Shown: positions 1 to 64,000, numbered from the stretch's first letter. The stretch: 64,000 nt of DNA from Oceanibacterium hippocampi (GCF_900172325.1 NZ_FWFR01000001.1:1054001-1118000), one strand, 5' to 3'. Numbers and translations: made by a program. Notes: generated by a model from the sequence alone, not told the origin.

Positions 1-102
1 AAGCTCGTGCGCGGTGCAGCGGCCGATACCGCTGCCGCCGCCGGTCACGATGATGCTGCGGCCCTCGAAAAGCCCGGGCCGAAAAATGCTGTCGTAGCGC
101 AT
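1..102 (-). CDS. Short-chain dehydrogenase/reductase, N-terminal fragment
   Basis: Only the first 34 residues lie in the window; the gene runs off the left edge. They contain the Rossmann-fold dinucleotide-binding motif TGGGSGIG, which defines the NAD(P)-binding start of classical SDR oxidoreductases, preceded by FEGRSIIV, the usual first beta strand. The substrate cannot be judged from this piece. The gene is divergent from the SCP2 gene at 285 and shares its upstream region, which holds a strong palindrome, so the two may be co-regulated. SDRs beside SCP2 proteins often act in lipid or fatty-acyl metabolism; that role is inference. Confidence 0.85.
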   Translation of the reverse strand, partial: MRYDSIFRPGLFEGRSIIVTGGGSGIGRCTAHEL

Positions 103-155
103 CGCCCCCTCGGTTCCGCCGCCCTTCTCACGGGGCGGCGATTGACAGAAAAGTA

Positions 156-179
156 CTTGACGTTTACGTTAACGTCAAG
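156..179. promoter_or_regulatory. Near-perfect 24-bp palindrome, likely operator
   Basis: The arms CTTGACGTTTAC and GTTAACGTCAAG match at 11 of 12 positions and are centred at 167/168. The site lies between the divergent SDR (start 102) and SCP2 (start 285) genes. The TTGACGT...ACGTCAA arrangement resembles, from memory, operators of MerR-family regulators of acyl-CoA and branched-chain amino acid degradation (LiuR type). The regulator is not in the window. Confidence 0.6.
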
Positions 180-284
180 CTGACGCCGGATTGTGAGACG
201 GTGTCCGGCGACCGACATTCTGCAGCGTATTACGGGTCGGCGGGTGCGCCATTCCCGAAAACACCAAGACAAGAAGGACAGGTC

Positions 285-587
285 ATGGCCACGCTCGAAG
301 AAATTACCGCCGGCATGGCGGAACGCCTCGGCGACGAATCCGGTCTCGATGCGACGATCAAGTTCGATTTCGGCGATGACGGCATTGTCTTCGTCGACGG
401 CGCCTCTTCGCCGAACAAGGTCAGCAACGAGGACCTCGATGCCGATTGCACGATCCGCATGAGCAAGGACGATTTCGAGAGCATGGTGGCCGGGGACCTC
501 GACGCGACCACGGCCTTCATGATGGGCAAGCTGAAGATCGAAGGCAACATGGGCCTGGCGATGAAGCTGCAGGGCATCCTCGGCTGA
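285..587 (+). CDS. SCP2 sterol-binding domain protein
   Basis: A 100-residue protein that is almost entirely one SCP2 (sterol carrier protein 2) domain. The first half carries LDATIKFDFGDDGIVFVDG. The second half has the usual pattern of a DADCTI strand, a DFESMVAGDLDATTAFMMGKLKIEG segment (given here only as landmark) and a final amphipathic helix, GLAMKLQGIL. The family binds lipids or fatty acyl-CoA in the cytoplasm. ATG at 285 is chosen because AAGGA lies at a good distance upstream and the domain starts directly after it; a longer reading from 201 adds unrelated residues. It is divergent from an SDR gene, which fits lipid metabolism. Confidence 0.9.
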   Translation: MATLEEITAGMAERLGDESGLDATIKFDFGDDGIVFVDGASSPNKVSNEDLDADCTIRMSKDDFESMVAGDLDATTAFMMGKLKIEGNMGLAMKLQGILG

Positions 588-624
588 TACGGCCCCCGTA
601 CCTGGCGGCGCACCGGGTGCCGCG

Positions 625-2019
625 TCAGGCCCGGTCATCGGGCCGATTGCGGCGCGGTGGCCGTCCAGGACGGCCAGGCCCGGGCTGGTGGCGGCTCAGC
701 CATTTGAGCAGGCCATAGGACAGGCGGAACTTTTCCTCGCCGAGCGTCAGGTCCGGCCTGCCCAGCATCCAGGACGATTTCGGATAGGCGACCGGCTGAT
801 CCGGATAGACGCTTCGGTGTCCGATGATCAGATAGGCGGCGATCGCCGCGCCGGCGCCATAGATCGTGCCGGCCATCCCGCCGAACAGCTCGATGCCCAT
901 CAGGATCGCTGCGATCGGGGTGTTCGAGGCGGCCGCGATCACCGACACCAGCCCGACCGCCGCGCCGAGCGCGGGGTCGACATCGAGCAGGTCGGCGACG
1001 GCGCTTCCGGCGATCGCGCCGATCACGAACTGCGGCGTCGCGATCCCGCCGTAGAAGCCCGAGCCAAGCGTGATCGCGACCAGCAGCGTCTTCCAGACGA
1101 CGCCCAGGAACGGCATCGCCTCGCCGTCGAGCGCGCGGCTGACAAGCGGCAGGCTGAGCCCCAGATAGTCGGTCGGGATGACGATGATCAGCGCCGACAG
1201 CAGGACGCCGCCGAGAAACGGCATGAGCGGCGGCCAGATCGCGAAGCGCGTCCGAAGTCGCTCGAACATCTTGCGCGACAAGGTGAGCATGTCGACGAAG
1301 AACCAGGCCACGAGGCCGCAGACGATGCCGATGACGATCGTCTTGATGAACAGGATCTCGGAGAATTCCGGCAGTACGGGAATGAGGTAATAGGTGTAGG
1401 GGACACCCCACATCTTGCTGACCTCGAACGAGGTGACACCGGCGATGATCGCCGGAAACAGGAAGTCATGGCGGATACGGCCGATCGCCAGCACCTCGAC
1501 GCCGTAGATCGCGCCGGCGATCGGCGTGCCGAACACGCTGGCGAAGCCGGCGCTGACCCCGCAGGCCACGATCCGCTTCTGCAGTTCGACATTCAGCCGC
1601 AGCATCCGCCCGATCGCCGAGGCCAGGCTGCCCCCGATATGCGAGCACGGCCCTTCCTTGCCGGCCGAACCACCGGAGGCGAGCGTTATGAGGGCGGCGA
1701 GCGGCTTTATCGCGACCGTCTTGAACGGCATTCGGCCGGATTGCTTGTGCACCGAGGTGATGACCGAGTCGGTCAGGCCGGCGGTATTCCACCGATAGCC
1801 GTAATAGAGCAGAAGCCCGTTCAGAATGCCGCCCAGCGGCAGCAGGAGCATCTGCACCCAAAGCGGAACGGATGCCGTCCGTTCGGTGAGGAAGAACAGG
1901 CCGTGCAGGAAAAGACTGGTCCCGCTTCCGACGAACGCGCCGGCGACGGTGGCCAGGAACAGCCATTGCAGGATGGTCGCCAGCATGACTGCCGGCTCGA
2001 CGTAATTGATACGCGGCAT
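625..2019 (-). CDS. CLC-family chloride channel/transporter
   Basis: A 464-residue integral membrane protein of the CLC family. Diagnostic motifs are GGSAGKEGP (residues 116-124, with the gating glutamate at E122), the following PCSHIGG, and GSGFYGGIATP in the second half. The segment IYGVEVL (171-177) aligns with the E. coli CLC stretch that carries E202/E203. Here the second position, the internal proton glutamate of H+/Cl- antiporters, is Val175, the residue found in CLC channels. This suggests a passive anion channel, but the alignment was made by eye. The polar tail after residue 440 is rich in Pro, Gly and Arg and probably disordered. There is no CBS domain. Confidence 0.9.
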   Translation of the reverse strand: MPRINYVEPAVMLATILQWLFLATVAGAFVGSGTSLFLHGLFFLTERTASVPLWVQMLLLPLGGILNGLLLYYGYRWNTAGLTDSVITSVHKQSGRMPFKTVAIKPLAALITLASGGSAGKEGPCSHIGGSLASAIGRMLRLNVELQKRIVACGVSAGFASVFGTPIAGAIYGVEVLAIGRIRHDFLFPAIIAGVTSFEVSKMWGVPYTYYLIPVLPEFSEILFIKTIVIGIVCGLVAWFFVDMLTLSRKMFERLRTRFAIWPPLMPFLGGVLLSALIIVIPTDYLGLSLPLVSRALDGEAMPFLGVVWKTLLVAITLGSGFYGGIATPQFVIGAIAGSAVADLLDVDPALGAAVGLVSVIAAASNTPIAAILMGIELFGGMAGTIYGAGAAIAAYLIIGHRSVYPDQPVAYPKSSWMLGRPDLTLGEEKFRLSYGLLKWLSRHQPGPGRPGRPPRRNRPDDRA

Positions 2020-2340
2020 TGCAGGAGAGTCTTTCTTCGAGCGTCCCTTTTTCGCGATCCGGACCAGGGCATGCCCGCCAGGGCGACGGCCTGCCGGTCC
2101 GGGCTCGATCTGGATCGACGTCCAGGTTCCTGTGAGGGTCGGCTTCGGGCGCCGGGGAACGGCGCCGGGGCCGTGCCGGGGCGCGGGAACGTCCGGCGCT
2201 GCTTCGGTGTATCACCACCTGCGCGGACTGCGAAACCCTCTCTTCAATCACTGCGTTGATGCCGGGCCATCGCATGGCGCGATCGGCGCGTTGCCGGCGC
2301 CGATCGCTATCCTGCCGAACGACACACGAACCGCGGAATC

Positions 2341-2355
2341 TTAACGATTTTTTAA
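2341..2355. promoter_or_regulatory. Perfect CtrA-type box (TTAA-N7-TTAA)
   Basis: TTAA at 2341-2344 and TTAA at 2352-2355 are separated by exactly seven bases, matching the CtrA consensus known from Caulobacter and other alphaproteobacteria. A GATTC sequence (a GANTC, CcrM-type methylation site) follows at 2364-2368. The site is 310 bp upstream of the FecR start and 320 bp upstream of the CLC start, so the target is uncertain. Confidence 0.45.
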
Positions 2356-2610
2356 TCAGTAACGATTCGCCTCGCCCGACCGCCTGCGATAGTATGAGTA
2401 CAAATAGATGTGTCATTTGAGGGGCAAGTGACACGCGACCGGGCGGTCCGTGGCTGGATTGCATGCTTGGTGAGGAACGTGTCGCGGGCCATCGGCTGGC
2501 AATGCCAGCGGCATGGGCTTCTTACCGGCATGTCCGATTTGGCCATGCGTGCAATTGCGCCTGACGTGTGTATGGCAGCAGCAGCTTTCCCCTCGAAGGT
2601 AATTGAAGAC

Positions 2611-2640
2611 CGGTTTCAGGCCGTTCGGTTTCAGGCCGTT
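2611..2640. repeat. Perfect 15-bp tandem repeat (x2)
   Basis: CGGTTTCAGGCCGTT occurs at 2611-2625 and again directly at 2626-2640, ending 25 bases before the FecR start codon. Its place in the leader suggests either a recent slippage duplication or a repeated binding site affecting expression of the secreted protein. Confidence 0.7.
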
Positions 2641-2665
2641 GTGGTCAGAGTGTAGGGAGCGTGCG

Positions 2666-5446
2666 ATGTCTGTAAGGCTGGGTGACTTTTTGCGGGGCGT
2701 GTGCGCTCTCTTCGCGCTGTCGCTGACCTTCGCCGGCCCCCCTGCGCATGCCGAGGATGTCGGTGTCACGACCGCCGTCAACCCGAACGCCATGGGGCGG
2801 CCGCCGTCGCTGCCCGAACGCCTGCTCAACGCCGGCGTCACGATGGTCCGCAACGAGGCGGTCAATACCACCGAGGGCGGCCGGGCACAGCTTGTCTTCC
2901 TTGATGGCTCGGCGCTCACCGTCGGCCCCTCGTCCAATCTCGTCCTCGACGAATTCGTCTATGACTCGAAGGCCGATTCCGGCCGGATCCTGCTGAGCGC
3001 CACCAAGGGCGTGTTCCGGCTGGTCGGCGGGAAGATCAGCAAGAACACACCGATGCAGCTTCGCACCGGTACCGCGACGATCGGCATCCGCGGCGGCATC
3101 ATCGTCGCCCGCATCGTCGAGGAAGGCCCGCTGTTCGCCAAGTTCTTCTTCGGCAACGCCATGACCGTCACCTCGGGTGGCGTCACCAAGACCGCGACCC
3201 GACCCGGCTCGACGATCGTCGTTCCCTATCCCGGCGCGGAACCGAACGACCCGGAAATACTCGACGACGATGTCGACCTGGTCATCGCGCTCGACGATCT
3301 CGAGGCGGATCGCGGCAGCAAGGGCCTGTCCCGGAATCTCGGGATCGATGCCGCCCTGATGACCAGCGGCCTGGTCGATACGAGCAAACTTCCGACCATC
3401 GTCGAGGCCTCCACCGGCGTGCCGACGGAGCCGTCGAGCCCGGTCGACGAAAGCAAGTTCCCCTCCGGCCCGGCCAATCTCGTTCCGGTGCCGATCGGCC
3501 CCACGCCGAACCTCGGCGAGGAGGTACAGCAGCCGCCGATCATCATCGTAAGCCCGCCGCCGCCGCCACCTCCGCCGCCTCCGCCGCCACCGCCTCCTCC
3601 GCCGCCACCGCCGCCGCCGCCGCCGGCCGGGCTGACGCTGCCCGGGACCTTCGCGGGTTCGTTCCGCGTCGTCACCAGCGTGGCGTTCAACAACGCGGTC
3701 GTGACCAACGGTGTGCTGCGGGGCGAGCTCGACGGCAACCCGGCGAACGGCCCGGAACTGCTGCCGATCGCCGACGGGCCGTTCATCATCCAGAACTTCG
3801 ACCCGGCGCTTGGTACCGGCACGGTCAGCGGGAACGGGTTCCTGTCAGGCGGGCGTGACTTCTATTACTACAGCCTGACGTCCGATCTGGACGAATCGTC
3901 GATCCTCGCCTTCGGCGGCCGCCAGACCCCGGCGGCCAGTTTCCCGGTTGGCGGCGCGAGCCTCTACCAGACCCCGCTGAACGGGTTGTTCGGCGGCTTG
4001 TCCGCCGGTGGCGGCGCGAATCCCTTCCAGGCCCAGCAGAACGGTCCCGTCGGAGCGTTTCTGGGGGGCGCCGGCGACAGCGGCTATATCAACTGGAATG
4101 TCGGCGGCAATGCCGGCCAGCGCGCGGTCTCCTTCACCGGGGTGCAGATCTCCGGCCAGGGCGCGGGGCAGACGTCGTCGCTGACCGGGGTCGTCGGCCG
4201 GGTCCTGCTCGACAATGACGGTATCCCCTTCATTTCCGCTCGCCGTCATGCCTCGACCCGCTATGGCACGGACCGGCCGGTCACGACGATCACCGGCGGC
4301 GCGTCGAGCGTCGACGACGCCGACGGATTCGATTTCTTCGGCACCGGTGCGCCGAAGCTGTTCGCCTTCGACACGTCACGCACGGACGGCAGCGACAGCA
4401 CGCTGTCCAGCGGCATGGTCGAGCGCACGCCGGGCCAGCCCGACACGGTCAGCGATCCGCTGACCATTCTCACCGCCAGCGGGACCAGGGCGGCGCAGCC
4501 GATCGCCGACCAGTCGCTCGCCGGTTTCTCGGTCGGCTTCGTCGACCGCAGCGACGGCAACGGCGCGGTATTCGACCGCCGGGCCTTCTCCAGCAATTCC
4601 GACAACCCGCTCTCGGATCCGGAACCGGGCAATTTCACCATTTCGATCAACGGCGCGGAAAACCGCGTTGAGGTCGATGTCTTCGGCAGTGACCGGCTGG
4701 CCAACGGCGGGCCGGAGCAGGTCCGCATGGAACTCCAGTTCGGCGACGAAACCACGACCGTTCCCGGCCAGCCCGGCGGTAACAGCGCCATCTTGGACGC
4801 GCGCAACTTCCAGGCGCTCGACGACACGAACGGCCAGCAGAGAATCAACTACCAGAACGCGACCGATGTCTCGGCCCTGCTGACCACCGTCGATGCCAGC
4901 AATGGCGCCGGCGGCCTGGCGGGGTCGCTCCCGGCCGGCGTGACGCTCTGCACCTGCGAGTATCTCCGTTGGGGCTACTGGTCGGCGACCTTCAAGCGGC
5001 CGGACGGTACCGAGCACAATATCCATCTCGCCAACTGGGTGGCCGGCGATCTCGCCAGCCATGTGCAGATCTCCGGGCTCTCGGGTGCCACGGCGACGAT
5101 CTTCGACGGCCATGTCAGCGCGACGATCAAGGCGGGCAGCGGTGCCGGCCAGAAGGTCTACAACGCGATCGGCAACATGAACCTGAGCTACACCTTCGGC
5201 GCCACCCAGGCCGGCAACTGGACGATCAGCAATCTCGACGGCGCCAATTACACCGGTTCCGTCGCCGGTGTCTCCGGCAAGGCGCATCTGTTCGCCGGTA
5301 CCGGCGCGGGCGCCGGCCGCAGCGCGATCATCAACGGCGCCTTCTATCGCGGCGGCGGCGATCCGGCCGCCGCGGCCGGTGGCACGGCGCATGTCACCGG
5401 CCCGGCCTATGAAGGAATCGGCACGTTTGCCGTTCAGAAGCAGTAG
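2666..5446 (+). CDS. Secreted FecR-domain protein with poly-Pro linker and TbpB-like C-terminal domain
   Basis: 926 residues. A signal peptide ends near AHA-ED (about residue 30). A FecR domain follows (about 50-155, with AQLVFLDGSALTVGP and TATIGIRGGI). An acidic linker then carries 24 consecutive prolines (297-320). The rest is Gly/Asn/Asp-rich beta structure. The C-terminal 160 residues begin with CTCEYLRWGYWS (Cys762, Cys764), run through GHVSATI, SYTFG and NLDGANYTG, and close with GAFYRGGGDPAAAAGGTAHV and GTFAVQK. The pattern recalls the beta-barrel lobes of TbpB-like proteins. ATG 2666 has a GGGAG-type site; 2603 would spoil the signal peptide. It is paralogous to the protein at 6939 and lies upstream of a Slam-like gene, so it is probably exported cargo. 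It has no lipobox. Confidence 0.85.
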   Translation: MSVRLGDFLRGVCALFALSLTFAGPPAHAEDVGVTTAVNPNAMGRPPSLPERLLNAGVTMVRNEAVNTTEGGRAQLVFLDGSALTVGPSSNLVLDEFVYDSKADSGRILLSATKGVFRLVGGKISKNTPMQLRTGTATIGIRGGIIVARIVEEGPLFAKFFFGNAMTVTSGGVTKTATRPGSTIVVPYPGAEPNDPEILDDDVDLVIALDDLEADRGSKGLSRNLGIDAALMTSGLVDTSKLPTIVEASTGVPTEPSSPVDESKFPSGPANLVPVPIGPTPNLGEEVQQPPIIIVSPPPPPPPPPPPPPPPPPPPPPPPPAGLTLPGTFAGSFRVVTSVAFNNAVVTNGVLRGELDGNPANGPELLPIADGPFIIQNFDPALGTGTVSGNGFLSGGRDFYYYSLTSDLDESSILAFGGRQTPAASFPVGGASLYQTPLNGLFGGLSAGGGANPFQAQQNGPVGAFLGGAGDSGYINWNVGGNAGQRAVSFTGVQISGQGAGQTSSLTGVVGRVLLDNDGIPFISARRHASTRYGTDRPVTTITGGASSVDDADGFDFFGTGAPKLFAFDTSRTDGSDSTLSSGMVERTPGQPDTVSDPLTILTASGTRAAQPIADQSLAGFSVGFVDRSDGNGAVFDRRAFSSNSDNPLSDPEPGNFTISINGAENRVEVDVFGSDRLANGGPEQVRMELQFGDETTTVPGQPGGNSAILDARNFQALDDTNGQQRINYQNATDVSALLTTVDASNGAGGLAGSLPAGVTLCTCEYLRWGYWSATFKRPDGTEHNIHLANWVAGDLASHVQISGLSGATATIFDGHVSATIKAGSGAGQKVYNAIGNMNLSYTFGATQAGNWTISNLDGANYTGSVAGVSGKAHLFAGTGAGAGRSAIINGAFYRGGGDPAAAAGGTAHVTGPAYEGIGTFAVQKQ
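3554..3625 (+). repeat. CCG/CCA/CCT microsatellite encoding 24 prolines
   Basis: Twenty-four Pro codons in a row form a stiff spacer between the FecR domain and the beta-rich surface part. The array is mixed in codon use (CCG, CCA, CCT), which would limit slippage. The paralogue at 6939 lacks it and has a Pro/Ala/Gln-rich linker at the same place. Confidence 0.9.
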
Positions 5447-5469
5447 GTGCAGACTCTCGGCGCGGAGAT

Positions 5470-5501
5470 TCTGCCGTTCCTGGCGACGGCAGGATTTTGT
5501 T
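5470..5501 (+). terminator. Terminator-like hairpin after the first FecR gene
   Basis: CTGCCGT (5471-5477) pairs with ACGGCAG (5486-5492) around an 8-base loop, followed by GATTTTGTT. The T-tract is short, so it may be a partial terminator that lowers expression of the downstream TPR-barrel gene relative to the secreted protein. Confidence 0.5.
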
Positions 5502-5545
5502 AAACATATCGTTCTATCAATGACCTGTAGTTGCGAGCGGAAACG

Positions 5546-6913
5546 ATGAACCTTAAAAACGTCGGCCGCACGGCCGCTCTCTCGGTCCTCCTGCTCGCAA
5601 CGGCGATAGTGGCAAGTTCGGAACATGCCGTGGCGCAACAGGTCGAGACAGCACCCAGCGAGGAATTGAAGCGCGCGTTCGATCGCGCCTTCCAGGAGGT
5701 GATTGCCGACCCGACCGATCTCGACAAGGCCTTCGAGTTCGCCGCGATCGCGGTGCAGGTCGGCGACCTGGAAGCGGCCATCGCCACCCTCGAACGGATG
5801 CTGCTGCTCAATCCCGATCTGCCGCGCGTCCGCCTCGAACTCGGCGTTCTCTATTTCCGGCTCGGCTCCTACATCCTTGCCCGCCACTATTTCGAGCGCG
5901 CCCTCGAAGGCGACGACGTGCCGTCCGACGTCACGGAGCGGGTGAACAGCTATCTTGCCGAGATCGACCGCCGGACCGAACGCTCGCAGTTCGCCGGCAC
6001 CGCCTTCTTCGGCTTCCGCTACCAGACGAACGCCAATGCCGGGCCTTCGGACCGCAACGTGAAGGCGGCCGGTTTCGACGCCACGCTCGACGACCAGTTT
6101 ACCGAGCAAGCGGACGTGAATGCCTTCGCCGTCGGCAACTTCCGCCATACCTACGATTTCCGTACCCAGGACGGCTCCTTCATGGAGACCCTGGCGCTTG
6201 CCTATTTCTCGCGCCAGCGTGACGAGGACGCGGTCAACGTGTTCCTTCTCGAGGGTTCGACCGGGCCGCGCTTCCCGATCTTCGAGGAAGCCTTCGAGGG
6301 CAGCTCCTGGCGTCCGTTCGTGCAGGGCTCCTACGTCGACCTGGGCAACGAGAATTACTTCTACAGCTACGGCGCGGGGGTCGACGGTGTCCTGCAGCCG
6401 ACCCCGGACCTGCAGTTCGACGGCACGCTCTCGGGCCTTGTGCGGCGTTACTGGGACCGCTCGCCCCGGCCGACGGCGCGCGACGAGAATGCCCAGGAAG
6501 TCACGGCGACGCTCGGCGTCCGGTATCGCCCGCTGCCCGACCTGGAAGTCGGCGGCTACAGCAGTTTCACCGTCGAGGACGCCGACGAGGACGAGCATTC
6601 GAACTGGGAAGGCGAAGTCGGGGCCAGCGCGACGCTGACCTACGATTCACCGCTCACGATGCTGTCCGGACGCTGGTCGTCCTCGCTCAGCGCCGCCTTC
6701 GCCGCCAGCAACTATTTCCGGCCGGATCCGGACGTCGATCCGACGACCCGGCGCCGGGACCGAGAGTATCGCCTGAACGTGACGACCGCCGTTCCGCTCA
6801 ATGACGCGCTGTCGCTGGTCGTCACCGCCGGTGTGAGCCGGGTTAACTCGACCCTTCCGAATTTCGAGTACGACAACGAGTTTGTCACAATGGGGGCCGC
6901 CTGGCGGTTCTGA
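5546..6913 (+). CDS. TPR plus outer-membrane beta-barrel protein, Slam/DUF560-like
   Basis: 455 residues. A signal peptide (cleavage near AVA-QQ) leads into an N-terminal alpha-helical TPR region (about 40-135: DLEAAIATLERMLLLNPDLP, then RVRLELGVLYFRLGSY), followed by about 310 residues of alternating aromatic/hydrophobic beta strands ending in MGAAWRF, a typical barrel-terminal Phe. TPR followed by a C-terminal barrel, at about this length, is the architecture of Slam proteins (DUF560), which move lipoproteins and TbpB-like cargo across the outer membrane (type XI secretion). The gene lies between two paralogous secreted FecR/TbpB-like genes, 99 bases after one and 25 bases before the other, as expected for a transporter with its cargo. 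ATG 5546 is preferred to TTG 5531. Assignment to DUF560 is from architecture and context, not a profile search. Confidence 0.75.
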   Translation: MNLKNVGRTAALSVLLLATAIVASSEHAVAQQVETAPSEELKRAFDRAFQEVIADPTDLDKAFEFAAIAVQVGDLEAAIATLERMLLLNPDLPRVRLELGVLYFRLGSYILARHYFERALEGDDVPSDVTERVNSYLAEIDRRTERSQFAGTAFFGFRYQTNANAGPSDRNVKAAGFDATLDDQFTEQADVNAFAVGNFRHTYDFRTQDGSFMETLALAYFSRQRDEDAVNVFLLEGSTGPRFPIFEEAFEGSSWRPFVQGSYVDLGNENYFYSYGAGVDGVLQPTPDLQFDGTLSGLVRRYWDRSPRPTARDENAQEVTATLGVRYRPLPDLEVGGYSSFTVEDADEDEHSNWEGEVGASATLTYDSPLTMLSGRWSSSLSAAFAASNYFRPDPDVDPTTRRRDREYRLNVTTAVPLNDALSLVVTAGVSRVNSTLPNFEYDNEFVTMGAAWRF

Positions 6914-6938
6914 CCGTGCGGGCGGCGTAGTAGGTGTA

Positions 6939-9641
6939 ATGAAACTGAACCCTCTGCCGCTTGCCGTCTGTACCGCGCTTCTCTGCACCCTTGCCGTTCC
7001 GGCCCACGCCAACAGGGTCGGGGTCGCCGCCGCCGTCAATCCACAGGCGACCGGCACGCCGCCGACGCTCGAAACGCGCATCCTCGTACCGCGCGACGAC
7101 ATGACCCAGAACGAGCGGGTCCAGACCCAGGAGAACGGCCGCACGCAGCTGCTGTTCCTCGACGGCTCGGCGCTTACCGTCGGTCCGAACTCCGATATCG
7201 TGCTGGACGAGTTCGTCTACGATCCGGACGCGGGCAGCGGCAGGATCGTGCTCAGCGCCACCAAGGGGCTGTTTCGCCTGGTCGGCGGCAAGATCAGCAA
7301 GAAGACGCCGATGCTGATCAAGACACCGAGCGCGACCATCGGCATCCGCGGCGGGATCATGGTCGTTCGGGTCCGCGAAGACGGGACGATCACCTCGAAG
7401 TTCTTCTTCGGCGAAGAGATGTTTGTCGAATCGGGCGGCACGCGCCAGGTCGCCGTGCGCCCCAATTCGACCATCGATGTGACCGAGTTGGGGGGTATCC
7501 CGCAGGAGCCCCAGGTGGTGCCCGACGACATGCAGCTCCGGCTGTCGCTGGATGAGCTCGAGGCCGATCGCAACCGCGACGGAGAGGAGCCGGCCCCGCT
7601 GGTCGAAGTCGCGCTGGCCGGCAGCGGCATGCCGGCCCAGGGCTCCGAGTTGCCGCCTGAGGATCTTGCCGGCAACGCGCCGCCGGCCGAGGACAAGGCC
7701 GCCAACGGCGACGACGGATCGGCGACCGCGCCGCCGCCGGACCCGGCCCAGAGCGCCCAGCCGCAGGAAGGCCAGCAACAGATCGCGACCGGTTCGGTGA
7801 GCGGCGGGATCAGCGTGCCGGGGCCGTTTTCCGGCCGCGTCCGCACCGACCGTTCCGTCGATTTCTCCAATCCTCCGGCGGACCCGACCGGCGACGACCA
7901 GCCGTTCCAGAACGCCTTCGTCAAGAATGGCTTCCTGATCGGCGAGTTGGACGGCGAACTGGCCAACGGGCCCGAGCGTCTGCCGTTCAAGGCCGGCGAG
8001 TTCCCGATCGACAGTTTCGACGCGGCGGCCGATGGCGGGCTGATTTCCGGCAAGGGTTTCGTGTCCGCCGATTTCGACTTCTTCGTCTATGCGCTGATCG
8101 ATCAGGACATCGAGCAGGACCATATCGCCGTGGTCGGCGGTGTTCCGACGCCGACAGCGAAGTTCCCGACGTCGGGCACGACCTACTACGAGGCCCGCCA
8201 GGATTTCCTGACCGGCTCGAACGTGCTCTTCCTGAACGACCAGAACGGCGGCGCGCTGATCACCAATCCGCCGGAGACGCGCGGCTTCATCGACTGGAAG
8301 ATCGCCGGCAACAATGGCCAGCGGGCGCTCGGCCTCTCGACCTTCTTCATTTCCGGGCAGGGCGCCGGCCAGACCTCCGCGCTTTCGGGCATCGTCGGAG
8401 AGGTCCTTGCCGACGGCTCCGGCCGGCCGCATATCGCCGGCCGCCAGAAAGCCTCGGCGCGGCTGAACTCGACCGGCGATCCGATCTTCACCTTCGGGTC
8501 TGTTTCGTCGGCCGACGACGCGCTCGGCAACGACTTCTTCGGCAAGAACGGCCCGTCGCTGTTCGCGCTCGATTCCGCCGAAGTCAGCGTCACCGATGTC
8601 GAACTCGGACGCGGTATCGACACGCTGGTGTCGAACCAGTTTCCCGACCCGCCCTACGATCCGTTCACGGTCGTGCAGAAGACCACGGGACCGGCCCTCG
8701 GGCCGACCACCAACGCCTCATTGTCGGGCTTCAGCGCCGGCTTCTTCGAAAGCATCGATCCGAGTGGCAACCCGTTCCAGCGGCTTGCCTTCCTCTCCTC
8801 CGACCAGACCGCGACGGTGCCGGACCCGACCAATTTCACGATCGATGTCGGGGCGGCGGAGAACCGCGTCGAGGTGCATATCAATGCCAGCGACGGCTTC
8901 GTCATCGGCAGTGCCGGCTCGGTCTCGGTAAATCTCGTTCTCGGCGACACGGTCGGGGCATCGCCGGGCGCGCCGGGCGGCAACAGCGCGATCCTCGACG
9001 ACCGGACCTTCCAGGCCCTCGACGATCCGACAAGCCCGCAGGCCGTGAACGGCAGCGGGATCATCGACGCCGGGCTCCGGACCGTCGATGCCGGCCGCGA
9101 CGCGGGCAATTTCCGCAACGTGCTGCCGGGCGGCGTCGCCCTCTGCAGTTGCGAGTACCTGCGCTGGGGCTACTGGTCGGGCGCGCTGTCGGAATCGAGC
9201 AACACCCTGCACGGCGTCCACCTGGCGAACTGGGTCGCCGGAAAGCTCGCCACGAACGCCCAGATCCAGGGGCTCGCCGGTGGCGTCGCGACGATCTACG
9301 GCGGCCATGTCAGCGCGACGATCCGCAACGGCGCACCGGGCAACCAGAACGTCTATACGGCGGTCGGTTCAATGAACATGAACTACACCTTCGGCGGGAC
9401 CCAGGCCGGGACCTGGACGATCGGCAATCTGGACGGCGCCAGCTATTCCGGCGCCGTGTCGAGCATCGGCGGCAGCCGCCAGGTCTTCCGGGGCACAGGC
9501 ACCGGCGCCGGGCGAAGCGTGACCGTTCAGGGCGCGTTCTTCCAGGGCGGCGGGGTTCCGAACGCCGCCGCCGGCGGCACCGCGCACATCGCCGGCGCCA
9601 ACTACGAAGGCGCCGGCGCCTTCGCGATGCAGAAGAACTGA
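6939..9641 (+). CDS. Second secreted FecR-domain protein with TbpB-like C-terminal domain
   Basis: 900 residues, paralogous to the protein at 2666 along its whole length. A signal peptide ends at AHA-NR. A FecR domain (TQLLFLDGSALTVGPNSD, ATIGIRGGIMV) and an Ala/Pro/Gln/Glu linker without the long proline run are followed by the same beta-rich body and C-terminal domain: CSCEYLRWGYWS (Cys736, Cys738), GHVSATI, NYTFGG, NLDGASYSG, GAFFQGGG and GAFAMQK. Conservation is highest in the FecR part and the last 170 residues. The ATG at 6939 lies 25 bases after the Slam-like stop, so the two are probably co-transcribed. FecR domains are usually periplasmic signalling or peptide-binding modules; here the domain sits at the N terminus of a long secreted protein, which is unusual. 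Confidence 0.85.
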   Translation: MKLNPLPLAVCTALLCTLAVPAHANRVGVAAAVNPQATGTPPTLETRILVPRDDMTQNERVQTQENGRTQLLFLDGSALTVGPNSDIVLDEFVYDPDAGSGRIVLSATKGLFRLVGGKISKKTPMLIKTPSATIGIRGGIMVVRVREDGTITSKFFFGEEMFVESGGTRQVAVRPNSTIDVTELGGIPQEPQVVPDDMQLRLSLDELEADRNRDGEEPAPLVEVALAGSGMPAQGSELPPEDLAGNAPPAEDKAANGDDGSATAPPPDPAQSAQPQEGQQQIATGSVSGGISVPGPFSGRVRTDRSVDFSNPPADPTGDDQPFQNAFVKNGFLIGELDGELANGPERLPFKAGEFPIDSFDAAADGGLISGKGFVSADFDFFVYALIDQDIEQDHIAVVGGVPTPTAKFPTSGTTYYEARQDFLTGSNVLFLNDQNGGALITNPPETRGFIDWKIAGNNGQRALGLSTFFISGQGAGQTSALSGIVGEVLADGSGRPHIAGRQKASARLNSTGDPIFTFGSVSSADDALGNDFFGKNGPSLFALDSAEVSVTDVELGRGIDTLVSNQFPDPPYDPFTVVQKTTGPALGPTTNASLSGFSAGFFESIDPSGNPFQRLAFLSSDQTATVPDPTNFTIDVGAAENRVEVHINASDGFVIGSAGSVSVNLVLGDTVGASPGAPGGNSAILDDRTFQALDDPTSPQAVNGSGIIDAGLRTVDAGRDAGNFRNVLPGGVALCSCEYLRWGYWSGALSESSNTLHGVHLANWVAGKLATNAQIQGLAGGVATIYGGHVSATIRNGAPGNQNVYTAVGSMNMNYTFGGTQAGTWTIGNLDGASYSGAVSSIGGSRQVFRGTGTGAGRSVTVQGAFFQGGGVPNAAAGGTAHIAGANYEGAGAFAMQKN

Positions 9642-9650
9642 CCTTGCCGC

Positions 9651-9680
9651 CGGGGCGGCCGGGTGTCCGGCCGTCCCCCG
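9651..9680. terminator. GC-rich hairpin between convergent genes
   Basis: CGGGG-GGCCGG (9651-9662) pairs with CCGGCC-CCCCG (9667-9680) around a GTGT loop, in the 48-base gap between the convergent FecR and acyl-CoA ligase genes. There is no T-tract on either side. It is probably a bidirectional stop or transcript-stabilising hairpin. Confidence 0.5.
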
Positions 9681-9689
9681 GCGCGCGGT

Positions 9690-11405
9690 TCAGGCGCCGG
9701 CGGTCTTCTTTCCGGCCCGTTTCGCGCGCTCTTCCTCGACCAGCTCCTTCTTGGTCAGCTTGCCGACGATGGTCTTCGGCAGGGAATCGCGATACTCGAC
9801 CTCGGCCGGCAGCTCGTGCTTGCCGAGCCGGTCCTTCAGCTTGCCGCGTAGCGTCTCGATGTCGAGTTCGCTGGCGCCGGCGGAAAGCTTGATGAAGGCC
9901 TTCGCCGCCTCGCCGCGATACTCGTCCGGGATGCCGATCACGGTCACCTCGTCGGCGATGCCGAGTTCGTAGATCGCCTCCTCGATCAGGCGCGGATACA
10001 CGTTGAAGCCGCCCGAGGTGATCATGTCCTTGGTGCGGTCGACGATGTGCAGATAGCCGTCCTCGTCGAAGAAGCCGGTGTCGCCGGTCAGGAAGAAGCC
10101 GTCGGAGGTGAAGGCGGCGGCGGTTGCCTCAGGCTTGTTCCAGTAGCCCTTCATGACGTTCGGGCCGCGGATCGTGATCTCGCCGATCTCGCCCGTGGCC
10201 ATGTCCTTCGTGTTGTCGGCGACATCGACGATCTTCATCTCGATGCCGGGCAGCGGCACGCCGCAGGCGCCCTTGACGATCTTCCCGGTATTCGGCGTCG
10301 AGGTGCCGGCCGGCGAGGTCTCGGTCATGCCCCAGCCCTCGAGCAGGCGGCAGCCGGTGACCTGCTGGAATCTCTCCTGCACCTCGACCGGCAACGGGGC
10401 CCCGCCGGAGGCGCAGAATTTCAGGCTGGACAAATCGAACTCGGCGATCTTCGGATGGCCGAGAATCGCCGAATACATGGTCGGCACGCCCGGGAACATG
10501 GTCGGCTTCTTCTTCACCAGGTCGGTCATGACCGCTTCGAGTTCGAAGCGCGGATGCAGGATCAGCCGAGCACCGCCGGCGATGCCGAGCGTCATGATGA
10601 CGGTGAGCGCGTAGATGTGGAACAGCGGCAGGACGGCGAGCACCGTTTCCCGGCCTTCCTCGAGCAGCGGATTGGTGCCCTGGTTCATCGCCCGCAGCAT
10701 CGTCTGCGCCGCCATCAGGTTGTAATGGGTCAGCATGGCGCCTTTCGGCAGCCCGGTCGTGCCGCCGGTATATTGCAGGACCGCGACCGCCTCCTTCGTG
10801 TCGGCGATCGGGTGCGGCGTGTAGCGGCCGTCATTGTCGAGCAGCTGCTTGAAGGTGAGATGCCGGTCGTCCGCCGGCACCTTGGCGATGTCCTTCGACT
10901 TGACCAGCGGATAAAGCAGGCTCTTCGGGAAGGGCAGCACCTCCGGCAGGTTGCCGACGATCAGCTTCTTCACCCGGGTCTTGCCCAGCATCCCGGCCAT
11001 CTGCGGATAGAGCGCGTTCAGGTTGAGGGTCACGATGAAATCGGTGTGACTGTCCTCGATCTTGTGTTCGAGCGTCTTCGCGGCGTCGAGCGGCGAATAG
11101 TTCACGATCGTGCCGCCGGCCTTGAGGACGCCGAAGAAGGCGACGATGTAATGCGGCGAGTTGGGCAGGAAAAGCCCGACATGGACGCCCGGGCCTACGC
11201 CGAGTTTCTGGAAGCCCGCCGCCGCCTTGTCGATCATCGCGCCCATCTCGCGATAGCTGATCGTCTTGCCCATGAAGTCGGTGACGATGTTGTCCGGCCA
11301 CTGGCGAACCGCGTCGTCGATCAGTGACTGCACCGGCTCGGTCGGCAGGTCGATCGCCCAGGTTACTCCCGGGACGTAAGCCTTCTCCCAGATCGGCGCT
11401 GTCAT
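9690..11405 (-). CDS. Long-chain fatty acid-CoA ligase (AMP-binding)
   Basis: 571 residues, the usual length for FadD-type enzymes. The adenylate-forming P-loop YTGGTTGLPKGA, the core motif GWGMTETSPAG, the hinge-region TGDTGFFDEDGYL and the C-terminal PKTIVGKLTKKEL with the acyl-adenylate lysine are all present. It activates a fatty acid with ATP to acyl-AMP and then to acyl-CoA in the cytoplasm or at the inner membrane. ATG at 11405 follows a GGGAG site. It is the last of four leftward genes (14554 to 9690) that include a MaoC hydratase, consistent with fatty-acid degradation or lipid remodelling. Chain-length preference cannot be read from sequence. Confidence 0.92.
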   Translation of the reverse strand: MTAPIWEKAYVPGVTWAIDLPTEPVQSLIDDAVRQWPDNIVTDFMGKTISYREMGAMIDKAAAGFQKLGVGPGVHVGLFLPNSPHYIVAFFGVLKAGGTIVNYSPLDAAKTLEHKIEDSHTDFIVTLNLNALYPQMAGMLGKTRVKKLIVGNLPEVLPFPKSLLYPLVKSKDIAKVPADDRHLTFKQLLDNDGRYTPHPIADTKEAVAVLQYTGGTTGLPKGAMLTHYNLMAAQTMLRAMNQGTNPLLEEGRETVLAVLPLFHIYALTVIMTLGIAGGARLILHPRFELEAVMTDLVKKKPTMFPGVPTMYSAILGHPKIAEFDLSSLKFCASGGAPLPVEVQERFQQVTGCRLLEGWGMTETSPAGTSTPNTGKIVKGACGVPLPGIEMKIVDVADNTKDMATGEIGEITIRGPNVMKGYWNKPEATAAAFTSDGFFLTGDTGFFDEDGYLHIVDRTKDMITSGGFNVYPRLIEEAIYELGIADEVTVIGIPDEYRGEAAKAFIKLSAGASELDIETLRGKLKDRLGKHELPAEVEYRDSLPKTIVGKLTKKELVEEERAKRAGKKTAGA

Positions 11406-11533
11406 CCCTCGTTCTCCCTTGTTGCCGGGCTCGCGCGACGGATGCGCGGCCGAGTCTTTAAGTTCGTTCCCTCCGCCGATTTAGCCTCGCTTCAGGCATC
11501 CGGTCAATGGCACCGGCCGCACGATGGACTTGC

Positions 11534-12484
11534 CTAGCCGATGCCGTCGGTGCCGGCGCCGCAGACGATGGCGCAGGGAACCTCGCCGGCGGCAAGCGGG
11601 ACGCGGCCGGTCATGAGCGCGGCGATCGGCGCGGCCGCGGACAGCTCGACGGCGATCCCGAGTTCGAACCAGAGCAGCCGGGCGGCGGCGCGCATCTCCT
11701 CGTCGCCGACCAGCACGATATCGTCGACCAGGTCCTCGACGATGCCGAAATTGAGCGGCTCGGACCGCCGTGGAGCCAGCGTGCCTGCGGCGGTATTGAT
11801 CTCGGCCAGCGTGACGAGTTCACCGGCGGCGCGGCTCGCGTGCAGGGTCGGCGCGCCTTCCGCCTCGATCCCGATGACCCGGATGCCGGGTTTCAGCGCC
11901 TTGGCGGCAAGCGCCGAGCCCGAGATCAGCCCGCCACCGCCGACGGCGACCAGCAGCACGTCGATGTCGGGCCGCGCGGTCAAGGCCTCCAGCGCGACCG
12001 TGCCCTGGCCGGCGATCACCGCCGGGTCGGCGAAGGGATGGACGTAGGTCATGCCGCTGCGTTCCGCCTCGGCCAGCGCGGCCTCGTTGGCCTCGTCCCA
12101 GACCGCGCCCTCGACCACCACGTCGGCGCCCCAGTCGCGCAATTTCGCCGCCTTCGCCTCGGGCGTCGAGGTCGGCAGATAGATGCGCGCAGGCGTCCCC
12201 GCCGACGCCGCCGCATAGGCGACGCCGAGACCGTGGTTGCCGCCCGAGGCGGTGATCAGTCCGCGCGCGACCGCGGCAGGATCGAGCGAGCGGGCGACAT
12301 TCATCGCCCCGCGTGCCTTGAAGGAACCGGTTGCCTGCAGGTTCTCGAGCTTGAGCAGCAGCCGTTCGGCGCCGCCGAAACGGGCACGGAGCGGCGCCGC
12401 GCCGAGCAGCGGGGTGGCGCGGACATGGCCGGCGATGCGATCCGCCGCTGCCCGGATTGTCGCGATATCGGGCCGTTCGACCAT
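11534..12484 (-). CDS. PLP-dependent threonine/serine dehydratase family protein
   Basis: 316 residues with the fold-type II PLP signature: the Schiff-base lysine in GSFKARGA, the phosphate-binding SGGNHG loop and the GGGGLISG loop. Length and composition fit the catabolic threonine dehydratase/serine racemase group, without a C-terminal ACT regulatory domain. The expected reaction is deamination of L-threonine or L-serine to 2-oxobutyrate or pyruvate. The biosynthetic enzyme IlvA is longer, so this is probably catabolic. It stands between a MaoC hydratase and an acyl-CoA ligase in the same leftward run; the metabolic link to them is unclear. Confidence 0.85.
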   Translation of the reverse strand: MVERPDIATIRAAADRIAGHVRATPLLGAAPLRARFGGAERLLLKLENLQATGSFKARGAMNVARSLDPAAVARGLITASGGNHGLGVAYAAASAGTPARIYLPTSTPEAKAAKLRDWGADVVVEGAVWDEANEAALAEAERSGMTYVHPFADPAVIAGQGTVALEALTARPDIDVLLVAVGGGGLISGSALAAKALKPGIRVIGIEAEGAPTLHASRAAGELVTLAEINTAAGTLAPRRSEPLNFGIVEDLVDDIVLVGDEEMRAAARLLWFELGIAVELSAAAPIAALMTGRVPLAAGEVPCAIVCGAGTDGIG

Positions 12485-12529
12485 GGTTCGTCCTTGTCCG
12501 TTTCGAAGGGGGGCGGTCGGGCAGTGCGC

Positions 12530-13381
12530 TCAGCGAAGCGTCGCCCGGCCGTTGTTCAGGACCACGACGTCGCGCTCGACCACCCGGCTCCGGAACGAGA
12601 CGGTCTTGCCGTCCCGCCACATCTCGGTGCGGATCGTCTCGCCGGGGAAGACCGGCGACGAGAAGCGCACATCGAATCCGTCGACCGCCGTCGGATCGTT
12701 GTCGCAATAGCGCCGGACAACCGCCCGGCAAGCCACGCCATAGGTACAGAGGCCATGCAGGATCGGCCGCGGGAAGCCGGCCCCGGCCGAGAAATCCGGG
12801 TCGCAATGCAGCGGGTTCCGGTCGCCCGACAGGCGATAGATCACTGCCTGGTCGGGGCGGGTCGGGATCGTCTCGGTCGTTTCCGGTTCGCCCTCGGGAA
12901 CCTTGTGCGGCGCCGGCCCGGGCTCGTTCGGGCCGCCGAAGCCGCCGTCGCCACGCGCGAACACGGTCGAGGTGAGGGTGACCAGCGCCTCGCCCGAGGC
13001 GGCGTCGCGCAACAGGTTCTCGACCAGGATTACCGCCCCCCGGCCTTCGCCCTTGTCCTGGATCGCCTTGACCCGCGGGCTGGACAGAACCTCGCCGGCG
13101 GGCGGCAGGGCGCGATGCAGGCGGATCCGCTGTTCGCCGTGGACGGTCATCATCTTCTGGATGCCGGAATCGTGGAACCAGCGGTCGTCCCAGGCGAGCA
13201 CGGTCGCCATGGTCGGCATCACGCGCAGCGCCTTCTCGTAGACGAAGGGCAGTTCGTCACGGTCCATCGGGTCGGTGCCGAAGCCGATCCCGATATTGTA
13301 GAGCATGACCTCGCGGTCGCCCCAGGCGAAGCGCCGGTCCGGCAGCTCGCGCGACATCATCAGCTCGTAATCGAGCGCCAT
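12530..13381 (-). CDS. MaoC-type (R)-enoyl-CoA hydratase, double hotdog
   Basis: 283 residues. The second half contains the hydratase-2 motif YRLSGDRNPLHCDPDFSAGA, with its catalytic Asp and His, then GFPRPILHGLCTYG. The first half is the non-catalytic hotdog repeat (MPTMATVLAWDD). This two-domain plan matches the peroxisomal hydratase-2 domain and bacterial homologues that hydrate trans-2-enoyl-CoA to (R)-3-hydroxyacyl-CoA, including bulky chains. It is 33 bases from the M14-family gene and 45 bases from the dehydratase, so probably in one operon. Confidence 0.9.
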   Translation of the reverse strand: MALDYELMMSRELPDRRFAWGDREVMLYNIGIGFGTDPMDRDELPFVYEKALRVMPTMATVLAWDDRWFHDSGIQKMMTVHGEQRIRLHRALPPAGEVLSSPRVKAIQDKGEGRGAVILVENLLRDAASGEALVTLTSTVFARGDGGFGGPNEPGPAPHKVPEGEPETTETIPTRPDQAVIYRLSGDRNPLHCDPDFSAGAGFPRPILHGLCTYGVACRAVVRRYCDNDPTAVDGFDVRFSSPVFPGETIRTEMWRDGKTVSFRSRVVERDVVVLNNGRATLR

Positions 13382-13414
13382 GGCGATTCTCTCTCCCGTT
13401 CTTATGAAATTGTT

Positions 13415-14554
13415 TCAATCTTCCAGCAAGGTGCCGCGCCGGCTGGGCAGCGGCCGCTCGCCGCAGACCTTGCCGACGACGGCGCCCCGCCGGGCGAATT
13501 TCTGGACCAGCCGCGACAGGAGGAAGCCGTCGGTCTCGCTGACCACCGGCACGCGGGCCGCGTTCGGCCGGTCGGCCATCGGATCGACGATTTCGGCAAT
13601 CAGCTCGCCGGCGGAAACCGCATCCCCGAGACGCTTGCGGTATACCACGATTCCCGGCACGGGGGCGTGCAGCAGCGCCGTCGCCTCCAGCGGTCGCGCC
13701 TCGGTCGCCAGTTCGGGCAGCGGCCCCGCCTCGTCGTCGATCAGCCCGCGGCGGGCGAGAAAGCGATAGAGATTGTCGGCGTCGCCCGCGGCGACCGCGT
13801 CGTCGACGTCGGCCTGGCCGCGATACTCGATCGTCGCCGAGAGCGCGCCCGGCGGGATCGGCCGCTCGCTGCCGAAATGCGCCGCCAGCCGATGCCAGGT
13901 GGCGCTGAAGATCTCGTCGAACGGATTGTCGCCGGCCTCGATCGCCAGCAGTGTCGCCGCCGAGCCGATCTGGGCGGCGAGATCGCGGCCGTCCGGCCAG
14001 AGATCGCTGCCGAGATAGAGATGCATGAGCGCCTCGAGATCGCAGTGGCAGTCGAGCACGATGTCGGCATCGATCGCCTGCCCCATCAGGATCTTCCGGA
14101 GCGCGGCGAGTTCGCCGGTCGCCGGAACCTCGTCCAGCGCCTGCGCCAGCGCCGCCCGCACGGCCTGCTTGTTGGCCTCCGGATCGGCGCCGAGCCGGCC
14201 CTCCAGGAGTTCGATCGCGCGGGGCGCGAGGCTGAAGAAGCCGCGGTTGAAATTGCCGCCGGACGCCGCCTCGTAGCGACCCAGGTGATTGCCGAGCAGA
14301 GCCTGCGACATGCCGATCGGATTGGCCGCCGGAACGACCACGATCTCGCCGCGGATCCGGCCGGCGGCGGCCCCGTCGAGCCGGTCCACGAGATGGCAGA
14401 GGGTCAGCATGCCGGGTGTCTCGTCGGCATGCAGCGAACCCTGCAGGTAGGCCTTGGGCCGGGCGCCGGCCTCGCCATAGCGGTGCAGGGTGAGTTCGCG
14501 CCGGGTGCCCGGCGTCGGCGAGGGAAGCGGGATGCGTTCGATGATCTTGCTCAT
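13415..14554 (-). CDS. Succinylglutamate desuccinylase/aspartoacylase-family zinc deacylase (M14-like)
   Basis: 379 residues. The N-terminal zinc-binding motif LHADETPG supplies His and Glu ligands. A later GNFNRGFFSL segment and DCHCDLEALMHLYL provide the second His-region and substrate site typical of AstE/AspA-like deacylases. The C-terminal third (GIVVYRKRLGDAVSAGELIAE) is the beta-barrel extension seen in this family. The expected activity is hydrolysis of an N-acyl amino acid or amide; the substrate is unknown. It is first in the leftward run that ends with the acyl-CoA ligase, and is divergent from the dienoyl-CoA isomerase at 14687. Confidence 0.82.
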   Translation of the reverse strand: MSKIIERIPLPSPTPGTRRELTLHRYGEAGARPKAYLQGSLHADETPGMLTLCHLVDRLDGAAAGRIRGEIVVVPAANPIGMSQALLGNHLGRYEAASGGNFNRGFFSLAPRAIELLEGRLGADPEANKQAVRAALAQALDEVPATGELAALRKILMGQAIDADIVLDCHCDLEALMHLYLGSDLWPDGRDLAAQIGSAATLLAIEAGDNPFDEIFSATWHRLAAHFGSERPIPPGALSATIEYRGQADVDDAVAAGDADNLYRFLARRGLIDDEAGPLPELATEARPLEATALLHAPVPGIVVYRKRLGDAVSAGELIAEIVDPMADRPNAARVPVVSETDGFLLSRLVQKFARRGAVVGKVCGERPLPSRRGTLLED

Positions 14555-14686
14555 GGCGGCTCAGTGTCCAGCCGGCGCCGCGTCTGTCAAGCGGCCCCGT
14601 CACGGTCGATGCTGTTCCCCCTGTTCGCGGCGCCGGGGATCGCTAGGATGGTGGGATCGCAGGACACAACACGGGGATGCGCGGCC

Positions 14687-15535
14687 ATGGCCTATGAAAC
14701 GATGACGCTGGACGTCGAGAACCATGTCGCCCGTGTCACGCTGTCGCGACCCGGGAAATTCAACACCATGATCATGGCCTTCTGGCAGGAGATGGTCGAC
14801 GTCTTTGCCGAGATCGAACGCATGCCCGAGGTCCGGGCCGTGGTGATCGCCTCCACCGGCAAGCATTTCACCGCCGGCCTCGACCTCGGCGATTTCGCCG
14901 GCTTCATCGGCGCCGCGCAAGCCGGCGATCCGGGCCGGGTCCGCGAACAGCTCCGACTCTCGGTGCTGGAAATGCAGGAAAGCTTCAGCGTCATCGAGAA
15001 ATGCCGGGTGCCGGTCCTGGTCGCCAGCCAGGGCGGCTGCATCGGTGGCGGTGTCGACCTGATCTCGGCCGCGGACATGCGCTATTGCACCGAGGATGCC
15101 TGGTTCTGCATCCAGGAGATCAATATCGGCATGACCGCTGATGTCGGCACCCTGCAGCGGCTGCCGCACCTGATTCCCTCCGGCCTGGTACGCGAGCTCG
15201 CCTACACCGGGCGTCGCATGCCGGCGGCCGAGGCCCATGCCGCCGGCCTCGTCAACGCCGTCTTCCCCGACCAGGAGACGATGCTGGCCGCGGTTCTCGA
15301 GATCGCCGGCGAGATCGCCAGCAAGGCGCCGCTGGCGGTTGTCGGCACCAAGGAAATGCTCAACTACACCCGCGATCATCCGGTCGCCGACGCGCTCAAC
15401 TACATGGCCGTCTGGCAGAGCGGGATGCTGCTCTCCGGCGACCTGATGGAGGCGGCCTCGGCCAACATGCAGAAGCGCCCGCCCGTGTTCGACGATATCC
15501 TGCCGCCGCGCAAGGTCGTCCGCCGCGCCCCCTGA
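14687..15535 (+). CDS. Crotonase family, delta(3,5)-delta(2,4)-dienoyl-CoA isomerase type
   Basis: 282 residues. The crotonase core GGCIGGGVDLISAADMRYC supplies the oxyanion hole. The next block, WFCIQEINIGMTADVGTLQ, carries both acidic residues in the order used by rat ECH1 (Glu in QEI, Asp in ADVGTLQ). These mark the dienoyl-CoA isomerase group rather than ordinary enoyl-CoA hydratase. It would help degrade unsaturated fatty acids with odd-numbered double bonds. ATG 14687 is chosen because the domain starts at once (MAYETMTLDVENHVARVTLS); a very long in-frame upstream extension is antisense to real genes. Confidence 0.88.
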   Translation: MAYETMTLDVENHVARVTLSRPGKFNTMIMAFWQEMVDVFAEIERMPEVRAVVIASTGKHFTAGLDLGDFAGFIGAAQAGDPGRVREQLRLSVLEMQESFSVIEKCRVPVLVASQGGCIGGGVDLISAADMRYCTEDAWFCIQEINIGMTADVGTLQRLPHLIPSGLVRELAYTGRRMPAAEAHAAGLVNAVFPDQETMLAAVLEIAGEIASKAPLAVVGTKEMLNYTRDHPVADALNYMAVWQSGMLLSGDLMEAASANMQKRPPVFDDILPPRKVVRRAP

Positions 15536-15558
15536 CGGGAGTGCCGGTCAGCCTTTTT
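15532..15558 (+). terminator. Rho-independent terminator spanning convergent stop codons
   Basis: CTGAC (15532-15536) pairs with GTCAG (15547-15551), with partial pairing inside, and is followed by CCTTTTT. The hairpin contains the stop codon of the isomerase gene and, on the other strand, that of the thioesterase. Confidence 0.5.
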
Positions 15559-15967
15559 CGAGCAGCTTCCAGATCCCGTTCACGCTGAGGATCGTCCGCC
15601 CGTCGCAATGCAGGCGACCGCGCATGAAGATCATGCTGCGGCCCTGGCGCGTCGTTTCGACATCCGCCTCGATCCAGTCGCCGACCCGGCCGGACGATAC
15701 GAAATCGGTCGACAGGCTCACCGTCGTGCAGCGCCGTTTGCCGACCGCGTGCCAGACCGCGGCGCCGATCGCCTCGTCGGCGAAGCTCATCAGCATGCCG
15801 CCATGGACCACGCCGTAGGTGTTGGCATGATGCGCCAGGGCGCGGAATCCGAAGACCACCCCGGTATCGCGCCGCCTGGCATAGAGCGGCCCGATCCGTT
15901 CGACAAAGGGGGATACTCGGGTCAGCGGTTCGTAGCCGGGCGGAACGTCCGGGGTCTCGTCACTCAT
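15548..15967 (-). CDS. PaaI-family hotdog thioesterase
   Basis: 139 residues with a single hotdog fold. The catalytic region NTYGVVHGGMLMSFADEAIG has the HGG motif and the acidic residue of the PaaI/acyl-CoA thioesterase 13 group. The second half (CTTVSLSTDFVSSGRVGDWIEA) is the typical substrate-pocket strand. It probably releases free acids from acyl-CoA or aryl-CoA in the cytoplasm. It is tail to tail with the dienoyl-CoA isomerase and 57 bases downstream of the haloalkane dehalogenase. Confidence 0.88.
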   Translation of the reverse strand: MSDETPDVPPGYEPLTRVSPFVERIGPLYARRRDTGVVFGFRALAHHANTYGVVHGGMLMSFADEAIGAAVWHAVGKRRCTTVSLSTDFVSSGRVGDWIEADVETTRQGRSMIFMRGRLHCDGRTILSVNGIWKLLEKG

Positions 15968-16024
15968 GCGTCTTTTCTGCCTTCGGGTCTCGGAAAGGGA
16001 TAGGGAAGAGGAAATCGGCCGCGT

Positions 16025-16918
<894 letters not shown>

Positions 16919-17022
16919 TCCCTGTTCCCCCGGTCCCGGTTCTTGAACTCCCGGTCATAATGGAGCAGGGAACCGGCGGATGAAAGCCCGCCTGAACGCG
17001 CGGGGAGGGGCGGCGACCGCTT

Positions 17023-17193
17023 TCAGTCGCCCTGGTATCCGTTCCGTCGGGCGTTGGCGATGCAGTCGCCGCGATGCTCGTAGCCCTCGGTGGCGGCGCC
17101 GACGATGCGGCCGTTGCTTGCCGTCCGGCGCCAGCGCCAGCGTCCGGTCGCGTCCTTGTAGATTTCCCACTTGTCGTTGTCGCCCGCGGCCAT
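17023..17193 (-). CDS. DUF1508 (YegP-type) small protein
   Basis: 56 residues forming one DUF1508 unit: KWEIYKDATGRWRWRRTASNG, then a turn (GRIVGAATEGYEHRGDC) and the terminal IANARRNGY. The aromatic-rich beta-beta-beta-alpha pattern is diagnostic, but the role is unknown. AAGGAGG is placed ideally before the ATG at 17193. An upstream in-frame extension exists but has the composition of antisense to the carbonic anhydrase gene. It is 122 bases downstream of that gene on the same strand. Confidence 0.85.
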   Translation of the reverse strand: MAAGDNDKWEIYKDATGRWRWRRTASNGRIVGAATEGYEHRGDCIANARRNGYQGD

Positions 17194-17315
17194 TGTCGCC
17201 TCCTTCGCCGGTTGATAAGTGGCGATGGTGGCAACGGCGGGAACGGTCGTCAAAAACTCATGCGATGGTAGGGTCGCCGCCCGATCCGGGGCGATATGGC
17301 CGATCGGACTCCGTC

Positions 17316-18167
17316 CTAGCGAATGGGCGCGAGCAAGGCCGGCGAGGTCACGAGCTGGCGCACGCCGTGGGCATGGTTCTCGTTGAAGTCGTTGCCTTCG
17401 CACCACTTGTCGAGCGAGGCGATGTCGATCCTGGCGCAGGTCGGGCGGACGCTCCAGGTGACCTGCAGGGGCGAACATGTCTGCTCGGTGTACTTCGGCC
17501 CCGTGGTCGAGCCGAGGAAGGAGACCGGATCGCCGGTGCCGGCGGGCAGGGCGCGGGCCTGGTGCCGGCCGGCCGTGACGTTGCCGCCATAGGTGAAGTC
17601 GGCGAAGTTCAGGGCTTGCGGATCGTTGACCACCAGGAAGACCTGGGTTTCCACGCGAAGCTGCGGATTGGCGCATTTCTCGGAGAGGCAGGAACCGAGA
17701 CCTTCGCCGGGCGTCACGTCGCAGGACGAGTGCACCCAATGGACCTCGACCGTATCGCCAGGCTTCACGCCGTGGCAGGCGCCCTCACCATTGAACGGAT
17801 CCTCAAGCTCGGCGGCTGTGAGATCGGCCGTGCCGTTGCACCTGAAGCCGCCATGCTCGCCGTCGCCGGCGGAGATCGAGAAGCCCGGCCCCTTGTGCTC
17901 GGCATTGGTGTGGAAATGAATGTTGCAGAGATTCATCTCCGAGGCCGGCGGCGCGAAGGTGAAGGTGCGCGGGTTGGTGCCGGCCTTGGACGAGATGTCG
18001 CGCGGGGCCTGCGGGCCGTAGCCCTGACAGATCTCGGCCCCCGATGCGCCGGCCGCGAAGCCGACACTGGCGGCGAACGCGGCGATGATGACCTGGCGGA
18101 TTCTCAACCGGGGGATCTCCTGCGCCAACTGGCTGCTCCGGGCATGACGCCGTACTGAAACCGGCAT
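17316..18167 (-). CDS. Delta-class carbonic anhydrase, secreted
   Basis: 283 residues with a signal peptide (hydrophobic stretch about 27-43, cleavage near SGA-EI). The mature part starts ICQGYGPQAPRDIS and contains CNIHFHTNAEHKGPGFSI, VHWVHSSCDVTPGEGLGSC, GSTTGPKYTEQTCSPLQ and a final NENHAHGVRQLVT. These His- and Cys-rich blocks match the bacterial delta-class carbonic anhydrase family, first known from diatoms and dinoflagellates. It probably interconverts CO2 and bicarbonate in the periplasm. Zn-ligand candidates are the histidines of HFH and VHWVH. The six or more cysteines suggest disulfides, in line with export. Confidence 0.85.
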   Translation of the reverse strand: MPVSVRRHARSSQLAQEIPRLRIRQVIIAAFAASVGFAAGASGAEICQGYGPQAPRDISSKAGTNPRTFTFAPPASEMNLCNIHFHTNAEHKGPGFSISAGDGEHGGFRCNGTADLTAAELEDPFNGEGACHGVKPGDTVEVHWVHSSCDVTPGEGLGSCLSEKCANPQLRVETQVFLVVNDPQALNFADFTYGGNVTAGRHQARALPAGTGDPVSFLGSTTGPKYTEQTCSPLQVTWSVRPTCARIDIASLDKWCEGNDFNENHAHGVRQLVTSPALLAPIR

Positions 18168-18235
18168 TTCGCGGCGTTTCCGACGATAGTCGGTCCGTTA
18201 GCATTCGGCAATGTTCGAGGGGTTCACGGGGGGCG

Positions 18236-19045
18236 TCAATCGCCCCGTCGCCAGACCAACGGCAAATCGGCGCAGTCCATGACGTCGCCGTGCGCCAGTC
18301 CCGGATCGCGGGTCGGGATCGCCACTTCGCCGGGCCGCAGGCAGTAACGGACGTCGTCGCCGGTCCAGCGGGTCGAGAGCACCCGCCGGCGCAGGCCCGA
18401 GCGGTTTCCCGGCGCGCCGTGCACGACCATCGCCTGGAAGACCAGGCAGTCGCCCGGTTCCATGGCGAAACTGACGATCCGGTGGCGTTCCCTCCCGGCC
18501 TCGATGTCGGGCAGTGGCGGCAGCCCCGTACCGGCATAGGGCGTGCCGTCGGCGAAATGGTAGGGGCTGAATTCCGGCCAGTCGTGCGAGCCCGCGACAT
18601 ATTCCAACGCGCTTTCCGGCGGCACCGGATCGAAGGGCAGCCAGATCGAGCAGACCTGCTGTCCGGCCACCGCCCAGTAGGGCTGGTCCTGGTGCCAGGG
18701 CGTACGCTCTGTCGTGCCGGGTTCCTTCACCAGCAACTGGTCGTAGAAGAAATTGACCCTGGCCGTGCCCATCAGCCGGCCGGCGATTTCCGCCGCGGGC
18801 GAGTCGTGGACGAAGGCGCGGAAGCCGGCGTGCCGCCGGGCCATGTCGAGGTCGCCGAAGAAGCGGCCGCCGCCCTTCGCGTAATCCTCCGCATGCGGGC
18901 CGGGCCGGGCGATCGCCTGATCGACCCAGCCGCGCATGAAATCGATCCAGTCGTCGTCGAACATGGCGCGCAAACAGACCACGCCGTCGCGCGCGTAGGC
19001 CGCACGGTCATCCGCGGTGATCGGGTTTCCCGGATGTCGGTTCAT
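18236..19045 (-). CDS. Phytanoyl-CoA dioxygenase (PhyH) family protein
   Basis: 269 residues. The 2-oxoglutarate/Fe(II) facial triad is visible as WHQDQPYW (His, Asp) and a distal VVHGAPGNRSGLRRR (His, plus Arg for 2-oxoglutarate). The N-terminal DDRAAYARDGVVCLRAMFDDDWI is the usual PhyH opening. Family members hydroxylate or halogenate diverse small molecules, so the substrate is open. ATG 19045 has AAGGAGG upstream; longer readings cover the promoter of the divergent dioxygenase gene. A second PhyH-type gene lies at 28000-28836 but is not a close copy. Confidence 0.9.
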   Translation of the reverse strand: MNRHPGNPITADDRAAYARDGVVCLRAMFDDDWIDFMRGWVDQAIARPGPHAEDYAKGGGRFFGDLDMARRHAGFRAFVHDSPAAEIAGRLMGTARVNFFYDQLLVKEPGTTERTPWHQDQPYWAVAGQQVCSIWLPFDPVPPESALEYVAGSHDWPEFSPYHFADGTPYAGTGLPPLPDIEAGRERHRIVSFAMEPGDCLVFQAMVVHGAPGNRSGLRRRVLSTRWTGDDVRYCLRPGEVAIPTRDPGLAHGDVMDCADLPLVWRRGD

Positions 19046-19195
19046 CGGTCGCCGCCTCCTTCCAGCACCGCAGAATGGCGGACAGGACCGCCCCCGGGCA
19101 ATGGCCTTGGGATCTGTTGCCTCCCTGCCTCCGCGCCGGCTTGCCCGGGAGTGCGGGGCGAGGCTACTCTCTCCGCCAGAATGGAGGAGGGAACC

Positions 19196-19771
19196 ATGGA
19201 ACGGAAAGCTCAGCGCGACGCCGCGATCGCCGAGACCGTCGGCGTCATCAGGCGACTGCTGGAGACCGAGGGCGTGAACCGGGAAACCCTCGATGCGGTC
19301 AAGTCGGAGCTGCTCGTGCTGGCGGCCCGCCGGGCCCTGTTCCCGAAATCCGACTTCCCGCTGCCGGAGGATGGATCGGAGCGCGGTTCGCGGCTCTACC
19401 GCCTGCACGAGGATCCCGACCGCCGCTACGCGCTCTATGCCCAGGTGGCGACCATTGGCACCCGCTCGCCGGTGCATAACCACACGACATGGGCGGTCAT
19501 CGTCGGGATCGAGGGGCAGGAACTCAACCGGTTCTATGAACGCACCGCCGACGGTGCCGAGCAGACCGGCAGCGGCATGGTCAAAGCCGGCGCGGGGGTG
19601 GCGTTGCTGCCCGACGATCTGCATTCGATCCATATCGACGGCGACGAAGGCGCCTTCAATTTTCACATGTATGGCCGGGCGATCGAGGAACTGCGCGAAC
19701 GCGAATACTGGAGCGGCAAGGACAACGCATGGAAGATCTTCCCGGCGCATACGGATATCCGTCCGGCATGA
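19196..19771 (+). CDS. Cysteine dioxygenase-like cupin protein
   Basis: 191 residues. A cupin core is visible: PVHNHTTWAVIVGIEGQELN gives two metal-binding histidines (HNH), and LLPDDLHSIHIDG gives the third. This three-His set matches cysteine dioxygenase/thiol dioxygenase (CDO type I family) rather than the 3-His-1-Glu cupins. The expected reaction is oxidation of a thiol such as cysteine or 3-mercaptopropionate to a sulfinate. The start at 19196 has GGAGG upstream. Its stop overlaps the next start (ATGA at 19768), so it is translationally coupled to a four-domain rhodanese, supporting a role in sulfur catabolism. Confidence 0.8.
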   Translation: MERKAQRDAAIAETVGVIRRLLETEGVNRETLDAVKSELLVLAARRALFPKSDFPLPEDGSERGSRLYRLHEDPDRRYALYAQVATIGTRSPVHNHTTWAVIVGIEGQELNRFYERTADGAEQTGSGMVKAGAGVALLPDDLHSIHIDGDEGAFNFHMYGRAIEELREREYWSGKDNAWKIFPAHTDIRPA

Positions 19772-21357
19772 GGACGATCGAGCCTGCCGCGCTGAAAGCG
19801 GCAATCGGAACGGGCGACGAGCTTGCCTTCCTCGATGTCCGGGAACATGGCCAGCACGCCGCCGGCCATCCCTTCTTCGCCCGGTCGCTGCCGCTCAGCC
19901 GGCTGGAATGGCGCGCGCCGGTGCTGCTGCCGCGGCGCTCGGTGCCGATCGTGCTGTTCGACAGCGGTGCCGCGGATGACGACATCGCCGCTCGCGCCGC
20001 GGTCGCGCTCGACCGGCTGGGCTACAGCGACATCCGGATTCTCGCCGGCGGCGCGGCCGGCTGGCAGGCGGCCGGCTACGAGCTGTTCTCCGGGGTCAAC
20101 GTGCCGAGCAAGGCGTTCGGCGAGTTCGTCGAGAGCCGCGCGGAGACGCCCCGGATCAGTGCCCGCGAGCTGAACGAGGCGATCGCGGCGGGCGAGGATA
20201 TCGTGATCCTCGACAGCCGCCCGTGGGAGGAATATCACCGCATGGCGATCCCCGGCGGGATCGACTGTCCGGGCGCCGAACTGGTGCTTCGCGGGGCCGC
20301 GTTGGCCCCCTCCGACACGACCCGGATCGTGGTCAATTGCGCCGGCCGGACGCGCAGCATCATCGGCGCCCAGTCGCTGATCGACGCCGGCCTGCCGAAC
20401 CCCGTCATGGCGCTGGAGAACGGCACCATGGGCTGGCACCTGGCCGGCCTGGAGGTGGTGCGCGGCGCCGACCGCGTGGCGCCGCTGCCGGACGCGGCCG
20501 ACCGCGCCGCCGCCCAGGCTCGTGCCGCGCGGGTCCGCGCCCGCTTCGGCGTGCCCCTGGTCGGACCCGAAATGCTGGCGGCCTGGCAGGCACAGGCGGA
20601 GGTCCGCAGCTTCTGTCTGCTCGATGTCCGCAGTCCCGATGAATTTCTCGCCGGCCACCTGGCGGGCTCGCGGAACGCACCTGGCGGCCAGCTGGTCCAG
20701 GCGACCGACGAATATGTCGGCACGCTGAACGGCCGGATCATGCTGGTCGACGACGACGGCGTGCGCGCCTCGATGACCGCCTCATGGCTGATCCGCCTGG
20801 GCTGGCCTGAGGTCGCGGTGCTCAAGGGCGGGCTCGACGGCGACCTGGTGCAGGGCCCGGTCCCGCCCGACATCGCGCCGCCGGAGGTCCCGGCGATCAT
20901 GCCGGCGGCGCTTGCCGAGTGCATCGACGCCGGATCGCCGCTGACGGTCCTCGACGTCGGAACCTCGCTCGCCTACCGCAGGGGCCATGTCCCGGGCGCG
21001 CTCTGGACACCGCGTTCCCGCCTGGCCGGGGCGCTGGCCCATCTCGCGGCCGACGGCCCGGTCGTCGTGACGGCGGACGATCCGACGCTCGTCGCCTTTG
21101 CCGCCGCCGACCTGGCCGCCCTCGTCCCCGGTCGCGACATCCGCCGCCTGGACGGCGGAACGGCCGCCTTCGCCGCCATCCGGCCGCTCGAGACCGGCCT
21201 CGTGGCGCCGCTTTCGGAAACCGATGACGAATGGCGGAAACCGTACGACCAGCCCGGCGGGATCGAGGAGCGGATGCGGGAATATCTTGAATGGGAGGTC
21301 GGCCTGGTCGCCCAGATCGCCCGCGACGGCGATGCCCGGTTTCGCCATTTTGACTGA
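19768..21357 (+). CDS. Four-domain rhodanese protein, one active cysteine
   Basis: 529 residues made of four rhodanese-like domains of about 120-130 residues each, recognised by repeats of the type FLDVREHGQHAAGHP, ILDSRPWEEYHRMAIPG, LLDVRSPDEFLAGHLAG and VLDVGTSLAYRRGHVPG. Only domain 2 has the active-site cysteine (VVNCAGRTRS, Cys191). The loops of the others read LFDSGAADD, LVDDDGVRA and VTADDPTLV, so they are probably structural or ligand-binding. Cytoplasmic, with no signal peptide. Coupled by an ATGA overlap to the cysteine dioxygenase-like gene, it probably handles sulfane sulfur from thiol breakdown. Confidence 0.88.
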   Translation: MRTIEPAALKAAIGTGDELAFLDVREHGQHAAGHPFFARSLPLSRLEWRAPVLLPRRSVPIVLFDSGAADDDIAARAAVALDRLGYSDIRILAGGAAGWQAAGYELFSGVNVPSKAFGEFVESRAETPRISARELNEAIAAGEDIVILDSRPWEEYHRMAIPGGIDCPGAELVLRGAALAPSDTTRIVVNCAGRTRSIIGAQSLIDAGLPNPVMALENGTMGWHLAGLEVVRGADRVAPLPDAADRAAAQARAARVRARFGVPLVGPEMLAAWQAQAEVRSFCLLDVRSPDEFLAGHLAGSRNAPGGQLVQATDEYVGTLNGRIMLVDDDGVRASMTASWLIRLGWPEVAVLKGGLDGDLVQGPVPPDIAPPEVPAIMPAALAECIDAGSPLTVLDVGTSLAYRRGHVPGALWTPRSRLAGALAHLAADGPVVVTADDPTLVAFAAADLAALVPGRDIRRLDGGTAAFAAIRPLETGLVAPLSETDDEWRKPYDQPGGIEERMREYLEWEVGLVAQIARDGDARFRHFD

Positions 21358-21399
21358 CCGGCGCCGACCCGCCACTTCAGCGCAAGGAAAACGACGAGA

Positions 21400-21789
21400 A
21401 TGACCGCCATGAAGATCCATCGCGTGCCGGACCTGCCGGACAGCCTGCCCTTCTGTTCCGCCGTCGAGGTCGACGGGCTGCTGCATTGCTCGGGCAATAT
21501 CGGCAACCGCCCCGGCAGCCTGGAGGTCGTGCCGGGCGGCATCGCGGCCGAGACCCGGCAATGCATGGAGAATATCCGGAGCGTGCTGGAATATTGCGGC
21601 AGCTCGCTCGACAAGGTCATCAAGGTCACCGTCTTCATCGACGACATGGACGGCTTCTGGGCCATGAACGAGGTCTACCGGGAGTTCTTCACCACCCATC
21701 TGCCGGCCCGGTCCTGCGTTGCCGTCAAGGCGCTCGCGATCGGCGCCAAGGTCGAGATCGAGTGCATCGCGCTCGCCGCCGGACGCTGA
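21400..21789 (+). CDS. RidA family protein
   Basis: 129 residues. LHCSGNIGNRPGS, ETRQCMENIRSVLEYCGSSLD, KVTVFIDDMDGFWAMNEVY and the terminal PARSCVAVKALAIGAKVEIECIA fit the RidA/YjgF/UK114 fold. The arginine of PARS and the final Glu of EIEC match residues used for 2-aminoacrylate/imine hydrolysis. It probably deaminates reactive imines in the cytoplasm. It follows the sulfur genes by 42 bases, with AAGGAAA upstream, and may be in their operon; cysteine breakdown can yield 2-aminoacrylate, which would make this pairing sensible. Confidence 0.9.
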   Translation: MTAMKIHRVPDLPDSLPFCSAVEVDGLLHCSGNIGNRPGSLEVVPGGIAAETRQCMENIRSVLEYCGSSLDKVIKVTVFIDDMDGFWAMNEVYREFFTTHLPARSCVAVKALAIGAKVEIECIALAAGR

Positions 21790-21932
21790 TCGGCGGGCGG
21801 TCGGGACAGGGCGCGGTGCCCGGACGACGGCGTCTTGCCAGCCATCCGTCCGCGGCCTAACCTTTCGCCACGATCCGCGAGGGCGCGGCCGTGCGTGGCG
21901 GCAAACGATGCCTGACGGACAAGGGAGTGACC

Positions 21933-23132
21933 ATGGATCTTGCCTTCAGCAGCGAGGATCGCGCCTTCCGGGAAGAGGTTCTGGCCTTTGTCGAGGCCAA
22001 CCTGCCGGGCGAGATCCGCGACCGTGTGGCGCGCGGGCTCGGTGTCGGCAAGGAAGCCCTGACCGCCTGGCAACGGACACTGCACGAGAAGGGCTGGGTG
22101 GCGCCCGCCTGGCCGAGGAACTACGGCGGCGCGGAATGGCCGCTCGTCCGACGCTACCTGTTCCAGCAGGTCATGGGCGAGGCCGCGGCCCCGGACATCC
22201 CGCCGTTCGGCGTCAACATGGTCGGACCGGTGATCTACACCTTCGGCAACGAGGCGCAGAAGGCCCGCTTCCTGCCGCGCGTCCTCTCGGGTGAGGACTG
22301 GTGGTGCCAGGGCTATTCCGAGCCGGGCTCCGGCTCCGACCTCGCCTCGCTCAGGACCCGGGCCGAGGACCAGGGCGATCACTACCTGGTCAACGGCCAG
22401 AAGATCTGGACCACCTACGCCCATCTCGCCGACTGGATCTTCTGCCTCGTCCGGACCGACGACAGCGGCAGGCCGCAGGAGGGCATTTCCTTCCTGCTGA
22501 TCGACATGAAGACGCCGGGCATCACGGTGCGCCCGATCATCACCATCGATCACGGGCACTCGGTCAACGAGGTCTTTTTCGAGGATGTCCGGGTGCCCAA
22601 GGAGAACCTGGTGGGCGAGCCCGGCAAGGGCTGGACCTATGCCAAGTTCCTGCTGTCGAACGAGCGTACCGGGATCGCCCATGTCGCCAGCGCCAAACGC
22701 CAGGTGGCTCGCATCAAGTCGATCGCCGGGGCGGAGGAAATCGACGGCCGCCCGCTGATCGAGGATCGCGCGTTCCGCGCCCGGCTGGCCGCCGTCGAGG
22801 TCGATCTGATGGCGCTGGAATTCACCGAGCTCCGCCTGCTCTCGAAGGTCCAGGGCGGCGGCACGCTGGGCGCGGAATCCTCGCTGCTGAAGATCCGCGC
22901 GACCGAGATCCAGCAGTCGCTGACCGGCCTCCTGCTCGAGGCGCTCGGCAACTACGCCGCCCCCTTCGAGGCGGAATCGGAAGACGACGCCCGGCGCAAC
23001 GAGCCGCCGATCGGCCCCGACTATCGCGACGGCGCACTGCAGCAGCACATTTACGGGCGCGCCGCGACGATCTATGGGGGAAGCAACGAAATTCAGCGCA
23101 ACATCATCGCCAAGATGGTGCTGGGCCTCTAG
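21933..23132 (+). CDS. Acyl-CoA dehydrogenase, putative catalytic (alpha) subunit
   Basis: 399 residues with acyl-CoA dehydrogenase domains in order: N-terminal helices, the middle beta domain (GYSEPGSGSDLASLRTRA, KIWTTYAHLADWIF) and the C-terminal helices ending IYGGSNEIQRNIIAKMVLG. The position of the medium-chain catalytic Glu is Gly here (YGGS). A Glu in SNERTG (Glu244) sits where isovaleryl and some long-chain enzymes keep their base. It is followed after 33 bases by a second, divergent acyl-CoA dehydrogenase, as in the alpha2-beta2 FadE pairs of actinobacterial steroid degradation. Start at 21933: the motif-rich N terminus begins here. Confidence 0.88.
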   Translation: MDLAFSSEDRAFREEVLAFVEANLPGEIRDRVARGLGVGKEALTAWQRTLHEKGWVAPAWPRNYGGAEWPLVRRYLFQQVMGEAAAPDIPPFGVNMVGPVIYTFGNEAQKARFLPRVLSGEDWWCQGYSEPGSGSDLASLRTRAEDQGDHYLVNGQKIWTTYAHLADWIFCLVRTDDSGRPQEGISFLLIDMKTPGITVRPIITIDHGHSVNEVFFEDVRVPKENLVGEPGKGWTYAKFLLSNERTGIAHVASAKRQVARIKSIAGAEEIDGRPLIEDRAFRARLAAVEVDLMALEFTELRLLSKVQGGGTLGAESSLLKIRATEIQQSLTGLLLEALGNYAAPFEAESEDDARRNEPPIGPDYRDGALQQHIYGRAATIYGGSNEIQRNIIAKMVLGL

Positions 23133-23165
23133 AGGCATTTCTCAGCCGGAAGGGACGAGGGGAGT

Positions 23166-24299
23166 ATGGACTTCGAATACTCCGAGGAGCAGACGCTCCT
23201 CAAGGACAGCCTGCGACGCTTCATCGACGGCCGTTACGACTTCGAGAGCCGGCGCAAGCTGCTGGCGAGCTCCGACGGCTTCAGCCGCGACAACTGGCGG
23301 CAGTTCGCGGAACTCGGCTGGCTCGGCGTCGCCTTTCCGGAAGACTCGGGCGGCTTCGCGGGGAGCCCGGTCGAGACCATGATCATCATGGAGGAGTTCG
23401 GCCGCGGCCTCGTCGTCGAACCCTATCTGGCGACCGTGGTGCTCGGCGGCGGCCTGGTGGAAATTGCCGGCAGCGCCGCCCAGAAATCCGAGATCCTCGA
23501 ACCGATGATCGCCGGCGAGCTGATGCTTGCCTTCGGTCACAGCGAGCCGCAGGGGCGCTTCAACCTCGCCGACGTGCGGACGACCGCGGAGAAGGACGGC
23601 GACGGCTACCGGCTCTCGGGCAAGAAGATCGTCGTCTATCATGCCGGGGTGGCCGATCGGCTGATCGTCTCGGCGCGGACCTCGGGCGATGTCCGCGACA
23701 GTGACGGCATCACGCTGTTCCTGGTCGATCCCAGGGCCGACGGGGTCTCGATCCGGGATTATCGCACCGTGGACGGTTTCCGGGCCGGCGACATCACGCT
23801 GGAAGGCGTGAAGGTCGGCGCCGATGCAGTGCTCGGAACGGTCGGCGGCGCCCATCCGGCGATCGAGGCGGTCGTCGACCGGGCGATCTCGGCGCTCGCC
23901 GCCGAGGCGGTCGGGGCGATGGAGCGGGCCAACGAGATCACCAACGACTACCTCAAGAGCCGCAAGCAGTTCGGCGTCGCGATCGGCAAGTTCCAGGTCC
24001 TGCAGCATCGCATGGTCGACATGTACATGCATGCCGAGCAGGCCAAGTCGCTGTCCTGCATGCTGGCGATGAAGCTCGACGGACCGGATCGCGAACGCGC
24101 GCTGGCCGCGGCCGCGACCAAGGCCCGGGTCGGGCAGGCCGCGCGCTTCGTCGGTGAACAGGCCGTGCAACTGCACGGCGGCATGGGCATGACCGAGGAA
24201 TATACCGTCGGCCATTACATGAAGCGGCTGACGATGATCGAGACCCTGTTCGGCAATGTCGATCATCACCTGAGGCGTTACGCGGCGCTCGCCGACTGA
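23166..24299 (+). CDS. Acyl-CoA dehydrogenase, putative beta subunit
   Basis: 377 residues. It has the family fold (LGVAFPEDSGGFAG, the N-terminal helical domain, and the C-terminal LHGGMGMTEEYTVGHYMKR), but the substrate-side motifs are weaker than in its neighbour: FGHSEPQGRFNLADV replaces the usual SEPGSGSD loop, and no catalytic Glu is evident at either common position. This is what is expected of the non-catalytic half of a heteromeric acyl-CoA dehydrogenase that still helps bind FAD. It has GGGGAG upstream and is co-transcribed with the gene at 21933. Confidence 0.88.
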   Translation: MDFEYSEEQTLLKDSLRRFIDGRYDFESRRKLLASSDGFSRDNWRQFAELGWLGVAFPEDSGGFAGSPVETMIIMEEFGRGLVVEPYLATVVLGGGLVEIAGSAAQKSEILEPMIAGELMLAFGHSEPQGRFNLADVRTTAEKDGDGYRLSGKKIVVYHAGVADRLIVSARTSGDVRDSDGITLFLVDPRADGVSIRDYRTVDGFRAGDITLEGVKVGADAVLGTVGGAHPAIEAVVDRAISALAAEAVGAMERANEITNDYLKSRKQFGVAIGKFQVLQHRMVDMYMHAEQAKSLSCMLAMKLDGPDRERALAAAATKARVGQAARFVGEQAVQLHGGMGMTEEYTVGHYMKRLTMIETLFGNVDHHLRRYAALAD

Positions 24300-24316
24300 G
24301 CGCGGCCTCCGCTCAG
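24296..24316. terminator. Symmetric hairpin containing both convergent stop codons
   Basis: CTGAGCG (24296-24302) and CGCTCAG (24310-24316) are perfect complements around a 7-base loop. The stop codons of the dehydrogenase (+) and the PAP2 gene (-) lie one in each arm. There is no T-tract, so it is probably a bidirectional hairpin. Confidence 0.45.
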
Positions 24317-25734
24317 AAGCGCAGGCTGACCGTGACGCCCCGGGCGTCGTCCCGGTAGAGCGGGGCTAGGCCGATGCCGTTGCGCTCGAGGAACGGGTTG
24401 TAGCGGGTCACCACCTTGGCGACGGCGTATCCCAGGGCGGCGCCGAAGGCGACGTCGGTCAGCCAGTGGCGGTCGTCGTTGATCCGGCTGAGCGCGGTGC
24501 CGGTCGCGGCGCTATAGGCGAGATAGGGCAGCCAGGGATTGTCCGGCCCGTAGATTTCCGAGAGCACGGTCGCGAACGAGAAGGCAAAGGCCGCGTGGCC
24601 GGAAATGAAGGAGGCGTTGAAATCGCCCTTCGACGGCCCCTCGAAATCGAAGGCGTCCTCGGCATCCGGCGGCCGGTTGCGGCCGACCGCGTATTTCACG
24701 CCATTGACCAGCAGGCCGGTCAGCACGGTGCTCTGCAGGGCCAGGAGCGCCGCCGACTTCTCGCGCCGGGCGTCGATCGCGCCGCTCGTATCGGCGACTT
24801 CGGCCAGCGCATAGGCGGCGAGCGAGCCGTAGAGGAAATAGTCGAACTCGCCGAGTTCGCGAAGATAGTCCGCAGCCTTGTCGGTATCGTCGTTCCGGAC
24901 GTCGTCCTGCCAGAAATCCCGGATCGGCTCGTCGAGGAACAGCATCGCGCCGCCGGCAGCCACGACCAGCCCGGCGGTCAGCCAGTCCTCGCCGTCGAAA
25001 TGCACCGGCGCCGACAGCACCCGGAACAGGTTCTTCGGATAGCCGAGCAGGTAGTCGGTATTGACCGCGTATATCCCGTCGATGTAGCGGGGCGCCGGCA
25101 TTGCCGGCCCCTCGACGTCGCTCTCGACCGGGGCCGGCCCGGCGACCTCGGCCATGACCGTCGGCGCGCCGTAATATGACGGCGGCGATCCGACCGACCG
25201 GCGATAGGCATAGGGATCGCTGATCACGTAGGGGTCGTGCAGCAGCGCGGTTCGCGCGGGCTGGACCGTCTGGACGACAGGGGCGGCCGGCGCCGGCGGC
25301 CTGACCGGCTGGGTCTCGTTCCGTGTCTGCGGCTGATCGATCGCGCGGCGATAGGCATAGGGATCGCTGACCACATAGGGATCGTGCAGCGGAACCGCGA
25401 CCGGATAGGCCGGCGCCTGCTGCGAGACGGCGTCCGGCGGGTAGCTGGCGGTTGGCGGGTAGGAGACGGGCGGGGCATAGGATACCGCGGGCGGCGCGCC
25501 GAGGTCGTTCGGATCGAAGACGATGACCGAGCTCCCCGCGTCCGACCAGCCTTGCGTGGTATAGGCCTTGCCACGCGCATCGAAGGCCGTGATCGGCACC
25601 TGTTCGGGAATGGCGTTCGCCGCGGGGCCCTGATTCTGCGCAAGGGCCGACGCCGACAGTCCGGCCGTCGCAACGGCGAGCACCGCGAGAATGCCGGCAC
25701 CGCTCCAGCCTCCGCGACCGTATGACCCCACCAT
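24313..25734 (-). CDS. PAP2-type phosphatase with extended repeat-bearing N terminus
   Basis: 473 residues from ATG 25734 (a start at 25794 adds 20 charged residues before the signal sequence). A signal peptide or anchor is followed by about 190 residues of Pro/Tyr-rich sequence with two copies of LHDPYV(V/I)SDPYAYRR. The C-terminal 270 residues carry the PAP2 signature: KYAVGRNRPPD, SFISGHAAFAFS and SRINDDRHWLTD, giving the Lys/Arg, His and Arg-His-Asp active site. It probably dephosphorylates lipid phosphates such as undecaprenyl pyrophosphate or phosphatidic acid at the membrane. The last residues (GVTVSLRF) end in Phe. The N-terminal extension is not typical of the family. Confidence 0.85.
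   Translation of the reverse strand: MVGSYGRGGWSGAGILAVLAVATAGLSASALAQNQGPAANAIPEQVPITAFDARGKAYTTQGWSDAGSSVIVFDPNDLGAPPAVSYAPPVSYPPTASYPPDAVSQQAPAYPVAVPLHDPYVVSDPYAYRRAIDQPQTRNETQPVRPPAPAAPVVQTVQPARTALLHDPYVISDPYAYRRSVGSPPSYYGAPTVMAEVAGPAPVESDVEGPAMPAPRYIDGIYAVNTDYLLGYPKNLFRVLSAPVHFDGEDWLTAGLVVAAGGAMLFLDEPIRDFWQDDVRNDDTDKAADYLRELGEFDYFLYGSLAAYALAEVADTSGAIDARREKSAALLALQSTVLTGLLVNGVKYAVGRNRPPDAEDAFDFEGPSKGDFNASFISGHAAFAFSFATVLSEIYGPDNPWLPYLAYSAATGTALSRINDDRHWLTDVAFGAALGYAVAKVVTRYNPFLERNGIGLAPLYRDDARGVTVSLRF
25201..25389 (-). repeat. 42-bp direct repeat inside the PAP2 gene
   Basis: Near-identical 42-base copies lie at 25201-25242 and 25348-25389 and encode the two LHDPYV(V/I)SDPYAYRR motifs. 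The high DNA identity suggests recent internal duplication or gene conversion. Confidence 0.75.
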
Positions 25735-25860
25735 TGTTGTTACTCTTGCCCGGTTGCCGTCACTGTCTCGCGTGCGACGACACTTTATGGGCACGGGGCG
25801 GCACTGTCAGCCACTAAAGTCCGGGGAGGGAAAGGAGAGTCGTGGCGCCGGCCACGCCGC

Positions 25861-26247
25861 TCAGCTTTTCAGGTCGAGCAGGGTTTCGTCGATCTTCGAC
25901 TGCGCGGCAAGCACGCTGGCATTCGCCTTGTAGGACGAGACGGCAACCATCTGGTCAACCGCTTCACGCACCGGATCGACATTCGGATAGGCCCGGAGGC
26001 CGGCGGCGGAAGTGCCATCCGGACCATAGATTAAGGGAGGATCCTGGAGACGGACTGAAGTCTGCACGCCGCCCCCGGCCGCCGGAGCCTGCTCGACGCG
26101 CCGCGGTCGGTAGACGTCGTCGGGCTCGTCGCCGACGCGCTCGACCGGTGCGCTGGTGTTGATGTTCGCGACATTGCCGGCCGAAACGGTCAGCCGCTGG
26201 GTTGCTGCCGCCATTCCGCTACGCGCTATGTCATAGACATTGTTCAT
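25861..26247 (-). CDS. Orphan flagellar basal-body rod protein, FlgC-like
   Basis: 128 residues from ATG 26247. The N terminus DIARSGMAAATQRLTVSAGNVANINT is the conserved axial-protein motif of rod, hook and HAP proteins. The C terminus (VDQMVAVSSYKANASVLAAQSKIDETLLDL) matches the FlgC/FlgB coiled-coil end. The middle is short and Pro-rich (PLIYGPDGTSAAGLRAYPNVDPV), as in FlgC. No other flagellar gene lies nearby, so this is an isolated copy. It may be a spare rod component or have been moved from a flagellar cluster. An AT-rich tract follows upstream. Confidence 0.72.
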   Translation of the reverse strand: MNNVYDIARSGMAAATQRLTVSAGNVANINTSAPVERVGDEPDDVYRPRRVEQAPAAGGGVQTSVRLQDPPLIYGPDGTSAAGLRAYPNVDPVREAVDQMVAVSSYKANASVLAAQSKIDETLLDLKS

Positions 26248-26467
26248 GCCGCTACATTCACCGGATCGCCGGCAAATGTCAAGAAAATAATACAATAAAA
26301 TCAACAGGTTAATACAATTTGACGCAAATTTTACGAATCCCTTCCGGACCTTGCGCGGGGCACGGCGCCGGCGGATCCGGCCGCCGCGGATCGACCCGCG
26401 CCGCCTTGCCAGTGCAACGGGCAGGGGCTAAGACGGGTCGCCTGACATTTTCGTGAACGGAGAGACG

Positions 26468-27388
26468 ATGCGCCATAGCCCCTCCATGCTGCCGAAATGG
26501 CTGTCCATCGCGCCGGACTGGTTCCGCGCCGCCGTGTCGACGCCGCATGAGCAGCACTGGGTCACGGTCGATGGCCATCGGACGCACTATCTGACCTGGG
26601 GCGATCCGGACAAGCCGGGCCTGCTCCTGGTTCACGGCGGCCGTGCCCATGCCCGCTGGTGGAGCTTCATCGCGCCATATTTCGCTGCCGACTACCATGT
26701 CAGCGCGATCGACCTGGGCGGCATGGGCGACAGCGACTACCGGGAAAACTACACGCCCGACGGCTTCGCCGCCGAGATCCGCGCCGTCGCGGCTCGGACC
26801 GGCGCCGGCGGCCGCCCCGTCGTTGCCGGCCATTCCTTCGGCGGGTTCCTCTCGCTGGTCGCCGCGCACGCCGCGCCGGCCGAGTTCTCCGGCCTGGTGA
26901 TCGTCGATTCGCCGATCCGGCCGCCGCATGCGCAGCGCAAGCGGGGCACCCAACGGGGTACCCGAAAAGTCGTCTACGAGAGCTTCGACGCGGCGCTGGC
27001 GCGCTTCCGGCTGATGCCGGAACAGCCCTGCGCGAACGATTATATCCTCGACTACATCGGGCGCCATTCGCTGAAGCGGGTCGAGGGAGGCTGGAGCTGG
27101 AAGTTCGACGGTACGCCGTTCAACGGCGAGGCCTTCACCAGGGAATTCTGGGTCAGCCTGACCGGGCGGATCGAGGCGCTCGAGATCCCGCTGGCCGTCC
27201 TGCATGGCGAGAAGAGCGCGCTCTTCACCGAGGAAGTACGCGCCCACATGAAGCCGCTGATGGCCGGACGCGGGCCGTTCGTCGAGCTTCCCGACGCCCA
27301 TCACCATGTCATGCTCGACCAGCCGCTCGCGGTCGTCGCGGCGCTGCGAACCCAGCTTGCCAACTGGCGGACACCGCCGCGCGCCTGA
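26468..27388 (+). CDS. Alpha/beta hydrolase
   Basis: 306 residues. The oxyanion motif LLLVHGGRAHARWW, the nucleophile elbow VAGHSFGGFLS (Ser) and the base in DAHHHVMLDQP are in family order, with the acid probably near VLHGEKSALF. The cap region contains a basic stretch, QRKRGTQRGTRKVVY. The substrate is unknown; esterase, lactonase or epoxide-hydrolase-like activities are all possible. ATG 26468 is chosen for its GGAGAG site; GTG 26453 is an alternative. Confidence 0.85.
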   Translation: MRHSPSMLPKWLSIAPDWFRAAVSTPHEQHWVTVDGHRTHYLTWGDPDKPGLLLVHGGRAHARWWSFIAPYFAADYHVSAIDLGGMGDSDYRENYTPDGFAAEIRAVAARTGAGGRPVVAGHSFGGFLSLVAAHAAPAEFSGLVIVDSPIRPPHAQRKRGTQRGTRKVVYESFDAALARFRLMPEQPCANDYILDYIGRHSLKRVEGGWSWKFDGTPFNGEAFTREFWVSLTGRIEALEIPLAVLHGEKSALFTEEVRAHMKPLMAGRGPFVELPDAHHHVMLDQPLAVVAALRTQLANWRTPPRA

Positions 27389-27450
27389 GCGCCGGGTGCC
27401 GTGAGCCGCGCTCGCTTGAAGCGCGGGCCGGGCGAGCCTATCTTCCAGCC

Positions 27451-27969
27451 ATGAAACGACACCTCGCGCGCCTCCTGCTGGCCGCCACCGCCTTTCCCGC
27501 CATCGCCGCCGCCGCGGCGACCGCCAACGATCCCGGCACCGCGGAAATCGACCGCTTCCTCGCCGCCAATCGCGAGTTCTGCCGCACCGCGCCCTCCGGC
27601 GACTGCGTCGATCGCGGCCTGGCCTTCGCCGATACCGACGGCGACGGAGCGATCTCGCTCGCCGAGACGCGCCGGCTCCGGGCCTTCGTCGGCAACTGGT
27701 ATGCGGCGCGCAGCGAAAGCCTGCATCGCAAGGATCAGGCGACGATCGGGCTCAGTATCTGGGTCGCCGACTCGCTCGGCCTCGAACGGGTCATGCAGCT
27801 CTTCGACAGCGATGGTGACGGCCTCGTGACGCGAGCGGAACTGACCGCGGACGTCAAGCTCGACGAGCGACCGCTGCCGGAAGTGCTCGCCGATAGCGAG
27901 GCATTCGACCGGAAGGCGATGGAACGGCGGCTCGGCCCCTATGCGGCCTTGTTCAAGACGATCCGCTGA
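27451..27969 (+). CDS. Secreted EF-hand calcium-binding protein
   Basis: 172 residues. A cleavable signal peptide (ending near AAA-TA) is followed by two EF-hand loops, DTDGDGAISLAE and DSDGDGLVTRAE, with acidic residues at positions 1, 3, 5 and 12 as needed for Ca2+ binding. There is a Cys pair (FCRTAPSGDC) between the signal peptide and the first hand. It is probably a periplasmic Ca2+-binding or sensor protein. The neighbours, a hydrolase and a PhyH enzyme, give no clear functional link. Confidence 0.85.
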   Translation: MKRHLARLLLAATAFPAIAAAAATANDPGTAEIDRFLAANREFCRTAPSGDCVDRGLAFADTDGDGAISLAETRRLRAFVGNWYAARSESLHRKDQATIGLSIWVADSLGLERVMQLFDSDGDGLVTRAELTADVKLDERPLPEVLADSEAFDRKAMERRLGPYAALFKTIR

Positions 27970-27999
27970 AGCGCCCGCCCAGGCGGCTGGCCCTTACGC

Positions 28000-28836
28000 C
28001 TACTCGAAGGCTTCGTAGAAGGGACCCGGGCGGCTCCCGAGTTCCTCGTAGTGGACAAGTTGCGGGGCGCCGAGCGGGCAGGGCTCGCCGTGCCGGAAGG
28101 CCCATTCGCCACGGTCGCAGTCGGTCGCCCGGACATAGCCGTTCAGGTAGAATCGCCGGTCGGTCGGGCTCCGGTTCGGGCCGGAGCCGTGCAGCATGTA
28201 GAGCCCCCAGAGCGCCAGGTCGCCGGGGGCGAGTTCCAGCGTCTCCAGCCGGGCCGGATCGAGGCCGGCGGGGGTCAGCTCCTCGGGCGCGAGCGTCCGC
28301 CGCATCACCGGCCCGTCGCCGGGGAGCGCGATCTCGCCCATCCGGTGGCTGCCCGGATAGACCTGCATCGCGCCGTTCTCCGGCCCGTGCGGATCGATGG
28401 CGAGGCCGCTCTGCACGTAGCTCGTCGCCGGGTTGCGGTAAGCCTCGCGCGGGCGCCGGAAGCCGATGTCCTGGTGCAGGCCGAACTCGGCCGCGGCGCC
28501 CGGCGGTTTCCAGTGCATCTGGTTGATGATCTGCTTGATGTCGCGGCCGAGCAGCGGCGCCATGATCTCGCCGATCCGCCGGTCGATGCGGAATCCGGCG
28601 AGCACGTCGTCGAAATAGGACGGCCATTGCACGAGACGGGGAATGACGCCGTTCACCGGGTCGCGGCCGAGCCGGAAATAGACATTGCCGTCGCGGTAGT
28701 TGGCGCCGTGCGCGAGGGCCTGCGCATGGACCCGGTCGAAGGCCTCCGCCAGGGCGGCGATCTCGGCCGCGGAGACGACGTTGCGGATCACGGCGAAGCC
28801 GCGTTCGCGATAGTCCCTCACATAATCGTCGGCCAT
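28000..28836 (-). CDS. Phytanoyl-CoA dioxygenase (PhyH) family protein
   Basis: 278 residues. The iron-binding HxD is in FGLHQDIGFRRP and the distal His and Arg in YMLHGSGPNRSPTDRR. The N terminus DDYVRDYRERGFAVIRNVVS is the common PhyH start. It is cytoplasmic, uses 2-oxoglutarate and Fe(II), and its substrate is unknown. ATG 28836 is preferred; an in-frame ATG at 28878 is an alternative. It is divergent from the DNA-repair exonuclease gene. Confidence 0.87.
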   Translation of the reverse strand: MADDYVRDYRERGFAVIRNVVSAAEIAALAEAFDRVHAQALAHGANYRDGNVYFRLGRDPVNGVIPRLVQWPSYFDDVLAGFRIDRRIGEIMAPLLGRDIKQIINQMHWKPPGAAAEFGLHQDIGFRRPREAYRNPATSYVQSGLAIDPHGPENGAMQVYPGSHRMGEIALPGDGPVMRRTLAPEELTPAGLDPARLETLELAPGDLALWGLYMLHGSGPNRSPTDRRFYLNGYVRATDCDRGEWAFRHGEPCPLGAPQLVHYEELGSRPGPFYEAFE

Positions 28837-28953
28837 GCGCGGATCGCTCCCTTTTCCGGGATGGTCGCCGCCAGACATTAAGACTTCGTGATATGCGCCG
28901 CCGTTGGCGGGCGGACAAGGCCGCCCTATCCTTGGGCGGACGAGGATCAAGCC

Positions 28954-29955
28954 ATGCCAGCCGAACCGTTGCTAACCGTGACCCGGGCCGGGCTCTATGT
29001 GCCGGACGGCGATTTCCATATCGACCCGACGCGCATCGTGCCGCGGGCGGTGATCACGCATGGCCATGCCGACCACGCCCGCGCCGGCCACGGCGCCGTG
29101 CTGGCGACGGCCGAGACGCTGGCGATCATGGAGGCGCGGATGGGCCCGCGTTTCGCGGCCAGCCGGCAGGCGCTCCGCTACGGCGAAAGGGCGGCGCTGG
29201 GCGGCGTGTCGCTTCGCCTGCTCTCTGCCGGGCATGTCCTCGGCAGCGCCCAGGCGGTGATCGAGAAGGGGGGCGTCCGGGCGATCGTCACCGGCGATTT
29301 CAAGCGCCGGGCCGATCCGGCGGCAGCGCCCTTCGAGCTTGTCGAGGCGGATCACCTGGTGACCGAGGCGACCTTCGGCCTGCCGGTCTTCCGCCACCCG
29401 CCGGCCGAGGGCGAGGTGGCAAAGCTGCTGCAATCGCTCCGGCTGTTCCCCGCGCGCCCGCACCTGGTCGGGGCCTACTCGCTCGGCAAGGCGCAGCGCC
29501 TGATCCTGCTGTTGCGCGCGGCCGGTTACGACCTGCCGATCTATTGCCATGACGCGGTGCTGAAGATCGTCGATGTCTATCGCCGCTTCGGGTACGACTT
29601 CGGTTCCTTGCGGTCGCTCGCCGGGGCGACGCCGGAGGCTTTCGCCGGGGCTGTCGCGATCGGCCCGCCTGAACGCCTCGCGCCTGCGCTCGACGGCCGC
29701 ACGGCGCCGCCGGTGACCGTCTTCGCCTCGGGCTGGCTCGGCCTCCGGGCCCGTGCCCGGCGGAGCAACGTGATGCTGCCGCTGGTGATTTCCGATCACG
29801 CCGACTGGGACGAACTGACCCGGACGATCGACGAGGTCGCGCCGGCCCGCCTATGGGTCATGCACGGTGCGGAGGCGGCGCTCGTCCATCATGCCCGGCT
29901 GCGCGGGATCGAGGCCGGGCCGCTGCCGCCGGCGATCGACGCGGCGGTCCCGTGA
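28954..29955 (+). CDS. Ligase-associated DNA exonuclease (metallo-beta-lactamase/beta-CASP fold)
   Basis: 333 residues. Metal-binding motifs are all intact: THGHADHARAGHG (HxHxDH), SAGHVLGSAQ, TGDFKRRADP and the later ISDHADWDE. The size and the segment GAYSLGKAQRLILLLR match the exonuclease of the ligase-associated DNA-damage module, which resembles SNM1/beta-CASP nucleases. It would resect or trim DNA ends. Its stop overlaps the start of the ligase homologue (GTGA at 29952), the standard arrangement. The Lhr-type helicase and the PdeM-type phosphoesterase often found with the module are not in the window. Confidence 0.88.
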   Translation: MPAEPLLTVTRAGLYVPDGDFHIDPTRIVPRAVITHGHADHARAGHGAVLATAETLAIMEARMGPRFAASRQALRYGERAALGGVSLRLLSAGHVLGSAQAVIEKGGVRAIVTGDFKRRADPAAAPFELVEADHLVTEATFGLPVFRHPPAEGEVAKLLQSLRLFPARPHLVGAYSLGKAQRLILLLRAAGYDLPIYCHDAVLKIVDVYRRFGYDFGSLRSLAGATPEAFAGAVAIGPPERLAPALDGRTAPPVTVFASGWLGLRARARRSNVMLPLVISDHADWDELTRTIDEVAPARLWVMHGAEAALVHHARLRGIEAGPLPPAIDAAVP

Positions 29956-31550
29956 ACGCCTTCGCGGAACTGGCCGAACGGCTCGCCGACGGGCCCGAAC
30001 GGGAGGCGACGATCCGCCGCCTGCGGGATTACCTGGCGACGACACCGGACCCGGAGCGGGGCTTCGCGCTGGCATTGCTCGCCGGCGCCGTGCGTCCGCC
30101 CGCGCTGGCCCCCGCCCGCCTCCGGGATCTGCTCACGGCGCGGGTCGACCCGGTGCTGCTCGGCCTGTCGGAGGATTATGTCGGCGATCTCGCGGAAACC
30201 GTCGCCCTGCTTTGGCCCGGGCCGTCAACCGCGGAAGCTGCGACAGGCGGGCCGCCGGGGCCGGCCGAGATCGTCGCGGGGCTCGCCGAATGCGGGGCCG
30301 GCGACCTGCCGGAGCTGCTGGCAGGCTGGCTCGATCGCGCCGACCCGGTGACCCGGCGGGTCTTGCTGCGGCTGGCCGGTGGACGGACGCGCCGGCGCGC
30401 ACTCGTGCCGGCACGCCTTGTGCGCGCGGCGCTGGCCCGCTTCGGCGGCGTCAGCGAAACCCGGATCGAGGAACTGTGGCATGGCCTCTCGCCGCCCTAT
30501 GCGGGGCTGTTCGCCTGGCTCGAGGGCGAGGCCGGGCCGCCGCGCAGCAACTTCGCCGCCCCCTATCGTCCGGTGATGGAGCCGCTGCCGCTCGAGGCGG
30601 CTCCGTCGGCCGCACTGGACCCGGCGCTGTTTGCCGCCGAATGGCAGTGGGACGGGCTCGGCGTGCAGCTCGTCGTCCATGGCGGCGACGCCCGGCTTTA
30701 CGACCGTGCGGGCGACGACATTTCCGCCGCCTTTCCGGACCTGCTGGCGGCTGCGGACGGCGCAGGCACCCTGGACGGCGAATTGACGATCCGGACGGAC
30801 GGTGTGATCGGGCCCCGCGACGCGCTGCGGCGGCGGCTCGGGCGGAAGACCGTCACCGCCAGGACGGTCGCCGAGCTCCCGGCGACGATCCGCGCCTATG
30901 ATCTGCTGTTCGACGGCGACGAGGATCTCCGCCCGCTGCCCTTCCGGGACCGGCGCGCCCGCCTGGAAGACTGGCTCGCCCGGCACGGCGGCGCCGACGG
31001 CCGCCTCACGCTCTCGCCGCTGCTCGCCTTCGCGGACCGGGGCGCGCTCGACCGCCTTCGACAGGCCCCGCCGGCCGGTACCCGGGGGCTGGTCTGCAAG
31101 CGGCTCGACAGCACCTACGAACCCGGACACTCCCCGGCCTGGCTTTGCTGGCGACGGGCGCGCCGTCGCATCGATGCGGTGCTGATGTATGCCCGGCGGG
31201 GGCAGGGGGCGCTGTCGACGGTCCATGCGGACCTGACCGTCGGCGTCTGGCGGGACGGTGCGCTGGTCCCGATCGGCGCCGTCCCGGTCGCCCCGGACGC
31301 GGCGGATCTCGACGCGATCGACGGCTTCGTGCGGGAGAATGTCATCGCCCGCTTTGGCCCGGTCCGGGAAGTCGTGCATGAGGGGGACAGGGGGCTCGTT
31401 CTCGAACTCGCCTTCGACGGTGTCGAGCGGGCCGCCCGTCGCCGCGCCGGGCTGCAGCTCCGCGGCGCCAGCGTGGTCGGCATTCGGCCCGGGCGCCGAC
31501 CGGACGAGGCGGCACGGCTCGCCGCGCTCGAGGACCTGCTGACCTCGTGA
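29952..31550 (+). CDS. ATP-dependent DNA ligase homologue lacking the catalytic lysine
   Basis: 532 residues with the order of a LigB/C-type ATP-dependent ligase (N-terminal helical DNA-binding domain, adenylation domain, OB fold). Motif I, normally K-x-D-G-x-R, reads EWQWDGLG: the AMP-accepting Lys is Gln232 (CAG, 30645-30647) and the Arg is Gly237. Motif Ia (normally SRxG) is YDRAG. DGEL and the YDLLFDGDEDLR motif remain, and the motif V region is RGLVCKRLDS, but the following WKWK block is LCWRRAR and the OB-fold RHKSG-like block is ARRRAGLQ. The frame is open and full length. It therefore cannot form ligase-AMP in the known way and may be a structural DNA-end-binding partner of the exonuclease. 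GTG start by overlap. Confidence 0.87.
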   Translation: MNAFAELAERLADGPEREATIRRLRDYLATTPDPERGFALALLAGAVRPPALAPARLRDLLTARVDPVLLGLSEDYVGDLAETVALLWPGPSTAEAATGGPPGPAEIVAGLAECGAGDLPELLAGWLDRADPVTRRVLLRLAGGRTRRRALVPARLVRAALARFGGVSETRIEELWHGLSPPYAGLFAWLEGEAGPPRSNFAAPYRPVMEPLPLEAAPSAALDPALFAAEWQWDGLGVQLVVHGGDARLYDRAGDDISAAFPDLLAAADGAGTLDGELTIRTDGVIGPRDALRRRLGRKTVTARTVAELPATIRAYDLLFDGDEDLRPLPFRDRRARLEDWLARHGGADGRLTLSPLLAFADRGALDRLRQAPPAGTRGLVCKRLDSTYEPGHSPAWLCWRRARRRIDAVLMYARRGQGALSTVHADLTVGVWRDGALVPIGAVPVAPDAADLDAIDGFVRENVIARFGPVREVVHEGDRGLVLELAFDGVERAARRRAGLQLRGASVVGIRPGRRPDEAARLAALEDLLTS

Positions 31551-31596
31551 CCGGGGTCACGTTGAAAGCCGGGCCGCCGATGCGCATCTCTGTTCC

Positions 31597-32166
31597 ATGA
31601 CAGATGCCGATCGAACCTTGCGGGGGAGCGTCCCGCGTGCCTGGCGCGCCGCGATGGCCGGCGGCCTGTTGCTGCTGCTCGCCGCCTGCGGCCATCCGAC
31701 CGCCTACCAGCCGGAAGCCGACGGCTATGGCTATGGCGAGCAACAGATCGCCGAGGACCGCTTCCGGGTCAGCTTCTCCGGCAACAGCCTGACCGATCGC
31801 GTTACGGTGGAGAACTACCTGCTCTACCGGGCGGCCGAGGTGACGCTCAATTCCGGCAACGAGTATTTCGTCATCGTCACCAAGGAAACCGAGAAGGAAA
31901 CGCGCGAATACAACACCTTCGGCGGTTATCCCCGGTTCGGTTACTACGGCTATGGCTGCTGCCCGTCACGGTCGGGCATCGGCGTCGGCTTCTCGACCGG
32001 CTTTCCGTACGGCGGCTCGACCCAGCGGACGAGCAAGTACACCGTCTATGCCGACATCCGGGTCATTCCGGGACCGATCCCGCCGAGCGACGAGAACGCG
32101 CTGCGCGCCATCGACGTGATCGGCCGCCTCGGCAATTCGATCGTTCGCGAGTATCCCGAGAGCTGA
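31597..32166 (+). CDS. CC0125/CC1285-family lipoprotein
   Basis: 189 residues with a lipobox LLAACG (Cys31) after a hydrophobic signal. The mature start YQPEADGYGYGEQQIAEDRFRV, with the next FSGNSLTDRVTVENYLLYRAAEVTL, matches a widespread alphaproteobacterial lipoprotein family named after Caulobacter CC0125/CC1285. The central region is Gly/Tyr-rich with a CC pair (YGYGCCPSR). The function is unknown; it is probably an outer-membrane lipoprotein. No link to the repair genes upstream is evident. Confidence 0.8.
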   Translation: MTDADRTLRGSVPRAWRAAMAGGLLLLLAACGHPTAYQPEADGYGYGEQQIAEDRFRVSFSGNSLTDRVTVENYLLYRAAEVTLNSGNEYFVIVTKETEKETREYNTFGGYPRFGYYGYGCCPSRSGIGVGFSTGFPYGGSTQRTSKYTVYADIRVIPGPIPPSDENALRAIDVIGRLGNSIVREYPES

Positions 32167-32179
32167 CGCCGGCGAGATC

Positions 32180-32653
32180 CTAGAAGGAGCGTCGCCCGGC
32201 CGCGATCCCGTGCTTCTCGAAATATTGCTGATGCGTCGTGTCGGCGACCCAGAAGGCGCTTGCCATCTCGATCGAGGTGGCGATCTCGCCGTGTCGACCG
32301 GACGCCTGCAGTCGGGCCCGCGACGCCTCCGCCGCCTTGCGCTGATCCTGGTCCTTGCAGAAGATCACCGAGCGGTATTGCGGTCCAATATCGGGGCCCT
32401 GCCGGTTCTTCTGGCTGGGATCGTGACAATTCCAGAAGATGTCGAGCAGCGCGTCATAGCTGATTTCGTCCGGATCATAGTCGATCCGCACGACTTCCGC
32501 ATGGCCGGTTCGTCCGCTACAGACATCGGAATAGCTCGGATGCGAGGTCGAGCCGCCGCAGAAGCCGACCGTAGTCCCCTGCACGCCCTCGATGCTCCGA
32601 AAAGCCGCTTCGACACCCCAGAAGCAACCACCACCAAAAATCGCTATCGTCAT
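32180..32653 (-). CDS. msrA: Peptide-methionine (S)-S-oxide reductase MsrA
   Basis: 157 residues. The active-site motif FGGGCFWGVEAAF is complete, with the catalytic Cys. TVGFCGGSTSHPSYSDVCSGRTGHAEVV and FFWNCHDPSQ-type segments (here IFWNCHDPSQKNRQGPDIG) follow as in MsrA, and FKHG-like EKHG occurs near the end. It repairs the S-epimer of methionine sulfoxide using thioredoxin. ATG 32653 has GAGGTG upstream; the 32668 start is weaker. It is divergent from the TetR gene. Confidence 0.95.
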   Translation of the reverse strand: MTIAIFGGGCFWGVEAAFRSIEGVQGTTVGFCGGSTSHPSYSDVCSGRTGHAEVVRIDYDPDEISYDALLDIFWNCHDPSQKNRQGPDIGPQYRSVIFCKDQDQRKAAEASRARLQASGRHGEIATSIEMASAFWVADTTHQQYFEKHGIAAGRRSF

Positions 32654-32740
32654 ATCGCACCTCGACACGCCACGCTTCGCACGCAGGGCAACCGGACAGA
32701 CATCACTGATTCGACACTAGGCGAGGGGATTCTGCTCCGC

Positions 32741-32758
32741 AATGGCGAAATTGCCATT
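32741..32758. promoter_or_regulatory. Inverted repeat AATGGC-N6-GCCATT, possible TetR operator
   Basis: Perfect 6-bp arms at 32741-32746 and 32753-32758 lie in the 275-base region between the divergent msrA and TetR-family genes, next to AT-rich promoter-like sequence. Autoregulation by the adjacent TetR protein is the simplest reading. Confidence 0.4.
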
Positions 32759-32928
32759 TCGTGATATCTATATTGCAGATTTTTGGCGATCACCATCTGG
32801 TTACTTAATGACGTCGATCGCCATCCGTGGAATATTATTCGACAATTGCGTCGCGATCCCGTGGACACACGGAGCCGGTCGTAACCGGTGTGACGCGTTT
32901 GTCGCCACGTCGACAGGGCGGACGAGCA

Positions 32929-33516
32929 ATGACAGGGAAAAGCGGCAAGAAAGCCGAGACGCGCGGCGCGCTCCTCGACGCGGCGGAAGCCGCGCTGATC
33001 GACGGAAAAGGTGACTGCGAGATCAGCGATGTGGCCCGTCGGGCCGGTGTCTCGATCGGCCTGAGCTATCACTACTACGATTCCAAGGACGCGCTGGTCG
33101 CGGCGGTGGTCGAGCGTTTCTACCGGCGGCTGGACGAAGCGGCGATGGCGATCAATCCCCTGCCGGCAGGGGAATGGGCGAGCCGAGAAGCCCGCCGCGT
33201 CAGACTTGTCGTGGAATTCCTCTTCGGCGCGCCGCTCGCCCCCTTCGTTCTCGGCGGCCTTGCCGGCGGCCCGCTTGTACAGGCGGCCGAGATCGAGGCC
33301 CGCGGTCGCTATGCCGCGCTCGCATCGGAGAATTTCAGCCGCGCCCGCCGGGTCGGGCTGATCGGCGCGGAAACGCCCGACCGGCTGCTCGCCGTGCAGG
33401 CGATGGGCGGGCTCTGGGCGGTCATCGAGGCCGCATTGCGGGAGCGCAAGAGACCATCGACGCAAACCGTGGCCGAGGCGATCTGGGCCAACATGGCGGC
33501 GATGCTGCGGCTCTGA
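32929..33516 (+). CDS. TetR/AcrR-family transcriptional regulator
   Basis: 195 residues from ATG 32929. The N-terminal helix-turn-helix is clear: RGALLDAAEAALIDGKG, CEISDVARRAGVSIGLSYHYY and the DSKDALVAAVVERFY continuation, all standard for TetR. The C-terminal ligand domain is helical and hydrophobic, with no recognised effector signature. In-frame sequence upstream of 32929 has no family similarity. An inverted repeat upstream may be its operator. The target genes are unknown; msrA is the divergent neighbour. Confidence 0.9.
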   Translation: MTGKSGKKAETRGALLDAAEAALIDGKGDCEISDVARRAGVSIGLSYHYYDSKDALVAAVVERFYRRLDEAAMAINPLPAGEWASREARRVRLVVEFLFGAPLAPFVLGGLAGGPLVQAAEIEARGRYAALASENFSRARRVGLIGAETPDRLLAVQAMGGLWAVIEAALRERKRPSTQTVAEAIWANMAAMLRL

Positions 33517-33574
33517 ACGGCGCGGCGGGTGCCGCCGGCGCGGCCACCGTGCAGGGAGCCGAAGCGGCGCCGCG

Positions 33575-34291
33575 TCAGATGTCGTCGACGGTCTGCGCGG
33601 CCGGCAGCACGATGCCGGCACAGTCGACGACCTCTTCCATGTCGCGGGCAAAGGCGAGCATGCGGAAGCGGACCGAATTGATCATGACCGCTGCGTCGCG
33701 GCGGCGGCGCGTGTCATCGCTCCGCTCGTACTCCGGCATGTTGTCGAAGATCGCCTGGCCGGCGTGGCGCGCGATGGCGTCGGTGCTGTCGGGCGGCATA
33801 TCGGCGGCCGCGGCAAGGCGGTCGACGAAGGCCCTGTGCCGGGCTGCCCGGTCGGCGCGCTCGACGGGCAGGGGATAACTGTCGAGACCGTTCCGATGCA
33901 CGGTCCGGAGCCAGTCGAGCAGGCCCCGCCTGGGTCGTCCCTGGGCGACCCGCAATTCCCGCTCGGCAATCAGAAGGATATCGGCGAGGCAAACCGCGTA
34001 GGCCTCCCACCGGGTCGACTCGAGCCGCGCGCGGAACTCCGCGTCGCCGAGCGAAGGCGGCGCCCTGAAGCCGGCGCGGGCGCGGAAATAACTGCGCACC
34101 GAACTCTGCGCCACCCGGGCCGCGGTAGCGATCAGGTAGTCGGCCAGTTCGTCGGCGCTGGCGATCCGAGGGCGCGGCAGCAGAATCCGTTTCAGGCCAC
34201 CGGTGACCCCGCCGAAACCGGCGAGGTAGCCGTAATTCTCCCACAATGCGCCCTGCATTGCCTCGAGCGCCCTTTTCGGTGCGGCAGGCAT
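33575..34291 (-). CDS. Hypothetical protein, mostly alpha-helical
   Basis: 238 residues, not recognised. No signal peptide or membrane segment is evident. The sequence is rich in Arg and Ala and predicted helical throughout (ARLESTRWEAYAVCLADILLIAERELRV). Conserved-looking polar motifs include HRNGLDSYPLPVERADRAARHRAF and DNMPEYERSDDTRRRRDAAVM. Codon use is like that of its neighbours, and the alternative frames are shadows. It is tail to tail with the TetR gene. A cytoplasmic all-helical protein is all that can be stated. Confidence 0.6.
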   Translation of the reverse strand: MPAAPKRALEAMQGALWENYGYLAGFGGVTGGLKRILLPRPRIASADELADYLIATAARVAQSSVRSYFRARAGFRAPPSLGDAEFRARLESTRWEAYAVCLADILLIAERELRVAQGRPRRGLLDWLRTVHRNGLDSYPLPVERADRAARHRAFVDRLAAAADMPPDSTDAIARHAGQAIFDNMPEYERSDDTRRRRDAAVMINSVRFRMLAFARDMEEVVDCAGIVLPAAQTVDDI

Positions 34292-34802
34292 GGCTCTCGT
34301 TTCCTTGTGACGCAGGCGGTTCCAGCTGCGTTCTGACGCTGGTGACCCGTCGCCCTCATGGCCGGACGGGCGCTGAGCTTCCCTTGCAGTCTAATATGCC
34401 GCCGGGCGGAGGGCACAGCAATATTGTGCCTTCCGCAAGGGAATCGGCGGTCGCGGGCGCGGCGACAGCACCGAACAGGAATGTCGCGCGGCTTCACAAT
34501 TTCTTCACAATCGTCCGATATAACTGCTCACTGAATAGTGAATGGCGCTTCGGCGTACCGAGGCACGGGACTTGACCTCCCCCCCCGCCTGGCCCTGCTT
34601 CGGATCTGCCGCAAATCGATCCTTGCGATCCGCCGATCCCGCTGTTCATGCGCCGCGTAGCTTTAGGGCGCATTGGTCCGGTCGTCCCGTCAGCGCGTTG
34701 CGTATGGGCCGGCGGGCGGCCGGACCGCCTTTCTCTTCTCCGGATCTCTACAACTTTCCGCGGGCGCCGCAAGGCGCTCGCGGGTCTTTTTCGCGGAACC
34801 AC
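34292..34802. other. Gene-free region, 511 bp
   Basis: No supported coding frame. The left part is GC-rich. Around 34490-34560 lies an AT-richer patch with TTCACAATTTCTTCACAAT (a repeated TTCACAAT-type element) and a CACT-GAAT-AGTG inverted repeat, which looks promoter-like for the leftward hypothetical gene. There is no obvious terminator for the aminotransferase that ends at 34803. Confidence 0.4.
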
Positions 34803-36137
34803 TCAGGCCGCGGCATCCGCGAGCGCGCCGTCGACGGCGCGGCCGAGCTTGTCGACCAGTTCCGCGACCTCGGTCTCGCGGATGATGAAGGGCGGCGCGA
34901 TCAGGACATGATCGCCGTTGCGCCCGTCGATCGTGCCGCTGCCGGGATAGCAGACCAGTCCCTCGTCCATCGCCCGGGCGCGGATCCGCGTCGCCAGCCG
35001 GGCCGACGGATCGAATGTCGCCTTGCTCGCCCGGTCCGCAACCAGCTCGATCGCCCGGAACAGACCGCGCCCGCGGATATCGCCGACATGCTGATGATTG
35101 CCGAAACGCTCGTGCAGGGCCGCGTCCAGTGTGTCACCCTGGCGGCGGACATTCTCGATCAGTCCGTCCCCCTCGATCACCTTCTGCACCGCGAGCGCAC
35201 CGGCGCAGGCGGCGGCGTGCGCCATGTAGGTGTGGCCGTGCTGGAAGAAACCGGAGCCGTCGCGGATCGCGCCATAGATCTTTTCCGACGCGAACATCGC
35301 CCCGATAGGCTGGTAGCCGGCGCCGAGCCCCTTGGCGGTATAGAGGATGTCCGGGATGACGTCGTCCTGTTCGCAGGCGAAGAGCGTGCCGGTCCGGCCC
35401 ATGCCGCACATCACCTCGTCGAGGATCAGCAGCACCCCGTGACGGTCGCAGACCTCGCGGATCGCCTTGAAATAGCCGAGCACCGGGGCGACCGCGCCGG
35501 CCGTCGCGCCGACCACCGGTTCGGCGACGAAGGCGAGCACGGTTTCGGGGCCGAGTCGCTCGATTTCCGCGTCGAGTTCGGCGGCAAGGCGCGCGACATA
35601 ATCGGCGTCGCTCTCGCCCGGGCCCTGGTCGCGATAGGGATAGCAGGGCGAGACGTGGGCGACGTCGATCAGCATCTCCGCGTAGGGAACGCGGCGCGCC
35701 ATGTTGCCGCCGACCGAGAGCGCGCCCACCGTGTTGCCGTGATAGGACTGGCGCCGGGCAATGAAGCGGCAGCGCTTCGGCTGGCCGATCTCCAGCATGT
35801 ATTGCCGGGCGAGCTTGAGCGAGGCTTCCGCCGCCTCCGAGCCGCCGGAAATGAAATAGACATGATTGAGCGTGCCGGGCGAGCGGTCGGCGAGGAAGGT
35901 CGCCAGTTCCTCTGCCGGCTCGTTGGTGAAGAAGCCGGTGTGGGCGAAGGCGAGCGAGCCGACCTGCTTCTGGATCGCCTCGATCACCGCCGGATGGCCA
36001 TGTCCGAGGCAGGACACGGCGGCGCCGCCGGAGCCGTCGAGATAGCGCTTGCCCGTTGAATCGATCAGGTAGACGCCCTCGCCACCGACGGCGACGGGCA
36101 GGCTGCCGTGGCAGCTCCGGTGGAAGACGTTGCTCAT
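34803..36137 (-). CDS. Class III PLP-dependent aminotransferase (omega-type)
   Basis: 444 residues. The PLP lysine is in ILYTAKGLGAGYQPIGA, the LILDEVMCGMGRTG motif carries the Asp that contacts the pyridine nitrogen, and SGGSEAAEASLKLARQY with SYHGNT forms the cofactor pocket. The pattern fits the aspartate aminotransferase family/omega-transaminase group that uses diamines, beta-alanine or related amines. The amino donor is uncertain. It is divergent from the dicarboxylate/amino acid symporter at 36342, so uptake and use of an amino compound is possible. Confidence 0.9.
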   Translation of the reverse strand: MSNVFHRSCHGSLPVAVGGEGVYLIDSTGKRYLDGSGGAAVSCLGHGHPAVIEAIQKQVGSLAFAHTGFFTNEPAEELATFLADRSPGTLNHVYFISGGSEAAEASLKLARQYMLEIGQPKRCRFIARRQSYHGNTVGALSVGGNMARRVPYAEMLIDVAHVSPCYPYRDQGPGESDADYVARLAAELDAEIERLGPETVLAFVAEPVVGATAGAVAPVLGYFKAIREVCDRHGVLLILDEVMCGMGRTGTLFACEQDDVIPDILYTAKGLGAGYQPIGAMFASEKIYGAIRDGSGFFQHGHTYMAHAAACAGALAVQKVIEGDGLIENVRRQGDTLDAALHERFGNHQHVGDIRGRGLFRAIELVADRASKATFDPSARLATRIRARAMDEGLVCYPGSGTIDGRNGDHVLIAPPFIIRETEVAELVDKLGRAVDGALADAAA

Positions 36138-36341
36138 CTGGATTCCTCCTGAACGACGCCAGCCGGATCCAACTCCCTGCGGGCGTTTGTCTCAGATCAA
36201 GGTAGGTCGCCTTCGAAACCCCGACAATACGGGAGTTGTGAAGGGACGGTGCATCATTCCGCATGGCCGCCCCGGATTCAGACGGACAGTTTGGTGGGCA
36301 GAAATATCCTGCCGCGACCAATGCCGAACGAGGGACACTGG

Positions 36342-37715
36342 ATGGTCAACGTTGCCCCCGAACTGGTGCAGGGCGGTGCGCGCCTGCAGTTGTTGCGTGG
36401 CCGGCTGTGGATCTGGGTGCGCGGACGGCTCTGGCTGCAGGTCGTCGCCGGGCTCGTTCTTGGCGTTGCCGTGGGTGTCCTGCTGGGTCCCGGCCTCGCG
36501 TTGGTGCCGCGCGATCTGGCGGCGATCATCGGCGAATGGCTGGCGGTGCCCGGTGCGATCTTCCTCGGGCTGATCGCGATGGTCCTGGTGCCGCTGGTAC
36601 TGGTCTCGATCATCCAGGGGCTGACGGGCACACCCGACTCGGCGGCGCTGCGCCAGACCGGGTTCCGGTTTGCAATCTTCGTCGTCGCCACCACGGCGCT
36701 CGCCGCCATCGTCGGCATCTGGCTCGCTGTCGAGTTGCGGCCCGGTAGTTATGTGGACCTGGGCGCGATCGCGACTGACGGAACGGTTTCGCCGGGGAGT
36801 GCCGGCACGGTCCCGAGACGAGCCCCGGAACTGATCGCCAACCTGATCCCGAGCAACCCAGCAAAAGCGATCACCGAGCACGACATGCTGGCGATCGTCG
36901 TCCTCGCGGTGCTCACCGGCATCGCCTGCCGCCAGGCAAACCCGGCCCGCGTTGGCAGCTTCCTGCGATTTCTCGATGGCCTGCTCGAGGTCGCGATGAC
37001 GATCGTCCGCTGGGCGATGTTCCTCGCCCCCTGGGCAGTCTTCGGGCTCATGGCCAGGCTGGTCTCGCAGGTCGGCATCGCGACCGTCGCCGGAATGGCG
37101 GTCTATGTCCTGGCGGTGCTGGCCGGGCTGATCCTGCTGCTGGCCCTCTATCTGGTCCTCGTCGCGATCATGGCCCGGCAGTCTCCCTGGACTTTTCTCA
37201 AGGCCATCGGTTCGGTGCAACTGCTTGCCTTCTCGACCTCGTCCTCGGCGGCGGTGATGCCGGTCTCGATGCAGACCGCGGTCGCCGGTCTCGGCGTGCC
37301 GCAGAACCTTGCCGGTGTCGTCATCCCGCTAGGCGCCACCGTCAACATGGCGGGCACCGCGCTCTATCAGGCGGTCGCCGTTGTTTTTCTCGCACAGATG
37401 TCGGGGGTCGCGCTCAGCCCCGCCGAATACGGGGTGATCGTCGCGACGCTGGTGGTCTCGTCGATCGGGGCGCCGGGGACCCCTGGTGTCAGTATCGTGA
37501 TACTCGCCAATATTGTCGGCGACTTCGGAATTCCGAGCGCCGGGCTGGTGCTAATACTGGGCGTCGACCGGATCCTCGACATGGCGCGGACGGTCGTGAA
37601 TGTCACCGGCGACCTTGCAGCCTGTGTCGTGCTGAGCGCGCTCCAGTCACCGGCCGCCGATGAAGACCGGGCGGACAGGCAACCGGAGGCGGGCGAAGAA
37701 TCGCCGGGGTCCTGA
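36342..37715 (+). CDS. Dicarboxylate/amino acid:cation symporter (DAACS family)
   Basis: 457 residues from ATG 36342 (GAGGGA upstream; 36321 is possible). The family's hairpin motif AFSTSSSAAVMPVSM, the unwound TM7 block GATVNMAGTALYQ (usual NMDGT) and the TM8 segment GVDRILDMARTVVNVTGD are present. It transports dicarboxylates or acidic/neutral amino acids with Na+ or H+ across the inner membrane. Ala replaces the usual Asp of NMDGT, which may alter cation coupling; this comparison is by eye. The C-terminal tail is acidic. Confidence 0.9.
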   Translation: MVNVAPELVQGGARLQLLRGRLWIWVRGRLWLQVVAGLVLGVAVGVLLGPGLALVPRDLAAIIGEWLAVPGAIFLGLIAMVLVPLVLVSIIQGLTGTPDSAALRQTGFRFAIFVVATTALAAIVGIWLAVELRPGSYVDLGAIATDGTVSPGSAGTVPRRAPELIANLIPSNPAKAITEHDMLAIVVLAVLTGIACRQANPARVGSFLRFLDGLLEVAMTIVRWAMFLAPWAVFGLMARLVSQVGIATVAGMAVYVLAVLAGLILLLALYLVLVAIMARQSPWTFLKAIGSVQLLAFSTSSSAAVMPVSMQTAVAGLGVPQNLAGVVIPLGATVNMAGTALYQAVAVVFLAQMSGVALSPAEYGVIVATLVVSSIGAPGTPGVSIVILANIVGDFGIPSAGLVLILGVDRILDMARTVVNVTGDLAACVVLSALQSPAADEDRADRQPEAGEESPGS

Positions 37716-37735
37716 GCCCGGCATCTTCGCGACCG

Positions 37736-38623
37736 TCAGTGGCCGTCGAGAAAGGTGCGGATCGCCTTGCGTGCCCGTTCCGCGTTGGCCAGGTCGGGCG
37801 AGTTCAGGATCGCGTGCCCGTTGCCCGGCAGGATGATCGATTCCGCGTCGGCCCGGCCATCGAAGACCTGCCCGCAATGTTCGCCGGGTTTGGCGGCATA
37901 CCAGGGATCGCGGTCGCCGAGAATGGCCAGCAGCGGCGTATCGCGCGGCGCGCCGATGCCGTCATAGGGGCCGATGCCGCGGCAGTGCCAGCCGGTGATG
38001 ACGCGACCGGACAGGCCGTTGCCCTCGTAGCGGGCGACCGCCATGCCGCCCTCGCTGAATCCATAGGCGAAGATCCGGTCATGATCGATCCAGGAGAGGC
38101 TGTGCAGCGCCTGGATCCCATAGGCCAGTTCCTGCAGCCGGTAGTCGTGCGATTCCGGTGCGCGCGAGGTCGCGAAGTCGGCGGTCGCACAGTTCGAACG
38201 CCGGCCCGCGCGGGCGAAGCTGTCGGGAATGAAGGTCGCGTAGCCCCATTCCATGAACAGGATGCGCGCGGCCTCTTCTTCGCCGCCGATCCCGTCGCAG
38301 CCGTGCATGAACAGTACCGCCGGCAGCCTCACCGTTTCGGGCATTTCCTGAACGGCGCGCTGGACGAAGGAATCGCGCCAGCGCCCGAAGATCGGCAGAC
38401 GTCGTCCGCCAACCGGGGGAACGGCGATCAGCGCCGCCGTCCAGGCCGTCGACGGACCGTTGTCGGTCGCGCCCGCCGGTGCCGCCGGAGCGATCAGGAC
38501 GAACCCGAGAAGCAGCAGGACAGCGCACCGCCATCGCCGGGAAAACGGGGCCCGCGAAAGGTCTCCATCAGGTCTCCGGGCTGTGATCGCAGTTACAGGC
38601 GGGTGGATCATGACTGGGCGCAT
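37736..38623 (-). CDS. Secreted dienelactone-hydrolase-like serine hydrolase
   Basis: 295 residues. A signal peptide (CAVLLLLGFVLIAPAAPAGA) follows a charged N terminus. The catalytic set is visible: LFMHGCDGIGG (oxyanion), FAYGFSEGGMAVARY (Ser nucleophile), ILGDRDPWY (Asp) and PGNGHAILN (His). The short size and the CDG motif resemble the dienelactone hydrolase family. Several Cys are present, as in a periplasmic enzyme. The substrate is unknown. It is divergent from the SH3 protein at 38667; an ATG at 38611 is an alternative start. Confidence 0.78.
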   Translation of the reverse strand: MRPVMIHPPVTAITARRPDGDLSRAPFSRRWRCAVLLLLGFVLIAPAAPAGATDNGPSTAWTAALIAVPPVGGRRLPIFGRWRDSFVQRAVQEMPETVRLPAVLFMHGCDGIGGEEEAARILFMEWGYATFIPDSFARAGRRSNCATADFATSRAPESHDYRLQELAYGIQALHSLSWIDHDRIFAYGFSEGGMAVARYEGNGLSGRVITGWHCRGIGPYDGIGAPRDTPLLAILGDRDPWYAAKPGEHCGQVFDGRADAESIILPGNGHAILNSPDLANAERARKAIRTFLDGH

Positions 38624-38666
38624 CCGACATTAGTGATATACTTACTATACGTTGGCTGTAGGCATA

Positions 38667-40049
38667 ATGAGCAAGGGACGGGCATCACAAATGAGTGCGA
38701 CATTTCTGAGGGCAAGCTTCGGCGGCGCGACTGTCCTGATCGGGACCGCGATGCTGGTTCAGCCTGCCATGGCCCAGATGACCGCACCGATGGTCGGTGA
38801 CCAATGGTCGTTCGAATGTCGGTCGAATGACGGGTCCAGTTTCCAGGAGACGTACCGCGTCGAGCGCAAGGACGGCGACAATATCCGTGTTGCCGTGGAT
38901 TCGGCCGGGGCCAGCAACTGGTACGAGAAGCCCTTCTATCTGTTGCCGACCACGCTCGCCAGCGAAGAGAGCGCGTCCCGGCACAAGGGCACGATCAGCA
39001 GTCTCCCGTCCGAGTTCGAGGGGCTGAAGTCGCTCGACGTCGGCAGCCAGTTCAACGAATGGGTGGTCGAGCGGCGACCGAACGACCGGCTCAACTGGAG
39101 CTACAAGATCTCCGTCGTCGGCAAGGAGCTTTACTACAATCCCGGGCAAGGCGATCTGGAAGTCTACGCGATCGACGAGCAGCGCTATACCGGCCTCTAT
39201 ACCTCGAAGCTGCTGAGCTACTATTCGCCGAAGCTGCGCTTCCCGGTTTACTGGGAATATTCCGACAGCAACAACGCCGGAATCGAATGCAACCTGGTGA
39301 CCGCGAGCCTGAGCGGACCGACCCCGATGGCGAGCACGCCGGCCACGCAATCGGTGCCGAATCCCTCGGAAACGCTGTACGCGACCGCGCTGGCGCTGGT
39401 TGCGTCGACGACCAGCAACATCCGCTCGGCGCCCAGCACCGCGTCGACGCGTCTCGGCTCGGTGACCGCCGGCGAGAATGTCGATGCACTGGCGGTGACC
39501 GAGGCGAACGGCGAACGCTGGTATCGCATCCGCACGCCTGACGGTCAGAGCGGTTATGTCTTCGCGCCGTTGCTCGCCCTTCGCGGCCAGACCGCGAGCG
39601 CGGCGCCGGTGATCGCGCCGGCCCCGGTCGCGCCGGCACCGGCAGCCGCGCCGACCCAGAGTGCCTCGGCGTCGCCCGCTCCGGCGGCGATGCCGGCGCC
39701 GACGGTGAGCGCGCTGCCCGACAGCGATCGCAGCGCGCGCCTCCTTGAACTCTACAAGTCCGGCCTGCTGACGCAGGAGGAATATACCGCCAAGCAGCGT
39801 GAGCTGCAGGGCGAGGTCGCGGTTGGCAGGCAGGCCGATGAGCTCAACGATATCAACCTGCGCTTCCGCCGGGGCGAACTCACGCCGGACAAGTTCATGC
39901 AGGCCCGGGCGAACGTCCTCGACACCATCAATCCCCGCGACATGAAGCCGAAGGAAGCCCTGACCCTGCTCGAACAGCTGCTCGAGGCGAAGCTGATCTC
40001 GCGGACCGAGTATGGCCGCAAGCGCCAGGCGATCATCGACGCGATCTGA
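38667..40049 (+). CDS. Secreted SH3b protein with C-terminal helical SHOCT-like repeats
   Basis: 460 residues. A signal peptide ends near AMA-QM. The next 190 residues are a beta-rich domain (GDQWSFECRSNDGSSFQETY) of unknown type. An SH3b domain follows (about 250-310: SNIRSAPSTASTRLGSVTAG and RWYRIRTPDGQSGYVFAPLL), then a Pro/Ala linker and three short helix pairs (LYKSGLLTQEEYTAKQREL; LRFRRGELTPDKFMQARA; LLEAKLISRTEYGRKRQ) like SHOCT repeats. It is probably periplasmic and peptidoglycan- or peptide-binding. ATG 38691 is an alternative start. Confidence 0.75.
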   Translation: MSKGRASQMSATFLRASFGGATVLIGTAMLVQPAMAQMTAPMVGDQWSFECRSNDGSSFQETYRVERKDGDNIRVAVDSAGASNWYEKPFYLLPTTLASEESASRHKGTISSLPSEFEGLKSLDVGSQFNEWVVERRPNDRLNWSYKISVVGKELYYNPGQGDLEVYAIDEQRYTGLYTSKLLSYYSPKLRFPVYWEYSDSNNAGIECNLVTASLSGPTPMASTPATQSVPNPSETLYATALALVASTTSNIRSAPSTASTRLGSVTAGENVDALAVTEANGERWYRIRTPDGQSGYVFAPLLALRGQTASAAPVIAPAPVAPAPAAAPTQSASASPAPAAMPAPTVSALPDSDRSARLLELYKSGLLTQEEYTAKQRELQGEVAVGRQADELNDINLRFRRGELTPDKFMQARANVLDTINPRDMKPKEALTLLEQLLEAKLISRTEYGRKRQAIIDAI

Positions 40050-40406
40050 GGTCGAACCCGCCTCCGGTCCGCGATCGTTCGCGATCGGCGGCGGACACCG
40101 GCGTGCCGCCGGCGCGGCTCCTGTCGCTCCGGCGCCGCGCCCGCGCGGAACCCGCCTCGCCGCATCCGCAAGCCACCCGGACCAGTCCCGTTTCCAGCCC
40201 GACTTCAGGTTCGCTGCCGGGCCGACACCGGGCGCGTGCCGATGCCTCGCGACGTCGGCGCAGTCAAGAAATCGTTAGTCCGGCAGTAAAGGTTTCCGTT
40301 ATATCCTGATCGCACAAGGGGCGCCGGGGGACGCCCCGGGAGATGAGCGGCCCTGGTATGCCGCCCGGATTGCGGGCGGATACCGCAGGGATCGCGCAGG
40401 GTCTGG
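40050..40406. other. Intergenic region before the glycan locus
   Basis: 357 bases with no credible gene. The first half is GC-rich with a CGATCG-centred inverted repeat near 40070-40095. The second half contains an AT-richer patch (40265-40305, including GTTATATCC), a plausible promoter for the gene at 40407. Confidence 0.35.
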
Positions 40407-41795
40407 ATGAACGAGCTTAGTGGCGTGATCGACATATTGCCGGCGGCAAAGCTGCACTATGCCGGGCAGATGCTCGGCTATTACGGTGTCGAGCTGTCGG
40501 CGCTGCCGCAATCGTTGCGCGCCGCCGATGTCGGTGAGCGCTGGCTGGTGCCGGACAATGGGCCGCCCGTCCTGCAGAACGTCATGCTGCCGGACTTCGC
40601 CGCCGACATCGCCATCGACGGCGCCCTGTTGATCCCGGCAAGCTGCATCGCCGATCCGACCGGCGGCTGGCACGGCGTCGACTGGTTCGCCGTCATCGCC
40701 TGGTACCTGCACGCGGTGCCCGAACGCGCGCACGAGGCGCGGCGCGGCCCGATCCATTCCTATGCCGCGAGGCTCGGCAACTGGGACAGCCGGCTCTGGG
40801 AGCATGCCTGGGCGAACCGGGCGGCGATGTTCCTGCGCCGCGCCGCCGCCCATCTCGCCGACCGCGACGAAACGGACCTGTTCGGTGCCTTTCCCGAGGC
40901 CCGGCTGGAACTCACCCACGATGTCGATGCGATCGCCAAGACCGGGGCGATCCGCCTGAAGCAGGCGGTCTTCTCGCTGGTCAATGTCGGACGTCATGTC
41001 GGGCGCCGGCGGCCCGGCGCCGCTCTGGTCTCGCTGTGGCGGGCCTTCCGCTTCCTGTGCTGGCCGTCCCGTGACTACTGGAATTTCGACCGCATCATGG
41101 CGGTCGAGAAGGCGGCCGGCCTGCGCAGCACGTTCCTCTTCTATGTCCGGGGCCGCCGCGCCCGCGGACGGGCGGCCCTGCGGCGGCGGCTGTTCGACCC
41201 CGGCTATGACGCCGGCGAGGTCGAGCTTGCCGGCGTCTACGAGGCGATCCGGAAGGGCGGCTGGTCGGTCGGTCTGCACCCGTCCTTCGATTCGTGGAAC
41301 GCGCCGGTCGATATTCGCAGCCAGCGCCACATGCTGCAACGCGCCAGCGGCGTCCAGGTGCGCAGCTGCCGCCAGCACTGGTTGCGCTTCTCGTGGGAGC
41401 GAACCTGGCGGGCCCAGGTCGATGCCGGCCTCGAACTCGACTACACGCTCTGTTTCAACGAACGGCCGGGTTTCCGGATCAGCGCGGCGGTGACCTTCGA
41501 CCCGCTGGACGAGGAAAGCGGATACCCCGTGGGCCTGCGCGCGACGCCGACGATCCTGATGGATTCCCATCTCTACGATTACGGCCTGATGGATGCGCGC
41601 GAGCGGCGGCGAACGATCGTCCGCCTGCTCGACGAGGTCCACGCGGTCGGCGGCGAGGCGGCGATCCTCTGGCATCCGCATGTGCTCAGCCGCGACTATG
41701 GCTGGGCCGACGGCTTCACCCAGCTGCTCGAGGAGATGGTCCGGATCGCGCGCCGCCCCCATCCGGTCAATGCCGCAAGGTTGCCGGCGCGGTGA
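40407..41795 (+). CDS. Polysaccharide deacetylase-like protein
   Basis: 462 residues. About 150 residues of unassigned sequence precede a segment that looks like a NodB/CE4 fold. LELTHDVDAIAKTG has the THDVD metal/acid motif. STFLFYVRG is the second strand, GGWSVGLHPSFDSW gives the metal-binding His, and AILWHPHVLSR gives the last His motif. This variant (DVD plus GLHPS) occurs in large proteins encoded in polysaccharide clusters. It is cytoplasmic by sequence. The GTGA overlap with the next gene points to a translationally coupled pair. Confidence 0.72.
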   Translation: MNELSGVIDILPAAKLHYAGQMLGYYGVELSALPQSLRAADVGERWLVPDNGPPVLQNVMLPDFAADIAIDGALLIPASCIADPTGGWHGVDWFAVIAWYLHAVPERAHEARRGPIHSYAARLGNWDSRLWEHAWANRAAMFLRRAAAHLADRDETDLFGAFPEARLELTHDVDAIAKTGAIRLKQAVFSLVNVGRHVGRRRPGAALVSLWRAFRFLCWPSRDYWNFDRIMAVEKAAGLRSTFLFYVRGRRARGRAALRRRLFDPGYDAGEVELAGVYEAIRKGGWSVGLHPSFDSWNAPVDIRSQRHMLQRASGVQVRSCRQHWLRFSWERTWRAQVDAGLELDYTLCFNERPGFRISAAVTFDPLDEESGYPVGLRATPTILMDSHLYDYGLMDARERRRTIVRLLDEVHAVGGEAAILWHPHVLSRDYGWADGFTQLLEEMVRIARRPHPVNAARLPAR

Positions 41796-43396
41796 GGGCG
41801 ACGGCCGACGATCCCGCCGGCATCTATGCCCGCCGGATCGAGGAGCGGCTGCCGGGATTGCTCGCGGGCTTTGACGGCAATCCGGCGAGCGGCGCATCCG
41901 GGCTCGGCGACCGGCGCTACTGGGCGTGGAAGCTTTCCGATTTTGCCAACGCGACGCCGCAGGCGGCGGTCGGCGGCCTTGCCCGACTGCTCGCCGCCGG
42001 ATTGCTGCCGGACGGGTTCGCCGAGGCGGCGATGCTTGCCCGGATCCGCGCGGCGATCGCCGCGACCAGGCGTATCGTCCGCCCGGACGGCTCGCTGGAG
42101 GAGGCCTTTCCGTACGAATCCTCCTACTGCGTCACCGCCCTTGTCGCGCACGAGTTCCTGGTCGCCCTCGACCTGCTCGGCGAGCGGCTGGCCGTGCGCG
42201 AGGCGGTGCTTGACATCGTCGCGCCGATGATCGGCCTGCTCCGGCGGGCGGACGAGGATCACGCGATGATCTCGAACCATCTGGCGACGGCGGCCGCGGC
42301 GCTCTACCGCTGGGAGGCGGCGACCGGCGACGGCAATACGGCGAAGGGCGAACAACTGCTCGGCCGGATCCTCGAGCGCCAGTCGCGGGAGGGCTGGTTC
42401 TCCGAATATGGCGGCGCCGATCCGGGCTACCAGACCCTCTGTACCGACTACCTGGCTGGTCTGCACCGCCTGCGGCCCGATCTTGGCCTGGCCGAACCGC
42501 TTGCCCGTTCGCTCCGGTTTCTCTGGCATTTCGCCCATCCGGACGGCTCGTTCGGCGGACTGTACGGCGCGCGCGCCACGCGCTTCCTCTATCCGGGCGG
42601 GATCGAGCTGATGGCCGGTGAGATCCCCGAGGCCGCCGCGCTCGCCGGTTTCGCCCGCGCCGGGATCGCCAGCCACCGCCATGTCGGGCTCGCGGCGATC
42701 GACGACGGCAACCTGGCGCCGATGTTCAACAGCTACGCACTTGCCGCCGTCACGGCCGCTGCGGCCCCGCTGCCGGGCGAGATCCCGACGCTCCCGGCCG
42801 AGACGGCGACCCCGTTCCGTGCGCGCTTCGACGAGGCCGGCCTGCTCGTCGACCGGGGGCCGGCCCATTACACGATCGTCTCCTGGAAGAAGGGCGGCGT
42901 CTGCCATCATCACAAGGGCATGGCGCCGGCCCACGTCAACGGCGGCGTGCTGGCCCGCGACCGGCGGGGGCGGCTGGTCTCGACGCAGGCCTATCGCGCC
43001 GACGGCACGATCGAGATCGACGGCGACGAGGCGGTCGTGCGGGCGCCCTTCACGCGGGTGCCGAACCGCCTGCCGACGCCGCTCGACTTCATCCTGCTCC
43101 GGCTCGCGGCGCTGACCGTGATGCGCGTGGCGCCGGTGCGTCGCTGGATCAAGCGGCGCCTCGTCCGGATGCTGATTTCCGGCGCGCGCGGGATCGGTGC
43201 CGTGAACGAGCGACGGCTCCGGCTCGGCCCAGATCTGACCGGCAGCGACCGCTGGCCGGACGGCGCCGGGTTGACGCCCGCGCCCGGTTCAGGCGGCCCG
43301 TTCAGCGCGATCCACATGGCCTCGCAGGGTTACTGGCAGGCCCAGGACGACGCCGGCGACGCGGCCCCGACCGACCCCGCCGTCACCGACCCTTGA
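41792..43396 (+). CDS. Alpha/alpha-toroid plus beta-sandwich protein, heparinase-like
   Basis: 534 residues from GTG 41792. The first 340 residues have repeated helical units with Trp, Tyr and Gly turns (GSLEEAFPYESSYCVTALVA, EGWFSEYGGADPGYQTLC, PDGSFGGLYGARATRF) typical of an alpha/alpha toroid such as those of polysaccharide lyases and GH-like enzymes. The last 190 residues are beta-rich (YTIVSWKKGGVCHHHKG), as in heparinase II/III proteins. No catalytic set is certain. It is coupled to the deacetylase-like gene, so processing of the same glycan is likely. Confidence 0.6.
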   Translation: MRATADDPAGIYARRIEERLPGLLAGFDGNPASGASGLGDRRYWAWKLSDFANATPQAAVGGLARLLAAGLLPDGFAEAAMLARIRAAIAATRRIVRPDGSLEEAFPYESSYCVTALVAHEFLVALDLLGERLAVREAVLDIVAPMIGLLRRADEDHAMISNHLATAAAALYRWEAATGDGNTAKGEQLLGRILERQSREGWFSEYGGADPGYQTLCTDYLAGLHRLRPDLGLAEPLARSLRFLWHFAHPDGSFGGLYGARATRFLYPGGIELMAGEIPEAAALAGFARAGIASHRHVGLAAIDDGNLAPMFNSYALAAVTAAAAPLPGEIPTLPAETATPFRARFDEAGLLVDRGPAHYTIVSWKKGGVCHHHKGMAPAHVNGGVLARDRRGRLVSTQAYRADGTIEIDGDEAVVRAPFTRVPNRLPTPLDFILLRLAALTVMRVAPVRRWIKRRLVRMLISGARGIGAVNERRLRLGPDLTGSDRWPDGAGLTPAPGSGGPFSAIHMASQGYWQAQDDAGDAAPTDPAVTDP

Positions 43397-43484
43397 TGGG
43401 CCGGCGGGGTTCTGGTCTGTTGCTCGACCGGAATGGGCCTCCACGGGAGGTCCATCGCGATTCCGACCCGAGGCCAGGACACTG

Positions 43485-45554
43485 ATGCGCGCCCACGAAA
43501 CGGTCTTCCTTCCGGCGGTCGACGCGAACCGCGCGGGTGTCATCCGCGGCGCCTGGCTGAACGGGTTCGCCGAGCTTGCCCTGCCGCTCGCGTTCGCCGT
43601 CGCGATGATCCTTCAACGCCTCGGGATGCTGGATATCCTGCGCATCCGCGCGGGCTACAGCCCGGTCGATTACGTGACCTTCCGGCTTTGTCCGGAATGC
43701 TATGCCCGGGACTGGCCGCACCCGGCGATGCTCTACGACAAGTCGCTGCCGATGAACCTGCATGTGTGGCTGGAGCAGGCGGGATTGGTCAGCGCGGAGC
43801 AATTCCTGCCGTTCTATGTCGTATTGCAGGCGCTGGTGCTTGTCGGCGGCACGTGGATCCTGGCGCGCTCGCTCTTTCCGTCCCGCCTGCATGCGGTTGC
43901 CGGGCTTGCCGTCGTCACCTTCGGCCATGTCGCCGGGGCCAACCTGGCCGGGTTCGGCGACGGCCTGGCGCATTTCTCGCCGTATCTCTATTACAATTTC
44001 GCCCATGGCTTCGCGCTGGCGGGGCTCGGGTTCGTCCTGCGGCGGATGCCGCTCGCCGCCGCCCTGGCGCTTGCCGTGGCGATCCTCTCGCATGTGATGA
44101 TCGGGCTCTACGCGGCCCTGTTCGCCGCGACCTTCCTGGCTGTCGCGCCTGTCCGGACGTGGCTCACGGCGCGCCACGCTGCAGGCGCGCTGATCGTCGC
44201 CGCGGCCGCGCTCTGGATGATCGTGCCGGAACTCGGCGCGCCGGCCGGCGACCCGATCGGGTCCGGGGAATGGTATCGGCGGATGCTGCTCTACACCGCG
44301 CATCTGTCGCCGGTCGAGACCGGGCTGTTCACCACGCGGCTCGGCCCGGTCGTGCTGCCCGTGCTGCTGCCGGTGATGCTCGCCGTCCTGATCGCGCTCG
44401 GCCGCTGGTCCGGCAGCGTGACGGAACGTTTCGTGCTCGCGGGCTGCCTCGCGCTCTCGGCGCTGACGGTGATCGGGCTCGCCTTGCCTTCCTTCACGCA
44501 CGAGCCTTTCCTGCTGCGCCTGACATTGGCCCGAGCGAGCTATCTGGTCACCGTCATCGCCGTGCTGCTGGTCGCGGCCTGGCTTGCCGACCGGCTCTGC
44601 CGCGGCTCGGTTCTGCTGGCGGTCCCGGCAGCCTTCGCCTTGCTGGTCCTGCCGCTCACCCAGCCGGGTATCGCGGTGGTGCCCTGCCTCGCGGTTCTCT
44701 TGCTCGACAGCCTGCTCGACCCGGACTCCCCGAGGGCGGCCCGGCGATGGTTCGTGGCGGCGGTCGCCCTGCTGTTGCTTGTGGCGGCGCTGGTCGCCTG
44801 GTATTCAGGGATCCGGCCGGCCGGACTGGACCTGATGACCGGCGCGCTCAAGGGCACGATCGGCGGGATCGTTCCCCTGCTGCTGCTGAAGATCGCCGTG
44901 GTCGTGGCGGTGATCGCCCAGGGCCTTCGCCTCTTGGCCCGTTACTGGCCGGTGGCCGGGAATGTTGCCCCGGGGGCGGTGGTCCTGACCCTGCTCGTTG
45001 TCCTGATCGGGGTCGGCTGGTGGTCGGCCGACCTCCGCGCATCGCGACAGATCGCCCGGCACGGGGCAAGCGTCGCCGACAGTATGGCGGCGCAGCGCTG
45101 GCTCGCGGACCATACGCCGCGCGACAGCCTGTTCATCGCCCCGCCGGACGGGATGAATGGCTGGCGGGAGCTCTCGGCCCGGAGTTTCTTCGGCATGCCC
45201 CGCCACCTGATGCAGGGCTACAGCATCTACCGGTCGGACAAGGCGGTCCTGGCCGAGGGCGACCGGCGTCTCGCGGTCTTCGGCTTCGACGTGCGCGAAA
45301 TCCCGTTGGCGGAGATTGCGGCGCGCGTGAGGGTCGATCCGACCTATTATCTCCGCGCGGTGAACGACGCGGCGCGGCGCGCCTACGACGGGATGACAGC
45401 CGAAGGATTTGCCCGGCTGCGGCGCGAGTACGGCGTCGACTATGCGGTCGTCCATGCCGGTCGCTGTCCGGATTGCGCGGGGCGCCTTCCGCGCTGCCAT
45501 GCGGGACCGGTTTACGAAGTCTATGGCCTTGGCGGCCGTTGCGGCGACGATTGA
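43485..45554 (+). CDS. Large membrane protein, GT-C-like (DUF6798 type)
   Basis: 689 residues with about 12 predicted membrane helices up to residue 520, then a soluble C-terminal part of about 170 residues (AAQRWLADHTPRDSLFIAPPDG, RSFFGMPRHLMQGYSIYRSD, VDYAVVHAGRC). Membrane helices followed by WxxxxTP-type and FIAPP-type motifs match GT-C/DUF6798 proteins of envelope polysaccharide loci. The soluble end has several Cys (CPDCAGRLPRCH). The likely location is the inner membrane, using lipid-linked sugars as donor. Activity is inferred from fold and neighbours only. Confidence 0.62.
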   Translation: MRAHETVFLPAVDANRAGVIRGAWLNGFAELALPLAFAVAMILQRLGMLDILRIRAGYSPVDYVTFRLCPECYARDWPHPAMLYDKSLPMNLHVWLEQAGLVSAEQFLPFYVVLQALVLVGGTWILARSLFPSRLHAVAGLAVVTFGHVAGANLAGFGDGLAHFSPYLYYNFAHGFALAGLGFVLRRMPLAAALALAVAILSHVMIGLYAALFAATFLAVAPVRTWLTARHAAGALIVAAAALWMIVPELGAPAGDPIGSGEWYRRMLLYTAHLSPVETGLFTTRLGPVVLPVLLPVMLAVLIALGRWSGSVTERFVLAGCLALSALTVIGLALPSFTHEPFLLRLTLARASYLVTVIAVLLVAAWLADRLCRGSVLLAVPAAFALLVLPLTQPGIAVVPCLAVLLLDSLLDPDSPRAARRWFVAAVALLLLVAALVAWYSGIRPAGLDLMTGALKGTIGGIVPLLLLKIAVVVAVIAQGLRLLARYWPVAGNVAPGAVVLTLLVVLIGVGWWSADLRASRQIARHGASVADSMAAQRWLADHTPRDSLFIAPPDGMNGWRELSARSFFGMPRHLMQGYSIYRSDKAVLAEGDRRLAVFGFDVREIPLAEIAARVRVDPTYYLRAVNDAARRAYDGMTAEGFARLRREYGVDYAVVHAGRCPDCAGRLPRCHAGPVYEVYGLGGRCGDD

Positions 45555-45582
45555 GCGGAAACGCAAAGGGGCAATCGACTAG

Positions 45583-46545
45583 ATGCGGGCAAGCTTCTGG
45601 AAGCTGCTGATCGGGTTCGCCGTCCTGGCCCTGCTCGTGGCCCTGCTGTCACGCGCCGAACTGGACGGTCTCGACTGGCGCCGCGTGGCGATCGGGGCCT
45701 TGCTTGCCCAGCCCTGCATCCTGTTCGGCAACCTCGTCCAGGCCTGGCGCCATCGCCTGCTCGTCGGGTCCGCGCAACTGCCGTTCCCGGTGGCGCTTAG
45801 GGCCGTCATCCTGGCCGCCGGGCTCAACCTCGTGCTGCCGGCGCGGATGTCGGAGCTGTTGAAAGTGACCTACGTGACCCGTCATACCGGGCTCGACGGG
45901 ACGCTCGTCTTTTCCGCGCTGGTTGCCGAACGCATGTCGGACATCGTCTTCGTCCTGCTGCTCGTCGCCGCCCTGCCGGCGTCGCTGCTCCCGTCCGGTG
46001 ACTGGCTCGTGCCGGCGCTCGTGGTGGCCGGGGCCTTCCTGCTGGTCGTCTTTCACCGGCGGATCGCAGGGGTCCTGACGCGACTGCCGGACGGGCGGAT
46101 CCGGAACGCGTTGCTTTCCTTCGCCGGGCATTACGCCGCGCGGATGCGGTCGCCCCGCTTTCCGGTCGCCGTCCTGCTCGGGATCGTCGCGCTCGGCGGC
46201 GGTCTTGCCGCCTTCCACCTGTTTCTCGATCACGCGCTCGACGGGGCGCTGCCGCTGACCGGGTCGCTGGCCGTCTTTCTCGGCGGCATCCTGGGCGGGA
46301 CGGTCGCGGTGCTGCCCGGCGCGGTCGGCAGCTATCACGCGGCAACGGCGCTGGTTCTCGCCGCCTACGGCGTCCCGGCGGGTGAGGCGCTCGCCCTCAG
46401 CGTCGTCCTGCATCTGCTGCAGTACATGCTGTTCCTCCCCCTTGCGCTGGCCATCGCCGCGTTCCAGCCGACCGGCCTCAAGGAGGCCCTGGCGGCCGCA
46501 CGCGGCATGCTCAGGCGGCCGGCGGATCCCGCTTCTCGACAATGA
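45583..46545 (+). CDS. LPG-synthase-TM/UPF0104-family membrane protein
   Basis: 320 residues, about 8 membrane helices. LNLVLPARMSELLKVTYV and VAERMSDIVFVLLLV, and the C-terminal GTVAVLPGAVGSYHAA, match the lysylphosphatidylglycerol synthetase TM region (also AglD/UPF0104), including its conserved Arg-Glu-Lys-Tyr residues. Stand-alone members occur in polysaccharide clusters and may move or flip lipid-linked intermediates. The gene is 28 bases after the GT-C-like gene and overlaps the methyltransferase gene tail to tail by 35 bases. Confidence 0.78.
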   Translation: MRASFWKLLIGFAVLALLVALLSRAELDGLDWRRVAIGALLAQPCILFGNLVQAWRHRLLVGSAQLPFPVALRAVILAAGLNLVLPARMSELLKVTYVTRHTGLDGTLVFSALVAERMSDIVFVLLLVAALPASLLPSGDWLVPALVVAGAFLLVVFHRRIAGVLTRLPDGRIRNALLSFAGHYAARMRSPRFPVAVLLGIVALGGGLAAFHLFLDHALDGALPLTGSLAVFLGGILGGTVAVLPGAVGSYHAATALVLAAYGVPAGEALALSVVLHLLQYMLFLPLALAIAAFQPTGLKEALAAARGMLRRPADPASRQ

Positions 46546-47290
46546 AGCGGATGATCAGGTTGACGTCGGGCACTGGAACGGCGAGCGGCCAGAAGGACAG
46601 GTGGCGGGGCCGGAAGCGCCGATGCAGGCTGTTCATCACCTGGTCGGCGAAATTGGGATGCTCCCAGCAGATCACCTTGTCGTAGTCGAGGCCGACGCTT
46701 CGCCGGAATTCCCGCCGGGTGGTGAGGAACCGCCCGAGGCCCCAGGCGAGGCCGCCCTCGGCCGGAATCGCGCCGGCCAGCCGGCCGCCCGGCTTCAGGA
46801 TCCGCTGCAGTTCCGCCAGGTAGCTGTCGAGCGGATGCAGGTGCTCCAGCGAGTAGAAGGACAGCACGATGTCCGCGCAGGCGTCGGGGAGCGGCAGGAG
46901 CGGGCTGTCGCCGGCGAGCAGGATGGATTTCGACGGAACGCCCTCTCGGGCGAGCGTCGCGGCCGACGCCGACAGCATTTCCTCGCGCCGGTCGAGCAGG
47001 ACGAACCGGTCCGGCCGACCCTTCCAGTGCCGCATGTGATCGAGCTGGCCCGGGCCGATTTCAACGACGGTGGCGCCGGCAAGGTCGATTTCCCGCATGA
47101 TCCGGTAGCCGGAATCGTTCACGAGACCGCCCCGGCGGTCGCGCTGGGTGCTTTCGTAGAGTTCGACGCTGTGACGTTCCCAGGTGAGCCAGTCCGGATC
47201 GTCGGCGATCGGGGTTCTGCCCCAGCGCTCGCGGTCTCCGAACAGCGGACGGGCGAGGACACCGGGCAGGTGGCGGGCAAGACATTTCAC
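46511..47290 (-). CDS. Class I SAM-dependent methyltransferase
   Basis: 259 residues. The SAM-binding motif VVEIGPGQLDH, the acidic FVLLDRREEML, the motif IV block ADIVLSFYSLEHLHPLDSYL and LKPGGRLAGAIP give a standard methyltransferase core at about 75-190. The C-terminal region is variable. The substrate is probably a sugar or lipid-linked glycan, judged from the locus. Its start overlaps the end of the GNAT gene (ATGA), so the two are translated together; the 3' end overlaps the convergent LPG-like gene by 35 bases. Confidence 0.87.
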   Translation of the reverse strand: MKCLARHLPGVLARPLFGDRERWGRTPIADDPDWLTWERHSVELYESTQRDRRGGLVNDSGYRIMREIDLAGATVVEIGPGQLDHMRHWKGRPDRFVLLDRREEMLSASAATLAREGVPSKSILLAGDSPLLPLPDACADIVLSFYSLEHLHPLDSYLAELQRILKPGGRLAGAIPAEGGLAWGLGRFLTTRREFRRSVGLDYDKVICWEHPNFADQVMNSLHRRFRPRHLSFWPLAVPVPDVNLIIRFIVEKRDPPAA

Positions 47291-47898
47291 GTCAGCGATC
47301 CGGCGTTTTGAAGCGCAAGGATCGTGATCGAGATCGAACCGCGTGCTTCAATACCGATTCCACGGAACCCCAACTTCTTGTAGAAGCGGATCGCGTCCGG
47401 GCGTGCCGCGCGAACGATGACCGGGTATCGTGCGAGACGTTTGAGCCCGGCACGCGCGAGTTCCGCCCCGAGCCCGGCACCCTGCCGCTCCGGTGTGACC
47501 GCGATCGAGAAGAGCTCTGCCGTCATGTCGACGTTGATCGTTGTTCCGGGCGCCAGTTCCCGCCTCTCGCCCCGCAGGATGGCCAGGATGTCGAACAGAT
47601 AGGATGGATGCCTTGCGAGGACTGCCGGCAGGTAGGGCAGCGTCGCGAGAGGCGATCCGGTGGCAAGGCGTTTTATTGCCGCCGATACGGGCGCGCAGAC
47701 GATGAAGCCGGCAATAGCCCTATTGTCGTCTTCGGCGACGGTGACTTCGGCGATGTCGGGGCGGGAAAACACCCGCGGCCAGAAGTGTCGCTTGAGATAC
47801 CTGACCCCGAGCATTGGAAGCAGGAAGTCCGGCATCGCTGCCCGATGAACGGATGCCAGTGCCGGAATATCGGCTGCTGAAGCCGCTCTGAAGTTCAT
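47287..47898 (-). CDS. GNAT-family acetyltransferase
   Basis: 203 residues. The N terminus MNFRAASAADIPALASVHRAA is the usual GNAT start. AELFSIAVTPERQGAGLGAEL carries the acetyl-CoA pyrophosphate-binding motif A (Q-x-x-G-x-G/A). The C-terminal AIRFYKKLGFRGIG is motif B. It transfers acetyl or acyl groups from CoA. It is followed by the methyltransferase with a 4-base overlap, suggesting a joint role in sugar or amine modification within the glycan locus. Confidence 0.87.
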   Translation of the reverse strand: MNFRAASAADIPALASVHRAAMPDFLLPMLGVRYLKRHFWPRVFSRPDIAEVTVAEDDNRAIAGFIVCAPVSAAIKRLATGSPLATLPYLPAVLARHPSYLFDILAILRGERRELAPGTTINVDMTAELFSIAVTPERQGAGLGAELARAGLKRLARYPVIVRAARPDAIRFYKKLGFRGIGIEARGSISITILALQNAGSLT

Positions 47899-48101
47899 TC
47901 GTCATTCCCGTTTCGCTTCGGAGACAGCTACTCTGCCTGCGGGCTTTTCCTACGCTCCGACCCGAAGTTAGGCAATCGATGCGTTCTGAAGAAGGGAAAT
48001 GATGGTTCCCTTCACACCGCTTGCCGACTGCTATCTCGTTGTCGGCAGTAGCGCTTTGTGCGTTAACCTGCCTACCGGCGTTTGACGGTTCATGGCAACG
48101 G

Positions 48102-48995
48102 ATGGCGGACTCGGAATTGACGACTGTTGACGAAATGAAACGGGCTCGCCCGAATTCCGCGAATTCCGGGCCGGGCATCGAGGATGTCCGGAACTTCTGG
48201 AACCGGAACCCGTTGTGGACCGGCGAAAGCGCGTTCGAGCCGGGCACGAGGGAATTCTTCGAGGAGCATCGGCAGGTCTATCGGGAGGATTGCTTCGCCG
48301 GCCGGATGGACGAGACGATCTTTCCGCCGGAGCCGGGAAAGCAGCGGGTGCTCGATCTTGGCTGCGGTGTCGGTTTCTGGCTGATCGAGTATTGGGAGCG
48401 CGGCTTCCGCTCGCTCTGCGGCGCCGACCTGTCGGCCCGGAGTCTCGAGGTCGCAACCCGCCGCTGCGCGCTGTATGGCGTCGAGGCCGAACTCGTGGAG
48501 CAGAACGCGGAGGCGCTCGACTTTGCCGATGGCGCCTTCACACACGTCAATTGCCAAGGCGTGATCCACCACACGCCGCATCCCGAACGGGCGATCGCCG
48601 AGATCCATCGGGTGCTCGCGCCGGGCGGAACGGCCTCGATCTCGGTCTATTACCGGAATGTCATCCTGAGGCACTACCGGCTCTTCCTGCCGCTGATCCG
48701 GCTGGTGCACCGGCTCGGCGGCGCGCTCAAGGGCCGGGGGCGAGAGACGATCTTCGCGCTCGATGACGCCGACAAGGTGGTCCGCTACTACGATGGCGCC
48801 GAGAACCCGATCGGTTACGCCTACACGGTCGGGATGCTGCGGACGCTGGTCCACCCGTTCGAGATCGAACGGGTCTATTTCCACTTCTTTCCGGCCCGCG
48901 CGCTGCCCTTCGCGCTGCCGAAATTCCTGCATCGGCTGCTCGACCGACGCCTGCCCTTCATGATCTACGCATCGCTCCGCAAGCCGACCGGGTGA
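48102..48995 (+). CDS. Class I SAM-dependent methyltransferase
   Basis: 297 residues from ATG 48102 (48135 is also possible; the longer 48021 reading is not supported). Motif I VLDLGCGVGFWLIEYWERG, then GADLSARSLE, QNAEALDFADGAFTHVNCQG and LAPGGTASISVYY form the SAM fold. The N-terminal NFWNRNPLWTGES is often found in methyltransferases of glycan and lipid loci. The C-terminal 110 residues are variable. It is divergent from the GNAT-methyltransferase pair. Confidence 0.86.
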   Translation: MADSELTTVDEMKRARPNSANSGPGIEDVRNFWNRNPLWTGESAFEPGTREFFEEHRQVYREDCFAGRMDETIFPPEPGKQRVLDLGCGVGFWLIEYWERGFRSLCGADLSARSLEVATRRCALYGVEAELVEQNAEALDFADGAFTHVNCQGVIHHTPHPERAIAEIHRVLAPGGTASISVYYRNVILRHYRLFLPLIRLVHRLGGALKGRGRETIFALDDADKVVRYYDGAENPIGYAYTVGMLRTLVHPFEIERVYFHFFPARALPFALPKFLHRLLDRRLPFMIYASLRKPTG

Positions 48996-49011
48996 GCGCG
49001 CCCACGCCGCC

Positions 49012-51546
49012 CTACTTGCGGACGAAGATGAAGTCGCCGCCGTCATGGCCGGCGAAGCGGATGTCGGAATATTCCGGCGTCTGCGGCGCGGCCAGCATCA
49101 CCGGCCGGCGGATCGAGGTGAACAGGCTGGTGCCGTCGATGGCGCCGGTGTTTTCCTCCAGCGTGTCGAGCAGGGCCTTGGCGAAGACCGAATGGTTGCC
49201 GCCGCCGCCGCTGTCGAGGACCGGCTCGAGGCCGCCCGAGGTCATCACCAGGCGGGCCCGCTTGGACGCCATCTTCTTCAGGTAGCCGGGGCTCTGCAGG
49301 GTCGTCGTGACGGCCCGCGTCAGGGTGCCGGAATAGCAGCTGTCGACGATCAGCAGCGCGTGCTTGGCGCTCATCGCCTTCAGCGTGTCGGTGATCGTGA
49401 TGTTGGAGATCCAGTTCACCTGGGTGTCCGGCGAGGCGTCGACCGGCAGCCAGTAGCCGCGCTCGGCCGAATAGTCGAGCACGCCATGCCCGGCATAGTA
49501 GAGCAGCAGGTTGTCGTCCTCGGTCAGCTTCTTCCGCAGGCCGTCGAGGGCGATGATGATGTCGGTCCGGGTCGCGTCGGTGAGCAGGATGATCTCGAAG
49601 CCGTATTCCTCCTCCAGCAGCTTGGCGATCGCCCTGGCGTCGCTGACCGCGGCCTTGAGTTTGGGGAAGCCGGTATAGGCATTGTTGCCGATGATCAGGG
49701 CGTAATACTTGCCGAAGGCGATGTCGGCGAATTCCGGCGGCAGGCCGACAGCCGGCTTGCCGACCGTGGTATCGGTGGCCTCGACGGCCGGGGCGGGCGT
49801 CGGCACCGAGGCCGGCTGGACCGCCGCCTGCTGGGCCGGGGCCGGTTGGGCGGGCGCCGGGGCCGGGGTCGCGACCGGCGCGGGCGCCGGCGGGGTGACC
49901 GTGCTGGCGGCTGCATTTCCATCGGCGGCGGCAGGGGCGTCGGCCTCGCGGGCGGCGACCTGGGTCGGTTCCGCCGGGATCAGGTAGGGCGCCGCGACAT
50001 AGCCGATCTCGCTGCCGCCGAGGGTGATCATCAGCCAGTCCTCGCCGATCACCTTGCCGAGCACCATGACCTCCTCGCCTTCAGCGAGGCTGCCGATCCT
50101 GGCGCCGCCCGTGCCCGGGCGCTTGCGGATATTGACCGCGGTCCTGGCGATATAGCTGCCGATGCGCGGCTCGAAGGCAGGCATCGGGGCCTCGGCGGCG
50201 CTTTCGCTGGCCGCAGGCGCCGCAGGCGGCGCGGCGGGTTCGGCCGGTTTCGCCGCCGCCGGCTTGTCGGGCTCCGGCGGGCGGTAGCTGGAATCGACCG
50301 CGGCCGTCGTGGTCGGCGCGGCCGTCGCTGCCGGGGCGGCGGCGACGGCGGTCGCCGGCGCCGGAAGCGGCCCGGCCGGGCGGTAGTTCGGATCGATGAT
50401 GCCGAGGCCGCTCGCGGCGACGCGGACGATCGATTCCTCCTGGGACAGGGATTTCCAGTTGCCGATCCGGGCATCGACCGCGGCGATCTCGGAGGCGGAA
50501 ACCCGGTGGCGGACGCGGGCCACGCCGTTCAGTCCGGTTTCGCGCAGATCCTTGACCCGGGCGTTGCTTGCAAGCCGGTACCAGTAGAGCGCCTCGCGGA
50601 AATCGCGGTCGACGCCGGCACCGTTCTCGTACAGCCGGGCGAGGTTGATCTGGGCCAGCGCCCACCCCTGCTCGGCGCCGCGCTCGTACCAGCTCGCCGC
50701 CTTCTCCATGTCCTGGCGCACGCCGTCGCCCTGCTCGTAGGCCCAGCCGAGGTCGTTCTGGGCGCGCGCGGAACCGTGGCTGGCGGCGCGCAGCAGCCAT
50801 TTCTGCGCTTCCTCGGGGTCGCGGCGAATGGTGTTGTCGCCGCGCTGGTAGATCAGCGCGGTCTTGTATTCGGCGAGCACGTTGGAGTTCTCGGCCAGCG
50901 GCTTCAGCCAGCGCAAGGCCTCCGACAGGTCGCGCTGCACGCCCCAGCCCTCGAGATACATGTCGGCGAGATGGATCTGCGATGACGCGTCGTTGATCTC
51001 GGCGCCGCGGCGATACCACTTGATCGCCTCGCCGTAATTGCCGAGGTCGAACTGGTAGGTCCCGCCGATATTGGCGAAGGCGGCGCCATAGCCCTTGTCG
51101 GCGGCCGCGAACAGATAGGGCAGCCCCTCGTCGCGGCGCTGGGCGCGCAGCAGCGAGCGGCCGAGCTGGAACTGGAAGCGGAGCACGTCTGGATACTCGG
51201 AAACCGCCTGTTCGCAGGCGCGAACGGCGGCCCGGGCGTCCATCAGGTCCCACTGAACGCCTGGCGCGACGCGCGATTCATCAGCAGGATGGGCGGCCAG
51301 GATATCGCATTGCAGGATCGGCGCGTCGGTCGCGGCGCCGGACTCGGCCGCGTCGAAGGCAAGGCCGGCAAAGGCGATGACGGTACATGCGAGCAGGGAG
51401 CGAAGCGTCCCCGGGCCTTGCCGCGCGCAAGCCGGCCGGTCGAGACCGGTCGTCATCCGGGCCGTTTCCCGTCCGGCGATATCGCCGGACGGATCCGGCG
51501 TGGCCGGGGCGCGGAAAGGCATCCGGCACCCGTGAAGCTGGGTCAT
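49012..51546 (-). CDS. Sel1-repeat, SH3b and caspase-fold (C14) protein
   Basis: 844 residues from ATG 51546 (GGAGA upstream; 51456 is an alternative nearer the signal anchor). A hydrophobic anchor is followed by about five Sel1-type repeats (e.g. AFANIGGTYQFDLGNYGEAI, AQNDLGWAYEQGDGVRQDME). Then come a Pro/Ala linker, an SH3b domain (TAVNIRKRPGTGGARIGSLA) and a second Ala/Pro linker. The C-terminal caspase domain has YALIIGNNAY, the His of LLLYYAGHGVLDY and the Cys of LLIVDSCYSGT. The catalytic dyad is complete, so it should be a cysteine protease in the periplasm. No target is evident. It is probably co-transcribed with the poly-Gly gene upstream. Confidence 0.85.
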   Translation of the reverse strand: MTQLHGCRMPFRAPATPDPSGDIAGRETARMTTGLDRPACARQGPGTLRSLLACTVIAFAGLAFDAAESGAATDAPILQCDILAAHPADESRVAPGVQWDLMDARAAVRACEQAVSEYPDVLRFQFQLGRSLLRAQRRDEGLPYLFAAADKGYGAAFANIGGTYQFDLGNYGEAIKWYRRGAEINDASSQIHLADMYLEGWGVQRDLSEALRWLKPLAENSNVLAEYKTALIYQRGDNTIRRDPEEAQKWLLRAASHGSARAQNDLGWAYEQGDGVRQDMEKAASWYERGAEQGWALAQINLARLYENGAGVDRDFREALYWYRLASNARVKDLRETGLNGVARVRHRVSASEIAAVDARIGNWKSLSQEESIVRVAASGLGIIDPNYRPAGPLPAPATAVAAAPAATAAPTTTAAVDSSYRPPEPDKPAAAKPAEPAAPPAAPAASESAAEAPMPAFEPRIGSYIARTAVNIRKRPGTGGARIGSLAEGEEVMVLGKVIGEDWLMITLGGSEIGYVAAPYLIPAEPTQVAAREADAPAAADGNAAASTVTPPAPAPVATPAPAPAQPAPAQQAAVQPASVPTPAPAVEATDTTVGKPAVGLPPEFADIAFGKYYALIIGNNAYTGFPKLKAAVSDARAIAKLLEEEYGFEIILLTDATRTDIIIALDGLRKKLTEDDNLLLYYAGHGVLDYSAERGYWLPVDASPDTQVNWISNITITDTLKAMSAKHALLIVDSCYSGTLTRAVTTTLQSPGYLKKMASKRARLVMTSGGLEPVLDSGGGGNHSVFAKALLDTLEENTGAIDGTSLFTSIRRPVMLAAPQTPEYSDIRFAGHDGGDFIFVRK

Positions 51547-51659
51547 CGCATGTCTCCGTCGTGAAAGCTCGCGTTCGTGCGGTCGCCTGTCAGCTGGCAA
51601 CCGGCCGCGTCCGGGGAGCCCGGACGCGGGCAGTCGGGCCGGGGTCGGTCGGGAAGATC

Positions 51660-51998
51660 CTACCAGGATCCGCCGCCACCGCCGCCGCCGCCGCCACCGC
51701 CACCGCCACCGCCACCGCCACCGCCGCCACCGCCACCACCGCCACCTTCAAGACCGCTGCCGACACCGACACTGGTGCGCGAGCGCGGATTGGGCGAATA
51801 GGGCTGGGGTTTGACGACGCCCGTGGTGATGTTGATCTGCATGGCCAGCTGCGTCGGCGTGGCCGTTGTCGTCGCCGTGCGGGTCGCGTCGTCGCGTTCG
51901 GCCGGGGCACTCGCGAGGGCAGGTGACGTCACAATGGCTCCCGCCATCAGGCCGGCGGCCGCGAGTGTCGTCCAGCAGGTCGTTCGAGACATTTGCAT
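51660..51998 (-). CDS. Small secreted protein ending in 26 consecutive glycines
   Basis: 112 residues: a signal peptide (cleavage near ALA-SA), a Thr-rich segment (TRTATTTATPTQLAMQINIT), a short Pro/Asn/Arg stretch (YSPNPRSRTSVGVGSGL), then an acidic residue, 26 Gly codons (51669-51746) and Ser-Trp at the end. No domain is recognised. It is on the same strand as, and 113 bases upstream of, the caspase-fold gene, so a substrate or partner relation is possible. Such Gly runs form flexible tails or polyglycine-II assemblies; which applies is unknown. Confidence 0.6.
   Translation of the reverse strand: MQMSRTTCWTTLAAAGLMAGAIVTSPALASAPAERDDATRTATTTATPTQLAMQINITTGVVKPQPYSPNPRSRTSVGVGSGLEGGGGGGGGGGGGGGGGGGGGGGGGGGSW
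51669..51746 (-). repeat. GGC/GGT microsatellite, 26 Gly codons
   Basis: A triplet array (GCC/ACC on the + strand) with regular alternation of GGT and GGC in its left-hand part. Slippage of whole codons would change tail length without shifting the frame, so length variation between strains is expected. Confidence 0.85.
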
Positions 51999-52122
51999 TC
52001 TCCCTCAATAAGGATATGCGAATAAAATAACACTCCGATGCCCCGATTACACCTCGCTTCTCGATAATCGGTGATTGCCGTCACCCGTGGTCGCGTCGGC
52101 CGCCCGCATCCGGAAATGGCGC

Positions 52123-52150
52123 GGGCGCGAAGCGTTGCCGCTCCGCGCCC
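52123..52150 (-). terminator. Terminator-like hairpin after the cytochrome c' gene
   Basis: GGGCGCG-A-AGCG (52123-52134) pairs with CGCT-C-CGCGCCC (52139-52150) around a TTGC loop, 40 bases downstream of the cytochrome stop on the minus strand. The following T-run is weak on either strand. Confidence 0.5.
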
Positions 52151-52189
52151 GTTTCCGCCGCTTCCGGTCACCCGGCCGCGAGGCCCGGT

Positions 52190-52618
52190 TCAGTCCTTCG
52201 GCGTCCGGTAGGTCTCGTGGCAACCGCCGCAGGTCTTGCCGACCGCGCCGAGCGCCGCGCCGATCTGGGCCTGATCGCCGCTCTTCACCGCGGCAACCAG
52301 CGCCGGGGTCGCCTCATTGAAGGCCTTGGCCTTCATTTCGAAGCCGGCCCAGTCGGACCAGATCTCGTCCTTGGCACGGCCGAATTTCGAGCCCTGCGGG
52401 AACAAGGCTGTGACGACCTTGCTCAGGCTGTGAATCTCGAGCGCATTCTCGATCAGGGCCGGGCTGTACTCGGCCTCGCCCTTCGCGACCTTGCCGATGG
52501 CGCCCATGTTCCCGGCGATGACCTTCATCACGTGCTGGCGGGGCGTGTCGTCTTCCGCAAGCGCCGAGCCGGCCGTCAGGGCCAGGGCGGCAACGGTTAT
52601 CAACAGTCGGAACTTCAT
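52190..52618 (-). CDS. Cytochrome c' family protein
   Basis: 142 residues from ATG 52618 (AAGGAGA upstream). A signal peptide (LLITVAALALTAGSALA) is followed by a helical body with a C-terminal heme site VGKTCGGCHETYR (CxxCH). The length, the terminal position of the heme motif and the DEIWSDWAGFEMKAKAFNEA helix fit cytochrome c'/c556. It is periplasmic, binds heme c, and is associated with NO or gas binding and detoxification. It lies just downstream of the anti-sigma gene on the same strand, separated by 151 bases; membership of the ECF regulon is possible but not shown. Confidence 0.9.
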   Translation of the reverse strand: MKFRLLITVAALALTAGSALAEDDTPRQHVMKVIAGNMGAIGKVAKGEAEYSPALIENALEIHSLSKVVTALFPQGSKFGRAKDEIWSDWAGFEMKAKAFNEATPALVAAVKSGDQAQIGAALGAVGKTCGGCHETYRTPKD

Positions 52619-52769
52619 CGATAGCTCTCCTTCGCTTGCGTCCCCTGTTAGAGGATCATTGGTCCGATGCGGCAGTCGCGCGGCGTTGCGCGGTACCGGA
52701 GCATAATTCATCGACTTAAGCTAATGCGGCTGCTCGCGAATATTTGATCGACGGGCGGGCGCACCCGGA

Positions 52770-53327
52770 TCAGCCCTCCCGGTCGCTCAACGTGAGGCGT
52801 TGAAGCCAGCGGCCGTCGTCCTGCCGGCAGGCGATGCCGCGCAGCTGGTCGGTGCCGCCGGGCCGGACCCAGTTCCGGGTGAATTCCCGGCACCACTGGC
52901 CGTTGCGGGCGCGATAGGTGCGCACCGGCGTGATCGTGCCGGAGGCGCCGGTCGCCGGGTTCTGCCATCGGACCGTCTGGCCGCTCAGGCGGGATTCGAG
53001 GGCCTCGTTCACCGCCCGTTCCATGGCGGCGGTATCGATCCGGCGACCCTCCTCCAGGGCAGCGATCCGCGCCTCCAGGTTCCTTTCGGCAAGCAGGTAG
53101 CCGGCCAGCGCGCCGCAGGCCAGCAACAGCACGGCCGCCGCGGCCCGGTAGACATGCGGCATGACGGCGGCGGTCCGGGGCGGACGCCGGCGTTCGGCGA
53201 ACTGCGCCTCGATCCGTGCCCTGAGCGCCCGCTCGCCGGATTCGTCGAGGCCATCGTCGAGGGCCTGGTCAAGTTCCCCGTCGAGCGCCGCCCATTCGGC
53301 TTCCGTGCGGTTCGTCGGCGTTGTCAT
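52770..53327 (-). CDS. Membrane anti-sigma factor with periplasmic 17-kDa-antigen-like domain
   Basis: 185 residues. The N-terminal cytoplasmic part (EAEWAALDGELDQALDDGLD) is short and acidic. One membrane helix is at about 58-80 (VYRAAAAVLLLACGALAGYL). A coiled coil (ERNLEARIAALEEGRRIDTAA) leads to a periplasmic domain with ESRLSGQTVRWQNPATGASG, TITPVRTYRARNGQWCREF and a second Cys in IACRQDDGRW, which matches the 17-kDa surface antigen family. The gene overlaps the sigma gene by ATGA, the usual sigma/anti-sigma layout. The same domain occurs in the lipoprotein at 55269, so the sensor and a regulon product share a fold. Confidence 0.8.
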   Translation of the reverse strand: MTTPTNRTEAEWAALDGELDQALDDGLDESGERALRARIEAQFAERRRPPRTAAVMPHVYRAAAAVLLLACGALAGYLLAERNLEARIAALEEGRRIDTAAMERAVNEALESRLSGQTVRWQNPATGASGTITPVRTYRARNGQWCREFTRNWVRPGGTDQLRGIACRQDDGRWLQRLTLSDREG

Positions 53328-53875
53328 GGTCGTGCCTCCGCGTCTTGCGGCGAATTCGGTTCGGGGCGCTCGTCCAGCATGCCGCGAAGGGCCCGCCGGG
53401 CGCGCGAGATCCGGCTCATCACCGTGCCGATCGGCAACTCGAGGATGCCGGCGGTCTCGGCATAGCTGTGATTCCCGATCGCGACCAGCAGGAGGGCCAC
53501 GCGCTGCTCGTCAGGCAGGCGCCCGAGCGCGGCGCGGAGCGACGCGAAGCGCGCACGGTCGTCGACGATCGTGCGGCCGTCGACCGCGCTCACCTGGTGC
53601 GGTTCGACCGCCTGCAGGTAGGCGGCATGCCGGCCGCGCGACCGCAGCTCGTTGCGAAAGGCGTTCTGGGCGATGCGGAACAGCCAGCTGTCGAGCCGGC
53701 TGCCCGGCTGCCACTGGGACCGCGCCCTCATCGCCTTCTCGAAGGTGATTTGCACCAGATCGTCTCCCTCGCTCGCCGAGCCGGTCAGCCCGTAGGCGAA
53801 GCGGCGCAGCCGCGGCAGCATCGCCAGCATGTCGTCGAGCAGCTTCCGTTCGGCGCTGTCATCAGTGTCGGTCAC
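53324..53875 (-). CDS. ECF RNA polymerase sigma factor
   Basis: 183 residues from GTG 53875 (GGGGAAAGG upstream; an in-frame ATG at 53905 has no clear site). The sigma2 domain is visible in FAYGLTGSASEGDDLVQITFEKAM and SRLDSWLFRIAQNAFRNELR. Sigma4 is in LGRLPDEQRVALLLVAIGNHSY and ILELPIGTVMSRISRARRALR. It is an alternative sigma of the ECF class, held by the downstream anti-sigma factor. The same GGGAATAA-type site lies upstream in its own promoter and in that of the divergent Hint gene, so autoregulation is likely. Confidence 0.92.
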   Translation of the reverse strand: MTDTDDSAERKLLDDMLAMLPRLRRFAYGLTGSASEGDDLVQITFEKAMRARSQWQPGSRLDSWLFRIAQNAFRNELRSRGRHAAYLQAVEPHQVSAVDGRTIVDDRARFASLRAALGRLPDEQRVALLLVAIGNHSYAETAGILELPIGTVMSRISRARRALRGMLDERPEPNSPQDAEARP

Positions 53876-53942
53876 GTCCCTGGCAACCTTTCCCCGGATG
53901 GACATGTTGCCGCGCGCCGTGACAATGGACCACGCTGCATGA

Positions 53943-53972
53943 GGAGAACACCGGCCGGCCGGCATTATTCCC
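53943..53972 (-). promoter_or_regulatory. Putative ECF promoter of the sigma gene
   Basis: On the minus strand: GGGAATAA (53965-53972), 15 bases, GTTCTC within GTTCTCC (53943-53949). This would place transcription start near 53936, about 60 bases before the sigma GTG. It has the same form and spacing as the divergent promoter at 54007. Confidence 0.6.
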
Positions 53973-54006
53973 GGGGTCATCGGCGCGGCGATTAGTTTTC
54001 CCGGGC

Positions 54007-54035
54007 GGGAATAGCGCGCGTCCTCGGTTGTTGTC
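54007..54035 (+). promoter_or_regulatory. Putative ECF promoter of the Hint operon
   Basis: GGGAATAG (54007-54014), 15 bases, GTTGTC (54030-54035); transcription should begin about 70 bases before the ATG at 54111. The match to the divergent site in both boxes and in spacing suggests that one sigma factor reads both. Confidence 0.6.
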
Positions 54036-54110
54036 GAAGCGAGGGACCATTCCAGGCGGGTTCGGACGCATCAGCGACCGGCCGCGCGGCATCGACAGCA
54101 GAGGGTCAAC

Positions 54111-55265
54111 ATGGAACGAGCGAACAAACTGCGCATCCTGCGACTGATCGGCACGACGAGCGTGCTCGCGATGGCGTTCGCGACCAGCCCGATATCGATC
54201 GATTATCATCATGACGGCGGCATCGTGAAAGTCGCCCATGCCGACAGCAGCTGCTTCGTCGCGGGCACCCGCGTGCGCATGGCCGACGGCCGAAGCCTGC
54301 CGATCGAGAAGATCGCCATCGGCGAACTGGTGCTCGGCGCGGCCGGCCGCGTCAACCGGATCCGGGCGATCGAGCGGCCGAGGCTCGGCGATCGCAGGCT
54401 GTATGGCTTCAACGGCGGCGCGCCATTCGTGACCGCCGAACATCCCTTCCGGGGCGCGGACGGCTGGCGGGCAATCGACCCGGCCGCAACCGTGCGCGAG
54501 AACGCGCAACTTGCCGTGGACACGCTGGCGCCCGGCGACCGGCTGACGATGCTGGCGCTTCGCCAGGTCAGCGGGGCGGCCGGGAACCTGGCGCTGGCCC
54601 CGGAATTCCGCCTCCTCGAGGCGTTCGTCGCCGTGACCTCGATCGAGGCGCATGCGGCACCGCCCGAAACCCCGCTGTTCAACCTGCTGCTCGACGGTGA
54701 CCACAGCTATTTCGCCAACGACTATCTCGTTCACAACAAGGGTGATGGCGACGGCGATGGTGATGGCGACGGTGACGGCGATGGTGATGGCGACGGTGAC
54801 GGAGATGGGGATGGCGACGGCGGCTCCGGCGAAGGCGGCTCCGGGTCAGGCGGATCAGGCGAAGGCGGTTCTGGCTCGGGCGGCTCCGGCGAAGGCGGTT
54901 CTGGCTCGGGCGGCTCCGGCGAGGGTGGCTCTGGCTCGGGGGATTCCGGTGAAGGCGGCGAAGGCGGTGATGACGGCGGTTCCGGCGAATCGGGCGAATC
55001 CGGCGAATCCGGTGACGACGGCAGTTCCGGCAGTTCGGGAGAATCCGGCGAGAGCGGCGACGACAATTCCGGTGAATCCGGTGAAAGTGGCGACGACAGC
55101 GGCGACGATTCCGGCGAATCGGGCGAGAGCGGCGAAGACAGCGCCGATGATTCCGGCGAGAACGGACAGAATTCCGACGATGTCGCCGAGGGCCTCGGGC
55201 AGTCGGGCCCGGATCTCTCGTCGGAGGCCGAGGCAGCGGCGATCGGCAGCGGCTGGAGCAACTAG
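54111..55265 (+). CDS. Secreted Hint-domain protein with Gly-Asp and Gly-Ser repeat tail
   Basis: 384 residues. A signal peptide ends near AHA-DS (44/45), and the Hint (hedgehog/intein) domain starts almost at once with Cys48: SCFVAGTRVRMADGRSLPIEK. FVTAEHPF is intein block B (TxxH), and the domain closes with DGDHSYFANDYLVHNKG, the intein C-terminal His-Asn at 208-209. The tail is 13 Gly-Asp pairs, four copies of GGSGEGGSGS and then an acidic Ser/Asp/Glu/Gly-rich stretch to the C terminus. Cys, His and HN residues for self-cleavage are present, so processing after Asn209 would free the repeat tail; this is inferred. It is first in an operon with a lipoprotein and a hydroxylase, behind an ECF promoter. 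Confidence 0.85.
   Translation: MERANKLRILRLIGTTSVLAMAFATSPISIDYHHDGGIVKVAHADSSCFVAGTRVRMADGRSLPIEKIAIGELVLGAAGRVNRIRAIERPRLGDRRLYGFNGGAPFVTAEHPFRGADGWRAIDPAATVRENAQLAVDTLAPGDRLTMLALRQVSGAAGNLALAPEFRLLEAFVAVTSIEAHAAPPETPLFNLLLDGDHSYFANDYLVHNKGDGDGDGDGDGDGDGDGDGDGDGDGDGGSGEGGSGSGGSGEGGSGSGGSGEGGSGSGGSGEGGSGSGDSGEGGEGGDDGGSGESGESGESGDDGSSGSSGESGESGDDNSGESGESGDDSGDDSGESGESGEDSADDSGENGQNSDDVAEGLGQSGPDLSSEAEAAAIGSGWSN
54741..54818 (+). repeat. Hexamer array encoding (Gly-Asp)13
   Basis: Thirteen imperfect GGYGAY units (GGTGATGGCGAC type) directly follow the intein-like HNK end. Acidic Gly-Asp runs could bind Ca2+ or form a flexible spacer. Confidence 0.85.
54819..54938 (+). repeat. Four 30-bp repeats encoding GGSGEGGSGS
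   Basis: Tandem 30-base units, with the middle ones nearly identical at the DNA level, suggest expansion by slippage or recombination in multiples of ten codons. It is followed by less regular Ser/Gly/Asp/Glu repeats to 55200. Confidence 0.85.
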
Positions 55266-55268
55266 GAG

Positions 55269-55664
55269 ATGAAAAACCTTGCCTTGCGGCCGGTTCGCCC
55301 GGGTCTTTTCTGGTTCGTTCTTCTCCTCGGTGGCTGCGCGGCCGGGGAGGAGACGCGAACCGCCCCGTCGCCGGCGCCGCCGGCCGGGTTCTACGTCGCT
55401 CTCGACCAGACGGATCGCGTGCTCGCCCGGGACAATCTCCAGACGGCGCTGGAAACCCGGTTGAGCGGCGTTTCGATGCCCTGGGTCAATCCGGCGAGCG
55501 GCAATGCCGGCGTCGTGACCCCGGTCCGCACCTTCAGGGTCGGCAACAAGTATTATTGCCGGGAGTTCCGTGAACAGGTCATCGTGGGGGGCGAGCCGAG
55601 CGAACGCAGGCGGACCGCCTGCCGGAACGAGGCCGGGAAATGGAGGCTCAGGGCGGAGCGCTGA
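55269..55664 (+). CDS. Lipoprotein with 17-kDa-antigen-like domain
   Basis: 131 residues with a lipobox LLGGC in the signal peptide. The mature domain ETRLSGVSMPWVNPASGNAG, VVTPVRTFRVGNKYYCREF and TACRNEAGKWRLR repeats, nearly position by position, the periplasmic domain of the anti-sigma factor at 52770 (shared ETRLSG/ESRLSG, WxNPAxG, TPVRT, CREF, ACR). It is probably anchored in the outer or inner membrane, facing the periplasm. It lies 3 bases after the Hint gene and 1 base before the hydroxylase gene, hence in the same operon and under the ECF sigma. Confidence 0.85.
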   Translation: MKNLALRPVRPGLFWFVLLLGGCAAGEETRTAPSPAPPAGFYVALDQTDRVLARDNLQTALETRLSGVSMPWVNPASGNAGVVTPVRTFRVGNKYYCREFREQVIVGGEPSERRRTACRNEAGKWRLRAER

Positions 55665-55665
55665 T

Positions 55666-56337
55666 GTGCTGATCGAGATTGCGGACCTGCTGGACCGGAC
55701 CGCGTTGCGCGAGATCCGCGAGATCGCCGAGCGGGGCGATTTCGTCGACGGGGCGGTGACAGCGGGCTATCGCGCCAGGCGGGTCAAGAACAACAACCAG
55801 CTGAGCAAGAAGAGCGCGGCTGAAAGCGGGCTCGGCGCGCGCCTTGCCGGGGCACTGAACGGCAATGCGCAATTTCGCCGCTCAGTGCTGCCGAAACGCA
55901 TCCTGCCACCGCTGATCAGCCGCTATGCCGAGGGCATGGCCTATGGCCCCCATGTCGACGACGCCCTGATGCAGAAGCCGAACGCGGTGCGGAGCGATGT
56001 CGCGGTCACCATCTTCCTGAACGATGCGCGCGACTACGACGGCGGCGAGCTGGTCATCGGCAGCCCGTTCGGCGAGCAATGGGTGAAACTGCCGGCCGGG
56101 GCGGCGGTCGCCTACCCGGCATCGACGTTGCACCGGGTGGCGCCGGTCGAGCGCGGCACCCGCCTGGTCGCCGTGACCTGGGTGCAGAGCTATGTCCGCG
56201 ATCCCCAGCAGCGGGAGATCCTCCACGATCTCGACCGGGTCTGCCGGAAACTCGCCGACAGCCAGGGCGAGGCGGCCGAGACCGATCTTGCCTTCAAGAG
56301 CTACAGCAACCTGCTCAGGATGTGGTCGGAACCCTGA
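55666..56337 (+). CDS. PKHD-type Fe(II)/2-oxoglutarate hydroxylase (PiuC/YbiX-like)
   Basis: 223 residues, the usual size of YbiX/PiuC proteins. YGPHVDDALM gives the HxD iron ligands, STLHRVAPVERGTRL the distal His and Arg, and the conserved VKNNNQL segment is present. The start is GTG at 55666 (GGAG upstream), because the family's first residues (LIEIADLLDRTALREI) begin right there. Cytoplasmic. PiuC homologues are often near iron-uptake genes, but here it closes the Hint/lipoprotein operon. Whether it modifies the Hint protein or a small molecule is unknown. Confidence 0.87.
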   Translation: MLIEIADLLDRTALREIREIAERGDFVDGAVTAGYRARRVKNNNQLSKKSAAESGLGARLAGALNGNAQFRRSVLPKRILPPLISRYAEGMAYGPHVDDALMQKPNAVRSDVAVTIFLNDARDYDGGELVIGSPFGEQWVKLPAGAAVAYPASTLHRVAPVERGTRLVAVTWVQSYVRDPQQREILHDLDRVCRKLADSQGEAAETDLAFKSYSNLLRMWSEP

Positions 56338-56346
56338 GGGCCGTCG

Positions 56347-56628
56347 TCAGGCGCCCTGAAAGTGACCGTAGATAGTCCAGCATCCGATCGCCACGAAACC
56401 GATCCCGGCGATGAGCTTGAGCGGGACGAATGCCATGTAGCGCGACAGCAACGTGCCGGCGGCGACCGCGAGTGCCGTCGAGGCGACGAGCGCAAGTGCC
56501 GCGGCGGTGAAGACGAGCAGGGGGTGAACCTGCCGGTCGGCGGCGAACAGCACCGTCGCCAACTGCGTCTTGTCGCCAAGCTCGGCGAGGAAGACGGTGA
56601 GGAAGATGGCGAGAAGATTGGCAAACAT
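56347..56628 (-). CDS. Gdt1/TMEM165-family half-size transporter
   Basis: 93 residues with three membrane helices. FLAELGDKTQLATVLFA is the ELGDK(T/S) motif that binds cations in the GDT1 family, exporters or exchangers of Mn2+ and Ca2+. Full-length members have two such motifs; half-size bacterial proteins work as dimers or with a partner, which is not visible here. It is convergent with the hydroxylase gene, 9 bases away. Confidence 0.85.
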   Translation of the reverse strand: MFANLLAIFLTVFLAELGDKTQLATVLFAADRQVHPLLVFTAAALALVASTALAVAAGTLLSRYMAFVPLKLIAGIGFVAIGCWTIYGHFQGA

Positions 56629-56709
56629 GGCGGGGTCCGGTCGTTGATTCCGCCGCTTGATAGCATCGCCCCGGTCCGGGCGACCAGTCCGGAAATACCG
56701 GGCCGCCGG

Positions 56710-57237
56710 TCAGCGCGAGGCGCGCGGCCGATGCAGGAAGTCGAGCGAAAGATTGTCGACCGCGGCACAGGTCACGATATGGCTGACCGTCGTTCCGTCC
56801 CTCGAAAGCGGGCAGGAGAGCGCGCGGACGATCATCGGCCGGTCCGGGTTTACTTCCATGGAATAGCGGTCAAAGACCGGCTGGCCGGCCTCCAGGACCC
56901 GGGCGAAGCGTGCCGTGGATGCGTCCCGGCCCTCCTGGCTGGCCACGTCATCGATATAGTCGCCGGCGGTTACCGCCTGCACCATCTCGATGCGGGAGCC
57001 GACGACACGGAAGCGGAACCGCCGGCAGCCATTCTCCGTGACGATCTCGACCAGCGTCAGGCTCGGTAAAGCTTCGGCGATCTTCTCGGGGCGGAAGTCC
57101 TGTCGGCGTGGAATCGCCTGATCGTCCCGAAGCGAGACCCAATAGCCCAGGAAGCGGACCAGTCGCTCGTCGGTCTCGCCGACGTCGTCAAGCCGATAGG
57201 GCGGTAACAATACGTCCATCGCAGTACGCTCTGACAT
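56710..57237 (-). CDS. PAS-domain protein (PAS_5 type)
   Basis: 175 residues. LPSLTLVEIVTENGCRRFRFRVVGSRI followed by GDYIDDVASQEGRDA and FARVLEAGQPVFDRYSMEVNPD and a final strand SHIVTCAAVDNLSLDFLHR match the PAS_5 domain common in alphaproteobacteria. There is no output domain, so it is a stand-alone sensor or adaptor. MDVLL at 57219 is an alternative start. The ligand is unknown. Confidence 0.72.
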   Translation of the reverse strand: MSERTAMDVLLPPYRLDDVGETDERLVRFLGYWVSLRDDQAIPRRQDFRPEKIAEALPSLTLVEIVTENGCRRFRFRVVGSRIEMVQAVTAGDYIDDVASQEGRDASTARFARVLEAGQPVFDRYSMEVNPDRPMIVRALSCPLSRDGTTVSHIVTCAAVDNLSLDFLHRPRASR

Positions 57238-57318
57238 CTACAGAAACACTGTTCTTCGTTCGGACGCGAAACAAGTCGCCCGATCTATCTGGTGCCGGAA
57301 GCGGGCCGGTGCGAGGTC

Positions 57319-58536
57319 TCAGGCACCTGTCGTGACGATTCCGCTCGCCGCCAGCCTGTCGATCTCGTCTTCGGCGAGGCCCGCCCCCGCCAGAACCTCG
57401 CGGGTGTGCTGACCGAGCCGCGGCGCCAGCCGGCGCACGGTGACGGGGCTGTCGGAAAACCGCAGCGGCGTCGGCGCGATCCGCATCGGCCCTTCGCTCG
57501 GGTGACGATGGTCCTCGAAGAAGCCGACGGCGGCGAGATGGTCGTCCTGCCAGAGCTCGTCGAGCGCGATCACCTTCATCGCCGGCACGTTGCTGCGGTC
57601 GCCGAAGGCTATCCATTCGGCGGTCGTCTTCGTCACCGCGATCGCCTCGACGAGACCGTAGAGCGCATCGACATGCTCGACCCGCGCCGACATCGACAGG
57701 AAGCGGGGGTCGCGGGCCAGTTCCGGGCGCCCGGCGAACTCGAAGAAGGCGCGCCAGTTGGCGTCGGAATAGGGGATCAGCGAGACATGGCCGTCCTTCG
57801 AGCGGAAGGGCTTGCGAAACGGGCTCATGATCCGCGCCCAGCCGAGCTTGCCGACCGGCGGGTCGTAGCAATGGCCGTTCATGTGTTCGAGCAGGTTGAA
57901 GGCGGCCATGGTCTCGAACATCGGCACCTCGATCGTCTGGCCGTGGCCGCTGCGTTCCCGGTGAAAGAGCGCGGCGACGACCGCGTTGACGATCGACAGC
58001 GCGGTCACCTTGTCGCACAGGATGCTCGGCATGTAGGCCGGTTCCGGGCCGAGCCGGCCGCCGAGCGCCGCCATGCCGGAGGCCGCCTGGATCAGGTCGT
58101 CATAGGCCGGCTTGTCACGGTAGGGGCCGCCCTCACCGAAGCCGCGGGCGCCGCAGCAGATGATCCGCGGATTGGCCTCGCGAAGCCGCTCGTAGGACAG
58201 CCCCATGCGGGCAAGCGGGCCGGGGCGCAGGTTGTGGATCAGCACGTCGGCCTGCGCGGCCAGGCGGAACAGGATCCCGCGACCGGCCGGCTGCTTGAGG
58301 TCGAGGGCGACGCTTCGCTTGTTGCGATTGGTGTTGAGGAACAGCGCCGCCATGCCGGGGCTCTTGGTCGGCTGCATATGCCGCATCGGGTCGCCGGCCG
58401 GGCTTTCGATCTTGATTACGTCGGCGCCCATGTCGCCCAGCATCTGGGTTGCGTAGGGGCCCATGATGACGGTCGTGAGGTCGAGGATCGTGACCCCGTC
58501 GAGTGCTCCGCCTGGAACCGCCGCCGCCTCGATCAT
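57319..58536 (-). CDS. CaiB/BaiF-family CoA-transferase
   Basis: 405 residues. The N terminus GVTILDLTTVIMGPYATQML and DVIKIESPAGDPMR, then NRNKRSVALDLKQPAGRGIL and the KPAYDDLIQAASGMAALGG segment with the nucleophilic Asp, are typical of type III CoA-transferases. It moves CoA between carboxylic acids, for example to form an acyl-CoA for the adjacent dehydrogenase pair. The start is at 58536, just after the dehydrogenase beta gene end (17 bases), so the three genes (60771 to 57319) probably form one operon. Confidence 0.92.
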   Translation of the reverse strand: MIEAAAVPGGALDGVTILDLTTVIMGPYATQMLGDMGADVIKIESPAGDPMRHMQPTKSPGMAALFLNTNRNKRSVALDLKQPAGRGILFRLAAQADVLIHNLRPGPLARMGLSYERLREANPRIICCGARGFGEGGPYRDKPAYDDLIQAASGMAALGGRLGPEPAYMPSILCDKVTALSIVNAVVAALFHRERSGHGQTIEVPMFETMAAFNLLEHMNGHCYDPPVGKLGWARIMSPFRKPFRSKDGHVSLIPYSDANWRAFFEFAGRPELARDPRFLSMSARVEHVDALYGLVEAIAVTKTTAEWIAFGDRSNVPAMKVIALDELWQDDHLAAVGFFEDHRHPSEGPMRIAPTPLRFSDSPVTVRRLAPRLGQHTREVLAGAGLAEDEIDRLAASGIVTTGA

Positions 58537-58552
58537 GATCGCCTGTCTCCGT

Positions 58553-59626
58553 CTAGCCGAGATCGGTCAGCAGCGGCCACAGCCGGTCGGCGCCAGTCGT
58601 GGCCACGACCCGACCGATTTCCCGCTGCCACAGGCGTTCGTTGCCGAATTCCTCGCGCCACGACCAGAGCCGACGGGTGAGGAAATGCAGGCTGTGCTCG
58701 TGCGTGAAGCCCATCGCCCCGTGGACCTGGTGCGCGGCATCGGTGACCGGACGGACCGCCTCGCCGGCGCGTGCCTTGGCGATCGCCACGTCGAGGGCGA
58801 AATGCGGATCGTCGACGTCACGGGCGGCGGCGGCCTCCGCGGCCATGCTCGCGGCCGCGACGTGACCGGCGGCGACCGCCAGCATGTGCTGGACGGCCTG
58901 GAACTTCGCGATCGGCCGGCCGAACTGGACGCGGTCGTTGGCATATTCGATCGACATCTCCAGCACGCGCTGCAGGGCGCCGGCGATCTGCTGGGCGCGC
59001 ATCAGGGCACCGATCTGCATCAGGGTTGGCCCGCGGTCGCTTTCCGGCCAGGGCCGGACCCGGTCTGCGGCGAGCGGCAGGTCGTCGAAGACCAGGCTGT
59101 CACGCGGCTCGTTGGCGAGGTTGCCGCCTCCGGTGATTGCCGTCTCGACCGGTTCGGCGACCGCCAGCATCGCCTCTCCCTCCAGCGTCCGCGCCGACAG
59201 CACCAGGCGGTCGGCAACCCCGCCCCACGGCACCCGCGCGGCCTCACCGCTCAGCCGCCAGCCCTGGCCGTCCGGCGTCAGCGTGAAGCAGTCGGCCGGG
59301 CGGACCGGGCCGAAGCCGAGCACGCCGGCAAGCGCGTCGCCGTCGACCCGCCGCCAGAGCCAGCCCGCCAGCATGGTTTCGGGAAGCGGGCCAGGGACCG
59401 CGTGGCGGCCGGCCAGCCGGGTCAGGGCGAGGATGTCGGCGAGTCCGAGATCGCTGCCGCCGTCGGCCTCGTCGAGGGCCGCGCGTGTCAGGCCGGCTTC
59501 CTCGAAGCGGGCCCACAGCGAGCGGTCGAGGCTGCCGCTGTCGGCTGCCGTCCAGGCGTCCGCATCGACCGTGTCGCCGAACAGCCGGTCGGTCTGTTCG
59601 AGAAGGATGTCGCGCATGTCGTTCAT
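58553..59626 (-). CDS. Acyl-CoA dehydrogenase, putative beta subunit
   Basis: 357 residues from ATG 59626, overlapping the upstream gene by ATGA. It has the family's helical and beta domains (ARTLEGEAMLAVAEPVE, ANDRVQFGRPIAKFQAVQH and VHGAMGFTHEHSLHFLTRR), but the N-terminal domain is poorly conserved, SEPGSGSD is absent and no catalytic Glu is seen. It fits the non-catalytic partner of the enzyme encoded upstream. The overlap forces equal translation, as expected for a heteromer. Confidence 0.87.
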   Translation of the reverse strand: MNDMRDILLEQTDRLFGDTVDADAWTAADSGSLDRSLWARFEEAGLTRAALDEADGGSDLGLADILALTRLAGRHAVPGPLPETMLAGWLWRRVDGDALAGVLGFGPVRPADCFTLTPDGQGWRLSGEAARVPWGGVADRLVLSARTLEGEAMLAVAEPVETAITGGGNLANEPRDSLVFDDLPLAADRVRPWPESDRGPTLMQIGALMRAQQIAGALQRVLEMSIEYANDRVQFGRPIAKFQAVQHMLAVAAGHVAAASMAAEAAAARDVDDPHFALDVAIAKARAGEAVRPVTDAAHQVHGAMGFTHEHSLHFLTRRLWSWREEFGNERLWQREIGRVVATTGADRLWPLLTDLG

Positions 59627-60771
59627 CGCAGGCCGAGCTCCCGGGCAATGATGCCGCGCAGGATCTCGCGGGTACCGCCACGGATCGTCCATGACGGCGC
59701 GTTCAGGGTGACCTGGGCGAGTGCTGCCGTATAGGGCTCGGCCGCATTCTGTTCCGGCTCGCGCGGGGCCAGCAGCCTGGCCTGCTCCGGCAGTTCGCGT
59801 TCGAACGTGGTGCCGAGATCCTTGACCAGCGCGGCCTGGGCGTTGGGCGCCTTGCCGTCGGCCAGCATGCCGGCGACCGAGACCGACATCCGCCGCAGGG
59901 TCACGACATTGGCGATCCAGCGGCCGATCTCCTCGGCGCCGGCGTCGTCCGGCTCCTCGCCGACCGCGCGGACCGCCTCGCGCAGCAGGTTGAACGGGCT
60001 CAGGATCCGGTCCGGCCCGCTGCGTTCGTAGGCCAGTTCGCCGGTGACCATCGACCAGCCCTCGCCGACCTTCCCGAGCACCATCTCGTCGGGCACGAAA
60101 TAATCGTCGAAGACCTCCTCGCAGAATTCAGCCCGGCCGGTCAGGTCCCGGATCGGGCGGATCTCGACGCCGGGCTTCGAAAGGTCGACGATGAACTGGG
60201 TCAGCCCGCCATGGCGGTTCGGGCCGGCATCGCCGGTCCGGGCCAGCAGGTTGAGGTAGTTGACCTGCCCGGCATTGGTCGTCCAGATCTTGCGACCGTT
60301 GATCTTCCAGCCGCCGTCCACCTGCGTCGCGCGCGTCCGGACCGATGCGAGGTCGGAGCCCGAATCGGGTTCGCTCATGCCGATCCCGAAAAAGCAGCGG
60401 CCGGCAGCGATCTCGGGCAGGATCCGCGCCTTCACGGCCGGATGCGCGTGCGTGAGGATCTGCGGCCCGCTCTGGCGTTCGGCGATCCAGTGGGCCCCGA
60501 CCGGGGCGCCGGCCGCGAGCATCTCCTCCATGATCACGTAGCGCTCCAGGTAGCTGCGTTCCTCGCCGCCATAGCTGCGCGGCCAGGTGACGCCGATCAG
60601 CCCCGCCTCGCCGCAGCGACGGCTGAAGCCGGCGTCGAAGCTGTTCCAGGACGCTTCTCCGGGCCGGTAGTGTCCGGCAGCCGCGGCGCGGGCGAGAAAA
60701 TCGCGGACCCGCCGCCGCATGTCCTCCGCCGCCCCAGGCAGGGCGCGGGGTGTGAATTGCAGCCCGTTCAA
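59623..60771 (-). CDS. Acyl-CoA dehydrogenase, putative catalytic (alpha) subunit
   Basis: 382 residues. SEPDSGSDLASVRTRATQ, KIWTTNAGQVNYLNLLART and the middle-domain strand order are standard. ELAYERSGPDR contains Glu249, the position of the base in isovaleryl and steroid-type enzymes. The C-terminal IRGGTREILRGIIARELG lacks the medium-chain Glu (GGTR). With the overlapping beta gene it forms the second alpha/beta dehydrogenase pair in the window (see 21933-24299). The CoA-transferase downstream suggests a dedicated catabolic route for a carboxylic acid. Confidence 0.88.
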   Translation of the reverse strand: MNGLQFTPRALPGAAEDMRRRVRDFLARAAAAGHYRPGEASWNSFDAGFSRRCGEAGLIGVTWPRSYGGEERSYLERYVIMEEMLAAGAPVGAHWIAERQSGPQILTHAHPAVKARILPEIAAGRCFFGIGMSEPDSGSDLASVRTRATQVDGGWKINGRKIWTTNAGQVNYLNLLARTGDAGPNRHGGLTQFIVDLSKPGVEIRPIRDLTGRAEFCEEVFDDYFVPDEMVLGKVGEGWSMVTGELAYERSGPDRILSPFNLLREAVRAVGEEPDDAGAEEIGRWIANVVTLRRMSVSVAGMLADGKAPNAQAALVKDLGTTFERELPEQARLLAPREPEQNAAEPYTAALAQVTLNAPSWTIRGGTREILRGIIARELGLR

Positions 60772-60930
60772 ACCGTTTACTCCGTTGCAATGCGTTTCTT
60801 GTTGTTGGCCGGAGGCACATTCGATCAGTCGGGACAGCCTTGGGCAAGCCCGTTGATGCGGATGGTCGTGACGGACAAGCTTCGCCGCGGCGCCGGAAAA
60901 TCCGAGGTGAGGCCGGCCGGCGTCTCGGCG

Positions 60931-62301
60931 TCAGCTCAGGTGATGCGGGTCCGACGATGGGTCGCGCGGGGTGCGCGGAAAGGTCAGCGTGACCTTGGTG
61001 CCGCCGGCGACACGGCTCTCGATGGTCATGCTGCCGCCATGCAGTTCGGCCATCCGCTTGGTCAGCGGCAGGCCAAGGCCGATGCCGCCATGGCGGCGGC
61101 TTTCGGTCGAACCGACCTGTTCGAAAGGCTCGAGAATGCGGGCGAGATCCTGCGGCGGAACGCCGATACCGGTATCACTGACGAATACCTCGACGTCGCC
61201 ATCGACCGATTCGCCGTAGGAGATCTGGATGGAGCCGCCCGCCGGTGTGAACTTGACCGAATTGGAAACCAGGTTGAGCAGCATCTGTTCCAGCATCTGC
61301 CGGTCGGCATGCAGGGAGACCGGCGAGGAGCGGGGGTCGAGATGGATCGTGCAGCCCTCGCTCGCCGCCACCGGCGCCATCATCCGCATGGTTTCCTCGC
61401 AGGCCTCGGCGAGGTCGAACTGGGTGACGTTCAGTTCCATCTTCCCCGCCTCGATCTTCGAGATATCGAGAATATCGCTGATGATTCGCAGGAGATGGCT
61501 GCCGCTGCTCTCGATGTCGGCGACATAGGTCTTGTAGCGGTCCTGACCGAGCGGGCCGAACATCTCGCGGCTCATGATCTGCGAGAAACCGATGATCGCA
61601 TTCAGCGGGGTGCGGAGCTCGTGGCTCATGTTGGCGAGGAACTCGGTCTTCGCCAGGTTGGAACGCTCGGCATCGTCCTTGGCGCGCTTCAGGCGGCGCA
61701 CGTTCGAATCGTAAAGGTCCACATAGAAGAGCGACATCACGGTGACGTAGATCGCGGCGGTCAGGATCGAGACCAGCCGCAGCCCCGGCGGCTCGCTCGG
61801 CATCAGGCCCGAGGGCGGCAGCACGCTTGGTCCCGTTGCCAGCGCGGCGATAACGACGAAGGCGATGTAGAGCGCTGCCAGTCCGTAATACTTTCGCGGG
61901 CCGTCGATGAAGAAGACGCAGACGATCGGCACCGTGACCGCCCACGGCAGGGCCGGCGAGGCAATCCCGCCATAATGATGGGTGACGAAGAAAATCACGA
62001 CGATGAAATGCAGGATCGACGCCGTCGAGAGCAGCGAGATTCGCCCGGTGAGCCGGAGCAGCATCGGGTAGGCGGCGAGAAGAACGATCAGGATCGTGGC
62101 AAACCAGGCGACCACCGAGCCGTCGTAATAGATGAGGAACCCGCCGACCACGATACCGAGCGGTGGCCCGATCACATGGCTGATCAGGAACGTCCTGATT
62201 TTCGCGCGCGATTCGATGTCGACGGCCAGCGATGGCGGAATGAACCAGTCGAGAAAGTTGAATAACGCCTGCAGGGCCTTGTGGCGGAATCTGTCCGTCA
62301 A
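60931..62301 (-). CDS. Membrane histidine kinase, six-TM sensor, no receiver domain
   Basis: 456 residues. Six membrane helices lie at about 37-195. A short linker leads to the HisKA box FLANMSHELRTPLNAIIGFSQ (His227) and HATPase motifs NLVSNSVKFTP (N box), VSDTGIGVP (G1) and GGIGLGLPLTK (G2). No receiver or PAS domain. A six-TM kinase next to a CqsA/LqsA-like synthase recalls LqsS/CqsS, and the absence of a receiver fits LqsS rather than CqsS. The pairing is by position only: the gene is divergent from the synthase across 498 bases, and its TM part has general sensor-kinase features. Confidence 0.88.
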   Translation of the reverse strand: MTDRFRHKALQALFNFLDWFIPPSLAVDIESRAKIRTFLISHVIGPPLGIVVGGFLIYYDGSVVAWFATILIVLLAAYPMLLRLTGRISLLSTASILHFIVVIFFVTHHYGGIASPALPWAVTVPIVCVFFIDGPRKYYGLAALYIAFVVIAALATGPSVLPPSGLMPSEPPGLRLVSILTAAIYVTVMSLFYVDLYDSNVRRLKRAKDDAERSNLAKTEFLANMSHELRTPLNAIIGFSQIMSREMFGPLGQDRYKTYVADIESSGSHLLRIISDILDISKIEAGKMELNVTQFDLAEACEETMRMMAPVAASEGCTIHLDPRSSPVSLHADRQMLEQMLLNLVSNSVKFTPAGGSIQISYGESVDGDVEVFVSDTGIGVPPQDLARILEPFEQVGSTESRRHGGIGLGLPLTKRMAELHGGSMTIESRVAGGTKVTLTFPRTPRDPSSDPHHLS

Positions 62302-62530
62302 CCGACTACTCCGGATCTTCCAATTGTCATGCGCCGAATCTTGGGCGCCGACACGGGAATACGCTTAGTCCATCGAATGTGTTCGCGGTTCTCCGGACTG
62401 TAAATACAGGCAATTAGATAACGAATCGTAGCAAATATGGTTAATAGATGGTAAAACTTTATAGTTAACGGATAGATTCGCCCTCGATTTTCCTCATCTG
62501 GTTGATAAGAATAGATAGAGTAAAACATGG

Positions 62531-62545
62531 TTAATTATTTATTAA
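62531..62545. promoter_or_regulatory. Perfect CtrA-type box (TTAA-N7-TTAA)
   Basis: TTAA at 62531-62534 and TTAA at 62542-62545 are seven bases apart. A one-mismatch copy (TTAA-N7-TAAA) lies at 62441-62455. The local AT content raises the chance of accidental matches. It is 255 bases upstream of the synthase and 230 bases upstream of the kinase. Confidence 0.45.
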
Positions 62546-62563
62546 TGTGACGCCAAGCGGCGG

Positions 62564-62581
62564 TAATATTTTCGAATATTA
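62564..62581. other. 7-bp hairpin with TTCG loop
   Basis: TAATATT (62564-62570) and AATATTA (62575-62581) are perfect complements around TTCG, a very stable RNA tetraloop. It may be a transcript hairpin or an operator. Confidence 0.4.
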
Positions 62582-62799
62582 AAGTCTTCGATGATTTTTA
62601 TTTCAAACTCGCGCAGATTTATATTTAGATTTACAGATCACTGATTTCATGTATGTAATAAACGGCGTGGATCTTTATTGTCGGATGCTGTCCGATTGTG
62701 CTCTGGATAGCGTATGTCGGCGAGGATCCAGTGGGTTTCACTCGCTTCGGTCTATGCCGAACGGCTTAACTAGAGTCTCGTCGACAGGAGTAGTTTTTG

Positions 62800-64000
62800 A
62801 TGTCCGTTATCCGTTTGTCCGCGTCCCGTCCCAGTACCGCCGCCGCTTCCTCCCCGGTTCTCGCCTCCCTCGAGAAGCGCATTGACGGATATTTCCACAA
62901 CTATCCGGACGGTCACGTCACCTGCGGCCGGGCGCCGCGGGCAGGCGATATTGAACTCGCGAGCAACGACTATCTCGTGCTTGCCGGCGACCGCCGGATC
63001 GTCGAGGCGCAGTCGAAGGCGCTCCAGGCGAGTGAGGCCGGCCCCTACATGTCGGGCGTGTTCATCCAGTACCTGTCGACCCAGCGCACGCTGGAGCGTC
63101 GATTCGCGACGTTCTTCGGTTACGAGGACGCGGTCCTCTGTCAGTCCGGTTTCGTTGCCAACGAGGGGCTGATGCAGGCGATCGCCGGCCCCGATATCCC
63201 GGTTTACCTGGACATGTATGTCCATGCCTCGATGGAGCAGGGGGTGCGCGCCGCCGGTGCGCCGCTGCATCGCTTCCGCCACAACCGGCCGGAGCATCTG
63301 CGGCTGATGATCGGCCGGCATGGTCCGGGCGTCGTCGCCGTCGATTCGCTCTACAGCACGGGCGGCGATTTCTGCGACCTGGAAGGCCTGATCGCGGTCT
63401 GCGAGGAGACCGGCTCGATTCTCGTCGTCGACGAATCGCACGCGGTCGCCACCACCGGGGCCCGCGGCGAGGGCCTGGTTGCCTCGCGCGGTCTGCAGGA
63501 CAAGGTGCCATTCATCACCTTCAGCCTGTCGAAGGGCTTCGTCGGCCGGGCCGGGCTGATCGCGGCAAGCTCGCGGTTCGTGGAATATTTCCGCTACGAA
63601 TCGCGTCCGGCGATCTTCTCCTCGGCAATCCTGCCGTGGGAAGTGACGCGCTTTGCGAAGACCCTCGACATCATCGAGCGGGCGGGCCCGGTTCGCGAAC
63701 GGCTGCACGCCAACGCGGCCTATCTGCGCGCGGGACTGGTCGCCGCCGGTTATGACATCGGCGAGAGCGTCAGCCAGATCATTCCGCTGGTCGCCGGCAC
63801 GGAAGCGAATACCGCGCGGCTTGCCAAGGCGCTTGAGGATGAGGGCATCATCGGCTCGGTCTTCTGCGCGCCGGCAACGCCGAAGAACCGCGCGATGGTC
63901 CGGTTCTGCGTCAACCAGGCGCTCAACCAGGCGGCGCTCGACCGGGTGATCGAGGCCTGCGCGCGCGTTCGCGAGAATCTGTTCGATCCGAGCTGGCCCT
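62800..64000 (+). CDS. cqsA: CqsA/LqsA-like alpha-hydroxyketone autoinducer synthase (3' end outside)
   Basis: 400 codons are in the window, with no stop. The protein belongs to the PLP-dependent alpha-oxoamine synthase fold. LASNDYLVLAGDRR, VLCQSGFVANEGLMQ, DESHAVATTGARGEGL and the PLP lysine in FSLSKGFVGRAG (Lys245) are present. Blocks such as IPVYLDMYVHASMEQGVRAA, HRFRHNRPEHLRLMIGRHGPG, PAIFSSAILPWEV and SVFCAPATPKNR fit Vibrio CqsA and Legionella LqsA, recalled from memory, better than 5-aminolevulinate or KBL enzymes. It would join an acyl-CoA and an amino acid or SAM to make a CAI-1/LAI-1-type signal. AGGAG precedes the ATG. The adjacent divergent kinase is the likely receptor. Confidence 0.82.
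   Translation, partial: MSVIRLSASRPSTAAASSPVLASLEKRIDGYFHNYPDGHVTCGRAPRAGDIELASNDYLVLAGDRRIVEAQSKALQASEAGPYMSGVFIQYLSTQRTLERRFATFFGYEDAVLCQSGFVANEGLMQAIAGPDIPVYLDMYVHASMEQGVRAAGAPLHRFRHNRPEHLRLMIGRHGPGVVAVDSLYSTGGDFCDLEGLIAVCEETGSILVVDESHAVATTGARGEGLVASRGLQDKVPFITFSLSKGFVGRAGLIAASSRFVEYFRYESRPAIFSSAILPWEVTRFAKTLDIIERAGPVRERLHANAAYLRAGLVAAGYDIGESVSQIIPLVAGTEANTARLAKALEDEGIIGSVFCAPATPKNRAMVRFCVNQALNQAALDRVIEACARVRENLFDPSWP

Follow-up and report, generated by a model that had tools for sequence, protein, structure and literature searches.

Slam, an outer-membrane protein of type XI secretion, combines a TPR domain with a predicted 14-strand barrel (PMC5449769) and acts as a translocon for unfolded TbpB with the aid of Skp (PMC9090332). 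Unlipidated (soluble) cargos of these systems, the TbpBBDsol proteins such as hemophilin and HrpC, are also known (PMC8406197). According to surveys of type XI secretion (PMC8406197, PMC12282271), most environmental DUF560 clusters have neither characterised members nor known cargo; in the type XI literature searched FecR was not mentioned and no FecR-DUF560 link was found. NsrA is reported to be an outer-membrane receptor that activates the adenylate cyclase CyaK (PMC7529298).

The locus described here belongs to Oceanibacterium hippocampi (GCF_900172325.1, NZ_FWFR01000001.1:1054001-1118000); the whole stretch of 64,000 nucleotides that was analysed is called the window, and positions are counted from its first letter. 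With slightly more confidence than doubt, it is read as a diverged lineage of type XI (Slam) systems in which TbpB-like proteins anchored by FecR would be displayed, with cAMP signalling as the probable output. It comprises three same-strand genes in the order A-B-C, separated by gaps of 99 bp (A-B) and 25 bp (B-C), and these three ORFs agree with the cargo-transporter-cargo order that a first-pass annotation, made from the sequence alone, had proposed for positions 2666-9641. The features of the locus are as follows.

2666..5446, plus strand: gene A, FecR and TbpB-like secreted protein of 926 aa; putative signal peptide of the signal peptidase I type, without lipobox
2861..3103, plus strand: FecR domain of A (PF04773; E 1.9e-7, 31.8 bits)
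4949..4984, plus strand: CTCEYLRWGYWS block of A, ahead of the C-terminal domain
5021..5431, plus strand: C-terminal TbpB/fHbp/NHBA-like domain of A
5478..5494, plus strand: weak terminator-like hairpin in the A-B gap
5546..6913, plus strand: gene B, TPR and 14-strand outer-membrane barrel protein of 455 aa, Slam/DUF560-like
5660..5977, plus strand: periplasmic TPR helices of B, residues 39-144 (Pfam, AlphaFold)
5984..6910, plus strand: 14-strand barrel of B, residues 147-455, with terminal Phe
6939..9641, plus strand: gene C, FecR and TbpB-like secreted protein of 900 aa, paralogue of A
7104..7571, plus strand: FecR/cell-surface-signalling fold of C, residues 56-211 (PupR 6ovk, Z 15.5; FecR 36.7 bits)
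7815..9638, plus strand: two-lobed TbpB-like body of C, residues 293-900 (model)
9144..9179, plus strand: CSCEYLRWGYWS block of C
9216..9626, plus strand: C-terminal TbpB/fHbp/NHBA-like barrel domain of C

ORFs were called without a gene finder and neighbouring genes were detected with purpose-built profiles. The signal peptides previously proposed for all three proteins were recognised by inspection as hydrophobic stretches ending in AxA (AHA in A and C, AVA in B). The scan for terminator-type sites gave 7, against a shuffle mean of 4.9, including the weak one in the A-B gap, and the promoter scan of the locus gave nothing useful. A second copy of the module occurs in the same genome on contig C16 at about 181.6-184.3 kb (L021:6577-9277), where a barrel 41% identical to B is accompanied by one shorter FecR protein with the same C-terminal domain.

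Protein B had been described as a TPR protein with a C-terminal barrel ending in Phe, a description upheld by the Pfam match to TPR_9 (43.3 bits, cut-off 35), by the terminal Phe and by the AlphaFold model, which consists of a helical TPR part and 14 long strands (mean pLDDT 88.8, mostly >90 in the barrel strands). By Foldseek and structure comparison the solved folds nearest to the barrel are CymA (Z 22.1), OmpG and FadL, which are 14-strand channels; a solved Slam structure was not among the structural matches. Pfam SlipAM (PF04575) matches neither B at E <= 1 nor any other protein of its genome, and the homology to Slam therefore needed profile comparison. Among 37 relatives of B, SlipAM was matched by 14 at E <= 1 (best 1.1e-5) and TPR_Slam by 25; in a sample of ten relatives listed to E 0.01 one showed SlipAM, below the cut-off. 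When the B family was aligned by hhalign to a canonical reference profile built from 17 SlipAM proteins of other genomes, the barrel alone scored 99.8% over 290/311 columns and the full-length proteins 100%, TPR part included. Two proteins are matched by both the B-family profile and PF04575 (G090:C9:55691, E 2.0e-25 and 8.4e-28; G143:C1:1830423, E 8.6e-9 and 3.6e-9). The profile alignment and the shared matches thus make B, as judged from its sequence, a diverged Slam/DUF560-type homologue beyond the present Pfam boundary, as the DUF560 affinity suggested earlier would have it; since the Pfam cut-off is a database convention, B is classed among diverged homologues and not as a Pfam member. 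The barrel tree places the FecR-associated barrels in one group that leaves out most canonical SlipAM barrels. A first barrel alignment was too diverse, and a narrower one was used for the family scan.

Proteins A and C were also correctly recognised as paralogues of about 900 residues with an N-terminal FecR domain: PF04773 is matched above its cut-off of 24 bits in both (31.8 in A, 36.7 in C), and the two are 48% identical over the full alignment and 59% over the last 175 residues. No N-terminal domain other than FecR was found in either by Pfam, and the cytoplasmic anti-sigma part and inner-membrane anchor are absent from both, the N-terminus being a signal peptide as judged by eye. A lipobox or signal peptidase II site occurs in 0/62 related FecR proteins, in line with the missing lipobox pointed out before, so that these FecR proteins are not surface lipoproteins. 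C was modelled by AlphaFold (mean pLDDT 77.8) as the FecR domain followed by a disordered linker and then a body of two lobes. Its FecR domain (residues 56-211) resembles the signalling domain of PupR (6ovk; Z 15.5, rmsd 2.5, 138 aligned) and the anti-sigma factor BDI_1681 (Z 15.3). In addition, residues 24-120 match 5ix9 (Z 9.9, 75/76 residues), which comes from the N-terminal part of an ice-binding adhesin and is titled as a cell-surface anchoring domain; an anchoring role for the FecR region is compatible with this likeness.

The likeness of the C-terminus to the TbpB barrel domain, suspected earlier, was recovered by profile and model alike. A profile built from the last 175 residues of 32 proteins and run against all PDB sequences, retrieved NHBA (1.1e-5) and also fHbp and TbpB, and its significant solved relatives are all surface proteins; taken singly, 18/32 members match TbpB_B_D and 16/32 FHBP_C (E <= 1). 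In the model of C, residues 594-900 resemble the TbpB C-lobe (Z 12.9), fHbp (10.5) and NHBA (10.5), and the top 18 Foldseek matches are all TbpB. As a control, the lipobox proteins encoded beside SlipAM barrels in the same bacterial class, which carry no FecR, matched the same C-terminal domain at 98.9%, and the FecR proteins of a sister branch gave no match (hhalign, 8%). A hidden TbpB-like part in the FecR proteins scored as lacking one was likewise not supported at this hhalign value. The ends of three such proteins (L226, L029, L225) show a faint GxAxF / DFxxRT pattern; it may represent a TbpB-like domain that has diverged strongly, for which hhalign gives no support.

The GAFY/AGGTAH/GxFAxQK pattern noticed at the C-terminus of A and C is present and recurs in relatives; a pattern scan starting from A alone returned no relatives. 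The CxCEYLRWGYWS block, called conserved in the first-pass annotation, is present in A and C and recurs as well, but its cysteine spacing is not fixed: the Cys-pair block is specific to A/C-type proteins, relatives show CxC, CxxC or no pair, and the stretch shared with TbpB starts about 40 residues after it. The Cys pair (window 4949-4984 and 9144-9179) precedes a WGxW motif and may perhaps form a disulfide. Other arrangements of these domains were also observed. Giant FecR proteins with the C-terminal domain twice stand before a CHASE2 cyclase in two loci (L095:8107-13062, L107:6982-13077), and at L053:8395-10133 two neighbouring ORFs in different frames encode FecR and the C-terminal domain separately, either a split gene or a frameshift.

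The scan of named genomes returned 69 barrel loci, in Reyranella, Enhydrobacter, Nisaea, Rhizobium, Mesorhizobium, Pleomorphomonas, Aquibium and other genera. Sixty-four alphaproteobacterial loci with enough flank, pooled from several searches, were evaluated; they are not independent samples. In 52/64 of them, from many families, the barrel has a FecR gene nearby, nearly always directly downstream on the same strand; together with the second module copy in the O. hippocampi genome, this places the arrangement beyond chance. The FecR partner has a TbpB-like C-terminus in 38 of the evaluated loci and no detectable TbpB-like domain in about a dozen barrel loci, which indicates that this domain is not the sole link to the barrel. 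In a class survey of 385 genomes, 32 had a strong match to the C-terminal domain and 32/32 of these had a barrel (Fisher p 8.6e-28, a value that ignores phylogeny and genome size). Of the strong matches themselves, 26/46 were found within 8 kb of a barrel, so the expectation that homologues are accompanied by a barrel gene holds. Marine genomes with a lone barrel carry FecR-TbpB genes unlinked; in one of them (G483) a single barrel coexists with six scattered FecR-TbpB genes (L199-L204), none adjoining it; an exporter with several cargos accounts for this more readily than a fixed receptor complex. Lone barrels of related genomes (e.g. L041, L043, L044) have a gene neighbourhood that is conserved but without FecR.

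A link between the barrel/FecR pair and CHASE2 adenylate cyclases is new here; neither this link nor the FecR partners without a TbpB-like part appeared in the first-pass annotation. Such a cyclase is encoded in cis in 22/64 barrel loci, the search being confined to some 12 kb around the barrel in most of them; loci of Mesorhizobium soli, Shinella and Pleomorphomonas are examples of an adjoining cyclase. At the genome level, a CHASE2 cyclase of the relevant type occurs in 68/69 genomes with a FecR-type barrel versus 85/316 others, in a comparison that ignores phylogeny and genome size. The idea that this CHASE2 subtype is exclusive to barrel genomes was rejected because 85 barrel-less genomes have it; the dependence runs from barrel to cyclase. 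Distant relatives of the barrel stand beside a FecR gene without TbpB-like part and a CHASE2 cyclase in seven loci (L224, L225, L227, L228, L229, L235, L240), and Crp-family regulators (cNMP_binding plus HTH_Crp_2) lie near this set in three (L224, L225, L228). The earlier proposal that FecR acts as a signalling module gains support from these linked cyclases. No CHASE2 cyclase was found beside the O. hippocampi locus in the stretch searched around the barrel. The closest one in this genome is unlinked, on contig C7 (G000:C7), and groups with cyclases of barrel loci (support 0.95 with L223 and L227), a placement that is suggestive only given the few outgroups in the tree. The same genome also contains a small FecR gene that overlaps the gene for a CHASE2 cyclase (L125:3907-6595, C6) and two tandem FecR genes (L126:5674-7597, C16), in both cases with no barrel seen in the stretch.

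According to the favoured reading, B would serve as a Slam/DUF560-type outer-membrane translocon with A and C as its partner proteins, whose C-terminal TbpB-like barrel it would recognise and whose two-lobed TbpB-like body it would pass to the cell surface. The FecR domain would occupy the position that the lipid anchor has in other type XI cargos and would most likely remain on the periplasmic side, lying against the TPR domain of B, where it may both hold the protein and signal. The output is probably cAMP from an inner-membrane CHASE2 cyclase, since many relatives encode the barrel/FecR pair with such a cyclase and sometimes a Crp regulator; in O. hippocampi the likely candidate is the unlinked one. 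Points that weigh against this reading are the missing cyclase neighbour at the O. hippocampi locus, the FecR partners with no detectable TbpB-like domain, the six FecR-TbpB proteins that a single barrel would serve in G483, and the score of B below the SlipAM cut-off. A more specific version, somewhat short of an even chance, is that the cargo is held half-way, with its body extruded and FecR docked on the TPRs in the periplasm, so that one protein reaching from surface to periplasm switches the CHASE2 cyclase. If so, a secretion system would have been turned into an outer-membrane-to-cAMP sensor in which FecR replaces the lipid anchor.

Several of these findings would be accommodated by plain type XI secretion, in which B exports A and C whole, FecR included, to the surface or the medium: the homology that links B to Slam and the C-terminal domain to TbpB/fHbp/NHBA, the one barrel and six dispersed FecR-TbpB genes of G483, the existence of unlipidated type XI cargo (PMC8406197) and the occurrence of FecR in proteins named surface adhesins (the Lsa33/LipL45 models match weakly). 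At the N-terminus FecR would then serve for binding or structure only, and the association with the cyclase would reflect regulation of the module, not signalling through it. This explanation is considered unlikely, as FecR is constant in nearly all partners, FecR genes lacking the TbpB-like part still lie beside a barrel and a cyclase, and a CHASE2 cyclase is present in 68/69 barrel genomes.

A receptor of the NsrA type that exports nothing, with a ligand-sensing barrel B acting through the TPRs on periplasmic FecR and the CHASE2 cyclase while the TbpB-like body stays in the periplasm, appears quite improbable. It is in keeping with NsrA itself, which has FecR, TPR and barrel directly upstream of the CHASE2 cyclase CyaK and is a reported outer-membrane receptor (PMC7529298), with the cyclase or Crp genes that adjoin many barrel/FecR pairs and with the FecR partners that have no TbpB-like domain. 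However, the barrel profile is silent at NsrA, so that the barrels are not detectably related; the significant solved relatives of the C-terminal domain are all surface proteins; and the genomes with strong matches to this domain all have a barrel even if unlinked, with six such proteins for one barrel in G483. It is scarcely credible, finally, that the adjacency means nothing and B is an ordinary porin-like barrel lying between two FecR proteins by accident. Its closest solved barrels are indeed porins and channels (CymA, OmpG, FadL; Foldseek), but the pair persists in 52/64 loci from many families and occurs a second time in this genome, and B is homologous to Slam over its full length including the TPR part.

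The locus offers a candidate cargo family for one environmental DUF560 lineage and a possible protein substitute for the lipid anchor. It also ties a surface-export barrel genetically to cAMP signalling, alongside one experimentally studied case (NsrA-CyaK), and the cyclase-joined set in related bacteria suggests a surface-export system rewired as an envelope-spanning sensor.

Among the known systems, the FecA-FecR-FecI and PupB-PupR signalling pathways share with A and C the fold of the FecR/CSS domain (PupR, Z 15.5), whereas in A and C a signal peptide replaces the anti-sigma domain and membrane helix of the FecR/PupR regulators; no TonB-dependent receptor or sigma gene was recognised at this locus. 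The CHASE2 cyclase cluster of Campylobacterota includes a phosphodiesterase and, unlike the present family, has no reported DUF560 or TbpB link (PMC9239204).

Another parallel is found on pSymB of Sinorhizobium meliloti. There, immediately upstream of CyaK (CHASE2 plus cyclase), one chain unites a FecR domain (57.3 bits) with TPRs and a barrel (L117:2289-7837). This gene is taken to be NsrA from its position before the CHASE2 cyclase and from the published name, the plasmid record being without annotation. NsrA resembles the split barrel/FecR module in fused form: both combine FecR, TPR and an outer-membrane barrel, parts that are spread here over two chains, with a CHASE2 adenylate cyclase. 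It differs from A-B-C in its fused chain, larger barrel, lack of a TbpB-like domain and cyclase in cis. The barrel-family profile had no match at the NsrA locus and no barrel relative on pSymB; SMc02177, SMc02178 and SMb20495 of S. meliloti were a lead only and were dropped, the pSymB search having returned no barrel relative.

Soluble type XI cargos resemble A and C in being unlipidated proteins of the signal peptidase I type with a C-terminal TbpB-like barrel; they are small single-barrel-domain proteins, in contrast to the roughly 900 aa and FecR domain of A and C, and no heme or TonB genes were seen at this locus. With the TbpB/fHbp/NHBA cargos, A and C have in common the C-terminal barrel domain, the two-lobed body (in the model) and a gene adjacent to a barrel, yet in A and C FecR takes the place of the lipid anchor, a lipobox is lacking and a Cys-pair/WGxW block precedes the C-terminal domain. 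B itself is closest to Slam/NilB, the type XI outer-membrane proteins (DUF560/SlipAM, PF04575), with which it shares a periplasmic TPR domain, a 14-strand barrel, end-to-end profile similarity and TbpB-like cargo encoded alongside. It is set apart from them by its position below the Pfam cut-off and on a FecR-associated branch away from most canonical SlipAM barrels, by partners that carry FecR and are not lipoproteins, and by the linkage of its relatives to adenylate cyclase.
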